From Paracoccus sphaerophysae (lineage in GTDB: Bacteria > Pseudomonadota > Alphaproteobacteria > Rhodobacterales > Rhodobacteraceae): 64,000 nt of DNA. The DNA lies in NCBI RefSeq assembly GCF_000763805.1, contig NZ_JRKS01000009.1, positions 1 through 64,000 on the forward strand, read 5' to 3'. Position 1 is the stretch's first letter; each line of letters starts with the position of its first letter. Shown piece by piece: positions 1 through 64,000 of the stretch. The translations under genes and the position numbers were made by a program. The notes under the pieces are model-generated. The model made no database searches. It had not been told where the DNA came from and saw only the letters and a list, made by a program, of their open reading frames with translations.

Positions 1-1207
1 CCAGGCGCCGGCCCCTGCGACGCGCCCGGCCGGTGGCCCGCCCGCCCTGCCGCCGAACGCCGCCGCGCTGGCCCCGCCGCGGCCGCCCGCCCCGGCCGCC
101 ACGCCGCGGCGCCGGCACTGGATGCTGGTCCTGTCCTTCCTGCTGCTGGTGCTGCTGCCCAGCGCGGTCTGGGGCTGGTATCTGTGGAACCGGGCCGCCG
201 ACCAGTACACCTCGACGGTGGGCTTCTCGGTCCGGCGCGAGGAAGGCGCCGCACCCATCGACATGTTCGGCGGCATCTTCGGCGGCACCGCCTCCAGCAC
301 CGCGTCGGACACCGATATCCTTTACGAATTCATCCGCTCGCCCGATCTGGTGGCGCGGACCGACAAGGCGCTGGACCTGCGCGGGAAATTCTCGGCCGGC
401 TGGCCGCGCGATTTCGTCTTTGCCTTCGACCCGTCGGGCACGATCGAGGATCTGACCGATTACTGGCACCGGCAGGTCAAGATCTATTACGACGATTCGT
501 CGGGCATCATCACCGTCCGCGTCTCGGCGTTTTCGCCAGCCGACGCCAAGGCCATCGCCGACACGATCTTTGCCGAAAGCGAAAAGGTCGTGAACGGGCT
601 GTCCGAACAGGCCCGCGTCGATGCCACCAAGCAGGCCGCGGCCGAGCTGGAAAAGGCCCGCGGCGTGCTGACCGAGGCGCGCCAGGCGATGACCGCGTTC
701 CGGGTCCGCACCCGCATCGTCGACCCGACCGTCGATCTGGGCGCGCAGATGACGGTGATGACCGCGCTTCAGGGCCAGCTGGCCGAGGCGCAGGTCGCGC
801 TGGACACGCTGCGCCAGAACGCCCGGGCCAAGGACCAGCGGGTGATCCAGGCCGAAAAGCGCGTCGCCGCGCTGGAGGGCCAGATCGAGGCCGAGCGCGA
901 CAAGTTCGGCGGCGAGGATTCGCCCGAGGGCGAGAACTACGCCCAGCTGATGGCTGATTACGAGCGGCTCAAGGTCGACCTGGAATTCGCCGAGGGTGCG
1001 CACCAGACCGCCCGCGTCGGCTACGAATCGGCGCTGGCGACGGCGCAGCGCCAGACCCGCTATCTGGCCGCCCATATCGCGCCGACCGAGGCTCAGCGGT
1101 CGCTGGAACCCGACCGCCCGTGGCTGCTGGCGATGGGCGCGGGGCTCGCCTTCGTGCTGTGGTCGATCATGATCCTGGTCTATTACAGCGTGCGGGACCG
1201 GCGCTGA
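1..1207 (+). CDS. kpsE: Capsule polysaccharide export inner-membrane protein, KpsE/CtrB type (5' end outside window)
   Basis: The frame is already open at base 2, so the gene starts upstream. The first 40 visible codons are Pro/Ala-rich and end in a basic RRRHW just before a transmembrane segment (MLVLSFLLLVLLPSAVWGWY, from base 122). A periplasmic domain follows, then a long Ala/Glu/Arg-rich coiled coil (about bases 600-1070), and a second transmembrane segment near the C-terminus ending in VYYSVRDRR. This two-helix plus coiled-coil plan is that of polysaccharide co-polymerases of ABC-dependent capsule systems, which link the inner-membrane exporter to the outer-membrane pore. An ABC ATPase of the same system starts 16 bp downstream, which supports the call. 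An initiator at base 122 is unlikely because it would remove the cytoplasmic segment. Confidence 0.82.
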   Translation, partial: QAPAPATRPAGGPPALPPNAAALAPPRPPAPAATPRRRHWMLVLSFLLLVLLPSAVWGWYLWNRAADQYTSTVGFSVRREEGAAPIDMFGGIFGGTASSTASDTDILYEFIRSPDLVARTDKALDLRGKFSAGWPRDFVFAFDPSGTIEDLTDYWHRQVKIYYDDSSGIITVRVSAFSPADAKAIADTIFAESEKVVNGLSEQARVDATKQAAAELEKARGVLTEARQAMTAFRVRTRIVDPTVDLGAQMTVMTALQGQLAEAQVALDTLRQNARAKDQRVIQAEKRVAALEGQIEAERDKFGGEDSPEGENYAQLMADYERLKVDLEFAEGAHQTARVGYESALATAQRQTRYLAAHIAPTEAQRSLEPDRPWLLAMGAGLAFVLWSIMILVYYSVRDRR

Positions 1208-1223
1208 GACGGCGGACAGGGCG

Positions 1224-1898
1224 ATGATCCGGCTCGAAGCTCTCAGCAAGGTCTACTACACCAACGGCCGGCGGAACCTCGTCGCCGACCGGCTGAACGC
1301 GGAATTCCCGACCGGCGCCTCGGTCGGGCTGCTGGGGCGCAACGGGGCGGGCAAATCGACGCTGCTGCGGATGATCGCCGGCACCGCGCTGCCGACCTCG
1401 GGCCGGGTGGTGTCGGACGGCACGATCTCGTGGCCGGTGGGTTTCGCAGGCAGCTTTCACCCCGACCTGACCGGCGCGCAGAACGTCCGCTTCGTGGCCC
1501 GCATCTATGGCGTCGATACCGACGAGCTGGTCGATTACGTGGACGATTTCGCCGCGCTGGGGCAGAAATACCACCTGCCCTTCGGCACCTATTCGTCCGG
1601 GATGCGGTCGCGTCTGGCGATGGGATGCAGCATGGGCATCCATTTCGACACCTACCTGGTGGACGAGGTCACCAGCGTCGGCGACGCCGAGTTCCGCGAG
1701 AAATCGCAGCGCGTCTTTACCGACCGGCTCAGCAACAGCTCGGCCATCGTCGTCAGCCACGCGATGCCGATGATCCGGCGGCTGTGCAACATGGGCGCGG
1801 TGCTGGACCGTGGCGACCTGACCGTCTTCGACGATATCGAGGACGCCATCGCCTATCACGAATACCTCATGGGCGTCCCGGACACGATCGGGGACTAG
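1224..1898 (+). CDS. kpsT: Capsule polysaccharide ABC transporter ATPase, KpsT/CtrD type
   Basis: A 224-residue ABC ATPase with Walker A GRNGAGKST (about residues 38-46), a degenerate signature SSGMRSRLAMG, and Walker B with the catalytic acidic residue in TYLVDEVTSVGD. The short length and the SSGM-type signature are typical of KpsT/CtrD/Wzt proteins that energise export of capsule or teichoic-type polymers. It lies 16 bp after the KpsE-like gene, probably in one operon; the permease (KpsM) would be upstream of the window. Its stop overlaps the convergent phosphomannomutase stop by 4 bp. The exported polymer cannot be deduced. Confidence 0.88.
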   Translation: MIRLEALSKVYYTNGRRNLVADRLNAEFPTGASVGLLGRNGAGKSTLLRMIAGTALPTSGRVVSDGTISWPVGFAGSFHPDLTGAQNVRFVARIYGVDTDELVDYVDDFAALGQKYHLPFGTYSSGMRSRLAMGCSMGIHFDTYLVDEVTSVGDAEFREKSQRVFTDRLSNSSAIVVSHAMPMIRRLCNMGAVLDRGDLTVFDDIEDAIAYHEYLMGVPDTIGD

Positions 1899-3277
1899 GC
1901 GCCCGCCTCGCCGGTCAGCAGCGCGCTGATCTGCGCCAGCCGGTCCGCGACCAGCCCGGCATCGCCGCGGCTTTCGACGTTCAGACGCACCACGGGTTCG
2001 GTGTTCGACCGCCGCAGGTTGAACCGCCAGTCGGGGTATTCCAGGCTGATCCCGTCGGTGTCGTCGCGCGCCACCGCGCCCCCACCTACCGCCACCAGCA
2101 CCCGCGCGATGGCCGCATCGGGGTCGACCAGGCGGAAATTGACTTCGCCCGAGGACGGGAACGCCGCCATCCGGTCGCCGACCAGCTGCGACAGCGGCCG
2201 GCCGCTGCGGGCCATCATCTCGGCCACCAGCAGCCACGGGATCATCCCGCTATCGGCAAAGGCGAAGTCGCGGAAATAGTGATGCGCCGACATCTCGCCG
2301 CCATAGATCGCCCCCGACCGCCGCATCTGCTGCTTGACGAAGGCATGGCCGGTTCTGGACTGCACCGCCTCGCCGCCGGCCTTCGCGATCACCTCGCGGG
2401 TGTTCAGGACGACCCGCGGGTCGTGGACGATGCGCGCGCCCGGGTCGCGGTCCAGGAAGGCCGCGGCCAGCAGCCCCACGACATATTCGCCGGGAATGAA
2501 GCGCCCGGTTTCGTCAAAAAGGAAGCAGCGGTCGAAATCGCCGTCCCAGGCGACGCCCAGATCGGCTTTGTGGGCCATCACCGCCTCGGCCGTCATCGGC
2601 TGGTTTTCCGGCAGGAGCGGGTTGGGGATGCCGTTCGGAAAGCCGCTGTCGGCGTCGTGGTTGATCCGGATGACCTCCAGCGACGCGCCGCGCCGCGCGA
2701 GTTCCGCAGCGATGGCGTCGAAGGCCGGTCCCGCCACGCCGTTGCCGGCATTGACCAGCACCCGCAGCCCGGCCAGCGCCCCGGCATCGACGAAGTCGCA
2801 GACCTTGCGCGCGTAATCCGCCCGCACGGCCGAGGCGTCGGTGATGCGGCCCGGGGCGGCCTTGGGGAAATCGCCCGACTGTGCCAGCGCGGCCAGCTGC
2901 GCCAGCTCGGTCGCCGGGTCCAAGGGCGCGGCGCCGGGGCCGACCAGCTTCATGCCGTTATAGTCGATGGGGTTGTGCGAGGCGGTGACCTCGATCCCGC
3001 CATCGGCGCCCAGGTGGTCGGTGGCGAAATACATCTCCTCGGTTCCGGCGACGCCCAGGTCCAGCACCTCGACGCCCCCTTCGACCAGCCCGCGCATCAG
3101 CGCCGCGGCCAGCGCCGGGCTGCTGTCGCGCCCGTCGCGCCCGACCACCACCCGCCGCGCGCCCGGACGGGCGGCAAAGGCGCGGCCGACGCGCCAGGCG
3201 ACGTCCTCGTCCAGCTCGGCCCCCAGGCGGCCGCGGAGGTCATAGGCCTTGAAGCAGGTGATCGTCCGCGCGGTCAT
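1895..3277 (-). CDS. manB: Phosphomannomutase/phosphoglucomutase
   Basis: A 460-residue alpha-D-phosphohexomutase. The catalytic phosphoserine sits in TASHNP (Ser about 100), the metal loop is DGDFDRC, the sugar-binding loop is GEMSAHH, and the phosphate-binding loop is RRSNTEPVVR near the C-terminus. It interconverts mannose-6-P and mannose-1-P (often also glucose phosphates) for GDP-mannose and surface polysaccharide, which fits the capsule genes with which it converges. The start at 3277 is preceded by GGGAGAAG about 8 bases upstream; an upstream in-frame ATG at 3334 would add 19 non-conserved residues. Whether mannose or glucose phosphate is preferred cannot be read from the sequence. Confidence 0.9.
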   Translation of the reverse strand: MTARTITCFKAYDLRGRLGAELDEDVAWRVGRAFAARPGARRVVVGRDGRDSSPALAAALMRGLVEGGVEVLDLGVAGTEEMYFATDHLGADGGIEVTASHNPIDYNGMKLVGPGAAPLDPATELAQLAALAQSGDFPKAAPGRITDASAVRADYARKVCDFVDAGALAGLRVLVNAGNGVAGPAFDAIAAELARRGASLEVIRINHDADSGFPNGIPNPLLPENQPMTAEAVMAHKADLGVAWDGDFDRCFLFDETGRFIPGEYVVGLLAAAFLDRDPGARIVHDPRVVLNTREVIAKAGGEAVQSRTGHAFVKQQMRRSGAIYGGEMSAHHYFRDFAFADSGMIPWLLVAEMMARSGRPLSQLVGDRMAAFPSSGEVNFRLVDPDAAIARVLVAVGGGAVARDDTDGISLEYPDWRFNLRRSNTEPVVRLNVESRGDAGLVADRLAQISALLTGEAGA

Positions 3278-3411
3278 TGCAGGCTTCTCCCGGTGGTTCC
3301 GGTCCCGGATGCCCCGGCGGGGGGCGCTTCGCAAGGCTCATACCTTCGCAGGGGGCTGACCCCGCCTGCGGGCGCCGCTAGCCTGCCCGGCAAACCCGGA
3401 AAGGAGCCAGC

Positions 3412-3825
3412 ATGTCGCGCCAAGCCACACTCGACCTGATCGCCGCCTATTACGACGCCTTCAACCGCGGCGACACCGCCGCGATGGAGGCGTTGCTGGC
3501 CGACGATTTCGAACACCACGTCAACGAAGGCGACATCCGCCGCGGCAAGGCCGCCTTTGCCGAGTTCAACCGTCACATGACCGACAGCTATGCCGAGCGG
3601 CTGACCGACATGGTGGTGATGGCCTCGGAGGACGGCGCCCGCGCCGCCGCCGAATTCGTCGTGAACGGCGAGTATCTGAAGACCGACCCCGGCCTGCCCG
3701 AGGCGAACGGCCAGCGCTATGTCCTGCCGGCCGGCGCCTTCTTCGCCGTCCGCGACGGGCGGATCGCGCGGGTGACCACCTATTACAACCTGTCCGACTG
3801 GACCCGGCAGGTGTCGCAGGGGTGA
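3412..3825 (+). CDS. SnoaL/NTF2-like protein, ketosteroid isomerase-related family
   Basis: A 137-residue single-domain protein of the NTF2-like cone fold: N-terminal helices (LDLIAAYYDAFNRGD), a DDFEHHVNEG strand, a central sheet, and a C-terminal FFAVRDGRIARVTTYYNL hairpin. The pattern matches the ketosteroid isomerase-related family (TIGR02096 type), whose substrate is unknown. A good ribosome site (AAAGGAG) precedes the ATG. Its stop codon overlaps the GTG start of the next gene (GTGA), so the two are probably translated together. No catalytic function is claimed. Confidence 0.8.
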   Translation: MSRQATLDLIAAYYDAFNRGDTAAMEALLADDFEHHVNEGDIRRGKAAFAEFNRHMTDSYAERLTDMVVMASEDGARAAAEFVVNGEYLKTDPGLPEANGQRYVLPAGAFFAVRDGRIARVTTYYNLSDWTRQVSQG

Positions 3826-4403
3826 TCCGGACCGAGACCCTGACCGGAGACGCGGTGGCCGCCGCGCTGGACGACCTCGCGCGCCTGCGCATCGCGGTGT
3901 TTCGCGACTGGCCCTATCTGTATGACGGCGATCCGGCCTATGAGCGCGACTATCTGCGCGCCTATACCCGCCCCGGCGCCGTCGTGGTTGCGGCCTGGCA
4001 CGGCCCGCGCATGATCGGCGCCGCCACCGGCGCGCCGATGGAGCACCACGCCGAGGATTTTGCCGCCGCCTTCGCCGACCGGCCCGAGCCGCTGAGCGAC
4101 ATCTTCTATTGCGCCGAGTCGGTTCTGCTGCCCGCCTATCGCGGCCACGGCCTGGGCCACGCCTTCTTCGACGGGCGCGAGGCCCACGCCCGCGCCATCG
4201 GCCGCCGCTGGTCGGCCTTCTGTTCGGTCATCCGCCCCGCTGACCACCCCGCCCGGCCCGCGGATTATCGCCCGCTGGACGGGTTCTGGCGCAAGCGCGG
4301 CTATCAGCCGCTGCCCGGCGTCGTGTCGCGGTTCGCGTGGAAGGACGTGGGCGAGACGACCGAGACCGACAAGCCGCTGCAATTCTGGATAAAGCCGCTG
4401 TGA
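3822..4403 (+). CDS. GNAT-family acetyltransferase
   Basis: A 193-residue protein starting at GTG inside the GTGA overlap with the preceding gene. A central SVLLPAYRGHGLGHAFFDGR stretch resembles the GNAT acetyl-CoA pyrophosphate loop (R-G-x-G-x-G/A), and GFWRKRGYQPLPG resembles motif B near the C-terminus. The acceptor is unknown. Overlap with the NTF2-like gene suggests a shared task, a pairing I recognise only loosely. The family is likely; the substrate cannot be named. Confidence 0.75.
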   Translation: MIRTETLTGDAVAAALDDLARLRIAVFRDWPYLYDGDPAYERDYLRAYTRPGAVVVAAWHGPRMIGAATGAPMEHHAEDFAAAFADRPEPLSDIFYCAESVLLPAYRGHGLGHAFFDGREAHARAIGRRWSAFCSVIRPADHPARPADYRPLDGFWRKRGYQPLPGVVSRFAWKDVGETTETDKPLQFWIKPL

Positions 4404-4492
4404 CGGCCTCTGCGGGCCGTCCCAATGGCACCGGGTGGAGACTTTCCCTGCCCTCCGCATCCCCAGCTTGACCCTCCTTTACGGAGTTTCCC

Positions 4493-5356
4493 ATGCGCCC
4501 CGTCCGTATCGCCGCCGCCGCCTATCCCTTCGACTGGCTCGATGACTTCGCCGCCTACGAGGCCAAGCTGTCCGCCTGGGTGGCCGATGCCGCCGATTGC
4601 GACTTGCTGGTGTTCCCCGAATACGGCGCCATGGAGCTGGCGAGCCTCGGCGGGCGCGAGATCGCCGGCGATCTCGAGCGCAGCCTGCACGAGGTCGCCC
4701 GCCACGAGGATGCCCGCGACGCGCTGCATGTGCGGCTCGCGGCGCAGCACGGGGTGCATATCCTCGCCGCCTCGGGACCGGCGTTCGCGGGCGCGCGGCC
4801 GTTCAACCGCGCTGTGCTGTTCGGCCCGGACGGCCGCATCGGCCACCAGGACAAGCAGATCATGACCCGGTTCGAACGCGACGAATGGGACGTCGCCCCG
4901 GCCCCCGGCCTGCGGCTGTTCGACACGGCGGCCGGACGCGTGGGGATAACGATCTGTTATGACAGCGAATTTCCGCTTCTCGCGCGGGCCTTGGCCGAGT
5001 CGGGGGCCGAGATCCTGCTGACCCCCAGCTGCACCGACAGCGTGGCGGGCTTCAACCGGGTGCGGATCGGCAGCATGGCGCGGGCGTTGGAAAACCAGTG
5101 CGTCGTCGTCCACGCCCCGACCGTGGGCAGCTGCGACTGGAACCCCGCGATCGACGAGAACCGCGGCCGGGCGGCGATCTATGCGCCCCCCGACGGGCTA
5201 TGGCCTGAAACCGGCATCGTGGCCGAGGGCGAGATGGACGCGCCCGGCTGGGTCAGGGCGACCGTCGATCTGGACCTGGTCGCCGAAAGCCGGCGCGACG
5301 GGCGCGTGCTGCCCTTTGCACACTGGCCGGAAAGCGCCGGACCGCGGGTGGGGTGA
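4493..5356 (+). CDS. Carbon-nitrogen hydrolase (nitrilase superfamily)
   Basis: A 287-residue nitrilase-fold amidohydrolase with the complete Glu-Lys-Cys triad: E43 in FPEYGAMEL, K121 in HQDKQIMTRF and C155 in TICYDSEFP. These enzymes hydrolyse amide or nitrile C-N bonds through a cysteine thioester. The length and the absence of extra domains fit the stand-alone amidase-like branch. It lies 90 bp after the acetyltransferase on the same strand; the family is often found near GNAT genes, where a carbamoyl-type amide substrate is usual, but no substrate can be assigned here. Confidence 0.85.
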   Translation: MRPVRIAAAAYPFDWLDDFAAYEAKLSAWVADAADCDLLVFPEYGAMELASLGGREIAGDLERSLHEVARHEDARDALHVRLAAQHGVHILAASGPAFAGARPFNRAVLFGPDGRIGHQDKQIMTRFERDEWDVAPAPGLRLFDTAAGRVGITICYDSEFPLLARALAESGAEILLTPSCTDSVAGFNRVRIGSMARALENQCVVVHAPTVGSCDWNPAIDENRGRAAIYAPPDGLWPETGIVAEGEMDAPGWVRATVDLDLVAESRRDGRVLPFAHWPESAGPRVG

Positions 5357-5432
5357 ACGCCGCCGGGGCGCGTTAAGAGAACGAAAAGAGAATCCTGCTA
5401 GACCCGACTCGGGAACGAATCGGGACGGAACG

Positions 5433-6680
5433 ATGCGCAGGGTAATCTCGGCTTTCAGGCGGTCGCAGCGGGTCGCGGTGGTCGTTCAGGTGGACAACCT
5501 CGCGCTGCTGACCCGGTGCATCGGCCTGTCGCAAACCGCGGCGCTGCTGTCGGCGCTCTGCGCCCGCATCGGGGTTGTGCTGGACGTCCCGACGCCGGCG
5601 GCCCTCGGTCCACGGGGCCAGATCGCCGTCCTGTTGGACGTCTCGGGCCAGACTGCGGCCTTGCGCAAGGCGCTGCAGGTGCAGTCGGTCGCGCAGGCGG
5701 GCTTTGATCTGCCCCACCACGCACCGGGGCCGGGGATCAGCGCGGTGCTGGTCCGGGGCGAAGGGGCCGTCAGCGACGACCGGCTGGTAGAGCAGGGCCG
5801 GCTGCATCTCGCGCGCCTCGGGCCGGGGTTTGGCGCGGTGTCGATGATCTCGGTGTCGGGGCAGCCTGCCGATGGCGCGGCCGTGGCGCCGGAACCGGCG
5901 CTGATCGAGCCCGACCTGTTCGAGCCGTTTTTCCAGCCGCAGCTCTGCTGTCACAGCGGCACCGTTACCGGGTTCGAGATCCTCGCCCGCGCCCGCCACC
6001 CGCTGCGCGGCCTGCTGGGGCCGGCCGCATTCCTGCCGCTGCTGCCAGTCCACCGCCAGCGCACGCTGACCCGCGCGATGCTGTCGCAGGGGATCGCGGC
6101 GCTGATCCGCTGGCGGGCCGAGGGGTTCGATGTCGCCACCGTCTCGCTGAACGTGGCGGCGGCCGACCTGGTAGAGCCGGACTTCGCCGATTTCGTGCTG
6201 TGGGAACTTGACCGGCAGGACGTGCCTCCCACCCGACTGGTAATCGAGGTGATGGAGGATGTCTCGCCGCTGGACATGCCCGACACGGTCCGCGCCAATC
6301 TGGTCCGGCTTTCCGGTCTGGGCTGCCGCATCGACCTGGACGATTTCGGGACCGGCTATGCCAGCTTCGAGGCGCTGCGCCGCCTGCCCGCCCATCGGGT
6401 CAAGATCGACCGCAGCTTCGTGACCGGTTGCGACCGGGACGAAAACCAGCAGCGGCTGATCCTCGCCATCCTGGCGCTCGCCGACCGGATGGGACTCGAG
6501 ACGGTGGCCGAGGGGGTCGAAACCGCCGCCGAACACGCCTTCGTCGCGCAGATAGGCTGCAGCCACGCGCAGGGCTACGCGATCGCGCGGCCGATGCCCC
6601 TGGCGGAGACGTTCGGGTTTCTGGCCGGCCGGGCAGCCACAGCGCGGGAACTGCCGGTCCTCAGCCGTCGTGCCGGCTAA
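5433..6680 (+). CDS. EAL-domain cyclic-di-GMP phosphodiesterase with degenerate N-terminal GGDEF-like region
   Basis: A 415-residue protein. The C-terminal half is an EAL domain: the signature reads GFEILARARHP (about residue 180; EIL variant), followed by LNVAAADL, VIEVMED, the metal/catalytic IDLDDFGTGYASF (DD about residue 302), the lysine in VKIDRSF, and AEGVET with a terminal QGYAIARPM. Because the metal-binding residues are present, an active phosphodiesterase is expected. Residues 1-170 have the length of a GGDEF domain but no GGDEF motif. The ATG at 5433 is the best start; the same frame stays open further upstream into the nitrilase gene, which I discount. It is convergent with ttcA, separated by 7 bp. 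Confidence 0.87.
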   Translation: MRRVISAFRRSQRVAVVVQVDNLALLTRCIGLSQTAALLSALCARIGVVLDVPTPAALGPRGQIAVLLDVSGQTAALRKALQVQSVAQAGFDLPHHAPGPGISAVLVRGEGAVSDDRLVEQGRLHLARLGPGFGAVSMISVSGQPADGAAVAPEPALIEPDLFEPFFQPQLCCHSGTVTGFEILARARHPLRGLLGPAAFLPLLPVHRQRTLTRAMLSQGIAALIRWRAEGFDVATVSLNVAAADLVEPDFADFVLWELDRQDVPPTRLVIEVMEDVSPLDMPDTVRANLVRLSGLGCRIDLDDFGTGYASFEALRRLPAHRVKIDRSFVTGCDRDENQQRLILAILALADRMGLETVAEGVETAAEHAFVAQIGCSHAQGYAIARPMPLAETFGFLAGRAATARELPVLSRRAG

Positions 6681-6687
6681 GCGGTTT

Positions 6688-7641
6688 TCAGTCGCCGTAC
6701 GGTGGACGCAGGACGGGGACGGCCGGATCCGCTGTGGCCGCTTCGCCCCCAGGCGCGCCTTCGGTCGCGGCCAGCGGCTGCAGCGCCGAGAAATCGAACA
6801 GCGCCGGGTCGGGCAGATGCGAGGGGCGGACGTTGGTCAGGGCCCGGAACATCACCTGGCGGCGGCCGGGGCTGCGCGCCTCCCACTCGTCCAGCAGCTT
6901 CTTGACCTGCATCCGCTGCAGGCCCTCCTGGCTGCCGCACAGATCGCAGGGGATCACCGGATAGTTCATCGCGCGCGCAAAGCGGTCGCAATCCGCCTCG
7001 GCCACGAAGGCCAGCGGGCGCAGGACGTTCAGGTCGCCCTCCTCGTTCAGCAGCTTCGGCGGCATCGAGGCCAGCCGGCCGCCGTGGAACAGGTTCATGA
7101 AGAAGGTTTCCAGGATGTCGTCGCGGTGGTGCCCCAGCACCACGGCGCTGCAGCCTTCCTCGCGCGCGATCCGGTACAGGTTGCCGCGCCGCAGCCGCGA
7201 ACACAGGCTGCAATAGGTGCGCCCCTCGGGGACCTTGGCCTTCACCACCGAATAGGTGTCCTGATACTCGATCCGGTGCGGCACCGCGCGGTCGGTCAGG
7301 AACGCGGGCAGCACCGTCTCCGGAAAGCCGGGCTGGCCCTGGTCGAGATTGCAGGCCAGCAGGTCGACCGGCAGCAGGCCGCGCCATTTCAGTTCGTGCA
7401 GGACGGCGAGCAGCGTATAGCTGTCCTTGCCGCCCGACAGGCAGACCAGCCAGCGGTCGCCGGGGGTGACCATGTGATAGGTCTCGATCGCCGCCCGCAC
7501 CTCGCGCACCAGCCGCTTGCGCAGCTTGCGGAACTCGGTCGACGACGGCGCGCCGCGGAACAGCGGGTGGATCTCGGCGCCGTCGGGGCCAGTCTCGGGG
7601 CCAGCGTCGGCGTCGTCGGGGGTCAGGTCGTCCAGCATCAT
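6688..7641 (-). CDS. ttcA: tRNA cytidine(32) 2-sulfurtransferase TtcA
   Basis: A 317-residue PP-loop ATPase. Residues 69-74 form the SGGKDS loop that adenylates C32. Two CxxC pairs (C144/C147 in YCSLCSR and C232/C235 in PCDLCGS) are the TtcA-type ligands: three of these cysteines normally bind the catalytic 4Fe-4S cluster. The product installs 2-thiocytidine at tRNA position 32. The start is ATGATG, in which the upstream gene's TGA lies (ATGA overlap at 7638-7641). It is the last gene of a chain running from rpmH, so its expression probably depends on translation of the interrupted gene before it. Confidence 0.93.
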
Positions 7642-8285
7642 TCGAACTCGGGATAGGGAAGCCTGCGGGGGGCACCGCCAAGGGTGCCGGTGGCGGGGTC
7701 GATCTCGGCCAGATGCGCGGTGCCGTCAGCGATCCAGCTGACCAGCCAGCGTCCGGCGCCGGGAGAGACGGTGGCGGGCGCTGCCAGCCCCTCGGCCACC
7801 AGCCGGGGCGCGGTGCCGTCCGCCGCGGTCAGCAACTACCGCAGCCCGTCGCCGGCGGAGAGGGTGCCGTTGCCGTCCCGATCGCTGTCGGCCAGCTGGA
7901 TCAGCGTCCCGGTCACCGGCCCATCGGGCGGGCCGATGTCGTCGACGGCGACCAGCACCTGCCCGTTGGTCGGATAAAGCCAGCGGTCGCCCTGCGGCCC
8001 GCTGTAGAGCAGGTTCACCGTGGCGCCCGAAACCTCCTTGTAGCGATAGCTATCCGCGCCCTGCCAATCGACCAGCAGCGGCGCCCGCGCCAACCCGCCG
8101 CCCAGATCGGAAAACAAGCCCAACCGCATCTCGCGCCGCGCCGCGGCCTGGCCGGACTCGATCGGCATGGCGCTGTCGGTGACGCGGTGGAACGGGTTGC
8201 CGAAGGCCATCAGCAGGACCGCCGCGCCGACCGCCAGCACCATCAGCGCCGCCAGCGCGACGAGGGTATGGGTCAGCCGGTTCAT
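7638..8285 (-). pseudogene. EF-hand-type membrane-anchored protein interrupted by an in-frame amber codon
   Basis: The frame from ATG 8285 encodes an N-terminal transmembrane segment (about residues 7-29), a soluble domain, and a canonical calcium loop DRDGNGTLSAGD (ligands D1, D3, N5, D12). Three codons after that loop a TAG stop occurs (7836-7838). The same frame then continues for 65 more codons of similar composition (LLTAADGTAPRLVAEG onward), ending exactly in the ATGA overlap with ttcA. The simplest reading is one gene of about 215 residues with a CAG-to-TAG change or a sequencing error. A reinitiating TTG directly follows the stop. The function of the family is unknown to me; the context is an operon for tRNA processing and membrane insertion. 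Confidence 0.72.
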
Positions 8286-8410
8286 CCTCTGACGCCCCAG
8301 TTGCCCAACACCCAGGCCAGCAGCGCGGCCAGCGCCAGAGCGGCCACGACCACCAGCAGCAGGCCGGGCAGGATGCGGCGCGGGCGGCGCGGAGGCTGCG
8401 GAGGGGTCAT
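8282..8410 (-). CDS. 42-residue single-pass membrane protein
   Basis: A small gene read directly from the sequence. From ATG 8410 the product starts [16 protein letters not shown], runs into a hydrophobic helix ([19 protein letters not shown]), and ends GNWGVRG. The basic N-terminus predicts a cytoplasmic N-terminus and one membrane helix. Its ATG overlaps the yidD stop (ATGA, 8407-8410) and its TGA overlaps the ATG of the EF-hand gene (ATGA, 8282-8285), which is strong positional evidence that it is translated. No family is recognised. A role with YidD or the following membrane protein is only inference from position. Confidence 0.7.
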
Positions 8411-8658
8411 CGGTGATCCTCATGACAAGGGCGCGGAACCGGCGGCACCGGGTCATACCCCGACCCGCCCCACGGGTGGCAGCGCCCGATCCGGCGCAGC
8501 ATCAGCGCAGTCCCGCGGATCGCGCCATGCCGCTCCAGTGCCTCGAGCGCGTAGACCGAACAGGTCGGCTGAAAGCGGCAGCCATGCCCGATCCACGGGC
8601 TCAACAACAGGCGATAGGCCCGGACCGGCACCGCCACGAGACGCGCGGCCGGCGTCAT
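8407..8658 (-). CDS. yidD: Membrane protein insertion efficiency factor YidD
   Basis: An 83-residue protein with the diagnostic YidD core: an amphipathic start ([12 protein letters not shown]), then [21 protein letters not shown] with both conserved cysteines, and [17 protein letters not shown] near the end. YidD assists YidC-dependent insertion of inner-membrane proteins. Its start overlaps the rnpA stop and its stop overlaps the next ATG, each by 4 bases. YidC itself is not in the window, although many bacteria carry it next to this cluster. Confidence 0.95.
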
Positions 8659-9149
8659 CGCCCGCCCCTGCGCCGGGGCGCGCGGCCCGGATCGGCGGGA
8701 TCGCGGGGGTCGGGGGCCGCGTGGACGCGGGCCAGCGCATGGGCCAGGTCGCCCAGCATCGCGACATAATCTCGGGTCACGGTCGCCTCGGGGCGGCCCA
8801 CCAGCACATAGTCCCAGCCGGGCTGGGCCGCGGTCGGCAGCACCGCGCGCGCGAGGGCGCGCAGCCGGCGCTTGGCGCGGTTGCGTACCACCGCATTCCC
8901 GACCTTGCGCGAACAGGTGAAGCCGACGCGAATCGCCTGAGCCGGCACAGCTTCATCCGCGCGTCGGGGGCGGGCTTGTAGCAGAAAACCCGCCGTCCCC
9001 TGGCGGCGGGCCGAAGCCGCACGCAGGAAATCGGCGCGGCGTTGCAGGGTGGTCAGCCGAGAGGCGGCGCTGTCCGGCGCATGGCCGAACCCGCCCCCGT
9101 CCCGGTCAGCGGGACGCGGCGGGGCGGCTGTGGTCAGCGCCTCGGCCAC
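8655..9149 (-). CDS. rnpA: Ribonuclease P protein component
   Basis: The 164-residue protein subunit of RNase P, which matures tRNA 5' ends. The family signature is [20 protein letters not shown], preceded by [14 protein letters not shown], the usual N-terminus of the fold. I see no ATG upstream of the fold in this frame; the GTG at 9149 lies 13 bp after rpmH and gives an extra Pro/Ala-rich tail of about 30 residues, so the true N-terminus may be shorter. The C-terminus is an Arg/Pro-rich extension, and the stop overlaps yidD (ATGA). Confidence 0.93.
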
Positions 9150-9162
9150 ATCCGCGGCCGGA

Positions 9163-9297
9163 TCAGGCCGACAGGACCTTGCGGCCCTTGGCGCGGCGGG
9201 CTGCCAGAACCTTGCGGCCGCCCTTGGTGGCCATGCGGGCGCGGAACCCGTGCCGGCGCGCGCGAACCAGGTTCGACGGCTGGAAGGTGCGTTTCAT
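9163..9297 (-). CDS. rpmH: 50S ribosomal protein L34
   Basis: A 44-residue, highly basic protein with the invariant L34 sequence [19 protein letters not shown] and terminal [11 protein letters not shown]. It is a structural protein of the large subunit. It is the first gene of the rpmH-rnpA-yidD-ttcA chain and is divergent from the histidine kinase gene. A sigma-70-like promoter is visible about 77 bp upstream. Confidence 0.97.
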
Positions 9298-9373
9298 CGA
9301 CTTGCTCCAACGGATAAGGCGCGGACGCACGGGGAAACCCCCGCGCGGAACGCGCCGGTCATGCGAAGCCCGC

Positions 9374-9402
9374 CTGATACGGGCCGCGTGCGGGCGAGTC
9401 AA
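9374..9402 (-). promoter_or_regulatory. Predicted promoter of rpmH operon
   Basis: On the minus strand TTGACT (9402-9397), a 17-base spacer and TATCAG (9379-9374) form a good housekeeping promoter upstream of rpmH. The same TATCAG -10 box occurs at the rplJ promoter in this window. Confidence 0.65.
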
Positions 9403-9541
9403 CCGTTTCGGCGCACAGCCGCCATTCCTGCGCTGCAAGGCGCGCGACAGGGAACCGGGGCAATTTCACGTTTGTTTGAACAGCGACGCCACGAAACCGG
9501 GCCGCATTGCCTGTCCTGCCGGCGCGACGATACGGGACGAC

Positions 9542-10930
9542 ATGACCTTCAACAGTATTTCCGGCCGTTTTGCCCTGCTGACGATCGTCTTCGTCGTGCT
9601 GGCCGAGCTGTTGATCCTGGTGCCCAGCGTCACCAATTTCCGCCGCGCCTACCTGGAGACGCGGCTCGAGCGGGCCCAGATCGCCAGCCTCGCGTTGCTC
9701 GCGACGGACGAATCCATCGCCGCTGACCTGGAAAGCGAGCTGCTGGAGAACGCCGGCGTCTTCAACGTGGTGCTGCGGCGCGACGACGTGCGCCAGCTGG
9801 TCCTGTCCTCGCCGCTGCCGCGGCCGATCTCGGCCACCTTCGACCTGCGTGACCGCAGCTATTGGCGCAGCGTCCGCGACACCGTCCACCGGATGCTCAG
9901 CACGAAACCCGAGATCATCCGCGTCATCGGCCAGCCGGTTCGGGAGGCGGGGCAGCTGATCGAGATCACCATGGACACCGCGCCGATGCGCACCGCGATG
10001 ATTGACTTCGCGGTGCGGCTGCTGGCGGTCTCGGCGGCGTTTTCGGTCCTGACCGCGCTCTTGCTGAACCTTGCGGCGCAGCGGCTGATCGTGGGACCGA
10101 TCCGCCGCGTGATCGGCCACATGACCGCCTATTCGGCCTCGCCCGAGGACAGCCGCACCATCATCACCCCCTCGGCCCGGATGGCCGAGGTCCGGGCCGC
10201 CGAAACCGCGCTGGCCACGATGCAGCGCGCCGTCACCGCCTCGCTGAAGCAGCGCGAGCGGCTGGCGCAGCTGGGCCAGGCCGTCGCCAAGATCAGCCAC
10301 GACCTGCGCAACGTGCTGTCCACAAGCCAGATCCTCGCCGACCGGATGGAGGACAGCGACGATCCCGCCGTCCGCCGCGCCGCGCCCAAGCTGGTCAATT
10401 CGATCAGCCGCGCGGTGAACCTGTGCGAGACGACGCTGGCCTTCGGCAAGGCCGAAGAGCCGCAGCCGACGATGTCGATCTTCAACCTCGCGCCGCTGGT
10501 GGCCGACGTGGTCGAGGCCGAGACGCTGGCCGCCGAGGCCGACAGCGGCACCGTGGATTTCGTGACCGACGTGCCGGCCGGACTGCGCATCCGCGCCGAC
10601 CGCGAGCAGCTGCATCGTGTGCTGTCGAACCTCGCCCGCAACGCCCGGCAGGCGATCGAGGCGACGCGCCGCCCGGGCACCATCGAGATCTCCGGCGCCG
10701 AGGACGAGACCCACTGGTGCATCCGCGTCGGCGACACTGGCCCCGGCCTGCCCCAGAAGGCGCGCGACAACCTGTTCCAGGCCTTCACCGGCGGCATCCG
10801 CAAGGGCGGCACCGGCCTCGGCCTCGCCATCGCGGCCGACCTGGTCCGCGGCCACGGCGGCACGCTGGAACTGGTCCGCAGCGACGCGGACGGGTCCGAG
10901 TTCCTGCTGCGCCTGCCCCGCGAAATCTGA
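9542..10930 (+). CDS. Sensor histidine kinase (membrane-bound, orphan)
   Basis: A 462-residue two-helix sensor kinase. Transmembrane helices lie at about residues 10-32 and 155-178, flanking a periplasmic sensor domain of about 120 residues. A HAMP-like linker follows, then the phospho-acceptor box KISHDLRNVLSTSQI (His about 252), the N box LSNLARNARQAIE, G1 DTGPGLP and G2 GGTGLGLAIA. It should autophosphorylate and pass phosphate to a response regulator, but none is encoded nearby. The ATG at 9542 matches the start of the first membrane helix. It is transcribed divergently from rpmH, then followed by two tRNA genes. The signal is unknown. Confidence 0.88.
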   Translation: MTFNSISGRFALLTIVFVVLAELLILVPSVTNFRRAYLETRLERAQIASLALLATDESIAADLESELLENAGVFNVVLRRDDVRQLVLSSPLPRPISATFDLRDRSYWRSVRDTVHRMLSTKPEIIRVIGQPVREAGQLIEITMDTAPMRTAMIDFAVRLLAVSAAFSVLTALLLNLAAQRLIVGPIRRVIGHMTAYSASPEDSRTIITPSARMAEVRAAETALATMQRAVTASLKQRERLAQLGQAVAKISHDLRNVLSTSQILADRMEDSDDPAVRRAAPKLVNSISRAVNLCETTLAFGKAEEPQPTMSIFNLAPLVADVVEAETLAAEADSGTVDFVTDVPAGLRIRADREQLHRVLSNLARNARQAIEATRRPGTIEISGAEDETHWCIRVGDTGPGLPQKARDNLFQAFTGGIRKGGTGLGLAIAADLVRGHGGTLELVRSDADGSEFLLRLPREI

Positions 10931-10978
10931 GCGGCGGGGATGGCCGGCGCTTTTTCAAAGCCGTGCGACGTTTTTCCC

Positions 10979-11007
10979 TTGCATCGCCCCGCCCGCCAGC
11001 CTAGGTA
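10979..11007 (+). promoter_or_regulatory. Predicted promoter of tRNA-Arg
   Basis: TTGCAT at 10979-10984, a 17-base spacer and TAGGTA at 11002-11007, placing the start about 6-8 bases before the mature tRNA 5' end. Confidence 0.55.
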
Positions 11008-11020
11008 GCCGCCCTACGAC

Positions 11021-11097
11021 GGACCCGTAGCTCAGCTGGATAGAGCACCAGACTACGAATCTGGGGGTCGGGCGTTCGAATCGCTCCGGGTCCGCCA
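11021..11097 (+). tRNA. tRNA-Arg (anticodon ACG)
   Basis: A 77-base cloverleaf. The acceptor stem GGACCCG pairs with CGGGTCC, discriminator G, and CCA is encoded. The anticodon stem CAGA/TCTG encloses CTACGAA, giving ACG; adenosine 34 is expected to become inosine (by TadA) to read CGU/CGC/CGA. D-loop AGCTCAGCTGGATAGAGC and T-loop GTTCGAATC are standard. Confidence 0.97.
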
Positions 11098-11172
11098 TTT
11101 CCTATCCCCTTCCGTGTCTGTTGGTTGCCGTCCGCGCAGCGATCTTGTCCCGCCGCGCGCACATGCCCCCGC

Positions 11173-11201
11173 TTGACAACCGCCGGCCGCCGCGCGACAT
11201 A
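11173..11201 (+). promoter_or_regulatory. Predicted promoter of tRNA-Ala
   Basis: Consensus TTGACA at 11173-11178, a 17-base spacer and GACATA at 11196-11201, about 10 bases before the mature tRNA-Ala 5' end. Confidence 0.6.
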
Positions 11202-11211
11202 GCGCGCCTGT

Positions 11212-11287
11212 GGGGCCGTAGCTCAGTTGGTAGAGCGCATCGTTCGCAATGATGAGGCCAGGGGTTCGATTCCCCTCGGCTCCACCA
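11212..11287 (+). tRNA. tRNA-Ala (anticodon CGC)
   Basis: A 76-base cloverleaf with the G3-U70 wobble pair that identifies alanine tRNAs (GGGGCCG against CGGCTCC). The anticodon loop TTCGCAA gives CGC, which reads GCG, a heavily used alanine codon in this high-GC genome. CCA is encoded. Confidence 0.97.
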
Positions 11288-11320
11288 ATCCTCATCGTCA
11301 CGCTGACACAGACCACACGG

Positions 11321-12073
11321 TTACCGCAGCGCCGTCAGCCAGCCCAGCGTCTCGTCGGTCGGCCTCGCGTCGCGGTATTCCGCGCCGATGGGGCGGTCCC
11401 AGCCCATGCTGTCAAGAACTGTCAGGATGTGGCGGTAGTCGAGCTCTCCGTGGTCGGGGGTTCCGCGATCCGGAACGGCGGCGATCTGGACGTGGCCGGT
11501 GATCGGCAGGAACCGCTCCAGCCGCCGGGTGACGTCGCCGCCCATGACCTGCTGGTGATAGCAGTCGAACATCAGCCGCAGGTTGGGGCGGGCCAGACGC
11601 TCGATGATCGCGGCGGCCTCCTCGGCGCGGGACATGAAGTAGCCCGGCGCATCGTGGTGGTTCAGGGGCTCGATCAGGATCGTCACATCGCCGGCCCGGT
11701 CGCAGGCATAGTCGAGATTGGCGCGGAACGCCGCGGCGGCGGCGTCGCCCTGCGCGGCGCCGGCCATGACGTGCACGGCGCCGCAGTCGATCGCGGCAGC
11801 GTAATCGAGCGCACGGTCGATCTCGTCCCGCGCCTCGGCCTCGCGGCCGGGCAGCGCCGACAGGCCGTTTTCGCCGGGGCGGCCGCGCAGGGTGTTCAGG
11901 CCCAGCGCGGGCAGCCCGGTTTCGTCCAGCGCGTCACGGACGGCGGCCGGGTCGTGGTCATAAGGCCAGTGGCACTCCACCGCGTCGAAGCCGGCGGCAT
12001 GGGCGGCGCGGATGGCGTCGGGCAGCGGGCGGTCGGCCCACAGGAAACCCAGATTGGCGGAAAACCGTCTCAT
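11321..12073 (-). CDS. Hydroxypyruvate isomerase-like sugar isomerase (Hyi/OtnI family)
   Basis: A 250-residue xylose-isomerase-like TIM barrel. MRRFSANLGFLWADRP is the typical Hyi/OtnI start. EPLNHHDAPGYFM carries the metal-binding Glu and the substrate-side Asn/His, and LMFDCYHQQV, GHVQIAAVPDRGTP and GELDY follow the family order. Members isomerise hydroxypyruvate or 2-oxo-tetronates. It overlaps the upstream class II aldolase gene by 4 bases (ATGA at 12070-12073), a pairing known from tetronate catabolism (OtnC-OtnI). The kinase of that pathway (OtnK) is not present here, so the substrate is open. Confidence 0.85.
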   Translation of the reverse strand: MRRFSANLGFLWADRPLPDAIRAAHAAGFDAVECHWPYDHDPAAVRDALDETGLPALGLNTLRGRPGENGLSALPGREAEARDEIDRALDYAAAIDCGAVHVMAGAAQGDAAAAAFRANLDYACDRAGDVTILIEPLNHHDAPGYFMSRAEEAAAIIERLARPNLRLMFDCYHQQVMGGDVTRRLERFLPITGHVQIAAVPDRGTPDHGELDYRHILTVLDSMGWDRPIGAEYRDARPTDETLGWLTALR

Positions 12074-12729
12074 GTCTCCCACGCGATGCGGTGGACGCGG
12101 GTCAGGGCGGGGATCTCGGTTTCCGGGATCATCCGCGCCGGCAGGCCGCGCAGCATGAGGGCGAGCCTCGCCGTCGCCTCGAGTTCCTCGACGGCGTTGC
12201 AGGCGGCATCGGGCGTGCGGCCGGCGACGACGGGGCCGTGATTGGCCAGCATCACCGCCGCGCGGGTGCCGTTCAGGCCGCGCACGGCATCGCCCATCGC
12301 CTCGTCGCCGGGGCGGAAATAGGGCAGCAGCGTCACCTGTCCCAGCTGCATCAGCGCATAGGGGGTGACGGGGGGCAGCCAGTCCTGAGGCGTGTCCGTG
12401 GGCAGCGTGGACAGCGCGACAGAGTGGCAGGAATGCAGATGCACCACCGCGCCGGTCCCGTCGCGGGTGTCGTAGAAGGCGCGGTGCAAGGGCATCTCCT
12501 TGGTCGGCCGATCGCCCTCCACCTGCCGCCCCGTGGCGTCGAAGCGCGCCAGCCGGGCCGGGTCCAGCCGGCCGAAGCTTGACCCCGTGGGCGACACGAG
12601 CAGGCCGCCATCCGCGGTCCGGGCCGAGATGTTGCCGGTCGAGCCATGCGTCAGCCCGCGCGCATACAGCGACGCGGCCAGATCGCAGAGCTGCTCGCGC
12701 AGGCGGGCTTCGACCGGCAGGGCGGGCAT
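12070..12729 (-). CDS. Class II aldolase/adducin-family protein, OtnC-like
   Basis: A 219-residue class II aldolase fold. Zinc ligands are visible as H97 and H99 in VVHLHSCHSV and H164 in LANHGPVV; the catalytic acid is probably E78 in TKEMPLH. GLTHGSTGNISAR is the phosphate-binding N-terminal loop. Close families are 3-oxo-tetronate 4-phosphate decarboxylase (OtnC) and L-fuculose-phosphate aldolase; coupling to the Hyi/OtnI-like gene favours OtnC. It starts 2 bp after the FAH-family gene stop, so three genes form one operon. The exact substrate is inferred only. Confidence 0.82.
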   Translation of the reverse strand: MPALPVEARLREQLCDLAASLYARGLTHGSTGNISARTADGGLLVSPTGSSFGRLDPARLARFDATGRQVEGDRPTKEMPLHRAFYDTRDGTGAVVHLHSCHSVALSTLPTDTPQDWLPPVTPYALMQLGQVTLLPYFRPGDEAMGDAVRGLNGTRAAVMLANHGPVVAGRTPDAACNAVEELEATARLALMLRGLPARMIPETEIPALTRVHRIAWET

Positions 12730-12731
12730 GG

Positions 12732-13583
12732 TCAGGCGACGACCTTCTGGGTCTGTTCGCCAAGCCCCTCGATCCCCAGCCGCATGACCTCGCCGCCCTT
12801 CAGGAACACCTTGGGGTTCTGGCCCATGCCGACGCCGGGGGGCGTGCCGGTGGTGATGACGTCGCCGGGCATCAGGGTCATGAAGGTCGAGCAATAGGCG
12901 ACCAGTTCGGCCACGCCGAAGACCATCGTCTTGGTCGAGCCGTCCTGATAGCGCTTGCCGTCCACCTCGAGCCACATCGACAGGTTCTGCGGGTCCGCGA
13001 TCTCGTCGGCGGTGACCAGCCACGGGCCGATCGGGCCGAAGGTGTCAAAGCCCTTGCCCTTGTCCCAGGTCGCAGTGCGTTCCAGCTGCCATTCGCGTTC
13101 GCTGACGTCGTTGACGACGCAATAGCCGGCGACGTGGTCCATCGCGGCGGCCTTGTCCACGCCGGCGGCGGGCTTGCCGATGACGACGCCCAGTTCGACC
13201 TCCCAGTCGGTCTTGGTCGAGCCTCTGGGGATGCGGATGTCATCGTCGGGGCCCACGATGCAGCTGGTCCACTTGTTGAAGACCACCGGTTCCGAGGGCA
13301 CCGCCATGCCCGATTCGGCGGCGTGGTCGGCGTAGTTCAGGCCGATGGCGATGAACTTGCGGACATGGCCGACGCAGGCACCCAGCCGCAGCCCGTCCTG
13401 CGGCGTGCCCTCGACCAGCGGCAGGGACGCAGGGTCCAGCGCGGCGAGCATGGCCAGCCCCTCGGGCAGCAGCACGTCGTCGGCGATGTCGGCGACGTGG
13501 CCCGACAGGTCGCGCACGCGGCCCTGATCGTCCAGCATCCCCGGCTTTTCCTGCCCCGCAGGGCCATAGCGCAACAGCTTCAT
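12732..13583 (-). CDS. Fumarylacetoacetate hydrolase-family protein
   Basis: A 283-residue FAH-fold enzyme: the N-terminal cap (MKLLRYGPAGQEKPGMLDDQ), then IGLNYADHAAESG, and the metal site formed by DWEVELGVVIGK with ERTATWDKGKGFDTFGPIGP, ending with TGTPPGVGMGQNP. This subfamily includes 2,4-diketo-3-deoxy-L-fuconate hydrolases and ureidoglycolate-lyase-like proteins that cleave C-C bonds or act on acid sugars. As first gene of the three-gene operon it points to breakdown of a small sugar acid; the specific compound cannot be read. Confidence 0.85.
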   Translation of the reverse strand: MKLLRYGPAGQEKPGMLDDQGRVRDLSGHVADIADDVLLPEGLAMLAALDPASLPLVEGTPQDGLRLGACVGHVRKFIAIGLNYADHAAESGMAVPSEPVVFNKWTSCIVGPDDDIRIPRGSTKTDWEVELGVVIGKPAAGVDKAAAMDHVAGYCVVNDVSEREWQLERTATWDKGKGFDTFGPIGPWLVTADEIADPQNLSMWLEVDGKRYQDGSTKTMVFGVAELVAYCSTFMTLMPGDVITTGTPPGVGMGQNPKVFLKGGEVMRLGIEGLGEQTQKVVA

Positions 13584-13662
13584 CGTCGGTCCTTGTCGGT
13601 TCGGGTGGGTCGCCCGCGAGGTTAGGCCAGCGCCGCGCCGCGCGCAATCTGGCATACCAGAT

Positions 13663-14283
13663 TCAGCTGCTCAGAGTCAGGTCCGCCGGCACCGAGTCGC
13701 TCAGCACCAGGTCCAGATTGGCCAGGTCGTTGTCCAGGTGTCGGGCGATGGCGGCCTCGTCCCGGCCCAGCACCTGCCAACGGTCGCGCAGCCGGTCAGC
13801 CAGTACATCGCGCGGGGCGCTGACCATGACGGTCAGGCTGAACAGCGGGCGCAGGTCGCGCCAGACCGGCTGGTCGAGCAGCAGATAGTTGCCCTCGACC
13901 AGCACCAGCCGGTGCTCGGGTCCGACCCGGCCGGCCCCGGCAATCGACAGGTCGCGGTCACGGTCGAACAGCGGGTGAATCACCTCGGGCTCGGTGCTCA
14001 GCCGGCGCAGCAGCGACAGGAAGCCGGCCGCGTCAAAGCTGGGCGGGCTGCCCTTGCGGTCCAGCAGCCCGCGTTCGGCCAGCAGGCGGTTGTCGAGGTG
14101 ATAGCCGTCCATCGGCAGCACCGTGGCGCCGGGGAAATGCCCCGCGGCCTGTTCGGCCAGCGTCGACTTGCCTGCGCCCGGCGGCCCGGCGAGCGCGACC
14201 AGATGCCGCCGCCCGGCGGGCAGCGCGGCGATGGCTGCGCCCAAGGGGCCGGCGATCGCCGCGGCCCAGGGGCCGGGGGTCAC
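13663..14283 (-). CDS. frcK: Nucleoside/sugar kinase-like P-loop protein, FrcK type
   Basis: A 206-residue P-loop kinase of the uridine kinase/pantothenate kinase-like group: Walker A LAGPPGAGKSTLAEQ, an MDGYHLDN substrate motif, the DRDRDLSIAGAG region and VLVEGNYLLLD. It starts at GTG, overlapping the ATPase stop (GTGA, 14280-14283). This is the position of FrcK in rhizobial frcBCAK fructose transport operons; FrcK is needed there but its phosphate acceptor is not settled. It is the last gene of the operon. Confidence 0.8.
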   Translation of the reverse strand: MTPGPWAAAIAGPLGAAIAALPAGRRHLVALAGPPGAGKSTLAEQAAGHFPGATVLPMDGYHLDNRLLAERGLLDRKGSPPSFDAAGFLSLLRRLSTEPEVIHPLFDRDRDLSIAGAGRVGPEHRLVLVEGNYLLLDQPVWRDLRPLFSLTVMVSAPRDVLADRLRDRWQVLGRDEAAIARHLDNDLANLDLVLSDSVPADLTLSS

Positions 14284-15053
14284 GCGGCGATGCCTTCAGG
14301 CAGCTTGGCGCCGGTCATGTAGGCCACTGCGTCCGACATCGAATGCGCCTTGGGATCGATCACCGCCAGCCGGCGGCCCAGCCGGTGGATGTGGATGCGG
14401 TCGGCGATCTCGAACACATGCGGCATGTTGTGGGAAATCAGCACGATGGGCAGCCCGCGCGAACGCACGTCCAGGACCAGGTCCAGCACCCGGCCGCTTT
14501 CCTTGACCCCCAGCGCGGCGGTCGGTTCGTCCAGAATCACCACCTTGGACCCGAAGGCCGCGGCGCGCGCGACCGCGATCCCCTGCCGCTGGCCGCCGGA
14601 GAGGGTCTCGACCTGCTGGCCGATGTTCTGGATCGTCATCAGCCCCAGCTCGGTCAGCTTTTCGCGGGCGATCCGGTCCATCCTGGCGCGGTCGAGGATC
14701 CCGAACCAGCGCCCCAGCAGGTCATCGCGGCGGATCTCGCGCCCCATGAACATGTTGTCGGAAATCGACAGCGCCGGCGACAGGGCGAGCGTCTGATAGA
14801 CCGTCTCGATCCCCGCCTGCCGCGCCTCGAGCGGGTTGGCGAAGCGCACCGGCTTGCCGTCCAGCAGCATCTCGCCCTCGTCGGGCTGGATGGCGCCGGA
14901 CAGCGCCTTGATGAGCGTCGACTTGCCGGCGCCGTTGTCGCCGATCACCGCCAAGATTTCGCCCGCGCGCAGGTCGAAATCTGCGCCGTTCAGCGCGGTC
15001 ACGCGGCCATAGCGTTTGGTCAGGCCGCGGCCTTCCAGCACAATCTGGGTCAT
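14280..15053 (-). CDS. frcA: Sugar ABC transporter ATPase, FrcA type
   Basis: A 257-residue single-domain ABC ATPase of the carbohydrate (CUT2) class: Walker A GDNGAGKSTL, the Q-loop near ETVYQTLALSP, signature LSGGQRQGIAVAR, Walker B VVILDEPTAAL, and the switch His in VLISHN. CUT2 ATPases are usually tandem duplicated (about 500 residues); the half-size form is characteristic of FrcA. It overlaps the permease gene upstream (ATGA) and the kinase gene downstream (GTGA). Confidence 0.9.
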   Translation of the reverse strand: MTQIVLEGRGLTKRYGRVTALNGADFDLRAGEILAVIGDNGAGKSTLIKALSGAIQPDEGEMLLDGKPVRFANPLEARQAGIETVYQTLALSPALSISDNMFMGREIRRDDLLGRWFGILDRARMDRIAREKLTELGLMTIQNIGQQVETLSGGQRQGIAVARAAAFGSKVVILDEPTAALGVKESGRVLDLVLDVRSRGLPIVLISHNMPHVFEIADRIHIHRLGRRLAVIDPKAHSMSDAVAYMTGAKLPEGIAA

Positions 15054-16078
15054 GAGGAGATCTTCCTGATCCACTGGTCCACGGCGACGGCCAGGATGAT
15101 GAGCCAGCCGGTCGCGAACAGCTGCCACAGCACATCCACGCCCATCAGCCGCAGGCCCGAATTGAACACGCCGACGATGATCGCCCCGATCAGCGGCCCC
15201 ATGATCGAGCCGCGCCCGCCGAACAGCGAGATGCCGCCGATCACCACCGCGGTGATCGATTCGAGGTTCGATTCCGCGAACGAGGTCGGGCTGACCGAGC
15301 CGACCCGGCCGATCGCCGACCAGGCCGCCAGCCCGCAGATCAGCCCCGCCACCATGTAGACCGACAGCAGGATGCGGTTGACCCGGATGCCGGCCAGCGC
15401 TGCGGCCTCGGCGTCGTCGCCCACCGCGTAGACGCGCTTGCCCCAGGCGGTCATGTTCAGCGCCACGTACAGGACGGCGAACACCGCCAACATCAGCAGC
15501 ACGCCCCAGGTGATGACGAAGCCGCCAAGCTGGAAGTTGTTGCCGAACAGCTTGAGCAGCGGCGCGTTGGCGTCGATGTCCTGGCTGCGGATCGTGTTGC
15601 GCCCGGACAGGTTATAGACCAGCGCGATGAAGATGTTCCACGTCCCCAGCGTGGTGATGAAGGGCGGCAGCCGCAGCCGGGTGACCAGCGTGCCGTTGAC
15701 CCAGCCGGTCGCTACCCCGCACAGGAAGCCGGCGATGATGGCCAGCGGTGCGGGCACCCCCATGTCCACGGCCAGCTTGCCCATGACCACGGTGGACAGC
15801 ACCATCACAGCGCCCACCGACAGGTCGATGCCGGCGGTCAGGATGACCAGGCTTTGCGCGGCGGCAAGCGTGCCCACGACCGCGACCTGCTGCAGGATCA
15901 GCGACAGGTTGAAGGGCGACAGGAAGTTGTTCGCGATCAGGCCAAAGCCGATCACCGACACGATCAGCACCAGGATCGGGACCATCGTCGGAAAGCGGTG
16001 CAGGAAATGCTGCAGCGATTCCAGCGCCGTCCGGCGATGTTCGAACTGCGCGACCGCGTCGGGCGTGGTCTGGGTCAT
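15050..16078 (-). CDS. frcC: Sugar ABC transporter permease, FrcC type
   Basis: A 342-residue polytopic protein of the BPD_transp_2/RbsC family with about ten hydrophobic helices (for example MVPILVLIVSVIGFGLIANN near residue 32 and AIIAGFLCGVATGWVNG). The conserved GRVGSVSPTSFAESNLESI loop and the GGISLFGGRGSIMGPLIGA cytoplasmic coupling region are intact. It forms the membrane channel of the fructose-type uptake system. It lies 60 bp after the binding-protein gene, and the gap holds a strong hairpin. Confidence 0.92.
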   Translation of the reverse strand: MTQTTPDAVAQFEHRRTALESLQHFLHRFPTMVPILVLIVSVIGFGLIANNFLSPFNLSLILQQVAVVGTLAAAQSLVILTAGIDLSVGAVMVLSTVVMGKLAVDMGVPAPLAIIAGFLCGVATGWVNGTLVTRLRLPPFITTLGTWNIFIALVYNLSGRNTIRSQDIDANAPLLKLFGNNFQLGGFVITWGVLLMLAVFAVLYVALNMTAWGKRVYAVGDDAEAAALAGIRVNRILLSVYMVAGLICGLAAWSAIGRVGSVSPTSFAESNLESITAVVIGGISLFGGRGSIMGPLIGAIIVGVFNSGLRLMGVDVLWQLFATGWLIILAVAVDQWIRKISS

Positions 16079-16099
16079 GGGGGCCCCCCGGGGGTTGGG

Positions 16100-16123
16100 G
16101 GGCGGACCCCGCGGGGTCCGCCC
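16100..16123 (-). repeat. Intercistronic hairpin between frcB and frcC
   Basis: An 11-bp perfect inverted repeat (GGGCGGACCCC and its complement) around a GC centre, with no T-run. Such hairpins after a binding-protein gene commonly stabilise its mRNA 3' end and raise its level over the permease; that role is inferred. Confidence 0.6.
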
Positions 16124-16138
16124 GGCGTCGTCAGGGGA

Positions 16139-17161
16139 TCAGCCCCAGCAGAGCTTCAGCCCTTCGTCCGAGGTGATCGACGGCACGCCCTCGACCGGCT
16201 TGTCGGTGACCAGCTGAACGCCGGTATCGACGAAGTCCTTGCCCTCGGTGGCGGCGGGCTTGGTGCCGTCCTTGGCGAAGGCGGCGATCGCCTCGATGCC
16301 CATCTCGGCCATCTTCTTGGGGTATTGCTGGGCGGTGGCGCCGATCACGCCCTCCTTGACATTCTGGACGCCCGGGCAGCCGCCATCGACGGACACGATG
16401 GTCACGCCGTCCTGCTTGCCGAACGACTTGAGCGCCTCGTAGGCGCCTGCGGCGGCGGGTTCGTTGATCGTGTGGACGACGTTGATCGCCGGGTCGCGCT
16501 GGAAGATCGCCTCCATCGCGCGGCGGCCGCCTTCCTCGTTGCCGTCTGTGTATTCCTGCCCGACGATGCGGGGATCATCCTCGTCGCCGTATTTGGACTT
16601 GTCCTTGGGGTCCATGCCGAAGCCCTCGACGAAGCCCTGGTTGCGCAGCACGTCGACCGAGGGCTGGGTCGCGTTGATGTTCAGCATGGCGATGTGGGCG
16701 TCCTTGGCCGCGTCGCCCAGCGTGCCCTTGGCCCAGGCGCCGATCAGGCGGCCGGCCTCGTAGTTGTCGGTGGCAAAGGTCGCGTCGGCGGCGTTCGCCG
16801 GTTCCAGCGGCGTGTCCAGCGCAATCACCAGGATGCCCTGCGCCTTGGCCTGTTCGACCGACGACACGATCGCCTTGGGGTCCGAGGCGATCAGCAGGAT
16901 GCCCTTGACCCCCGCCGCGATGCAGCTTTCCATCGCCTGCTGCTGGGTTTCGTGGTCGCCGTCGATCTTGCCGGCATAGGCCATGATCTCGACGCCAAGC
17001 TCCTTGCCCTTGGCCTCGGCCCCTTCCTTCACCTTGACGAAGAACGGGTTGATGTCGGTCTTGGTGATGACGCAGGCCTTTACCGGGTCCTGCGCCGCCG
17101 CCGCCAGCGTCGAGGCGGTCAGCGCCATCGCCGCCAGCCCGCCGAGCCTTGCACGTTTCAT
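16139..17161 (-). CDS. frcB: Fructose-type sugar ABC transporter periplasmic binding protein FrcB
   Basis: A 340-residue periplasmic binding protein I. A Sec signal ([20 protein letters not shown]) ends at AAAQD. The mature part has [13 protein letters not shown]-like first strand ([17 protein letters not shown]), [20 protein letters not shown] in the hinge/ligand region, and a VSVDGGCPG loop. The pattern matches CUT2 binding proteins for fructose, ribose or mannose. The ATG at 17161 is 10 bases after an AGGGGG site; the ATG at 17170 is too close to it. It is the first gene of the operon frcB-frcC-frcA-frcK. Confidence 0.9.
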
Positions 17162-17351
17162 GTGTCTCATTCCCCCTGTTCGCGCGTCATGTGGCGCGCC
17201 TTGACTGCGGCAAAGAAATGCCAGGCGCCGGGGCTTGTCAACGATGTCGCGGGCGCCCCCCCGGGGGCGTCCCGCGTGCGCGAGCGCACTTGCAGCAGCA
17301 CCCGCCACCAGCGAACATGCAATGCAAGACGCAAGCGAAAGGGAACAGACC

Positions 17352-19028
17352 GTGCTTCTTGGCCAGATGATGCATCAGCCGCTGTCGATCGGGGCGCTGA
17401 TCGACCATGCCGCGCGCTATCATGCCGATACCGAGATCGTGTCGGCGCTGACCGAGGGCGGGTTCGAACGCACCAGCTGGGGCCAGGTCGGCGCCAACGC
17501 TCACCGCGTCGGATCGGCCCTGCGCGCGCGCGGGATGGAGCCGGGCGACCGCATCGGGACGCTTGCCTGGAACAACCGCCGGCATCTGGAACTGTATTTC
17601 GGCGTCCCCGGTATGGGCATGGTATGCCACACGCTGAACCCCCGGCTCGCCCCGGACCAGCTGGTCTATATCGTGAACCACGCCTCGGACCGGATGCTGT
17701 TCATCGAAAAGACCTTCGTGCCGGTCATCGCCGGGCTGCGCGACCAGATGCCCAGTATCCGCGGCATCGTCATGCTGGGCGCCCGGGACGACGAGGCCGC
17801 CGCGGCGATCCCGGGCCTGCTGTTCCACGACGAGCTGCTGGCCGAGGGCGACCCGGCCGCGCCGTGGGAGGCGCTGGACGAGAACGCGCCCTCGTCGCTG
17901 TGCTATACCTCGGGGACGACCGGGGACCCCAAGGGGGTGCTGTATTCCCACCGCTCGACGATCTTTCACGCGGTGTTCGCCAACAACCCGGACGGGCTGG
18001 CGATCAGCGGGGCGGATTCGGTGATGCCGGTGGTGCCGATGTTCCACGTCAACGCTTGGGGCATCCCCTATGCCGCCGCCGCCGTGGGGTCGCGGCTGAT
18101 CCTGCCGGGCCCGCGGCTGGACGGCGAAAGCCTCGCGCATCTGATCGTGGACGAAAAGGTCACCGTGGCGGCCGGGGTGCCGACGATCTGGCTGGGGCTG
18201 CTGAACGCGCTGGAAACCACCGGGCTGAAACCCGAAAGCCTGCGCCGCACCATCGTCGGCGGGTCGGCGATGCCGCCCTCGATGCGGGCGGCGTTCCGCG
18301 ACCGGCACGGGGTGGAACTGGTGCAGGCGTGGGGGATGACCGAGACCAGCCCGCTGGCGACGATGAACGCGCCGCTGGCCAAGCACCGCGCACTGCCCTT
18401 CGAGGAGCAGGACCGGATCGCCAACGGCCAGGGCCGGCCCGTCTTCGGCGTGGAACTGCGCATCGTCGATTCGGAAGGCCGCGTCCTGCCCGAAGACGGC
18501 GTGACCGAGGGCGAATTGCAGGTCCGCGGCCACTGGATCGTCCACACCTATTTCGGCCAGGAAAAGCCCGCGCTGACCTATGACGGATGGTTCGACACCG
18601 GCGACATCTCAACCATCGACCCGGACGGCTACATGGTGATCCGCGACCGCTCCAAGGACATCATCAAGTCGGGCGGCGAGTGGATCTCGACCGTCGATCT
18701 GGAAAACATCGCAGTGTCGCATCCCAAGGTCGCCAATGCCGCCGCCATCGCCGCGCGGCACCCGAAATGGGACGAACGCCCGGTGATCTGCTGCCAGAAA
18801 CGCCCGCAATCCGACCTGACCGAGGAGGAGCTGCTGGCCTTCTATGACGGCAAGGTGCCGCGCTGGCAAAAGCCCGACCGGGTGGTCTTTGTCGACACGC
18901 TGCCGCTGGGCGCCACCGGCAAGGTCGTCAAGGCGACGTTGCGCGCGGCGCACGGCAACGTGCTGTGGGACGACGCCATGGCCGAGATCGAGGCCGAAAA
19001 GGCCGCCGCCGGGACCTCCGAGGCGTGA
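17352..19028 (+). CDS. Acyl-CoA ligase (AMP-forming), DmdB-like/medium-to-long-chain
   Basis: A 558-residue ANL-superfamily ligase: the P-loop [19 protein letters not shown], the adenine motif [37 protein letters not shown] as hinge, and the catalytic Lys in [14 protein letters not shown]. The start [19 protein letters not shown] closely resembles 3-methylthiopropionyl-CoA ligases (DmdB) of marine rhodobacters, but that branch also includes general fatty acyl-CoA ligases. The GTG at 17352 follows AAAGGGAACAGACC and matches the family N-terminus; an in-frame ATG at 17322 is the alternative. Its TGA overlaps the next GTG (GTGA). Confidence 0.88.
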
Positions 19029-19186
19029 CCGAGGCCGGGCTGGTCAAGGCGGCGGCGCTGCTGATCGCCACCGTGGCGGCCTTGTGGAACCTGCGCCGGG
19101 CCGAGGTGACGGCGAACCCGACCGTGTTCCGGCTGCTGACGGTGGGGATGCTGTCGGTGGCGGTGCTGGCGATCCTGATGATCTGA
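19025..19186 (+). CDS. 53-residue membrane protein coupled to the acyl-CoA ligase
   Basis: A small gene starting at GTG within the ligase stop (GTGA, 19025-19028). It encodes two hydrophobic helices (GLVKAAALLIATVAALWNL and LLTVGMLSVAVLAILMI) joined by a short polar loop RRAEVTANPTVFR. It is followed directly by a terminator, so it closes the transcription unit. Overlap and the two clean helices support a real product. No family is recognised. Confidence 0.7.
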   Translation: MTEAGLVKAAALLIATVAALWNLRRAEVTANPTVFRLLTVGMLSVAVLAILMI

Positions 19187-19189
19187 CGA

Positions 19190-19225
19190 AAAAGGGGGCG
19201 GCCGCGCTGGCGACCGCCCCCTTTT
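19190..19225. terminator. Bidirectional rho-independent terminator
   Basis: A 12-bp perfect stem (AAAAGGGGGCGG and its complement) with T-runs on both strands. It serves the acyl-CoA ligase unit on the plus strand and the aldehyde dehydrogenase gene on the minus strand. Confidence 0.9.
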
Positions 19226-19244
19226 CCGTTCCCGGGACGGAGTC

Positions 19245-20696
19245 TCAGGCGTCCTGGTCCCAGCCCGAGATCTGCTTGGAATCCATGAACTCCTCGAGAC
19301 CCCAGACGCCGCCCTCGCGGGCCCGCCCCGAGGCCTTGACGCCGCCAAAGGCCGAGCCGCGGCCACGGCTGACGCCGTTCATCTCGACCATGCCCGAGCG
19401 CAGCTGCCGGGCCAGCCGGTTGCGGCGCGCCCCGTCCTGCGTCTGGACATAGTTGGTCAGGCCATAGATCGTGTCGTTGGCGATCCGGACCGCCTCCTCC
19501 TCGGTGTCGAAGGGGATGATCGACAGCACCGGGCCAAAGATTTCCTGCCGGGCGATGGTCATGTCGTTGGTCACGTCGGCAAAGACCGTGGGCCGGACGA
19601 AATAGCCGCGGTTGACGCCCTCGGGCAGGCCGGGGCCGCCGGCCACCAGGCGCGCGCCCTCGTCGATGCCCTGCTGGATCAGGTCCTGGATCTTGTCCCA
19701 CTGCTGCTTGCTGACCACCGGGCCGATATGCTTGCCGGCCTCGTGCGCGCTGCCGACGCGGGTTTCCTCGGCCACCTTGCGGGCGGCCTCGATCGCCTTG
19801 TCATAGGCGCCGCGCTCGACCAGCATCCGGGTCGGCGCGTTGCAGGACTGGCCCGAGTTGTAGAACACGTGCCGCGTGCCCCGTTCCACCGCCTTCTCGT
19901 CGGCATCGGCAAAGACGATGTTGGCGCCCTTGCCGCCCAGCTCCAGCGCGACCTTCTTGACCGTGTCGGCGGCGGCCTTGGTGATCGCGATCCCGGCCCG
20001 GGTCGAGCCGGTGAAGCTGATCATCTCGACGTCCGGGTGGGTGGACAGCTGCGTCCCGACGCCCGGCCCGTCGCCGTTCACCAGGTTGAAGACGCCCTTG
20101 GGCAGCCCGGCCTCGTCCAGCACCTCGGCAAAGACCATCGAGGACAGCGGCGCGATCTCGGACGGCTTCAGCACGACGGTGTTGCCGGCCAGGATCGCCG
20201 GAATGACCTTGAGCGTGACCTGGTTCATGGGCCAGTTCCACGGCGTGACGAGACCCACGACACCGATCGGTTCCCACGCCACCATGCTGGTGGGCGCATG
20301 GTCGCCCAGCGGGCGGATGAACTCGAAGTCCTTGAAGCTGTCGATGAAGGTCTCGATGTGGAACGACCCCGACCCGGCCTGGTCCTCGCGCGACATGTCA
20401 GTGGGCGCGCCCATCTCGGTCGTCATCGCGGCGGCGATGTCGTCGTTGCGGCGCTTGTAGATTTCCAAAATGCGCTCGACATGCTTCAGCCGCTCGGCCG
20501 AGGGCGTCGCCGACCAGGCCGGGAACGCCGCCTTGGCCGCGGCCACAGCGCGGTCGGTGTCGGCCTGGCCGCCGATCGAGATCACCGCGACGGGTTCCTC
20601 GGTCGTGGGGTCGATCACCTCGAGATCGTTCGGCTGGGCCGGATCGACCCAGGCGCCGTCGATATAAAGTTTCCGCTTGTCTGCCAGATCGGCCAT
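19245..20696 (-). CDS. NAD(P)-dependent aldehyde dehydrogenase
   Basis: A 483-residue ALDH-superfamily enzyme: VTPWNWPMNQ oxyanion-hole Asn, VVLKPSE cofactor Lys, FTGSTRAG NAD loop, the general base Glu in ALELGGKGANIV, and the catalytic Cys in FYNSGQSCNAPTR. The second half carries EIFGPVLSI and GGVKASGRAREGG. It oxidises an aldehyde to the acid; the substrate is unknown. The ATG at 20696 has a GGGGGAG site; further upstream codons in frame lack one. It converges on the acyl-CoA ligase, with which it shares a terminator but no operon. Confidence 0.93.
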   Translation of the reverse strand: MADLADKRKLYIDGAWVDPAQPNDLEVIDPTTEEPVAVISIGGQADTDRAVAAAKAAFPAWSATPSAERLKHVERILEIYKRRNDDIAAAMTTEMGAPTDMSREDQAGSGSFHIETFIDSFKDFEFIRPLGDHAPTSMVAWEPIGVVGLVTPWNWPMNQVTLKVIPAILAGNTVVLKPSEIAPLSSMVFAEVLDEAGLPKGVFNLVNGDGPGVGTQLSTHPDVEMISFTGSTRAGIAITKAAADTVKKVALELGGKGANIVFADADEKAVERGTRHVFYNSGQSCNAPTRMLVERGAYDKAIEAARKVAEETRVGSAHEAGKHIGPVVSKQQWDKIQDLIQQGIDEGARLVAGGPGLPEGVNRGYFVRPTVFADVTNDMTIARQEIFGPVLSIIPFDTEEEAVRIANDTIYGLTNYVQTQDGARRNRLARQLRSGMVEMNGVSRGRGSAFGGVKASGRAREGGVWGLEEFMDSKQISGWDQDA

Positions 20697-20902
20697 GGCC
20701 GCTCCCCCAATCAGGTTGGATTTGGTGAACAGAGTTTCACCGCCCCTGCGCCGACGCAAGGCCGGAGAACCGGGCGATCCGACCGGCGCGGCCGACGTTC
20801 TGACGGCACCCGCGGCTTTCGCGCGCAGGCTGGCGGGGGCTGGCAATCGGCGTGCGCACCCTTATGTTCCCTGCAACGTCAACGCTGCGAAGGAGCTGCC
20901 AC

Positions 20903-21562
20903 ATGGCCCTGCGGATCAACGACACCGCGCCCGACTTCACCGCCGACACCTCTGACGGGGAAATCCGTTTTCACGACTGGCTGGGCGACAGTTACGGCAT
21001 CATCTTCAGCCACCCCAAGGACTTCACCCCGGTCTGCACGACCGAGTTCGGGGCAGTGGCGCAGCTGGCGCCGGAATGGGAAAAGCGCAAGACCAAGGTG
21101 CTGGGCGTGTCGGTGGACAGCGCCGACGAGCACCGCAAGTGGAAGCGGGACATCGAGGCGTTCGCCGGCACCCCGGCCAATTTCGCCATCGTCGACGACA
21201 CCGACCTGAAGGTCGCCAAGCTGTATGACATGCTGCCCGCCGACGCCTATATGCCCGACGGCCGCACCGCCAATGACAGCGCCACGGTGCGGACGGTCTA
21301 TATCATCGGGCCGGACAAGAAGGTGCGGCTGATGATGACCTATCCGATGTCGGTGGGCCGCAACTTCGCCGAGATCCTGCGGGCGCTGGACGCGGTGCAG
21401 GCGACCGACGGGGTGCCGATCGCGACCCCCGCCAACTGGGTCCCCGGCCAGGACGTGATCGCGGCGCTGTCGCTGTCGGACGAACAGGCCGAGGCCAAGT
21501 TCGGCAAGGTCGACAAGAAGCTGCCCTATCTGCGTTTCGTCAAGCAGCCCGAACGCGCCTGA
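20903..21562 (+). CDS. 1-Cys peroxiredoxin (Prx6-like, AhpC/TSA family)
   Basis: A 219-residue peroxiredoxin. The peroxidatic Cys is C45 in FTPVCTTEFG. No second cysteine is present, which puts it in the 1-Cys (Prx6) class together with the long C-terminal region (PANWVPGQDVIAALSLSDEQA) and RTVYIIGPDKKVRLMMTYPMSVGRNF. It reduces hydrogen and alkyl peroxides using an external thiol. AAGGAG is placed properly before the ATG. It is monocistronic, with its own terminator. Confidence 0.93.
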   Translation: MALRINDTAPDFTADTSDGEIRFHDWLGDSYGIIFSHPKDFTPVCTTEFGAVAQLAPEWEKRKTKVLGVSVDSADEHRKWKRDIEAFAGTPANFAIVDDTDLKVAKLYDMLPADAYMPDGRTANDSATVRTVYIIGPDKKVRLMMTYPMSVGRNFAEILRALDAVQATDGVPIATPANWVPGQDVIAALSLSDEQAEAKFGKVDKKLPYLRFVKQPERA

Positions 21563-21583
21563 CTGACGGACGACCGAAATGCG

Positions 21584-21612
21584 AACGCCCCGGAGCGATC
21601 CGGGGCGTTTTC
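21584..21612 (+). terminator. Rho-independent terminator after the peroxiredoxin gene
   Basis: The 10-bp stem AACGCCCCGG/CCGGGGCGTT with a six-base loop, followed by TT and a T-rich run, 22 bp after the stop codon. Confidence 0.85.
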
Positions 21613-21633
21613 CGTTTCAGACCCTGGCGCGCG

Positions 21634-21921
21634 TCAGCCGCAGGAGACCTTCACCAGCTTGCCGGTGCGGTCGTATTCGAAGTTCAGCCGCGACGGGTTC
21701 AGGTCCATCGTGACGGAGTCGCCGGTGCGGTAGTGGCGCACCTCGGTGCCGGCCGGGACGGTGATGGCGGGCGACTTCTGGCCGACGAACTGTTGGAAGC
21801 GGTAGGCGATGCATTCGCTGGCCGGCGGGGTGACGACGACGGTGGTCGAGGGCGGGATCGGCTGGCAGGCGGCGAGCAGCGTCGCGCCACCGACAGCGGC
21901 AAGGATCAGGGGAAGGCGCAT
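21634..21921 (-). CDS. Peptidase inhibitor I78-family lipoprotein
   Basis: A 95-residue protein. The signal peptide MRLPLILAAVGGATLLAAC has a lipobox with Cys 19. After a Pro/Thr/Val-rich linker, the I78 fold is recognisable: C-x8-FVGQKSP, TEVRHYRTGDSVTMDLNPSRLNF, and terminal YDRTGKLVKVSCG. I78 proteins are potato-inhibitor-like serine protease inhibitors. It has an AAGGAG site and reads toward the peroxiredoxin terminator. A periplasmic or outer-membrane location is expected. Confidence 0.8.
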   Translation of the reverse strand: MRLPLILAAVGGATLLAACQPIPPSTTVVVTPPASECIAYRFQQFVGQKSPAITVPAGTEVRHYRTGDSVTMDLNPSRLNFEYDRTGKLVKVSCG

Positions 21922-22093
21922 GGCAGGCTCCTTGGTCGCTGGGATTATGCCGCGGCAACCACGATTGCCCGCCCCCAGTTCCGCCTTTCCCCTTGCCGGC
22001 CAGACACATGGCCGCGAGCGTCGGATGTCGCCATCGGTAATGCGTGCGAGGGCGGCCACCTCTCCGCCCCTATGCCCTCACCCGAGCGCGACA

Positions 22094-22122
22094 TGAAAAA
22101 GGGCCGGGTTGCCCCGGCCCTC
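22094..22122 (-). terminator. Terminator after rpmD, ending the ribosomal operon
   Basis: On the minus strand GGGCCGGG-GCAA-CCCGGCCC is followed by TTTTTC, 22 bases after the rpmD stop. It ends the rpmC-to-rpmD transcript; rplO and secY do not follow. Confidence 0.88.
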
Positions 22123-22143
22123 TGTTCATCGATCCCGAGGGGA

Positions 22144-22329
22144 TCAGGCCTTTTCTTCGACGATCTGCACTAGGTGCGGGATCGCGTTCACCATGCCGCG
22201 GATCGAGGGAGTATCCTCAAGCTCGCGGGTGCGGTGCATCTTGTTCAGCCCCAGGCCCTTCAGCGTCGCGCGCTGTTCCTTGGGGCGGCGGATCGGCGAG
22301 CCGATCTGCTTGACGACGATGGTTGCCAT
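22144..22329 (-). CDS. rpmD: 50S ribosomal protein L30
   Basis: A 61-residue L30: [24 protein letters not shown] followed by [20 protein letters not shown]. It lies 4 bp after rpsE. In most bacteria rplO and secY follow; here the operon stops at a strong terminator, so those genes must be elsewhere. Confidence 0.97.
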
Positions 22330-22333
22330 CGGA

Positions 22334-22945
22334 TCAGGCCTCCTGCAGTTGCGCCGAGGTCACGGTCGCGTCCGTGCCCTGCTGGGTTTCCGGCGCGCGG
22401 TCCTGCGACGGCAGGATCTCGGCGACCTTCTTGCCGCGGCGGCTGGCCACGGACCGGGGCGACGCCTCGGCCTTGAGACCGTCGATCGTGGCGCGGATCA
22501 TGTTGTAGGGGTTCTGCGACCCCAGCGACTTGGCCACGACGTCCTGCACGCCCAGCATCTCGAACACGGCGCGCATCGGACCGCCGGCGATGATGCCGGT
22601 CCCGGGAACGGCGGTGCGCATCACGACCTTTCCGGCGCCGTGGCGGCCCTCGACGTCGTGGTGCAGCGTGCGGCCATCGCGCAGCGGCACGCGGATCAGG
22701 CTGCGCTTGGCCTGTTCGGTGGCCTTGCGGATCGCCTCGGGCACTTCCTTGGCCTTGCCCTTGCCGAAGCCGACGCGGCCGCGCTGGTCGCCGACCACCA
22801 CGAGCGCGGCAAAGCCGAAGCGCTTGCCGCCCTTGACGGTCTTGGACACGCGGTTGATCGCGACCAGGCGGTCGGCAAATTCGGGGGTTTCTTCCTCGCG
22901 GCGGCGGTCGTCGCGACGATCCCGGCGCTGTTCACGTTCTGCCAT
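22334..22945 (-). CDS. rpsE: 30S ribosomal protein S5
   Basis: A 203-residue S5. The N-terminal double-stranded-RNA-binding fold includes [19 protein letters not shown] and the conserved [19 protein letters not shown]. The C-terminal domain has [15 protein letters not shown] and [20 protein letters not shown], the latter in the region of spectinomycin- and fidelity-affecting residues. The acidic/basic N-terminal tail is longer than in E. coli, as usual in alphaproteobacteria. It starts 111 bp after rplR, an unusually wide gap. Confidence 0.97.
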
Positions 22946-23056
22946 GCGGCATTCCTTTTCATCCGGCGCGTCCGCGCCCGTTAAAACCGATCCAGGTGGA
23001 CCGCCGCGACCGGCAGCCCCCGGATCATCGGGGCGGCGTGACCGCCGCCCGCAGCA

Positions 23057-23416
23057 TCAGAACCGCAGACCAGCTTCGCGGGCCGCGTCGGCCAACGCCT
23101 TGATCTTCCCGTGGAACAGGAAGCCGCCGCGGTCGAACACGACCTCTTCGACGCCCTTGGCCTTGGCGCGTTCCGCGATCGCGGCGCCGATCTTGGCGGC
23201 CGCCTCGACGTTGTTCTTGCCGACGACGCCCAGATCCTTTTCCAGGGTCGAGGCAGAGGCCAGCGTCACCCCGTTCGCGTCGTCGATCAGCTGGACGCTG
23301 ATGTTCTTGGACGAACGGTGGACGGACAGGCGCGGACGGCCGTTCGCCATCTCGCGCAGTTTGTTCCGGACGCGCAGACGGCGCTTCTGGAACAGCTCTC
23401 GTTTGTTCAGTGCCAT
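23057..23416 (-). CDS. rplR: 50S ribosomal protein L18
   Basis: A 119-residue L18, a 5S rRNA-binding protein: [20 protein letters not shown], then [25 protein letters not shown] and terminal [21 protein letters not shown]. It lies 11 bp after rplF. The 111-bp gap to rpsE holds a G/C-rich inverted repeat of no clear role. Confidence 0.97.
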
Positions 23417-23427
23417 GTGCGTGATCC

Positions 23428-23961
23428 TTACTTCTTCTTGCCTTCCTTGCGGAAGACCTGCTCACCCTTGTAGCGGATGCCTTTGCCCTTGTAGGGCTCG
23501 GGCTTCTTCCACTCGCGGATGTTCGCGGCGGTCTGGCCGACGGCTTGCTGGTCGATGCCCTCGACGACGATCTCGGTCTGCTTGGGCGCATTGACCGTGA
23601 CGCCTTCCGGAGCCTCGAAGTTCACGTCGTGCGAATAGCCGAGCGACAGCTTCAGGGTCTTGCCCTGCATGTTCGCCCGGTAGCCGACACCCTGGATTTC
23701 CAGCTCGCGCTTGAACCCCTCGGTCACGCCGGTGACGAGGTTCGCCACCATCGACCGCGACATCCCCCATTGCTGGCGGGCGCGCTTGCTGAGGCCGCGC
23801 GGCTTGACCGTGACGGTGGTGCCGTCCAGGACCAGGTCCACGTCGTCGGTCGCGGTGAACGACCGGGTGCCTTTCGGACCCTTGACCGAGATGGTCTGGC
23901 CCTTGATTTCGGCCGTGACGCCCGAGGGCAGTTCGACCGGCTTCTTGCCAATACGAGACAT
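23428..23961 (-). CDS. rplF: 50S ribosomal protein L6
   Basis: A 177-residue L6 with two similar domains, ending in the signature [20 protein letters not shown]. It binds near the factor-binding centre of 23S rRNA. Two consecutive ATG codons occur (23964 and 23961); the second is chosen because it has better spacing to the AGGGGG site and gives the usual MSRIGKKPV start. Confidence 0.97.
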
Positions 23962-23971
23962 CATGCCCCCC

Positions 23972-24370
23972 TTAGAACACGGTGCAGAGGACTTCGCCGC
24001 CGACATTGGCGTTGCGAGCCGCTGCGTCCGACATCACGCCTTTCGGCGTCGAGACGATGGACACGCCCAGGCCGTTGCGGACCGAGGGCAGTTCCTTGGC
24101 GCCGGCATAGACGCGGCGGCCGGGTTTGGACACCCGGGCCAGCTCGCGGATGACCGGAGCACCTTCAAAGTATTTCAGCGAGATTTCCAGCTCGGTGTGA
24201 CCGGCGTCGGTCGTCACCTGCTCATAGCCGCGGATGTAGCCCTCGGCCTTGAGCACGTCCAGGACCCAGGCGCGCAGCTTGCTGGCCGGCGTGCGGACGG
24301 TGGATTTCCCGCGCATCTGCGCGTTGCGGATGCGGGTCAGCATATCGCCGAGCGGATCGTTCATCGACAT
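23972..24370 (-). CDS. rpsH: 30S ribosomal protein S8
   Basis: A 132-residue S8: [18 protein letters not shown] at the N-terminus and [16 protein letters not shown] near the end. S8 binds 16S helix 21 and, in many bacteria, represses the spc operon. The gaps are 10 bp on each side, so it is co-transcribed with rpsN and rplF. Confidence 0.97.
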
Positions 24371-24380
24371 CTGTGCCCCC

Positions 24381-24686
24381 TTACCAGCTCGATTTCACCA
24401 TGCCGGGGATCTGGCCGAACGAGCCCAGCTCGCGCAGCATGATCCGCGACAGTTTCAGCTTGCGGTAATAGGCGCGCGGGCGCCCGGTCAGCTCGCAGCG
24501 GTTGCGCAGGCGGGTGGCCGACGAGTTGCGCGGCAGTTCGGCGAGCTTCAGCGTCGCCTTGAACCGCTCTTCCATCGGCTTGGACTGGTCGTTGATGACG
24601 TCGTTCAGCGCAGCGCGCTTGGCGGCGTATTTCGCCACCATCCGCTCGCGCTTCTTCTGACGTTCGATCATGGATTTCTTGGCCAT
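24381..24686 (-). CDS. rpsN: 30S ribosomal protein S14 (zinc-free type)
   Basis: A 101-residue S14. It is the long form without the two CxxC pairs of the zinc form, identified by [19 protein letters not shown] and the terminal [11 protein letters not shown]. It sits between rplE and rpsH, as in the standard spc operon. Confidence 0.97.
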
Positions 24687-24705
24687 ATCGGTTTTCCTCG
24701 CGCGA

Positions 24706-25266
24706 TCAGCTGTTGAAGGGCATGTTGAAGTGCTTCAACAGCGCCTTGGCTTCGGCGTCGGTCTTCGCCGTGGTCGCGATGATGATGTCCATGCCCAGAA
24801 CTTCGTCGACCTTGTCGAAGTTGATCTCCGGGAACACGATGTGCTCTTTCAGGCCCATGGCATAGTTGCCGCGGCCATCGAACGAGGTGCCCTTGACGCC
24901 GCGGAAGTCGCGGACGCGGGGCAGCGCGATGTTGATCAGGCGGTCCAGGAATTCGTACATCCGGTCGCCGCGCAGGGTCACCTTGGTGCCCAGCGGCATC
25001 TCCTCACGCACGCGGAAGCCGGCGATCGACTTCTTGGCGTGGGTGATGACGGCCCTCTGGCCGGCGATCTGGGACAGCTCTTCCGACGCCTGCTTGACCT
25101 TCTTGGTGTCCTTGACGGCTTCGCCGACGCCCATGTTCAGGACGATCTTGTCCAGACGCGGGATCTGCATGTCGTTCTTGTAGCCGAATTCTTCCCTGAG
25201 CGCCGCGCGGATCTGGTCCTGATAGACCGACTTGAGCCGGGGCGTGTATTTCGCGTCGTCCAGCAT
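24706..25266 (-). CDS. rplE: 50S ribosomal protein L5
   Basis: A 186-residue L5, which binds 5S rRNA and P-site t[42 protein letters not shown] and [19 protein letters not shown]. Its ATG overlaps the rplX stop by one base (TGATG), indicating translational coupling. Confidence 0.98.
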
Positions 25267-25571
25267 CAGATCACGTCCCCCGTGGTCTTGGCGAAACGGA
25301 CCTTCTTGCCGTCTTCCATGCGGAAGCCGACGCGGGTCGGTTTGCCGTTCTTGTCGGTCAGTGCCAGGTTCGACAGGTCGATCGGCATGGTCTTGGGAAC
25401 CCGGCCGCCCTGCGAGGTCTGCGACTGGCGGGTGTGGCGCAGCGCGATGTTCACGCCGTCCACGGTGGCCTTGTTGTCCTTGGGGAAGACGGCCGTGATT
25501 TCGCCCGTCTTGCCCTTGTCCTTGCCGGTCAGCACGACGACGGTGTCACCCTTTTTCAGCTTGGCGGCCAT
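25266..25571 (-). CDS. rplX: 50S ribosomal protein L24
   Basis: A 101-residue L24 with the KOW motif [20 protein letters not shown] at its N-terminus; it starts large-subunit assembly. The start at 25571 follows GGAGGTGCTGTG and overlaps the rplN stop by one base (TGATG). A GTG one codon upstream is less likely. Confidence 0.97.
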
Positions 25572-25939
25572 CACAGCACCTCCGGCGCAAGCGAGATGAT
25601 CTTCATGAAGTTCTTGGCGCGCAGCTCGCGCACGACCGGCCCGAAGATACGGGTCCCGACCGGCTCGCCCTGGTTGTTCAGGATGACGGCGGCGTTGGCG
25701 TCAAAGCGGATCGAGGTGCCGTCCTCGCGCTTCACTTCCTTCGCGGTGCGCACGACGACGGCCTTGCGGACGTCGCCCTTCTTCACGCGGCCACGCGGAA
25801 TGGCTTCCTTGACGGAGACGACGATGATGTCGCCGACCGACGCATAGCGACGGTGCGATCCGCCCAGAACCTTGATGCACTGCACCCGGCGCGCGCCGGA
25901 GTTGTCAGCCACATCCAGGTTGGTCTGCATCTGGATCAT
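25571..25939 (-). CDS. rplN: 50S ribosomal protein L14
   Basis: A 122-residue L14: [19 protein letters not shown], then [20 protein letters not shown] and [18 protein letters not shown]. It is preceded by an 87-bp gap after rpsQ and followed by one-base overlaps through rplX and rplE. Confidence 0.98.
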
Positions 25940-26026
25940 GATATGCTCCCGACCTTTGGGGACCGGATGCAGGCCCGGCCCCAGGGTTTCGATATGTCAG
26001 CGGGCCGTCCTGCGGCCCGCAGGCCG

Positions 26027-26272
26027 TCACGCTTGCGCGGTCTCGTCCGTCAGGACGGTCCAGCGCTTGGTTTTCGAGATCGGCGCGCATTCGATGATGC
26101 GCACGGTGTCGCCGACCTTGAACTGGTTGTCCGCATCGTGCGCCCGGTATTTCTTGGACGACCGCACGGTCTTGTGCAGCAGCGGGTGCTTGAAGCGGCG
26201 TTCGACGAGGACCGTGATGGTCTGCTCGTTCTTGTCGCTGGTCACTTTACCCTGAAGGATACGCTTCGGCAT
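26027..26272 (-). CDS. rpsQ: 30S ribosomal protein S17
   Basis: An 81-residue S17: [40 protein letters not shown] and [18 protein letters not shown]. It lies 12 bp after rpmC in the second transcription unit. Confidence 0.97.
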
Positions 26273-26284
26273 CTGAAAGCCCCT

Positions 26285-26491
26285 TTAGTTCGACGCGGCC
26301 GCGTCGGCGGCTTTCTGGTTCATCACGGTCAGCACGCGGGCGACATCCTTGCGAACGGCGCGCATGCGGGCGGTCGATTCGATCTGGCCCGTGGCCTGCT
26401 GAAAGCGCAGGTTGAACGCCTCTTTCTTCAGCGCGACCAGCTGCTCGCGCAGCTGTTCGGGCGACTTGTCTTTCAGTTCAGCGGCTTTCAT
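26285..26491 (-). CDS. rpmC: 50S ribosomal protein L29
   Basis: A 68-residue L29 helical hairpin: [38 protein letters not shown] and [14 protein letters not shown]. It is normally adjacent to rplP, but here 549 bp separate them, with a terminator, a gene remnant and a predicted promoter between. It therefore heads a new transcript. The ATG at 26491 follows AAAGGAAACGGC. Confidence 0.96.
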
Positions 26492-26573
26492 GCCGTTTCC
26501 TTTCAACATCACCGGAAGGCCCCTGACGCGCAGGGAGACCCTGATTCCCGGTGGAGTTCGAGATGAAGGCAGC

Positions 26574-26602
26574 TTCATAGGCCGAAACCCCGCCCAAGGC
26601 AA
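26574..26602 (-). promoter_or_regulatory. Predicted promoter of rpmC-rpmD unit
   Basis: Minus-strand TTGCCT (26602-26597), a 17-base spacer and TATGAA (26579-26574), about 75 bp upstream of rpmC. A six-bp palindrome (ATGAAG/CTTCAT) overlaps the -10 box. Confidence 0.5.
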
Positions 26603-26687
26603 CCCCTTTGTGCCGTAGCCCTTAGCGGGTCCGGTTTCGACCCGCCGAGACCCGTCCCGGCCATAGCCAGCCGAAGCTGACGCAGGG

Positions 26688-26915
26688 TCAGAGTTGCGGA
26701 ATGTTATGTCTCGGTTCAGTCGATGCGATCTGCGCACGGGACCGGCTGACCTTGAAGGGGAAGATCGTGTTTCGGTTATCCGCCGGCCAGCGCGAGTTCC
26801 ACTTGACCGCCCGCTCAACCCCCGGCACCGCAGCCGCGATCACGGCGTCGATCCGCGCCGCTAGCGCCGATTTCCAGCCAGGCGCGACGGCGATCCAGGC
26901 CTGCACGGGGCCCAA
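26688..26915 (-). pseudogene. Remnant of a DUF1801-type protein between rplP and rpmC
   Basis: The frame (75 codons) begins right after an in-frame stop and reads PVQAWIAVAPGWKSALAARI, then [19 protein letters not shown], which resembles the first helices of DUF1801 (YdhG-like) proteins. After KWNS the similarity stops, and the rest of that domain (an aromatic-rich sheet) is missing. Only a TTG could start it, with no ribosome site. I read it as a decayed insertion. The wider region 26492-27040 has no other gene; it holds the rplP terminator and the rpmC promoter. Confidence 0.5.
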
Positions 26916-26991
26916 GCCCTAGCCCTTGGGAATCCGCGGCTTACCGCCGCTCAGCTGCCTCGGTGCCTCGACCATCCGCCCCCTCTAACGA

Positions 26992-27021
26992 AATGACCCC
27001 GCCGTTTCCGGCGGGGTCATT
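26992..27021 (-). terminator. Terminator after rplP
   Basis: A 12-bp perfect stem (AATGACCCCGCC and its complement) with loop GGAAAC on the minus strand, 19 bp after the rplP stop, followed by a short T-rich TCGTTAG. It splits the S10/spc cluster into two transcripts. Confidence 0.82.
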
Positions 27022-27040
27022 GTGGCAGGCGGCGCGAGAT

Positions 27041-27454
27041 TTACCAATCTTCGCGATGCACGATCCGGGTCAGCACCGGCAGCTTCTGCGCGCCAAGGCG
27101 AAGGGCCTCGCGGGCAATGTCGTCCTCGACGCCGTCGATCTCGAACATGATCCGGCCGGGATGGACGCGGGCGGCCCAGAAATCGACCGAGCCCTTGCCT
27201 TTACCCATCCGCACTTCGGTAGGCTTGGACGAGACCGGAACGTCCGGGAAAATCCGGATCCAGACCCGGCCCTGACGCTTCATGTGGCGGGTGATCGCGC
27301 GGCGGGCCGCCTCGATCTGGCGCGCGGTGACGCGCTCGGGTTCGGTCGCCTTCAGGGCGTACGAGCCGAAGTTCAGGTTGAACCCGCCCTTCGCCTCGCC
27401 GTGGATGCGGCCCTTGTGCTGTTTGCGGAACTTGGTCCGTTTTGGTTGCAGCAT
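27041..27454 (-). CDS. rplP: 50S ribosomal protein L16
   Basis: A 137-residue L16 near the peptidyl transferase and A site: [19 protein letters not shown], then [20 protein letters not shown] and [20 protein letters not shown]. The Arg in the RIHG/RVHPGR region is the kind hydroxylated by YcfD-type enzymes. It is the last gene of the rpsJ transcript, with a hairpin directly after. Confidence 0.98.
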
Positions 27455-27467
27455 TCTTCCTTACTCC

Positions 27468-28193
27468 TCAGCGCGCGTGGCGATCGTCGCGATCGCGGCG
27501 CGGACCGCGAGGCGACGGACCTTCCTGGGCCTCGACGGCCTTGCGGTCCCGCGCCTGCGGGTCGTGTTCCATGATCTCGCCCTTGAAGATCCACACCTTG
27601 ACGCCGATGATCCCATACGGGGTCGAGGCCTCCGACAGCGCATAGTCGATGTCGGCGCGCAGGGTGTGCAGCGGCACCCGGCCCTCGCGGTACCATTCGG
27701 TCCGGGCGATCTCGGCGCCGCCCAGGCGGCCGGCGACGTTCACGCGGATCCCCAGCGCACCCATCCGCATCGCGTTCTGCACCGCGCGCTTCATGGCGCG
27801 GCGGAACGAGACCCGGCGTTCCAGCTGCTGGGCGATGGATTCAGCGACCAGCTGGGCGTCCAGCTCGGGCTTGCGGACCTCGACGATGTTGAGGTGCAGT
27901 TCCGAGTCGGTGAAGTTTGCCAGCTTCTTGCGCAGCGTCTCGATGTCGGCGCCCTTGCGGCCGATGATGACGCCCGGGCGGGCGGCATGGATCGTCACCC
28001 GGCACTTCTTGTGCGGACGCTCGATGATGACGCGGCTGACGCCGGCCTGCTTGGCTTCCTCGTGGATGAACTCGCGGATCTTGAGATCCTCGAGCAGCAG
28101 GTTGCCGTAGTCCTTGCTGTCGGCGAACCAGCGGCTGTCCCAGGTCCGGTTGACCTGCAGGCGCATCCCGATGGGGTTGACCTTCTGACCCAT
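27468..28193 (-). CDS. rpsC: 30S ribosomal protein S3
   Basis: A 241-residue S3: [19 protein letters not shown], the KH-domain [15 protein letters not shown], and C-terminal [20 protein letters not shown] with [11 protein letters not shown]. It lines the mRNA entry channel. The tail ([19 protein letters not shown]) is charged and variable. Its ATG overlaps the rplV stop by one base. Confidence 0.98.
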
Positions 28194-28675
28194 TACGCGA
28201 GCTCCTCGGCAGCGGCTTCGGGGGTGGTGGTGGCTTCCGCCTGACGGTTCGAGGCCGTGCGCTTCTGCGTCCGGGCCGCCTTCTTGGCAGCCTCGGCGGC
28301 AGCGACGTCGATCTCGCGCACCGTGATGGTGATTTCCGAGAACGGCTTCATGATCTTGCCGAACCGGCCACGCGCCCGCGGCCGGCCGCGCTTCAACACC
28401 ATGTTCTTGCCGACCCAGGCTTCGGCCACGATCAGGCTGTCCACGTCCAGGTTGTGGTTGTTTTCAGCGTTGGCGATCGCGGACTGCAGGCATTTCTTGA
28501 CGTCGCCGGCGATGCGGCGCTTGGAGAAAGTCAGGTCGGCCAGGGCCTTGTCCACCTTCTTGCCGCGGATCATCGCGGCCACCAGGTTCAGCTTCTGCGG
28601 CGACGTGCGAAGCATCTTGGTCTTCGCCATCGCCTCGTTGTCCGCCACGCGGCGCGGATTTTGTTCCTTACCCAT
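28193..28675 (-). CDS. rplV: 50S ribosomal protein L22 with a C-terminal extension
   Basis: A 160-residue L22, about 50 longer than the E. coli protein. The core ([51 protein letters not shown]) lines the exit tunnel. A short N-terminal extension [18 protein letters not shown] is usual in rhodobacters. The last roughly 35 residues are an Ala/Thr/Glu-rich tail ([15 protein letters not shown]). The gap to rpsS is 5 bp. Confidence 0.97.
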
Positions 28676-28680
28676 GACGA

Positions 28681-28959
28681 TTACTTCCTTTTCGCTTTCT
28701 TGTCGGCCGCGTGACCGTAATAGGTCCGGGTCGGCGAGTACTCACCGAACTTCTGGCCGATCATTTCCTCGGTCACGTTGACCGGAATGTGCTTCTGCCC
28801 GTTATAGACGCCGAAGGTCAGGCCGACGAACTGCGGCAGGATGGTCGAGCGGCGCGACCAGATCTTGATGACGTCCGAGCGACCCGAGTCGCGTGCCTTT
28901 TCGGCCTTTTTCAGGACGTAGGCGTCGACGAAGGGGCCCTTCCAGATAGAACGTGCCAT
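28681..28959 (-). CDS. rpsS: 30S ribosomal protein S19
   Basis: A 92-residue S19: [40 protein letters not shown] and [20 protein letters not shown]. It forms the head contact with S13. The gap to rplB is 3 bp. Confidence 0.98.
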
Positions 28960-28962
28960 GGA

Positions 28963-29802
28963 TTAACGCCCCTTTTTCTTGGCGTGGCGCGACCGCAGGA
29001 TGTACTTGTCGGTCGACTTGTTGGAACGGGTGCGCTTGCCCTTGGTCGGCTTGCCCCACGGCGTCACCGGGTGACGGCCGCCCGAGGTCCGGCCCTCGCC
29101 ACCGCCATGCGGGTGGTCGATCGGGTTCATCGCGACGCCGCGGACGGTCGGGCGGACGCCCATGTGCCGCTTGCGCCCGGCCTTGCCGAGGTTCTGGTTC
29201 GAGTGGTCGGGGTTCGACACCGCGCCGATGGTCGCCATGCATTCCTGGCGGACCAGACGCAGCTCGCCCGAGGACAGGCGGATCTGCGCGTAGCCGCCGT
29301 CACGGCCGACGAACTGCGCGTAGGTGCCGGCCGAACGGGCCAGCTGGCCGCCCTTGCCGGGCTTCAGCTCGACGTTGTGGACAATCGTGCCGATCGGCAT
29401 GCCCGAGAACGGCATCGCGTTGCCCGGCTTGATGTCGGCCTTCTGCGAGGCGACGACCTTGTCGCCGACCGCCAGACGCTGCGGCGCCAGGATATAGGCC
29501 TGCTCGCCGTCCTCGTATTTCACCAGCGCGATGAAGGCGGTGCGGTTGGGATCGTATTCGATCCGCTCGACCGTCGCCGGCACGTCGAACTTGGTGCGGC
29601 GGAAATCGACGATGCGGTAAAGCCGCTTGGCTCCGCCGCCCTTGTGCCACATCGTGATCCGTCCGGTGTTGTTCCGTCCGCCCGTCTTGGTCAGACCCAC
29701 GGTGAGGGTCTTGACGGGGCGGCCTTTCCAAAGCTCCGAACGGTCGATCAGTACCAGCCCGCGCTGGCCAGGCGTCGTCGGTTTGTACGACTTGAGTGCC
29801 AT
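28963..29802 (-). CDS. rplB: 50S ribosomal protein L2
   Basis: A 279-residue L2 essential for subunit joining and peptidyl transferase: [20 protein letters not shown], the RNA-binding core, and [20 protein letters not shown] with the conserved His, then [16 protein letters not shown]. The start at 29802 gives the standard N-terminus; in-frame codons to 29832 lack support. Confidence 0.98.
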
Positions 29803-29893
29803 GGTTTCTGTCTTCCGTTTGCCTTGGACCAAAGGTCCGTTTCAGTCGAATTGCCGAAGGGCGGGCCCGTCGCCGGGACCGCCCCCCTTGGGA

Positions 29894-30193
29894 TCAGAGG
29901 CCGGTGTTGACGTCGATGCTGTTGCCAGCCTCGAGCATCACATAGGCCTTCTTGACGTCCGAGCGGAGGCCGGGGCGGCCGCGGAAACGCTTGACCTTGC
30001 CCTTGGTCACGACGGTGTTCACCGCCTTGACCTTGACGTTGAACAGCGCCTCGACAGCCGCCTTGATTTCCGGCTTGCTGGCCGACTTCGCCACCTCGAA
30101 GGTCACGGCATTGGACAGTTCGCCCGCCATCGTGGCCTTTTCGGTGATGATCGGCTTGCGGATCACGTCGTAATGTTCAGGTTTCGCGCTCAT
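29894..30193 (-). CDS. rplW: 50S ribosomal protein L23
   Basis: A 99-residue L23: [20 protein letters not shown], then [20 protein letters not shown] and [16 protein letters not shown]. It forms the exit-tunnel docking site for trigger factor and SRP. It starts one base after the rplD stop; 91 bp separate it from rplB. Confidence 0.97.
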
Positions 30194-30194
30194 C

Positions 30195-30824
30195 TCATGC
30201 ACCTTTGCCCAGGCGGGCTTCCAGAGCCTCGACACCAGCGCGCGTGATCACCAGGGTGTCGCGCTTGAGGATGTCATAGACGTTGGCGCCCATCGAGGGC
30301 AGGACATCCACGCCGTCCAGGTTGCGGGCGGCACGGGCGAAGTTCTCGTTCACCTCGGCCCCGTCGATCACCAGCACCCGCTTCCAGCCGTTTTCCTTGA
30401 CCGCCTTGGCGACCGCCGAGGTCTTGGCTTCGGCCAGGTCCAGGCTGTCCAGGATCACCAGCTTGCCGCGCGAGGCTTTCGCCGACAGGGCGTGGCGCAG
30501 GCCCAGAGCGCGGACCTTCTTGGGCAGATCGAAGGCGTGCGACCGCGGGGTCGGGCCCTTGTAGACGCCGCCCTTGCGGAAGATCGGCGCCTTGCGGGAC
30601 CCGTGGCGTGCGCCGCCGGTGCCCTTCTGACGATAGATCTTCTTGGTCGAATAGCTGACGTCGGACTTGCCCAGCGTCGCGTGGGTGCCCTGTTGCGCCT
30701 TGGCGCGCTGCCAGCGGACCACGCGGTGCAGGATGTCCGCCCGCGGCTCGAGGCCGAAGATGTCGTCGGCCAGCTCGATGTCCCCGGCCTTGCCGGAGGC
30801 GAGCGAGATCACGTCGAGTTTCAT
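30195..30824 (-). CDS. rplD: 50S ribosomal protein L4
   Basis: A 209-residue L4: [20 protein letters not shown] is the tunnel-constriction loop, followed by [20 protein letters not shown]. In gammaproteobacteria L4 represses its own S10 operon through the leader; whether that applies here is unknown, although the leader holds an attenuator-like hairpin. It overlaps rplC by 4 bases (ATGA). Confidence 0.98.
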
Positions 30825-31708
30825 TTGCTCTCGTCTCCTTCGGGGGCTTCGGGGGCGGCGTCGGCGTTCGGATCGGCCGCGGCCTTGTCGGCCTCGATCG
30901 ACGCGGCAGCCTCGGCCAGCGCGGCTTCCTGCGCGGCGGCTTCGGCTTCGGCCGCGGCGAGACGCGCGGCTTCTTCCTCGGCGGCGGCCGCGGCGGCGGC
31001 TTCCTCGGCCAGGCGCTTGGCTTCACGCTCGGCCGAGCGCAGCGCGGCCGGATAAATGGTCGCGTCGGACATCGGCTTCTTCACCGCGTCCTTGATCGTG
31101 ACCCAGCCGCCCTTCGAGCCCGGCACCGAACCCTTGACCATGATCAGGCCACGGTCGGCGTCGGTCTTGACGATCTGCAGGTTCTGGGTGGTGACGCGCA
31201 CCGCACCCATGTGGCCGGCCATCTTCTTGCCCTTGAACACCTTGCCGGGGTCCTGGCACTGGCCGGTCGAGCCGTGCGAGCGGTGGCTGATCGACACGCC
31301 GTGCGAGGCGCGCAGACCGCCGAAGTTGTGCCGCTTCATCGCACCCGCGAAGCCCTTACCGATCGAGGTGCCCGCGATGTCCACGAACTGACCGGCAAAG
31401 TAATGGGCGGCGATGATTTCTTCGCCGACCGGGATGAGGTTTTCCTCGGCGACGCGGAACTCGACGATCTTCTTCTTCGGGGCCACGTTCGCCTTGGCGA
31501 AATGGCCACGCATCGGCGCCGACACGCGCTTGGCCTTGGCCTCGCCCGCGCCCAGTTGGACGGCGACGTAGCCGTCGGTCTCATTGGTGCGCTGCGCGAC
31601 GACCTGGAGGTTGTCGAGTTGCAGCACGGTCACCGGCACCTGCCGTCCGTCCTCGAGGAACAGACGGGTCATGCCCAGTTTCTTGGCGATAACACCAGTA
31701 CGCAGCAT
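30821..31708 (-). CDS. rplC: 50S ribosomal protein L3 with a long Ala/Glu-rich C-terminal tail
   Basis: A 295-residue protein. Residues 1 to about 222 are a normal L3 ([20 protein letters not shown], the loop around [20 protein letters not shown] with the methylated-Gln position, and [16 protein letters not shown]). The last roughly 72 residues are almost only Ala, Glu, Arg, Asp and Lys ([20 protein letters not shown]), predicted as a single charged helix ending in an acidic tail. E. coli L3 has about 209 residues. Similar tails occur in rhodobacterial L3; the function is unknown. Confidence 0.97.
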
Positions 31709-31718
31709 GGTCGCCCCC

Positions 31719-32027
31719 TCAGACCTTGATCTCGACGTCCACGCCGGCGGCGAGGTCGAGCTTCATCAGGGCGTCCACGGTCTGCGGGGTCGGATCGACG
31801 ATGTCCAGCAGGCGCTTGTGGGTCCGGATCTCCCACTGGTCGCGGGATTTCTTGTCGATGTGCGGGCCGCGCAGAACGGTGAATTTCTCGATCTTGTTCG
31901 GCAGCGGGATCGGGCCGCGGACCTGAGCGCCGGTGCGCTTGGCGGTGTTGACGATCTCGGCGGTGCTGGCGTCCAGCACGCGATAGTCGAACGCCTTGAG
32001 CCGGATACGGATGGTCTGGCTTTGCAT
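31719..32027 (-). CDS. rpsJ: 30S ribosomal protein S10
   Basis: A 102-residue S10/Nus[21 protein letters not shown], then [20 protein letters not shown] and [20 protein letters not shown]. It acts in the ribosome and in NusB-dependent antitermination. The ATG at 32027 is chosen over a TTG one codon earlier. It heads the S10 unit behind a leader with its own promoter and hairpin. Confidence 0.98.
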
Positions 32028-32104
32028 CAAAGCATCCCTCTTTCGGGGATTTCAGTCGAGAGGCTGACCACGCACCACGCGGGGCCAGCATCGGACCTGG
32101 CAGT

Positions 32105-32142
32105 ATAAAAACCGCAAGGCCGCCCCCTTGGCGGGCGGCCTT
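32105..32142 (-). promoter_or_regulatory. Attenuator-like hairpin in the rpsJ leader
   Basis: Between the predicted S10 promoter and rpsJ, the minus strand has a 10-bp perfect stem (CAAGGCCGCC/GGCGGCCTTG), three bases, then TTTTTATACTG. It could terminate early transcripts of the S10 operon (attenuation) or simply end mazEF transcripts. A TATACT box lies in the T-run. Which role holds cannot be decided from sequence. Confidence 0.6.
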
Positions 32143-32183
32143 GGCGGGCGCTGTCGATTCGGTATCAGCGACGGCGATGGGGG

Positions 32184-32212
32184 CTTATGGCGGGCGGGCG
32201 GCGGGGTGTCAA
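32184..32212 (-). promoter_or_regulatory. Predicted S10 operon promoter, -35 overlapping the mazF stop codon
   Basis: Minus-strand TTGACA (32212-32207), a 17-base spacer and CATAAG (32189-32184). The TGA of the toxin gene lies inside TTGACA. The promoter precedes rpsJ by about 155 bp. Confidence 0.65.
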
Positions 32213-32544
32213 CCACCGATCAGGGCGCGAGCCTTTGCCCTGATTTCGGCCAGAGCCGTGCCCGTCACCCTGCCCTTCCGCTCAGCCGCACGGGCCTTCC
32301 AATCGACGGACTTGACCTGATCGGCCAGGGCGACGCTGCCGCGATCATCCCCCAGCGCGACCTCGAAGGGATAGCCCTTGGCACGCGTCGTCAGCGGACA
32401 GCACAGCATCAGGCCGTGGCGGTTATAACTGGCCGGGGTAAGGACGACGGCAGGCCGATGGCCGGCCTGCTCATGCCCCGCTTGCGGCGAGAACTGAAGC
32501 CAGACGATATCCCCGGCGTCGAGGACCGGGTCAGAAGGTTTCAA
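32209..32544 (-). CDS. MazF/PemK-type endoribonuclease toxin
   Basis: A 111-residue SH3-like toxin: DAGDIVWLQFSPQAGHEQAG, then HRPAVVLTPASYNRHGLMLC and TTRAKGYPFEVAL, with LADQVKSVDWKAR near the end. The Arg after AGH and the Thr in CPLTTRAKGYP are the usual catalytic positions of MazF mRNA interferases. The start is a TTG at 32544, overlapping the antitoxin gene by 14 bp; no ATG is available. It sits with its antitoxin between tuf and rpsJ, a place where housekeeping genes are normally contiguous. Confidence 0.85.
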   Translation of the reverse strand: MKPSDPVLDAGDIVWLQFSPQAGHEQAGHRPAVVLTPASYNRHGLMLCCPLTTRAKGYPFEVALGDDRGSVALADQVKSVDWKARAAERKGRVTGTALAEIRAKARALIGG

Positions 32545-32776
32545 GACCGACCGCCTCGCCCAGGTCCACGGCGTCGTGGCGATTATGTTCGGTGATCTGG
32601 CCGAGCAGTTCGGACAGGTCATATTCGGCTGACCGGACCACCGGCTCGATAATCAGTCGGCCTGCTTCTTCGCGCAGTTGCACAGGCTGATCGACCATCA
32701 GCCCGGCGGCATCCATCAGGGCGGCGGGAATCCGCACCGCGGCGCTGTTCCCCCATTTCTTGACCATGATCTGCAT
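32531..32776 (-). CDS. MazE-type antitoxin (AbrB-fold)
   Basis: An 81-residue antitoxin. MQIMVKKWGNSAAVRIPAAL is the AbrB/MazE DNA-binding swapped hairpin, followed by AGLMVDQPVQLREEAGRLII; the acidic C-terminus (YDLSELLGQITEHNRHDAVD) should wrap the toxin. It starts at ATG 32776 with GGAG eight bases upstream. A perfect palindrome just upstream, over the -10 box, is the likely autoregulatory operator. Confidence 0.87.
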   Translation of the reverse strand: MQIMVKKWGNSAAVRIPAALMDAAGLMVDQPVQLREEAGRLIIEPVVRSAEYDLSELLGQITEHNRHDAVDLGEAVGLETF

Positions 32777-32789
32777 GCGCGGCTCCGTT

Positions 32790-32827
32790 TCTACAATGTA
32801 GATACACCCAACGCCGCACGATTGCAA
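32790..32827 (-). promoter_or_regulatory. mazEF promoter with palindromic operator
   Basis: Minus-strand TTGCAA (32827-32822), 17-base spacer and TATCTA (32804-32799). The perfect inverted repeat TCTACAATGTAGA (32790-32802) overlaps the -10 and start site, as expected for repression by the MazE-MazF complex. Confidence 0.72.
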
Positions 32828-32843
32828 TCCCTTTGGCACCAAG

Positions 32844-32871
32844 AAAAAAGCCCGCCCCTTCCGGGACGGGC
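32844..32871 (-). terminator. Terminator after tuf copy 1
   Basis: Minus-strand GCCCGTCCC-GGAA-GGGGCGGGC followed by TTTTTT, 46 bp after the tuf stop. The same terminator follows tuf copy 2, and the repeat shared by both loci ends at its T-run. Confidence 0.92.
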
Positions 32872-32916
32872 CTTCAGCCTAATGCGCTGGCGAGGGTCGC
32901 CCCCCGCCCGCTCACC

Positions 32917-34092
32917 TCAAGCCAGGATCTTCGACACCACGCCGGCGCCGACGGTGCGGCCGCCTTCGCGAATGGCGAAGCGCAGCTTCTCTTCCATCGC
33001 GATCGGCGCGATCAGCTCGACCTCGAACTTCAGGTTGTCGCCCGGCATCACCATCTCGGTGCCTTCCGGCAGCTTGACGGTCCCGGTCACGTCCGTGGTC
33101 CGGAAGTAGAACTGCGGGCGGTAGTTCGCGAAGAACGGCGTGTGGCGGCCGCCCTCTTCCTTGGTCAGGATATAGGCCTCGGCCTCGAACTTGGTGTGCG
33201 GCTTCACCGAGCCGGGCTTGCACAGCACCTGGCCACGCTCGACACCGTCACGGTCCACGCCGCGCAGCAGCGCGCCGATGTTGTCGCCCGCCTCGCCGCG
33301 GTCCAGCAGCTTGCGGAACATCTCGACGCCCGTGCAGGTCGTCTTCTTGGTGTCGCGGATGCCCACGATCTCAAGCTCGTCGCCCACGTTCACCGCGCCA
33401 CGCTCGATCCGGCCCGTCACAACCGTGCCACGGCCCGAGATCGAGAACACGTCCTCGATCGGCATCAGGAACGGCTGGTCGATGGCCCGCTCGGGCGTCG
33501 GGATGTACTCGTCGACCGCGGCGATCAGGGCGCGGATCGAGTTCTCGCCGATCTCGGGATCGCGGCCCTCCATGGCAGCCAGGGCCGAGCCCTTGATGAT
33601 CGGGATGTCGTCGCCGGGATAGTCGTAGGACGACAGAAGCTCGCGCACTTCCATCTCGACCAGTTCCAGCAGCTCCTCGTCATCCACCTGGTCGACCTTG
33701 TTCAGGTAGACGACCATGTAGGGGATGCCGACCTGGCGGCCCAGCAGGATGTGTTCGCGGGTCTGCGGCATCGGGCCGTCGGCGGCGTTCACCACGAGGA
33801 TCGCGCCGTCCATCTGCGCCGCGCCGGTGATCATGTTCTTCACGTAGTCGGCGTGGCCGGGGCAGTCGACATGCGCATAGTGGCGCTTGTCCGATTCGTA
33901 TTCCACGTGCGCCGTCGAGATGGTGATCCCGCGGGCCTTTTCCTCGGGCGCGCCGTCGATCTGGTCGTAGGCCTTGAATTCACCGAAATACTTGGTGATC
34001 GCAGCCGTCAGCGTCGTCTTGCCGTGGTCAACGTGACCGATCGTCCCGATGTTGACGTGCGGTTTCGTCCGTTCGAATTTTGCCTTTGCCAT
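32917..34092 (-). CDS. tuf: Elongation factor Tu (copy 1, str operon)
   Basis: A 391-residue EF-Tu. G1 [11 protein letters not shown], effector [14 protein letters not shown]3 DCPGHADY, G4 NKVDQVDD and a G5 SAL are all present, followed by the two beta-barrel domains ending [14 protein letters not shown]. It delivers aminoacyl-tRNA to the ribosome. It is the last gene of rpsL-rpsG-fusA-tuf, with AAAAGGAGC before the ATG. The sequence from the start codon through the terminator is identical to the copy at 59751-60926. Confidence 0.99.
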
Positions 34093-34114
34093 TGCAAAGC
34101 TCCTTTTCAGTGAC

Positions 34115-34171
34115 GGTGCGTGAGATCACGCACCCTACGGGGAGGGCAGGGTGCGGGGCTGGCCCCGCACC
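34115..34171 (-). repeat. Two perfect hairpins in the fusA-tuf gap
   Basis: GGTGCGTGA/TCACGCACC (34115-34134) and GGTGCGGGGC/GCCCCGCACC (34150-34171) stand in tandem in the 82-bp gap, without T-runs. They may be processing or stabilising structures for tuf mRNA, or partial terminators. They are absent upstream of tuf copy 2. Confidence 0.6.
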
Positions 34172-34174
34172 GCC

Positions 34175-36298
<2,124 letters not shown>

Positions 36299-36307
36299 GA
36301 TGGCTCC

Positions 36308-36781
<474 letters not shown>

Positions 36782-36789
36782 TCAAACCC

Positions 36790-37161
36790 TCACTTCGGAC
36801 GCTTGGCGCCGTATTTCGAACGACGCTGACGACGGTCTTTGACACCCTGGGTGTCCAGGACGCCGCGCAGGATGTGGTAACGCACACCCGGAAGGTCCTT
36901 CACCCGGCCGCCACGGATCAGCACGACGCTGTGTTCCTGGAGGTTGTGCTTTTCACCCGGAATATAGCTGATGACCTCGAAACCGTTGGTCAGGCGCACC
37001 TTGGCGACCTTCCGCATGGCCGAGTTCGGCTTCTTCGGGGTGGTGGTATAGACGCGCGTGCAGACGCCGCGCTTCTGAGGGTTTCCTTGCAGGTGCTGCG
37101 ACTTGGAGCGCTGCACCTTCGGCTGCCGCGGATTGCGGATCAGCTGCTGGATCGTCGGCAT
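36790..37161 (-). CDS. rpsL: 30S ribosomal protein S12
   Basis: A 123-residue S12 at the decoding centre: [39 protein letters not shown] and [19 protein letters not shown]. Lysines equivalent to E. coli K43 and K88 are wild type, so no streptomycin-resistance change is seen. It heads the str operon about 200 bp after a predicted promoter. Confidence 0.98.
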
Positions 37162-37373
37162 TCGGTTCCCCGTCCTGCGTTTGCGATACTCGCGCCCGGG
37201 CATGGCGCGCCACTTCTCGACAGCGGTTCGCGCCCATCGCGAAACGCCAAACCCATCCGACCCCCTTGGCAGAGGATGGACGGGTGGATTTCCAGAGGAT
37301 CGGGGCTGGTTCGGCCCGGATCGTGACCATCAAAGAGGTTCTGGTCCCCGGCGCTTTCGCGTCAGGTCCGCGG

Positions 37374-37402
37374 CCTATACGGAGAATCGTCCCCCGAGTC
37401 AA
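37374..37402 (-). promoter_or_regulatory. Predicted str operon promoter
   Basis: Minus-strand TTGACT (37402-37397), 17-base spacer, TATAGG (37379-37374), leaving a leader of about 205 bases before rpsL. Confidence 0.65.
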
Positions 37403-37432
37403 CGGCAGCAGGGGGCCGGCCCGGCGTCGCGC

Positions 37433-38281
37433 TCAACGCCCCCACTTGGGCCGGTCCGCCCCCGGCAGCGCCGCCGTCCGCGCGGCGGCGTCCAGTGCCG
37501 CGAGGTCGATGCCGAAGCGCCGTTTGAGGATCGGGGCGAGGTCTGCCGGCGGATCGGTCCACGGGTAATTCGGCCCCAGCGCGCCGGAGTCGTTGTCGTG
37601 ATGGACCGCGCGGACGAACATCGGGCGGTCGTTCACGGCGATCCCGTTCATGTGGCTGCCGATGCGCCAGTGTTCGAAGTCGATGCAGGTTTCCGGCGCC
37701 TCGGGCGGCTGCCAGACGACCAGCGCCACGCCGGTCACATAGACATGCCGCGGCAGGGCCTCGACCCCGGTTTCGGTCGCCCTCAGGATGATGCCCTTCA
37801 TGTAGTCGCAATAGGAGCGGCCGTCGCGGCGCAGCATCGGCATCGCCAGCCGCAGGTCGCGCCGGGCGCGCTGGACGAAATCGACGGCCAGCCCGTCGTC
37901 GTCATCATGCTTGAACTGCCCGACCCAGGCCGCGCCGGGATCGATATGGGGCCGGATCGCGGCCGCGCAGGCGGCGCGGTGGTGCTCCATCGGCGGCACC
38001 AGTTCGACGCGGATCTGGGGGTGCGCGGCCGACAGGGCGTGCAGCCGGTCCAGCCAGGGGGACGGCAGGTCCGGGCCGGTCATCACCACCATCGTAAAGT
38101 CCGGGTCGGTCTGCGCCGTCAGGCCGGGCAGCGTCACGGCCTGGAACCAGTCCCAGCGGCGTTTCAGCCGCGCCGGGTCATAAAGGAACGCCCGGCGCTC
38201 GGCGAGGCTTTGGTGTTCGACCTGAAAGCCGCGCCCGCCCAGATAGGAAAACCGGCAGAGGCCTAGCAGCTGCGCGCGCAT
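37433..38281 (-). CDS. Putative rhamnosyltransferase-family glycosyltransferase
   Basis: A 282-residue protein. The N-terminus MRAQLLGLCRFSYLGGRGFQ, LTAQTDPDFTMVVMTGPDLP, and the acidic cluster FKHDDDDGLAVDFV (a DXD-like metal site) match the putative rhamnosyl transferase domain. No signal or membrane helix is seen, so it is probably cytosolic. Its ATG overlaps the EamA gene stop (ATGA, 38278-38281). Both genes sit between rpoC and rpsL. The acceptor is unknown. Confidence 0.72.
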   Translation of the reverse strand: MRAQLLGLCRFSYLGGRGFQVEHQSLAERRAFLYDPARLKRRWDWFQAVTLPGLTAQTDPDFTMVVMTGPDLPSPWLDRLHALSAAHPQIRVELVPPMEHHRAACAAAIRPHIDPGAAWVGQFKHDDDDGLAVDFVQRARRDLRLAMPMLRRDGRSYCDYMKGIILRATETGVEALPRHVYVTGVALVVWQPPEAPETCIDFEHWRIGSHMNGIAVNDRPMFVRAVHHDNDSGALGPNYPWTDPPADLAPILKRRFGIDLAALDAAARTAALPGADRPKWGR

Positions 38282-39222
38282 CACGCCCCCTGCCGCAGCT
38301 GGGTCTCGCGCCAGATCGAATACAGCCCCGCCGCCACGACCAGCGCCGATCCGGCCCAGGTCCACGCGTCGGGCCATTCGCCGAACACCAGCATCCCGAC
38401 CACGATCGCGAACAGCAGCGAGGTATAGCGGAAGGGCGAGACAAACCCGACCTCGCCCACCCGCATCACCGCGACGGCCGTCTGATAGCCGATGGCGAGG
38501 AAGCCCGTCGCGATGGCAAGGCCGGTCCACTCGGCCCGGGTCGGCCAGCGCCAGGCGCCCTCGGCGGGCAGGAAGGGGGCGGCCACGGTCACGAACAGCG
38601 CCGCCGAAAAGGCGATGGTGCTGGACCGCATCCCGACCGAGACGCCCCGCGTGGTAATCTCGCGCACCACGATCAGCAGGACCGAGGCGAGGGCGACCAG
38701 CGACCAGACCGAAAAGGCGCTGCTGCCGGGACGCAGGATCAGCAGTACACCGATCATGCCGACCCCCACGGCGGTCAGCCGCCGCCAGCCCAGCCGTTCG
38801 CGGAACACCACCGCGGCGGCCAGCATCACCAGCAGGGGCAGCGACTGCATGATCGCCGACAGGTCCCCCAGCGCCAGGTGCTGCAGCGCGATGAGATAGA
38901 GGAAGGTCGAGGCGACCTCGGCCACCCCGCGCCAGGCCAGCAGCCGGCGGTCGCGCGGATCGCGAGGCCACCAGTCCACGCCGCCGTCGCGCTGCGCCAG
39001 CACCCACAGCATCGCCGTGACCGCCAGCCCACGCAGCAGCACGGCCTGCGGCAGCGGCAGGGTCTGGGTCACGAACTTGATCGCCGCGTCGTTGCAGACG
39101 AACGCCGCCATGGACAGCACCATCAGCGCCGCACCGCGCAGGTTGTCGCCCTCTCGGGTCCGGGCCGGAGGCTCGGATCGCGGCTTGGCGCGGCGGTTGA
39201 CGGACAGAAGGGGCGTGCGCAT
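38281..39222 (-). CDS. EamA/DMT-family transporter
   Basis: A 313-residue protein with about ten hydrophobic helices in two EamA repeats (LRGAALMVLSMAAFVCNDAA in the first; VWSLVALASVLLIVVREITT opening the second). These are drug/metabolite exporters of unknown substrate. The ATG at 39222 is preferred to an upstream TTG. It is co-transcribed with the glycosyltransferase gene, and its start is about 95 bp beyond the rpoC terminator. Confidence 0.88.
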   Translation of the reverse strand: MRTPLLSVNRRAKPRSEPPARTREGDNLRGAALMVLSMAAFVCNDAAIKFVTQTLPLPQAVLLRGLAVTAMLWVLAQRDGGVDWWPRDPRDRRLLAWRGVAEVASTFLYLIALQHLALGDLSAIMQSLPLLVMLAAAVVFRERLGWRRLTAVGVGMIGVLLILRPGSSAFSVWSLVALASVLLIVVREITTRGVSVGMRSSTIAFSAALFVTVAAPFLPAEGAWRWPTRAEWTGLAIATGFLAIGYQTAVAVMRVGEVGFVSPFRYTSLLFAIVVGMLVFGEWPDAWTWAGSALVVAAGLYSIWRETQLRQGA

Positions 39223-39315
39223 GGCATTTCGGGGCAAAGGGGGCTGCTGCCGCCCTAGCCCGGACGCGCCGGCTTTGAAAGCCCGCGCGGCGCGCGGCGG
39301 CCCCCGCCGGCCATG

Positions 39316-39347
39316 AAAAAGGGCCCGGCATCGCTGCCGGGCCCTTT
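39316..39347 (-). terminator. Terminator after rpoC
   Basis: A 13-bp perfect stem (AAAGGGCCCGGCA and its complement) with loop GCGA, then TTTTTC on the minus strand, 20 bp after the rpoC stop. Confidence 0.92.
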
Positions 39348-39366
39348 GGTCGTCAGGGTATCAGGA

Positions 39367-43620
<4,254 letters not shown>

Positions 43621-43694
43621 CTGCATTTCCTAATGGCGGAGCGTTGAGGGGGGCGGCGGGTGCGGGACGGGCGCGCACCCCACGGCGGCGGCCG

Positions 43695-47849
<4,155 letters not shown>

Positions 47850-48060
47850 GGGGTTCAAATGCCTTTCGTCATCGCACGCGGGGGATCGTCGGGGCCCGAT
47901 CCGCGGCGTGCTTGCGACCTTATGTGGGCGCGGTTCCATTCGTGCCCGGCGTCCCACCGCCCGGCTCCCGAACCGCAAACTCGCCCAAAGGGAACCTCGA
48001 CGCCCAGATATGGGCACGAATCGAGCGTCCTTCAAGACGGGCCTGCTTCAACACGGCGTC

Positions 48061-48092
48061 GGCAGGGACCGGGAAATCCCCGGACCCTGCCC
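48061..48092 (-). repeat. Hairpin in the rplL-rpoB gap
   Basis: GGCAGGG pairs with CCCTGCC, extended by a G/C-rich inner stem with one mismatch, without a T-run. The place matches the attenuator/processing region known between rplL and rpoB in E. coli, which lowers polymerase relative to L7/L12 output; the role here is inferred. Confidence 0.5.
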
Positions 48093-48119
48093 TGCAGTCC
48101 TACGCAATCCGCGAACGGA

Positions 48120-48497
48120 TTACTTCAGCTCGACCTTGGCGCCAGCCGCTTCGAGCTTCTTCTTCATTTCTTCGGCGTCGGCTTTCGAGGCACCCTCTTT
48201 CACCTTGCCGCCGGCTTCGACCAGGTCCTTGGCCTCTTTCAGGCCCAGGCCGGTGATGCCGCGCACTTCCTTGATCACGTTGATCTTGTTGGCGCCGGCG
48301 TCGGTCAGGACGACGTCGAATTCGGTCTTTTCTTCCTCGACGGGGGCGGCAGCGCCACCGACCGGGCCGGCCATCATGACGGCGCCACCGGCGGCCGGCT
48401 CGATGCCGTATTCGTCTTTCAGGATCGTCTTCAGCTCCTGCGCTTCCAGCAGGGTCAGACCGACGATTTCTTCGGCGAGTTTCTTCAGATCAGCCAT
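48120..48497 (-). CDS. rplL: 50S ribosomal protein L7/L12
   Basis: A 125-residue stalk protein: the N-terminal dimerisation helices ([20 protein letters not shown]), the Ala/Gly/Pro hinge, and the C-terminal domain [20 protein letters not shown] with [12 protein letters not shown]. It recruits EF-Tu and EF-G. It lies 66 bp after rplJ. Confidence 0.99.
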
Positions 48498-48563
48498 TTT
48501 TCCGTTCTTTCAACTGATGTTCCAACGTCTGGGCATGACACCCCACGACGGGACGGGATTGCC

Positions 48564-49079
48564 TTACGCAGCCTCGCGCTCTTCGAGCGTCGACAGGATG
48601 CCCGCGATGTTGCTGGCAGGAGCGCCGATCGCGCCCGCGATGTTCGACGCCGGGGCACCCAGGCACGCCACGATCGAAGCGATGAGCTCCTCGCGCGACG
48701 GCATCTGTGCCACGGCCTTCACACCGGCCGGGTCCAGAGCGTTCTCGCCCATCGCGCCGCCAAGGATCACGAACTTGTCGTTGGTCTTGGCATACGCATC
48801 CGCAACCTTGGCCGCAGCCACGGGGTCGTCGGAGAAGGCGAGAACGGTCATGCCCGTCAGGTAATCGGCGATCGAAGCCGCCGGTTTACCGTCAAGGGCG
48901 ATCTTGGCGAGCCTGTTCTTGGCAACGCGGACAGCACCGCCTGCATCGCGCATCTGCGCGCGCAGGGCCTGCATTTCGGCAACCGTCATCCCTTCGTAGC
49001 GGGCAACCACCACGACGCCAGAGCTTTCAAAGATCTGGCCGAGTTCCTCGACCACCTGTTCTTTTTGGGCTCTATCCAC
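48564..49079 (-). CDS. rplJ: 50S ribosomal protein L10
   Basis: A 171-residue L10: [20 protein letters not shown], then [20 protein letters not shown] and [12 protein letters not shown], with the C-terminal helix for L12 dimers ([14 protein letters not shown]). It begins at GTG 49079. L10 with L12 binds the leader of this operon in many bacteria; a 210-base structured leader is present. Confidence 0.97.
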
Positions 49080-49296
49080 GGTTCACTCCACGTTGGGGGT
49101 TTCCCCCCGGCTCTCTTGTCCATGCCGCCTTGGGCGACGGCACGGGCGGGTCCGCATGATGGACCCGAGATCGCCCGAAAGGTGGAACCTCACGGAAAAA
49201 CTCGAACTTCCATCTCGGGAAGGACTTAGCGGCGCGAACGCCCGCCCTCCGTCTCGGACAGACACCCCGAATCACGGGACCCGGGGTGAAGCCGGC
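49080..49296 (-). promoter_or_regulatory. rplJL leader, candidate L10 autoregulatory element
   Basis: This untranslated leader of about 210 bases precedes rplJ. It contains the hairpin CGGGTCC/GGACCCG (49147-49167) and other G/C-rich pairings. Its place and length fit the L10-leader class of ribosomal autoregulation. I cannot match it base by base to that family. Confidence 0.4.
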
Positions 49297-49325
49297 CTGA
49301 TACAAAGCGGCAGGCCGGATGGCAA
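49297..49325 (-). promoter_or_regulatory. Predicted rplJ-rpoBC promoter
   Basis: Minus-strand TTGCCA (49325-49320), 17-base spacer, TATCAG (49302-49297), separating rplJL-rpoBC from rplKA. The spacer lies in the inverted repeat CCGGCCT/AGGCCGG. Confidence 0.6.
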
Positions 49326-49327
49326 GG

Positions 49328-49364
49328 GGCGGTCCCGGGTCCCCCCGATGGGGCCGGGACCGCC
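49328..49364 (-). terminator. Hairpin after rplA
   Basis: An 11-bp perfect stem (GGCGGTCCCGG and its complement) seven bases after the rplA stop, without a T-run. It probably ends or stabilises the rplKA transcript just before the rplJ promoter. Confidence 0.6.
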
Positions 49365-49371
49365 AAGGATA

Positions 49372-50070
49372 TCAGGCCTGGCTGGCCGAGGTCAGGTCCA
49401 GCGACACGCCCGGACCCATGGTCGAGCTGATCGAGACCTTTTTCAGATACGTGCCCTTGGCGCCGGTCGGCTTGGCCTTGTTCACCGCGTCCACGAAGGC
49501 GCGGATGTTCTCGGCCAGCTTGGCGTCGTCGAACGAGGCCTTGCCGACGCCGGCGTGCACGACGCCCGCCTTTTCGGCCTTGAACTGGACCTCACCGCCC
49601 TTGGCGGCCTCGACGGCGGTCTTGACGTCCATTGTCACGGTGCCGACCTTGGGGTTCGGCATCAGGTTGCGCGGCCCGAGGATCTTCCCCAGCCGGCCGA
49701 CCAACGGCATCATGTCCGGGGTGGCGATCACCCGGTCAAAGTCCAGGTTGCCGCCCTGGATCGATTCGACCAGGTCTTCCGCACCGACGACTTCGGCGCC
49801 GGCGGCCTTGGCTTCCTCGGCCTTGGGGCCGCGGGCGAAGACGGCGACGCGGACGTCCTTGCCGGTGCCGTTGGGCAGCTGGACCACGCCGCGGACCATC
49901 TGGTCGGCGTGCCGCGGGTCGACGCCCAGGTTCATCGCGATCTCGACCGTCTCGTCGAATTTGGCGGTAGCGTTGGCCTTGACCAGCGCGACGGCCTCCT
50001 CGACCGGCAGATACGACTTGCCCTCGAACGCGGCGCGGGCGGCGGCCTTCTTCTTTGCGATCTTTGCCAT
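49372..50070 (-). CDS. rplA: 50S ribosomal protein L1
   Basis: A 232-residue L1 of the mobile E-site stalk: [20 protein letters not shown], then [39 protein letters not shown] and [10 protein letters not shown] at the end. It is 5 bp after rplK. L1 commonly represses rplKA by binding upstream of rplK. Confidence 0.98.
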
Positions 50071-50075
50071 GACAA

Positions 50076-50528
50076 TCAGCCCTTCACTTCGATGCCGATG
50101 GACCGGGCCGACCCGAGCACGATCTGCATCGCCGCCTCGATGTCGTTGGCCGACAGGTCCTTCATCTTGGCCTCGGCGATCTCGCGGACCTGCTTGACGG
50201 TCACGGTGCCGGCGGTCGCCCGGCCGGGCTTTTCCGAGCCCTTGGCGCGGTTGCGCTTGCCGACCGGCTTCAGCCCGGCAGCCTTCTTGAGCAGGAACGA
50301 CGCGGGCGGCGTCTTGGTCTCGAAGGTGAACGACTTGTCCGCGTAGTAGGTGATGACGACCGGCGTCGGGGCGCCCGGCTCCATCTCCTGCGTGCGGGCG
50401 TTGAACGCCTTGCAGAATTCCATGATGTTGATGCCGCGCTGGCCCAGTGCGGGGCCGACGGGCGGGGACGGGTTCGCCTGACCCGCCTTGATCTGCAGCT
50501 TGAGGCTGCCGACGACTTTCTTGGCCAT
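50076..50528 (-). CDS. rplK: 50S ribosomal protein L11
   Basis: A 150-residue L11, some eight longer than in E. coli: [40 protein letters not shown] and C-terminal [20 protein letters not shown]. It binds the GTPase-associated centre and is the thiostrepton target. The 74-bp gap from nusG carries a GGCCCCCGAGGGGGC hairpin followed by GTGATGA, which resembles an L1 mRNA site; this is a guess. Confidence 0.97.
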
Positions 50529-50602
50529 CTGGCCTTCTCCTTTTCATCACGCCCCCCTCGGGGGCCGATATAGCGGTGCGGCTCACGCCTCCCGCCGCGA
50601 CA

Positions 50603-51142
50603 TCACGCGGACTTGGCGACCTGCGTGAATTCCAGTTCGACCGGCGTCGGCCGGCCAAAGATCGACACCGTGACCTTGATCCGGCTGGCGGCGTCGTCGA
50701 CTTCCTCGACCATGCCCGAGAAGCCCTCGAACGGGCCGTCGGTCACGTTCACCTTCTCGCCGACCTCGAAGCGGATCAGGTTGCGTGGCGCCACCTCGAC
50801 CCCGCCCTGGCCCGACCGGGACAGCATCTGGTTCACCTCGTCGTCGCGCATCGGCATCGGCTTGCCCTGCGCGCCCAGGAACCCGGTGACCCGGTTGATC
50901 GAGTTCACCAGGTGGTGGGTCTTGTCCGACAGGTCCATGTGCACCAGCACATAGCCGGGCATGAAGCGACGTTCCGACGTCACCTTCTTGCCGCGGCGGA
51001 TCTCGATCACTTCCTCGGTCGGGACGACCACGTCGTCGATCTCGTCCTCCATGCCCTTTTCGGCGGCGGCCTGGCGGATCGCCTCGGCCACCTTCTTTTC
51101 GAAATTGGACAGGACGCTGACCGAATACCAACGCTTTGCCAT
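50603..51142 (-). CDS. nusG: Transcription termination/antitermination factor NusG
   Basis: A 179-residue Nus[21 protein letters not shown], then [20 protein letters not shown] in the NGN domain, and the KOW domain [20 protein letters not shown] with [14 protein letters not shown]. It links RNA polymerase to Rho or to the ribosome. It follows secE after 214 bp. Confidence 0.98.
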
Positions 51143-51257
51143 CGCCTGAATCGTCCCCTGCTATTCCTTGGTTTCGCACCCGCATGTGCCGGGCGCGCAG
51201 CCCGAAAACTGAAACGGCGCGCATACCGAATCGATGCACGCCGACAGCCGGGCAAGT

Positions 51258-51276
51258 CGGGCGGACATATCCGCCC
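51258..51276 (-). repeat. Hairpin in the secE-nusG gap
   Basis: GGGCGGA-CATA-TCCGCCC, a perfect 7-bp stem, lies in the 214-bp gap together with two copies of GATTGCAA. No T-run follows. A partial terminator or processing site is possible. No gene is seen in the gap. Confidence 0.4.
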
Positions 51277-51356
51277 CCCGCCCTGATTGCAACCCGCCGC
51301 GATTGCAAGCGGGGTCGCCCCCGCCTGCGTCGGCCCCCGCGTCCGTCCCGTTCGGG

Positions 51357-51548
51357 TCAGCCGACCGCCTGCAGCACCACCGACAGCCCGCCGCGGATCA
51401 GCAGATCGACCAGGAAGAAGAACACGCTGAACAGCGCCGCCATGATGAACACCATGATCGTGGTGGTCACCACCTCGCGCCGGGTCGGCCAGACGATCTT
51501 GGCGGCCTCGGCACGGACCTGGCTGATGAACTGGGCGGGGTTGGCCAT
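51357..51548 (-). CDS. secE: Preprotein translocase subunit SecE
   Basis: A 63-residue SecE of the short, single-helix type: MANPAQFISQVRAEAAKIVW followed by PTRREVVTTTIMVFIMAALF, the conserved amphipathic helix plus membrane helix. It clamps SecY. The ATG at 51548 has an AAGGAG site. Confidence 0.96.
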   Translation of the reverse strand: MANPAQFISQVRAEAAKIVWPTRREVVTTTIMVFIMAALFSVFFFLVDLLIRGGLSVVLQAVG

Positions 51549-51576
51549 GTCGGCTCCTTGGCGGAATTGCTGGCGC

Positions 51577-51605
51577 GAGATAAGCCGCCAGTCCGCCGAA
51601 GGCAA
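51577..51605 (-). promoter_or_regulatory. Predicted secE-nusG promoter
   Basis: Minus-strand TTGCCT (51605-51600), 17-base spacer, TATCTC (51582-51577), directly after the hairpin CCGGGG/CCCCGG (51612-51628) that follows the TauE gene. Confidence 0.55.
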
Positions 51606-51628
51606 GGCCGGCCGGGGAATGGCCCCGG

Positions 51629-52405
51629 TCAGATCAGCCGCGCGGTCTGATAGATCGCCAGCGCGCAGATCAGGATGCCGACCATCACCATCAGTACTTG
51701 GTGCGGGATCAGCTTGACGAGGTAACCGGCAAGCGGCGCCGCCAGCAGCCCGCCAACGATGAGCCCCAGCACCGCCGCGCCGTGGGCGGACAGCTCGTCG
51801 ATCGCACCCCAATGGCCGCTGAGGATGGCGGCGAGGAACGCCGCCGACACCGCCGAGGTCAGGAAGAACTCGGCCGCGTTCACGGTCCCGATCACCTCGC
51901 GCGGGGCGCCGCCCGACCCGATCAGCCCGGTCGAGACGGTTGGCCCCCAGCCGCCCCCGCCGGCCGCGTCCATGAAGCCCCCGACGAGGCCCAGCCCGCC
52001 CGCGAAGCCCCGCGAATGTTCGTGGTACCGCCCCGGCTGCCGCCAGGCGCGGAACAGGATGTACAGCCCCATGATGCCCAGATAGACGGCCATCACCGGC
52101 CGCATGAACGATGCGTCCACCGTCGTGAGGATATAGGTTCCCAGCACCCCGCCGGCGACGCCCGCGGGCATCAGCGCCCAGAACAGCCGCCAGTTGACGT
52201 TGCGATGCGCGATGTGGCTGGACGCGCTGGCCCCGGTCGTAAAGACCTCTGCCGCGTGGACGCTGGCCGAGGCCACCGCCGGCGCCACGCCGAAGCTCAG
52301 CAGGACCGACGACGACACGACCCCGTAGGCCATGCCCAGCGCCCCGTCGACGAGCTGCGCCAGAAACCCGACCGCAGCGAACAAGAAGAAGCTGTCACCC
52401 ATCAT
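51629..52405 (-). CDS. TauE/SafE-family membrane transporter
   Basis: A 258-residue protein with eight hydrophobic segments in two repeats; FLAQLVDGALGMAYGVVSSS and GLVGGFMDAAGGGGWGPTVS are the two family signatures. Members export sulfite, sulfoacetate or other sulfur anions. The Rrf2 regulator gene lies directly upstream on the same strand, with a palindrome in the gap, so the pair probably answers to sulfur or Fe-S stress. It is placed between tRNA-Trp and secE. Confidence 0.9.
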   Translation of the reverse strand: MMGDSFFLFAAVGFLAQLVDGALGMAYGVVSSSVLLSFGVAPAVASASVHAAEVFTTGASASSHIAHRNVNWRLFWALMPAGVAGGVLGTYILTTVDASFMRPVMAVYLGIMGLYILFRAWRQPGRYHEHSRGFAGGLGLVGGFMDAAGGGGWGPTVSTGLIGSGGAPREVIGTVNAAEFFLTSAVSAAFLAAILSGHWGAIDELSAHGAAVLGLIVGGLLAAPLAGYLVKLIPHQVLMVMVGILICALAIYQTARLI

Positions 52406-52447
52406 GAGTGCTCCCGATGTGATTCGGGGCGGATTTAAACACGATTT

Positions 52448-52463
52448 CCTACTATGTAATAGG
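52448..52463 (-). promoter_or_regulatory. Candidate Rrf2 operator upstream of the TauE gene
   Basis: CCTACTATGTAATAGG is a 16-base palindrome with a single mismatch pair in an AT-rich island, 43 bp upstream of the TauE start, near promoter-like TTACAT and TAAATC boxes. It is the only AT-rich patch in this stretch. Confidence 0.6.
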
Positions 52464-52516
52464 ATAATTATGCGTGCCGGCGACAGGCGGCGGCCTCGCC
52501 GTCTCGCAAGAGGGAA

Positions 52517-52945
52517 TTACGCCGGCAAGTCCGGGGATTGCTGCGCCACGGCCTGCGCCAGCGATGTGCCCTCGAGCCGGGCGGCGGTGGCGTCGCGCAC
52601 GGCGATCAGCACCGGGCGGATCTCGCAGGTCTCGATCGAACGGCAGTCGGGACAGGGGCGGAAGGCGGTCTGGCTGGCACAGGGCGCCAGCGCCAGCGGT
52701 CCGTCGATGGCGCGCAGCACCTCGGCAAAGCTGATCTCGGCCGGGCCGCGGGCCAGCACATAGCCCCCGGTCGGGCCGCGCTTGCCGATCACCAGGTCGC
52801 GGGCCTTCAGCTGGGCGAGGATCTGTTCCAGGAACTTGCGCGGAATCCGTTCCGCCTCGGCGATCTCGGCGGCGGTCACGCTGCCGTCCTGGCGGGCGAG
52901 ATACAGCATCGCGTGCAGCGCGTGGCGGGACTTCTGGGACAGCAT
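52517..52945 (-). CDS. Rrf2-family transcriptional regulator with a four-cysteine cluster
   Basis: A 142-residue winged-helix regulator: MLSQKSRHALHAMLYLARQD, the recognition helix IPRKFLEQILAQLKARDLVI and the wing GKRGPTGGYVLARGP. The effector region has C89, C98, C101 and C107 (APCASQTAFRPCPDCRS). IscR/NsrR-type members use three such cysteines for a Fe-S cluster, so a cluster is likely here, but the spacing differs. The gene precedes the TauE transporter. Confidence 0.88.
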   Translation of the reverse strand: MLSQKSRHALHAMLYLARQDGSVTAAEIAEAERIPRKFLEQILAQLKARDLVIGKRGPTGGYVLARGPAEISFAEVLRAIDGPLALAPCASQTAFRPCPDCRSIETCEIRPVLIAVRDATAARLEGTSLAQAVAQQSPDLPA

Positions 52946-53000
52946 GGTCCGGCTGTAAGCCGCGCGCGCCCCCCGTGCAAGCGTCGCGGCCCACGGCGCC

Positions 53001-53876
53001 TCAGGGCCGCAGCAGGGTCACCCCGTCGATCCGCGACAGCCGGTCGATGTCCTGACGATAGCTCTCGAGGCAGCGGTCCCGTGTCGCCGCATCGGCCACC
53101 GACAGCGGCCGCGCATCGCCGCCGCGGGGGAAACGCGTCTTGGCTTCACGCGCGATGGTCACCGGATCGCCGTTCGCGTCGGCCGCAAGGCGGCGCAGGA
53201 TCTCGTCATAGGCCGCCTGCGACAGCCCCACCACCGCCGGCGGCGGATTGTCCGCATACCGCGCCACCGCCTCGGGCAGCATCGCGCGCAGGACGGCACC
53301 GCGCACCGCGGCATGATCCTCGTGCCGCCAGACCACCACCTGCGCCACGCCGCGCACCGACAGCAGCCGCTCGGCCAGCCCGCTCCACGACAGGGCGGCG
53401 GGGTCGAAGCCGTCGGTGTATTCGCCGAAATCCAGCTCGTGCCCGCCCTGCACCTCCATCGAGAAGGCCGAGGTCAGGAAGCTCAAAGGCTCGCGCACGC
53501 CCATGAACAGCACCGCCGGGCGGCGGCGCATGATCGCGCACAGCCGGTCCATGCGCCGCACCGCGTTGGGATAGACGCCCTCGGGACCCATCAGCCCCTC
53601 GCGCCGGATCGAGCCGAGTGTGTTTTCCTCAGACAGCAGGATGTGCGGCCAGATCTCGCTGGCCTGGTCCATCCGCCGCCGCCAGGGCGACCGCCGCCGC
53701 GCCGCCGCGGGGCCGTTTTCCAGCAAGCTGTCCAGCCGGTGACCGGGCCGGCGCAGGGCCCGCATGTCCAGATACATGATCCCGGCCGCCGTCATTCGGG
53801 GCCACAGCCCGCGCAACGTCTGCTGGGTATGAGTGCTTGCGGTCTTGTGGGCGCCGACATGGATGGTCAGGGCCAT
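53001..53876 (-). CDS. Sulfotransferase-like P-loop protein
   Basis: A 291-residue protein with IHVGAHKTASTHTQQTL at the N-terminus, the 5'-phosphosulfate-binding loop pattern of bacterial sulfotransferases (G-x-H-K-T-x-S-T). A second motif FMGVREPLSFLTSAFS fits the 3'-phosphate-binding R-x-P-x8-S motif. The target (polysaccharide or lipid) is unknown. It starts 25 bp after tRNA-Trp and is followed by the Rrf2 gene 55 bp further, possibly in one transcript. Confidence 0.75.
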   Translation of the reverse strand: MALTIHVGAHKTASTHTQQTLRGLWPRMTAAGIMYLDMRALRRPGHRLDSLLENGPAAARRRSPWRRRMDQASEIWPHILLSEENTLGSIRREGLMGPEGVYPNAVRRMDRLCAIMRRRPAVLFMGVREPLSFLTSAFSMEVQGGHELDFGEYTDGFDPAALSWSGLAERLLSVRGVAQVVVWRHEDHAAVRGAVLRAMLPEAVARYADNPPPAVVGLSQAAYDEILRRLAADANGDPVTIAREAKTRFPRGGDARPLSVADAATRDRCLESYRQDIDRLSRIDGVTLLRP

Positions 53877-53901
53877 GCGGCTGTCCGATCCTGTCTGCGG
53901 C

Positions 53902-53977
53902 TGGCAGGGGTTGGGGGACTCGAACCCACGACCCTCGGTTTTGGAGACCGATGCTCTACCAACTGAGCTAAACCCCT
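53902..53977 (-). tRNA. tRNA-Trp (anticodon CCA)
   Basis: A 76-base cloverleaf. AGGGGTT pairs with AACCCCT, CCA is encoded, and the anticodon stem TCGGT/ACCGA encloses CTCCAAA, giving CCA. tRNA-Trp next to secE-nusG is a common alphaproteobacterial order; here three genes intervene. Confidence 0.97.
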
Positions 53978-53989
53978 AAGCCGACCGCC

Positions 53990-54018
53990 CGATTACGGCA
54001 CCGCTGGGGTCAACGCAA
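53990..54018 (-). promoter_or_regulatory. Predicted promoter of tRNA-Trp
   Basis: Minus-strand TTGCGT (54018-54013), 17-base spacer, TAATCG (53995-53990), 12 bases before the mature tRNA. Confidence 0.5.
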
Positions 54019-54125
54019 GAGCCATGGCACCGCCCGCTGGCCGAAAGATACGCCCCCGGCCCCGGCCCAGGCCGTCGGCGAGCCGGCGCAGCGACCTGTC
54101 GCTGCACCCGCCGCCGCCAGCCAGC

Positions 54126-54500
54126 CTATCGCCGGAACCGGATATTGCAGTTTTTCTGCATGTTCGCGTTTTCGATCGCCTGCATCTCGCCCTTAAGACG
54201 CGCGACCTCGCCCGCCTGTGCGCCGTCGCCCTTGATCATGAACAGCGCCGGCCAGAACAGCACCGTCGCCACGCCTGCCGCCAAGGCGTCGTTGTCAGCC
54301 TTCTTGTCCTGCGCCGCCGCTGCCTGCGCCGCGCGATTGGCGACACTCTGCGCCTCGGTCGCAAGCTGCCGGCAGGACAGCCCCGAATACATCGTCGGCG
54401 ACACGAAGCTGGCCGCGATCTGGTCGGACTTGTTCGCGCAACCCGCCGTCGCCACCGGCAGCGCAGCGATCACGGCGATCTTGATCAGACTGATTTTCAT
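54126..54500 (-). CDS. Conserved small lipoprotein of unknown function
   Basis: A 124-residue protein. MKISLIKIAVIAALPVATAGC is a signal with a lipobox (Cys 21). The mature part is helical, with SCRQLATEAQSVANRAAQAA, a hydrophobic middle (AAGVATVLFWPALFMIKGD) and a coiled-coil end before MQKNCNIRFRR. I recognise the general pattern from alphaproteobacterial lipoproteins without known role. It is monocistronic, between tRNA-Trp and the ABC exporter. Confidence 0.75.
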   Translation of the reverse strand: MKISLIKIAVIAALPVATAGCANKSDQIAASFVSPTMYSGLSCRQLATEAQSVANRAAQAAAAQDKKADNDALAAGVATVLFWPALFMIKGDGAQAGEVARLKGEMQAIENANMQKNCNIRFRR

Positions 54501-54632
54501 GTGGAATCTCCCATCCATTACCCGCCCAGGGGTCTAGACGGCGAGACCGAACATCCCGTTAACGGCGCTCGCCCGAGCGCGACCGTTAAACCTCGAATTT
54601 GAGGGGATCTGGTGGCAAGGCCCCCGCCGCTG

Positions 54633-56501
54633 TCACTCCGCCGCGTCCGCCGCGTCGTGATCGACGGGCAGGAAGCCGCCCGACTGGCGGCTCCACAGCC
54701 GCGCGTACAGGCCTCCGGCGGCCAGCAGCTCGGCATGGGTGCCCTGTTCCACGATCCGGCCGGCATCCATCACCACCAGCCGGTCCATCGCGGCGATGGT
54801 GGACAGGCGGTGGGCGATGGCGATCACCGTCTTGCCCTGCATCAGCCGGTCCAGCTGGGTCTGGATCGCCGCCTCGACCTCGCTGTCCAGCGCGCTGGTC
54901 GCCTCGTCCAGCACCAGGATCGGCGCGTTCTTCAGCGCCACCCGGGCGATGGCGATGCGCTGGCGCTGGCCACCCGACAGCTTGACGCCGCGTTCGCCGA
55001 CATGGGCGTCCAGCCCGCGCCGCCCGGCGCTGTCGGCCAGCCGCGGGATGAACTCGGCGGCCTCGGCCGAATCGGCCGCGGCGGCGATCTCGGCTTCGGT
55101 CGCCTCGGGGCGGCCATAGGCGATGTTCTCGCGCACCGAGCGGTGCAGCAGCGAGGAATCCTGCGTCACCACCCCGATCGCCGCCCGCAGGCTGTCCTGG
55201 GTGACCTGCGCCACGTCCTGCCCGTCGATCAGGATGCGCCCCGATTCGACGTCGTGGAACCGCAGCAGCAGGTTTATGAGGGTCGATTTCCCCGCCCCCG
55301 ACCGGCCGACCAGCCCGATCCGCTCGCCCGGCGCGATGTCCAGCGTCAGCCGGTCCAGCACCGCCAGCGGGCGCTCGGCCGGGTCGGCGTCATAGCGGAA
55401 GGTCACGTCCTCGAACCGCACCGCGCCGGCGCTGACGGCCAGCGGCCTGGCCCCCGGCGCGTCCGTCACCATGCGCGGCAGCGCCAGGCTGCCGATGCCG
55501 TCGCGGACGGTGCCGATATTCTCGAACAGCGCGGCGAATTCCCACATGATCCAGTGGCTCATGTTGTTCAGCCGCATCGCCAGCGGGATCGCCACCGCGA
55601 CCGCGCCGATCGCCACCGCGCCCTGGGTCCACAGCCACAGCCCCAGCGCCGTGGTCGACGCGACCAGGGCCGCGTTCAGCAGGTTCAGCGAGATGTCCTG
55701 CACCGCCGCCAGCCGCATCTGGCGATGCACCGTGCCGAGGAAGTCGTGCATCGAGTCGCGCGCCGTCGCCTCCTCCCGCGCCGAGTGGCTGAACAGCTTG
55801 ACCGTCGCGATGTTGGTATAGGCGTCCACGATCCGCCCGGTCATGCCGGCCCGGGCATTGGCCTGCGCCTCGGACGCGCGGCCCAGCCGCGGCACGATCA
55901 GCGCCAGCAGCACCGCGTAGCCCAGCCCCCACAGCACGAAGGGCAGCGCCAGCCGCCAGTCCTGCTGCGCAGCCAGCGTCAGGGCGCCGGCGAAATAGAC
56001 CAGCACATAGACGGCGACGTCCATGACCTTCATCGCCACCTCGCGCACGGCCAGCGCCGTCTGCATCAGCTTGGTGGCGATCCGGCCCGCGAACTCGTCC
56101 TGGAAATAGCCCATCGACTGACGCAGCAGATAGCGATGCGCCTGCCAGCGGATGCGCTGCGGGAAATTGCCCAGCAGGGTCTGGTGCATGACCAGCGTGG
56201 TCAGGATGTTCAGCACCGGCAGGACCAGCAGCAGCACGACGCCCATCCGGATCAGCCGCCCGCCCTCGGCCGCCCAGAACCCGGCCGGGCCGGTCTCGGT
56301 CAGCCGGTCCACCAGCGCGCCCAGATAGCCGAACAGCATCACCTCAAGCGCCGCGATCAGCCCCGAGCCGATCGCCAGCAGCACCAGCCACGGCATCGCG
56401 CCCCGCGAATAATGCAGGACGAACCGGACCAGCCCGCGCGGCGGCATCTGCGGCGGATCGGTCGGATAGGGGTCGAGCCGTTGCTCGAACCAGCGAAACA
56501 T
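54633..56501 (-). CDS. ABC exporter, fused permease-ATPase (MsbA-like)
   Basis: A 622-residue half-transporter. Six hydrophobic helices fill about residues 30-330 (VRFVLHYSRGAMPWLVLLAI near the first), then the ATPase with Walker A GRSGAGKSTLINLLL, Q-loop GVVTQDSSLLH, signature KLSGGQRQRIAIAR, Walker B ILVLDEATSALD and switch AHRLST. Such proteins export lipids, peptides or drugs as dimers. It stands alone, divergent from the ferritin-like gene. The substrate is unknown. Confidence 0.93.
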   Translation of the reverse strand: MFRWFEQRLDPYPTDPPQMPPRGLVRFVLHYSRGAMPWLVLLAIGSGLIAALEVMLFGYLGALVDRLTETGPAGFWAAEGGRLIRMGVVLLLVLPVLNILTTLVMHQTLLGNFPQRIRWQAHRYLLRQSMGYFQDEFAGRIATKLMQTALAVREVAMKVMDVAVYVLVYFAGALTLAAQQDWRLALPFVLWGLGYAVLLALIVPRLGRASEAQANARAGMTGRIVDAYTNIATVKLFSHSAREEATARDSMHDFLGTVHRQMRLAAVQDISLNLLNAALVASTTALGLWLWTQGAVAIGAVAVAIPLAMRLNNMSHWIMWEFAALFENIGTVRDGIGSLALPRMVTDAPGARPLAVSAGAVRFEDVTFRYDADPAERPLAVLDRLTLDIAPGERIGLVGRSGAGKSTLINLLLRFHDVESGRILIDGQDVAQVTQDSLRAAIGVVTQDSSLLHRSVRENIAYGRPEATEAEIAAAADSAEAAEFIPRLADSAGRRGLDAHVGERGVKLSGGQRQRIAIARVALKNAPILVLDEATSALDSEVEAAIQTQLDRLMQGKTVIAIAHRLSTIAAMDRLVVMDAGRIVEQGTHAELLAAGGLYARLWSRQSGGFLPVDHDAADAAE

Positions 56502-56704
56502 GGGCAGCCTTTAGGTTGTGCGGCCGGTGGGATGTGGTGGCGGGTCCGGCGCGGGACAAGCCGGGGCAGCAAGGCGTCGCCCGATGGCGCGGCCCTGTCA
56601 AGCCTGCGCGGCCAGGGGGGGGGGCGCCGTCATCAGGAGTTCATGGAACGGCTGGCCCGGCCGGACGTTGGCCGGCATCCGGTGATGAACAAGGAGTCCC
56701 GACG

Positions 56705-57205
56705 ATGGCTGCGATCAAGAACCTCAAGGACCTGTATCTGGACGGGGTCAAGGACATGCATTCCGCCTGCAAGCAGGCGATCCCCGCGACCGAGGCGATG
56801 GCCAAGGCCGCCAAGAACGCCGAGCTGAAGAAGGCGCTCGAGGCCAGCGTGCAGGGCACCCGCGACGGCATGGCGGCAATGGAAAAGCTCGCCCGCGCGC
56901 ATGGCGAGGACCCGTCGGGCGAACATTGCAAGGGCATGGAGGGCCTGGTGACCGAGGCCAGGAAGCACGCGCTCGAGGCCGAGTTCGCCGACGAGGACAC
57001 CCAGGACGCGGCGATCATCGCCCAGTATCAGCGGCTCGCGCATTACGCGATTACCGGCTACGGCACGCTGAAGGCGTGGGCCAAGCGGCTGGACCTGGCA
57101 GACGACGCCAAGGTGCTGGATGAGGCCACCGCCTCGACCTACGAGGGCGACGAGGACATGACCCGCATCGCCGTCAAGGGCGGGGTCAACAAGGCAGCGA
57201 TGTAA
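56705..57205 (+). CDS. Ferritin-like DUF892 (YciF-type) protein
   Basis: A 166-residue four-helix-bundle protein: IKNLKDLYLDGVKDMHSACK, EASVQGTRDGMAAMEKLARA, the DEDTQDAAIIAQYQRLAHYA helix and TASTYEGDEDMTRIA. DUF892 proteins resemble ferritins/rubrerythrins and are linked to stress; a di-iron site is possible from the Glu/Asp/His residues. The ATG at 56705 follows AAGGAG. It converges on the GFA gene, with a complex hairpin between. Confidence 0.83.
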   Translation: MAAIKNLKDLYLDGVKDMHSACKQAIPATEAMAKAAKNAELKKALEASVQGTRDGMAAMEKLARAHGEDPSGEHCKGMEGLVTEARKHALEAEFADEDTQDAAIIAQYQRLAHYAITGYGTLKAWAKRLDLADDAKVLDEATASTYEGDEDMTRIAVKGGVNKAAM

Positions 57206-57280
57206 GCCGTTCCACCTCGCGGAACGCGGACGGCCGGCCACGCGATTGCGCGCGGCCGGCCGTTCCACATGGCGGAACGG
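57206..57280. terminator. Nested inverted repeats between convergent genes
   Basis: Three hairpins can form: CGTTCC/GGAACG (57208-57226), ACGGCCGGCC/GGCCGGCCGT (57230-57263) and CCGTTCC/GGAACGG (57260-57280). The second and third share CCGT, so they exclude each other. The region probably stops transcription from both sides although T-runs are absent. Confidence 0.55.
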
Positions 57281-57287
57281 TGCAGGG

Positions 57288-57707
57288 CTACAGGTGCCGC
57301 GTCTCGGGGGCGGGGTTCCACCAGTTGTCATGCGCCCCGTCCAGCCAGGCGACGGGGGCGGCGATCAGCTCCGCCTCGGTGGCGTTCAGCGCCGGGACGA
57401 ACACGGCGCGGAATTCGCCGCCCATCTCGGCGATGTCCCCGTGGGTCCACAGCCGGGTGCCGCAGGACTTGCAGAAATAGTGGTGCATGTGGTCCGACCC
57501 GCCTTGCGATGGCCGGCTGGGCGGGGTTTCGGCCAGCATGTCCTCGCCGCGCAGGACACGGAAGCCCGAGGGATCGGGCAGGCGCAGGTCCCAATAGCGC
57601 ATCTTGCGGCAGAAGCTGCAGTTGCAGCGCATCGTGCCGTCGGCCAGGTCGCCGTCGGCCTCGAAGGCCACGGCGCCGCAGAAACAGCTTCCCTGATAGG
57701 TTTTCAT
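57288..57707 (-). CDS. GFA-family (CENP-V fold) zinc protein
   Basis: A 139-residue protein with the GFA zinc ligands: C-x-C in GSCFCGAV, CNCSFC and CKSCG. Proteins of this family were first described as glutathione-dependent formaldehyde-activating, a function now doubtful for many. It lies 4 bp after the VOC-family gene and is co-transcribed with it. Confidence 0.85.
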   Translation of the reverse strand: MKTYQGSCFCGAVAFEADGDLADGTMRCNCSFCRKMRYWDLRLPDPSGFRVLRGEDMLAETPPSRPSQGGSDHMHHYFCKSCGTRLWTHGDIAEMGGEFRAVFVPALNATEAELIAAPVAWLDGAHDNWWNPAPETRHL

Positions 57708-57711
57708 CCGC

Positions 57712-58101
57712 TTACTCCGGGGTGTGGCAGACGGCTTCGATGTTGTTGCCGTCCGGGTCGAACACGAAGGCGCCGTAATAATCCGGGTGGTATTCCGGCC
57801 GCAGCCCCGGCGCGCCGTTGTCGCGCCCGCCGGCCGCCAGCGCGGCGGCGTGGAAGGAGTCCACGGTCGCCCGGTCCGGCGCGGCAAAGGCCACATGAAC
57901 CCCACCCTGCGCGGCCTTGCCGGTGCCGATCCAGAAGAACGGCTTGCCCGGCGTCCCAAAGCCCAGATGCGCGCCGTGACCGCCGGTCATCTCCTCGGTC
58001 ACCTCCATCTGCACCGCGATTCCCAGCGGAGTCAGCGCCGCCTCGTAGAAAGCCCGCGCCCGCGCGAGGTCGCGGACCGTCACGCCAAGATGGTCGATCA
58101 T
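57712..58101 (-). CDS. VOC-family (glyoxalase/dioxygenase fold) protein
   Basis: A 129-residue single-module VOC protein: IDHLGVTVRDLARARAFYEA, HVAFAAPDRATVDSFHAAAL, and FVFDPDGNNIEAVCH at the end, with metal-binding His in the first strand and Glu in NNIEAV. Metal-dependent lyase or binding protein; no substrate is indicated. AAAGGA precedes the ATG at 58101. Confidence 0.85.
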   Translation of the reverse strand: MIDHLGVTVRDLARARAFYEAALTPLGIAVQMEVTEEMTGGHGAHLGFGTPGKPFFWIGTGKAAQGGVHVAFAAPDRATVDSFHAAALAAGGRDNGAPGLRPEYHPDYYGAFVFDPDGNNIEAVCHTPE

Positions 58102-58182
58102 GTGCTGTCCTTTCGGTTGCTCCCGGGGCGAGACTAGCACCCTCTGCTGACAGTTCATGTCAGCATGTCGCGTTGCAGCCCG

Positions 58183-58611
58183 TCAGGCGTCGGCCGAAAG
58201 CCGGCGGGCGATGTCGGCCATCTCGTCCTCAGCCAGCCGCGGAGGCACGGAATACCTTCCGGCCCCGTCGGCGAGATAGGCCATCGAGGTCACGTCATGC
58301 ACGTCCTGCATCGGCACGACATGCGCGTGGGCGTGCGGCACGTGGATGCCGGTGAAGAACATCGCCACCCGCTCGACCCCGTAGAGCCGCTTTTGCCGCC
58401 GCGCGATCATCTGGCTGACCGCCATGACGCGGGCGGCGAGCGGGGCGGGCAGGTCCTCGAACCAGACGTGATGGGCGCGGGGAATGACCAGCGTGTGTCC
58501 GGGGCGGATCGGGTGGAGGTCGAGGAAGGCCACCACCTCGTCGTCCTGATGGACGATGTGGGCGGGCAACGCGCCCGCGGCGATGCGGCAGAACAGGCAG
58601 GTGTCAGACAT
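58183..58611 (-). CDS. HIT-family nucleotide hydrolase
   Basis: A 142-residue histidine-triad protein. The catalytic triad motif is HVPHAHAHVVP (H93, H95, H97). The zinc-type N-terminus (CLFCRIAAGALPAHIVHQDD) and the substrate helix DLHPIRPGHTLVIPRAHH are typical. Members cleave nucleoside phosphoramidates and similar compounds. It overlaps the HNH gene by 8 bp. Confidence 0.92.
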   Translation of the reverse strand: MSDTCLFCRIAAGALPAHIVHQDDEVVAFLDLHPIRPGHTLVIPRAHHVWFEDLPAPLAARVMAVSQMIARRQKRLYGVERVAMFFTGIHVPHAHAHVVPMQDVHDVTSMAYLADGAGRYSVPPRLAEDEMADIARRLSADA

Positions 58612-59584
58612 TCGGCTCGCTCTCTAGGCGCGAGCCAGCAGCGGGACCCTCAGACAGCAGAAGGGGAAGCTTGATCCCGCGACGATGCAACAGCACGGGA
58701 TTGCAACGAAGCGCATATCCCGTCGCTGCACCCTGCCGGGTCGGCCAAGCCTCGACCTCATCCGACAGACGAAACCAGCGCGACTTTCCATTGATGGCAG
58801 GGGTATAGAGATAACCCTTGGAAAGGGATGCACCCTCCACGAAATAGGCGCCCCCGTGGGATTGAAGTGACTGTCGGCACGCAACAGGCTCGCTGTCGGG
58901 CGTCGCCTGCAGCCGGTCAAGGCCGTTTCCATCCGTTCGGACTGGCTCAGTGCGCGACTCGGCGGCAGGTCTCGCCCTCAGCCGCTCGAGGCCGTCCCAG
59001 TCGGTTGCGGCCGGCTCGAAGCGGCGTGGATCCTCCAGATCGAGTTGCTTTAAGGTGAACCTGTCCTTGGCGAAGTTGCACAGGGCGCAGGCCACGACAA
59101 CGTTATCGGCATCGGAGCGGCCCCCGTGGCTGTGCGGGACGACATGATCGTATTGCAGCCATGCAGCTGCAAACCCAGCATGCTGCCTGCGAAGGTTGCG
59201 GGCGTTCCAAGGAACTGCGTCGGGATAAATCCGATGGGCAATCTTTCGGATATCCGCTGAAACAACCCTCAGGCCGCAGTATCGACACCGGTAACCGTCA
59301 CGGATCAGCACTTCGTGCTGGACCGACCGCGGAACGCTGCGTTGTGGATCGCGGTCGGCCCGCGGCAGCACCTTGGTATCCCCCTCGGGATTGCGACAGA
59401 CAACGTTGGCCTCGACGTCGTACCAACATGGATTGAGCCAGAAGAAGACCGCCAGCCCGTCAGCCAACCTGAATTGGGCCGCGGCCGTCGCGGTATCGCC
59501 TGCGAGGTGGGCATCGACTGCCGCCGCCAGCTGGTCAGCCACGCGTAGCACGGCAGGAGTCGGTTCCTTGATACATCGCCGCAT
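58604..59584 (-). CDS. HNH endonuclease-domain protein
   Basis: A 326-residue protein. The HNH/zinc site spans about residues 96-170: RDGYRCRYCG (C100, C103), QYDHVVPHSHGG (catalytic His), DNVVVACALC (C166, C169) and NFAKDRF. Residues 1-85 and the C-terminal 140 residues (SLQSHGGAYFVEGASLSKGY and on) match no family I know. Codon use is less GC-biased than in the neighbours, suggesting transfer. It lies directly downstream of the tuf copy 2 terminator and overlaps the HIT gene. Confidence 0.8.
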   Translation of the reverse strand: MRRCIKEPTPAVLRVADQLAAAVDAHLAGDTATAAAQFRLADGLAVFFWLNPCWYDVEANVVCRNPEGDTKVLPRADRDPQRSVPRSVQHEVLIRDGYRCRYCGLRVVSADIRKIAHRIYPDAVPWNARNLRRQHAGFAAAWLQYDHVVPHSHGGRSDADNVVVACALCNFAKDRFTLKQLDLEDPRRFEPAATDWDGLERLRARPAAESRTEPVRTDGNGLDRLQATPDSEPVACRQSLQSHGGAYFVEGASLSKGYLYTPAINGKSRWFRLSDEVEAWPTRQGAATGYALRCNPVLLHRRGIKLPLLLSEGPAAGSRLESEPNV

Positions 59585-59677
59585 GGCTGCATCCCCTCGA
59601 TCTCTGCGACCGAATGCTAACCGCGCACGGCGTGGGGAAAAAGACCCTGCTCCGCTCAGATTTGTCTGCCCCCAAAC

Positions 59678-59705
59678 AAAAAAGCCCGCCCCTTCCGGGA
59701 CGGGC
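59678..59705 (-). terminator. Terminator after tuf copy 2
   Basis: Identical to the one after tuf copy 1: GCCCGTCCC-GGAA-GGGGCGGGC, then six T on the minus strand. Confidence 0.92.
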
Positions 59706-59750
59706 CTTCAGCCTAATGCGCTGGCGAGGGTCGCCCCCCGCCCGCTCACC

Positions 59751-60926
59751 TCAAGCCAGGATCTTCGACACCACGCCGGCGCCGACGGTGCGGCCGCCTT
59801 CGCGAATGGCGAAGCGCAGCTTCTCTTCCATCGCGATCGGCGCGATCAGCTCGACCTCGAACTTCAGGTTGTCGCCCGGCATCACCATCTCGGTGCCTTC
59901 CGGCAGCTTGACGGTCCCGGTCACGTCCGTGGTCCGGAAGTAGAACTGCGGGCGGTAGTTCGCGAAGAACGGCGTGTGGCGGCCGCCCTCTTCCTTGGTC
60001 AGGATATAGGCCTCGGCCTCGAACTTGGTGTGCGGCTTCACCGAGCCGGGCTTGCACAGCACCTGGCCACGCTCGACACCGTCACGGTCCACGCCGCGCA
60101 GCAGCGCGCCGATGTTGTCGCCCGCCTCGCCGCGGTCCAGCAGCTTGCGGAACATCTCGACGCCCGTGCAGGTCGTCTTCTTGGTGTCGCGGATGCCCAC
60201 GATCTCAAGCTCGTCGCCCACGTTCACCGCGCCACGCTCGATCCGGCCCGTCACAACCGTGCCACGGCCCGAGATCGAGAACACGTCCTCGATCGGCATC
60301 AGGAACGGCTGGTCGATGGCCCGCTCGGGCGTCGGGATGTACTCGTCGACCGCGGCGATCAGGGCGCGGATCGAGTTCTCGCCGATCTCGGGATCGCGGC
60401 CCTCCATGGCAGCCAGGGCCGAGCCCTTGATGATCGGGATGTCGTCGCCGGGATAGTCGTAGGACGACAGAAGCTCGCGCACTTCCATCTCGACCAGTTC
60501 CAGCAGCTCCTCGTCATCCACCTGGTCGACCTTGTTCAGGTAGACGACCATGTAGGGGATGCCGACCTGGCGGCCCAGCAGGATGTGTTCGCGGGTCTGC
60601 GGCATCGGGCCGTCGGCGGCGTTCACCACGAGGATCGCGCCGTCCATCTGCGCCGCGCCGGTGATCATGTTCTTCACGTAGTCGGCGTGGCCGGGGCAGT
60701 CGACATGCGCATAGTGGCGCTTGTCCGATTCGTATTCCACGTGCGCCGTCGAGATGGTGATCCCGCGGGCCTTTTCCTCGGGCGCGCCGTCGATCTGGTC
60801 GTAGGCCTTGAATTCACCGAAATACTTGGTGATCGCAGCCGTCAGCGTCGTCTTGCCGTGGTCAACGTGACCGATCGTCCCGATGTTGACGTGCGGTTTC
60901 GTCCGTTCGAATTTTGCCTTTGCCAT
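59751..60926 (-). CDS. tuf: Elongation factor Tu (copy 2)
   Basis: A 391-residue EF-Tu identical to the copy at 32917-34092; I found no base difference between start codon and terminator. The leader differs: here CAGGAGGCC precedes ATGATG, and the second ATG (60926) is used as start because identity begins there. It is monocistronic with its own promoter. Two tuf genes are common in Proteobacteria and are kept alike by gene conversion. Confidence 0.98.
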
Positions 60927-60987
60927 CATGGCCTCCTGATCGTCGGGCGGCCGGTCCGGGTCGCGCCTCGCGTAAACATCGCCGCGA

Positions 60988-61014
60988 GATATAAGCGAGT
61001 CGCGGGAAAATCAA
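60988..61014 (-). promoter_or_regulatory. Predicted promoter of tuf copy 2
   Basis: Minus-strand TTGATT (61014-61009), 15-base spacer, TATATC (60993-60988) in an AT-richer patch, about 65 bp before the start codon. The spacing is short, so the -35 assignment is uncertain. Confidence 0.45.
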
Positions 61015-61212
61015 GGCGCGGACATGACCCGGCGGTCCGCTGACGGGCCATGCAGGGCGCGGGCCCCGCCGCATCGCGCCGGGCATCGCACAAGCGTCTG
61101 ACCCGTCAAGATGTTTTGCGCCCGCACGGAACCCGGCCACGGCAGTTAACGTTTCTGGGTCCGAGATCGGCGCACAGGGGGTGTGCCCGACCAGACCCTA
61201 TCGGAGGACGCA

Positions 61213-62124
61213 ATGTCTCTCATGAAATCCCTTGCCCGCGTCGCTGCGGGCGTCATGCTGGCCAAAGGCGTCGGTTCGATGATGCGCACGGCGCAGCAGG
61301 GCCAGCGCACCGCCTCGACCCGGACCACGGGCGGCGGCATCCTGGGCGACCTGATGAACGGCATGGGCGGCGCCCAGGCCCGTGGTGGCGTGGCCGGCGG
61401 CGGCCTGGGCGACATCCTGGGCCAGGTGCTTGGCGGGGGCCAGACCCGCAGCGTCGGCACTGGGCGTCCCTATGGCGGGCCGAACTCGACGGGCGCGTCG
61501 GGTGGTCTGGGCGGCATCCTGGACCAGCTGACCGGCGGGGGCGCGGCGCGGACGGGCTCGGCTGGTGGCGGACTGGGTGGTCTGCTGGGCGGCCTCGCAG
61601 GCGGTGCTGCCGGTGGCGCGGCAGCAGGATCGCTGGGCGGGCTGCTGGGCGGCCTGCTGAACGGGCCGGCGCAGCGCGGCGCGCAGCGCAGCAATGACGC
61701 AAGCTTCGGCGAGGTCTTCAACGACGCCCTGTCGCGCCAGGACGAACCCGAGGTCGCGCCGACCGCGGAACAGAACGCCGTCGCGGGCCTGATGCTGCGG
61801 GCGATGATCCAAGCGGCCAAGGCCGACGGCAAGATCGACGAGGCCGAGAAAGAGCGCCTGCTGGGCCAACTGGGCGACCTGGACGACGAGGACCGCGCCT
61901 TCATCCGCGAACAGATGGCGGCACCGGTGGACGCCCAGGCGCTGGCGCGCGAAGTGCCTAAGGGGCTGGAAACGCAGGTCTACATGATGTCGCTGATGGC
62001 GATCGACTTCGACAACCGGACCGAGGCCGAATACCTCAACAGCCTCGCTCAGGCGATGGGGATCGACAAGCAGATGGCGAACCAGATCCATCAGCACGTC
62101 GGCGTCCAGAACCTGTACGCCTGA
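61213..62124 (+). CDS. TerB/DUF533-family protein with Gly-rich repeats
   Basis: A 303-residue protein. Residues 1-25 form a weakly hydrophobic helix (LMKSLARVAAGVMLAKGVGS). Residues 40-165 are Gly/Leu-rich with repeats such as GGGLGDILGQVLGGG and GGGLGGLLGGLAGGAAGGAA. The C-terminal 130 residues are a TerB-like helical domain (LMLRAMIQAAKADGKIDEAE, KERLLGQLGDLDDEDRAFIR) as in YebE/DUF533 proteins, with an Asp/Glu-rich possible metal site. TCGGAGG precedes the ATG. The function is unknown. Confidence 0.82.
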   Translation: MSLMKSLARVAAGVMLAKGVGSMMRTAQQGQRTASTRTTGGGILGDLMNGMGGAQARGGVAGGGLGDILGQVLGGGQTRSVGTGRPYGGPNSTGASGGLGGILDQLTGGGAARTGSAGGGLGGLLGGLAGGAAGGAAAGSLGGLLGGLLNGPAQRGAQRSNDASFGEVFNDALSRQDEPEVAPTAEQNAVAGLMLRAMIQAAKADGKIDEAEKERLLGQLGDLDDEDRAFIREQMAAPVDAQALAREVPKGLETQVYMMSLMAIDFDNRTEAEYLNSLAQAMGIDKQMANQIHQHVGVQNLYA

Positions 62125-62145
62125 GCCTCAGCCAATAACAGTTGC

Positions 62146-62170
62146 GCGGGCGGGCATTGATCCCGCCCGC
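62146..62170 (+). terminator. Hairpin after the TerB-like gene
   Basis: GCGGGCGGG-CATTGAT-CCCGCCCGC, a perfect 9-bp stem 21 bp after the stop, with only a weak T-rich stretch following. Confidence 0.65.
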
Positions 62171-62223
62171 GTGTCGTTCATACTGGCCGCATCATTTCCT
62201 TCGAATCTCTTGAGGATAGACCC

Positions 62224-62685
62224 ATGCGCCTGTTGATTGCCGCCGCCACGATTGCCACCGCCGCGCTGCCCTTCGCCGCGGTCGCCGACGATTCGCCGCA
62301 GGAAGTCGCGCTGGAATCGCGCAAGGGCTTCTACCAGATGCTCGGCTTCAACATGGGCAAGCTGGCCGGCATGGCCAAGGGCGACATCCCCTATGACGAG
62401 GCTGCCGCCGTCGCCGCCGCGACCAACATCAACGCGCTGTCGCGCTATGACGTGACCCAGCACTTCATCGACGGCACCTCGACCGCGGAGCTGGGCGACG
62501 AGACCGAAGCCAAGCCCGAGGCGATCAGCGACAAGGCCGGCTTCTCGGCCAAGTTCGCGGATCTGCAGAAGGCCGCCGACGGCATCCCCGAGGCGGTGAA
62601 GGGTGGTCAGGACAAGGTTGGCCCGGTCGTCCAGTCGCTGGGCGCCACGTGCAAGGGCTGCCACGACACCTATCGCGCCGAGTGA
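62224..62685 (+). CDS. Cytochrome c' (class II c-type cytochrome)
   Basis: A 153-residue periplasmic haem protein: signal MRLLIAAATIATAALPFAAV cleaved near AVADD, the N-terminal helix ALESRKGFYQMLGFNMGKLA, and the C-terminal haem site CKGCH (C143, C146, H147) followed by DTYRAE. This four-helix bundle binds NO/CO and protects from nitrosative stress in denitrifiers. The stop overlaps the next ATG by one base (TGATG). Confidence 0.93.
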   Translation: MRLLIAAATIATAALPFAAVADDSPQEVALESRKGFYQMLGFNMGKLAGMAKGDIPYDEAAAVAAATNINALSRYDVTQHFIDGTSTAELGDETEAKPEAISDKAGFSAKFADLQKAADGIPEAVKGGQDKVGPVVQSLGATCKGCHDTYRAE

Positions 62686-63260
62686 TGGAGCCTGTCCGCA
62701 CGAAAATCTGGGACCCCCTGCTGAGGGGGTTCCACTGGCTGCTCGCCGCGGCCGTCATCGCCACCTGGCTGCTGGGCAAGTTCGGCCCGGCCAAGATGAC
62801 GCTGCACTTCTGGCTGGGCTATTTCATCCTCGGGCTGCTGGCGTTCCGGCTGGTCTGGGGGTTCGTCGGCCCCGAGCCGGCGCGGTTTTCGCATTTCCTG
62901 CGCGGTCCGGGGGCGATCCGGCGCTATGCCGGGCGGATGTTCGCGCGCGAGCCCAGCTATTGGCCGGGCCACAACCCGCTGGGCGCCCTGTCGGTGATCG
63001 CGCTGCTGGCGCTGCTGGCGGCGCAGGCCACCTCGGGGCTGTTCATCGACCCCGATGACTATATCAATGTCGGCCCGCTGGCCGACACGGTCAGTTCGGC
63101 GACGCGCAAGTCGATGCGCAGCTGGCACCATACCGGCGCGACCCTGATCCTGATCCTGGTCGTACTGCATGTCGGGGTGATCCTGTTCTATCGCGTCTGG
63201 AAGCGCGAAGATCTGGTGCGCCCGATGATCACCGGCTGGAAGATGGTCCGCCGCGACTGA
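62685..63260 (+). CDS. Cytochrome b561-family membrane protein
   Basis: A 191-residue di-haem b-type cytochrome with four transmembrane helices. Probable haem ligands are His in LLRGFHWLLAAA and TLHFWLGYF and in SWHHTGATLIL with VVLHVGVILFY. It is the usual partner of a class II or class I cytochrome c, passing electrons between quinol and the periplasmic haem. One-base overlap with the cytochrome c' gene shows coupled synthesis. Confidence 0.92.
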   Translation: MEPVRTKIWDPLLRGFHWLLAAAVIATWLLGKFGPAKMTLHFWLGYFILGLLAFRLVWGFVGPEPARFSHFLRGPGAIRRYAGRMFAREPSYWPGHNPLGALSVIALLALLAAQATSGLFIDPDDYINVGPLADTVSSATRKSMRSWHHTGATLILILVVLHVGVILFYRVWKREDLVRPMITGWKMVRRD

Positions 63261-63361
63261 CTGGCTGCGACTGACCGGCCGAGACTGAACAACTTGAGAC
63301 TGAACCGGCCGCGGCAGACCCTCGCCCGGCCGGTCATCGCCCCCCGGTCAGCGCCAGAGCG

Positions 63362-64000
63362 TCAGCCGAACACCCCCGCCACCTGCGCCAGCAGCACATA
63401 GGCCCGGCCCGACCGGGTGTGGATCGCTGCGTCCAGCGCCGCGTCGTCCATGCCGGGGGCGGCACGGGTCAGGGTCCTGTCGTATTGCCGCAGGAAGTGA
63501 TGGGCGGCGTCGCGAAACACCTCGTCCCCCCGCATCAGCGTCGCGGCCGCATCCAGCGCCTGCGCGTCATTGATGGCGGCCAGCGCGCCGGCGTTCCCGC
63601 GCTGTCCGTCCAGGAAGCGCCGCCACGCTCCGGCCGGAGCCGGCGCGGGGTCGAGGTCGTCCATGTAGACGCCGTGCTTGGCCAGCAGGGTGACCACGTC
63701 CTGCGCCGCGCGGATGGTGCGCGCGGTTTCGGGATCGGTCAGCGCCGTCCGCATCGCGGCGATGGCCGCGTGATCGTCGGGACCGTCGGGAAAGTTCAGC
63801 GCCGCGACGAGGTCGGCGGGCGAGATCTCGACCGGCCGGGGCTGCTCGAAGGGCAGGTCGGTCTGCTGCGCGTCGCGGCGCGGCTCGGCGGCGCGGGGCG
63901 CGGGCCGGGCGGCGGCGGCGGGGCGGACGCTGGCCGCCGCGGCGAGGCCGGGCGTCACCGGCAGCGCGGCGGCCGGATCATCGGCGAGCGGGCGCACCGC
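63362..64000 (-). CDS. Unknown protein, 5' end outside window
   Basis: The frame is open to the window edge, so the gene probably starts beyond it; a GTG at 63997 could be internal. The visible N-terminal part is Pro/Ala/Arg-rich and low-complexity. The C-terminal 150 residues are helical (VEISPADLVAALNFPDGPDD, AHHFLRQYDRTLTRAAPG, SGRAYVLLAQVAGVFG). I recognise no catalytic motif; similar proteins are known only as hypothetical in rhodobacters. Confidence 0.6.
   Translation of the reverse strand, partial: AVRPLADDPAAALPVTPGLAAAASVRPAAAARPAPRAAEPRRDAQQTDLPFEQPRPVEISPADLVAALNFPDGPDDHAAIAAMRTALTDPETARTIRAAQDVVTLLAKHGVYMDDLDPAPAPAGAWRRFLDGQRGNAGALAAINDAQALDAAATLMRGDEVFRDAAHHFLRQYDRTLTRAAPGMDDAALDAAIHTRSGRAYVLLAQVAGVFG

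Follow-up and report, generated by a model that had tools for sequence, protein, structure and literature searches.

A probable gene for a small membrane protein at the end of yidD in some Paracoccus species

A short frame between yidD and its downstream neighbor

YidD is widespread and poorly understood, and a frame of 42 codons that begins within the end of yidD in Paracoccus sphaerophysae raises the questions of whether a protein is encoded there and whether this protein works together with YidD. The frame lies in the window, a stretch of 64,000 nucleotides of contig NZ_JRKS01000009.1, and the coordinates of the features discussed are given in Table 1. The original prediction described the frame as lying between yidD and the next frame and sharing an ATGA with each of them, and this observation is confirmed. 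An AGGA motif is located 6 bases 5' of the ATG of the small gene, inside yidD. The encoded protein has an N-terminus rich in Pro and Arg followed by a single hydrophobic stretch, as had also been read from the sequence, and its hydropathy maximum is 2.92 over 17 residues. The AlphaFold2 model contains a single helix comprising residues 13–41 with a mean pLDDT of 85.9, and the mean pLDDT of residues 21–30 is 98. By prediction, from hydropathy and AlphaFold2, the protein thus has one membrane-spanning helix and is most likely a one-helix inner-membrane protein. Under the positive-inside rule a basic segment remains in the cytoplasm, and the basic N-terminus would therefore be cytoplasmic.

Table 1. 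Coordinates of the small frame, its overlaps, and the neighboring genes in the window
Feature	Position	Strand	Basis or remark
rpmH (ribosomal protein L34), at the head of the string	9163..9297	minus	TIGR01030, PF00468
rnpA (RNase P protein)	8655..9149	minus	PF00825, TIGR00188
yidD (membrane protein insertion efficiency factor)	8407..8658	minus	PF01809 (E 1.8e-27), TIGR00278
ATGA, yidD stop (8409-8407) shared with small-gene ATG (8410-8408)	8407..8410	minus	
Small membrane protein gene (probable), 42 codons and stop	8282..8410	minus	Sequence reading
ATGA, small-gene TGA (8284-8282) shared with next-frame ATG (8285-8283)	8282..8285	minus	
Downstream frame, formerly read as 'EF-hand'	7638..8285	minus	Hydrophobic N-terminus, D-S-D-R-D-G stretch, in-frame TAG (7838-7836)
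ttcA (tRNA 2-thiocytidine synthetase)	6688..7641	minus	NF007972 (E 3.7e-129)

The frequency of comparable frames was counted among the 365 ATG-started frames of 25–60 codons on both strands of the window, with nested starts taken separately. Two of the 365, the small frame among them, reach a 17-residue mean of ≥2.7, and the small frame is the only one that combines this hydrophobicity with both overlaps. An ATGA at the start is present in 98 of the 365 frames, and an ATGA start together with an [AG]TGA end in 10.

The names rpmH, rnpA, yidD, and ttcA are based on family matches above the cut-off. The sole yidC match of the window genome is located on another contig (C50), so yidC is not adjacent to the small gene. 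The frame following the small gene had been called an EF-hand gene, a label that we do not retain. A Pfam search with the part of this frame before the TAG found nothing at E ≤ 1, and a search of the other 124 genus genomes found nothing at E ≤ 0.001, which leaves the D-S-D-R-D-G stretch as the sole basis of the label. The frame is split by the in-frame TAG, and the remainder is open up to the ttcA start. A different membrane-anchored frame of 217 residues, with its ATG 13 bases past the yidD end, is positioned between yidD and ttcA at locus L007, and this junction seems to accept extra genes. The layouts of the two frames look alike by eye, though BLASTP of the window's downstream frame against the L007 frame gave no significant match, and homology between the two is not claimed. 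A family-wide search with the L007 frame gave a match in 1 of 198 genomes (E 8.1e-4). At three further loci that group on the tree (L182, L193, and L221) the ttcA motif is found 1164–1170 bases past yidD, with ∼1 kb of extra DNA between them.

Occurrence in the genus and relation to known families

Searching 125 genus genomes with YidD gave a match in 121, with a sound gene in 119; outside the 119 are G314 and G334, in which yidD is weak or broken, and four genomes with no yidD match. G334 is listed as a single contig, and its best YidD match is a weak one broken by four stops, whereas most other genus members have an intact yidD; either yidD loss or an assembly problem is possible. The DNA behind each sound yidD was scanned for short hydrophobic frames. 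An intact small frame encoding 29–55 residues with one helix was found in 16 of the 119 genomes; a conserved frame of similar size behind yidD in relatives was the check proposed in the original prediction, and in these relatives position and frame are retained. The remaining 103 keep yidD without an intact small gene; presence wherever yidD occurs would be expected of a core part and not of an accessory one. The direct downstream neighbor is ttcA in the 15 intact copies other than that of the window. At the 103 loci without the gene, distances were measured to the first in-frame ATG of ttcA. In 58 of them this ATG overlaps yidD or directly adjoins it, in 20 it follows after 1–30 bases and in 19 after 31–120 bases, and in 6 it is farther away or not found. 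No hydrophobic frame of 24–70 codons was present within 300 bases behind yidD at any of 99 loci not labeled Paracoccus; these were assigned from the title of the record or a genus code and include some species twice as well as MAGs named at the family or class level. One locus without a yidD motif (L030) was left out of the yidD-locus survey.

The gene is present in six of the 11 members of the window's clade, comprising the window copy, L111, L149, L140, L141, and L002. A frame broken in close relatives that retain the flanking genes had been proposed as evidence against a gene. Exactly this is seen in L008 and L143, where the frame is shifted and degraded, and in L003, L142, and L169, where it is missing, with the flanking genes retained in each case. 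In the five intact relatives it is not seen, and protein-level selection is detected both in the family and in the window's clade (see below), so the objection applies to part of the clade only. The frameshifted remnants in L008 and L143 lie just past yidD, and that of L008 is weakly matched in its second half by the profile A3 described below (E 0.23). On a YidD and TtcA tree of 117 genomes the small gene requires at least six state changes; this was a quick tree with SH-aLRT support only, from which the direction of change was not inferred, and L183 and L185, which have no ttcA motif, were left out of it. We read this as a gene that is old in the genus and has been repeatedly lost, and repeated gain or transfer could account for the same pattern. 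The patchy presence, the loss or frameshift of the gene in five members of the window's clade, and the absence from the non-Paracoccus loci indicate that the small gene is dispensable.

To search by profile, a model of 11 relatives (A3) was built with the window copy excluded, and up to 60 first-look candidates were scored per genus genome. The best match of A3 in the window genome is the small frame itself (E 1.5e-9), and the L005 copy is matched at E 2.0e-6. The match to the L018 copy (E 1.7e-4) is not above background, since frames of 882 and 239 codons are matched at E 2.7e-5 and 9.3e-5, respectively. Neither the L024 nor the L232 copy is clearly recognized; at E ≤ 1, G006 (L024) is absent among the matches listed and G324 (L232) has one match of 0.895, for which no place is listed. 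When the full profile was applied to 198 family genomes, with up to 38 first-look candidates scored in each, values of E < 1e-5 were obtained only in G000 and G063, the drawn Paracoccus genomes, and the best value in the other family genomes was 3.4e-4, with matches mainly within long frames. The conserved core consists of a G-L pair past the basic start followed by a stretch composed of Ala, Leu, Ile, and Val, and a Phe-Val-like pair near the end is frequent. What is broadly conserved across the family is chiefly the hydrophobicity, the basic start, and the G-L pair, and the C-termini diverge. Compared with its relatives, the window copy has a longer N-terminus and a changed C-terminus.

Pfam and NCBIfam scans of three small proteins, from the window and two relatives, gave nothing above a curated cut-off. 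The best match of the window copy, to DUF1656, scores 17.2 bits, below the cut-off of 26.5, and membership in that family was rejected; its score against NF038083 is 14.7 with a cut-off of 100. YidD itself (PF01809) is likewise small and linked to membrane insertion and shares the gene string and an overlap with the small gene, but the Pfam scan of the three proteins gave no PF01809 match. No title or abstract opening among the papers listed from the open-licence PMC library describes the small frame, and no paper in that library contains both 'YidD' and 'Paracoccus'. The family is a new small one within an already known class, the bacterial small single-span membrane proteins, which likewise have fewer than 60 residues and one hydrophobic helix, are encoded in operons, and are easily missed. 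The family differs in that it overlaps yidD, is seen only in Paracoccus, and has no curated family match for the three proteins scanned. CcoQ, CcoS, and DltX are among the small membrane proteins named in PMC10903887, which presents the Pro-SMP finder and in its main text has no use of 'yidD'.

Selection on the encoded protein

IQ-TREE codon models were fitted to an alignment of 15 copies and 33 codons; L232, a near duplicate of L024, was left out of these models as well as of the frame controls, the subset tests, and the Shine-Dalgarno energies. The resulting ω is 0.296 with F1X4 and 0.208 with F3X4. Relative to ω = 1 on the same tree, fitted as the best of a five-point transition/transversion grid, 2 × ΔlnL is 61 and 93 (30.7 and 46.4 log units), and with F1X4 it is 58 when the tree for ω = 1 is searched anew. 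The signal does not stem from a single clade, since three subsets each favor ω < 1. In the window's clade (six sequences, ω taken on a grid) ω is 0.3 or 0.2 with 2 × ΔlnL of 28.6 and 39.1, in the clade of L147, L150, L179, and L189 it is 0.29 or 0.17 (16.8 and 28.0), and in the remaining five copies it is 0.31 or 0.29 (14.7 and 15.7). Residue similarity is kept better than when the same substitutions are randomly placed in nine of ten pairs (P ≤ 0.034), and permutation by changed codons or by hydropathy reaches P 0.05 in seven of ten pairs each, the ten pairs being hand-chosen and sharing sequences. The small-gene family is under protein-level selection, and a short conserved frame with selection of this kind is one of the marks of a small single-span membrane protein gene.

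The other frames of the same alignment behave differently. In the two other forward frames ω is 1.53 (28 stops) and 2.73 (6 stops), and in the three antisense frames it is 1.11 (3 stops), 0.33 (2 stops), and 2.85 (24 stops). Four of the five are thus above 1, and the low value of antisense frame r1 (0.33) counts against the coding reading of the sense frame. That the sense frame is free of stops carries no weight, since intact copies were selected. These controls bear on the idea that the small frame is spurious or only reflects a downstream frame with an extended N-terminus. The latter is indeed open to an ATG at 8456, with another ATG 17 bases before the yidD end, but in 15 genomes an intact small frame is followed by ttcA and not by the downstream frame. 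Together with the stops and the ω values above 1 in the two other forward frames, this makes the idea very improbable, and it was rejected. The small frame is very probably a genuine protein-coding gene that overlaps yidD and has a one-helix membrane product.

The constraint on the window copy itself is a separate matter. The closest named relative by YidD identity, among the matches listed, from which the nearest records may be absent, is Paracoccus sanguinis with 93%. Between the two species, dN of the small gene is 0.32 and dS is 0.29, giving a ratio of ∼1.1, and permutation shows no significance by any of three measures (P 0.26, 0.73, and 0.34); the ratio for yidD and ttcA in the same comparison is 0.07. 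Counting ratios for the listed pairs inside the window's clade span 0.29–1.09. Adding the window copy to the clade contributes no weight, with 2 × ΔlnL of 28.6 with and 28.7 without it under one model and 39.1 and 39.6 under the other. With no constraint detected against P. sanguinis and no weight added in the clade, the constraint on the window copy is loose at best. It could be that this copy is decaying within a real family, with selection relaxed perhaps after the 'EF-hand' frame arrived behind it. The ratio to P. sanguinis, the permutation P of 0.26 in that pair, and the lack of added weight against ω = 1 would agree with decay, as would the longer N-terminus and changed C-terminus, the sister lineages with shifted or missing copies, and the TAG in the next frame. 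However, neither the frame nor the hydrophobic helix is disrupted, the Shine-Dalgarno motif is preserved along with both overlaps, and one of the three permutation measures reaches significance against L149 (P 0.034), the other two being 0.16 and 0.13. We regard decay of the window copy as unlikely.

Coupling to yidD and possible function

The start codons were hand-picked, and longer in-frame starts are available in L005 (ATG at −38), L018 (TTG at −32), and L179 (ATG at −19); the start in L178 is a GTG. The chosen start lies inside the yidD end in all 16 intact copies. The −4 overlap typical of coupled pairs on the same strand is found in 11 of them, including the window copy, and the other 5 overlap by 8 bases. 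Shine-Dalgarno energies were calculated for 13 bases from 16 before the start, paired with the anti-Shine-Dalgarno. The mean over 15 starts is −5.06 kcal/mol, compared with −2.57 kcal/mol in random yidD windows of the same loci (P 5e-5 for so low a mean of 15) and −1.87 kcal/mol at the same place in the 103 loci without the gene. This signal and the kept overlap with yidD point to termination-reinitiation, so translation of the small gene is probably coupled to that of yidD. In PMC10666635, overlaps of −4 and −1 are associated with tight coupling and are enriched in genes for subunits of heteromeric complexes, and coupling is nearly gone at gaps of >20 bases in the six pairs tested there.

The downstream junction is more variable, and across the 15 relatives it spans −4 to +71 bases. 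L005, L018, L024, L232, L157, L179, and L189 have overlaps of −4 or −1, and L140 and L141 have a possible GTG at −4, whereas the first candidate ttcA ATG follows a gap of >20 bases in L002, L111, L147, L149, and L150. The seven overlapping copies, with the two possible GTG starts, would be compatible with an inert peptide whose frame acts as a ribosome relay from yidD to ttcA or as a rearrangement spacer. Such a role is quite improbable, because it would not account for the protein-level selection and because coupling, judging from the pairs in PMC10666635, would be nearly gone at the five loci with gaps of >20 bases.

Another explanation for a single membrane helix beside an insertion-related gene is an arrest peptide of the MifM or ApdP kind, which would monitor Sec/YidC activity and regulate the following gene by stalling while it is itself being translated. 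MifM and ApdP, as described in PMC10987492, are likewise short proteins that contain a single membrane segment and are encoded close to an insertion-related gene, and ApdP-type peptides are found in Rhodobacterales; the copies in L002, L140, and L141 end in proline. These peptides, however, lie upstream of secA, secDF, or yidC, whereas the small gene is downstream of yidD and is followed by ttcA or an orphan frame. Its C-termini are not conserved, and no motif of the R-A-P-P type is apparent by eye. With no conserved C-terminal arrest motif seen and no sec or yidC gene following, this explanation was set aside as highly improbable. An identity as the toxin in a toxin-antitoxin pair is likewise considered unlikely, the gene being tied into a housekeeping string.

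In the explanation that we favor, the small gene would belong to the rpmH-rnpA-yidD-ttcA string in part of Paracoccus. Ribosomes ending yidD would restart at the overlapping ATG, aided by the Shine-Dalgarno motif within yidD, and the small protein would thus be made in step with YidD, as the overlap in all 16 copies suggests. The one-helix inner-membrane product, with its N-terminus in the cytoplasm and few residues outside, may serve as an accessory factor beside YidD at the Sec/YidC insertion site or as a membrane anchor for YidD. A table in PMC8082313 includes YidD in the SecYEG interaction network, the method being in vitro transport/cross-linking. The small protein would be useful yet dispensable, which fits purifying selection combined with patchy presence. 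Taken as a whole, that is, as a real gene coupled to yidD whose dispensable product is an inner-membrane accessory of YidD, this explanation has somewhat less than an even chance of being correct. The accessory or membrane-holding role on its own is a tentative proposal, favored by a tie to yidD that is constant while the downstream side varies. The original prediction had suggested a link to membrane insertion from the position next to yidD; this link is a hypothesis drawn from the overlap, and the location of yidC on another contig, the presence of ttcA downstream in 15 copies, and the 103 of 119 genomes that keep yidD without the gene count against it.

About level with the accessory role stands the possibility that the product is a real small membrane protein unrelated to YidD, either a subunit or modulator of another complex or a free protein, for which the operon provides steady expression. 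CydX, CcoQ, KdpF, and AcrZ are small subunits or modulators of other membrane complexes. The patchy presence of the small gene while yidD is kept, conservation that is mainly of hydrophobicity, the basic start, and the G-L pair, and the location of yidC away from the gene would all be in line with such a protein. The overlap with yidD in 16 of 16 copies, set against a downstream junction that varies over the range given above, speaks for a relation to YidD instead. A narrower version of the accessory role, in which the small protein is a Paracoccus-only membrane partner that is co-translated with YidD and anchors or regulates it at the Sec/YidC site, is doubtful.

The present case illustrates that comparison at the genus level can support a gene of 30–50 codons that is missing from two profile libraries. 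A small protein made in step with YidD and absent in sister species would provide a testable handle on the partners of YidD. If it is a dedicated YidD partner, its gain and loss among sister species would represent a natural experiment on YidD function.
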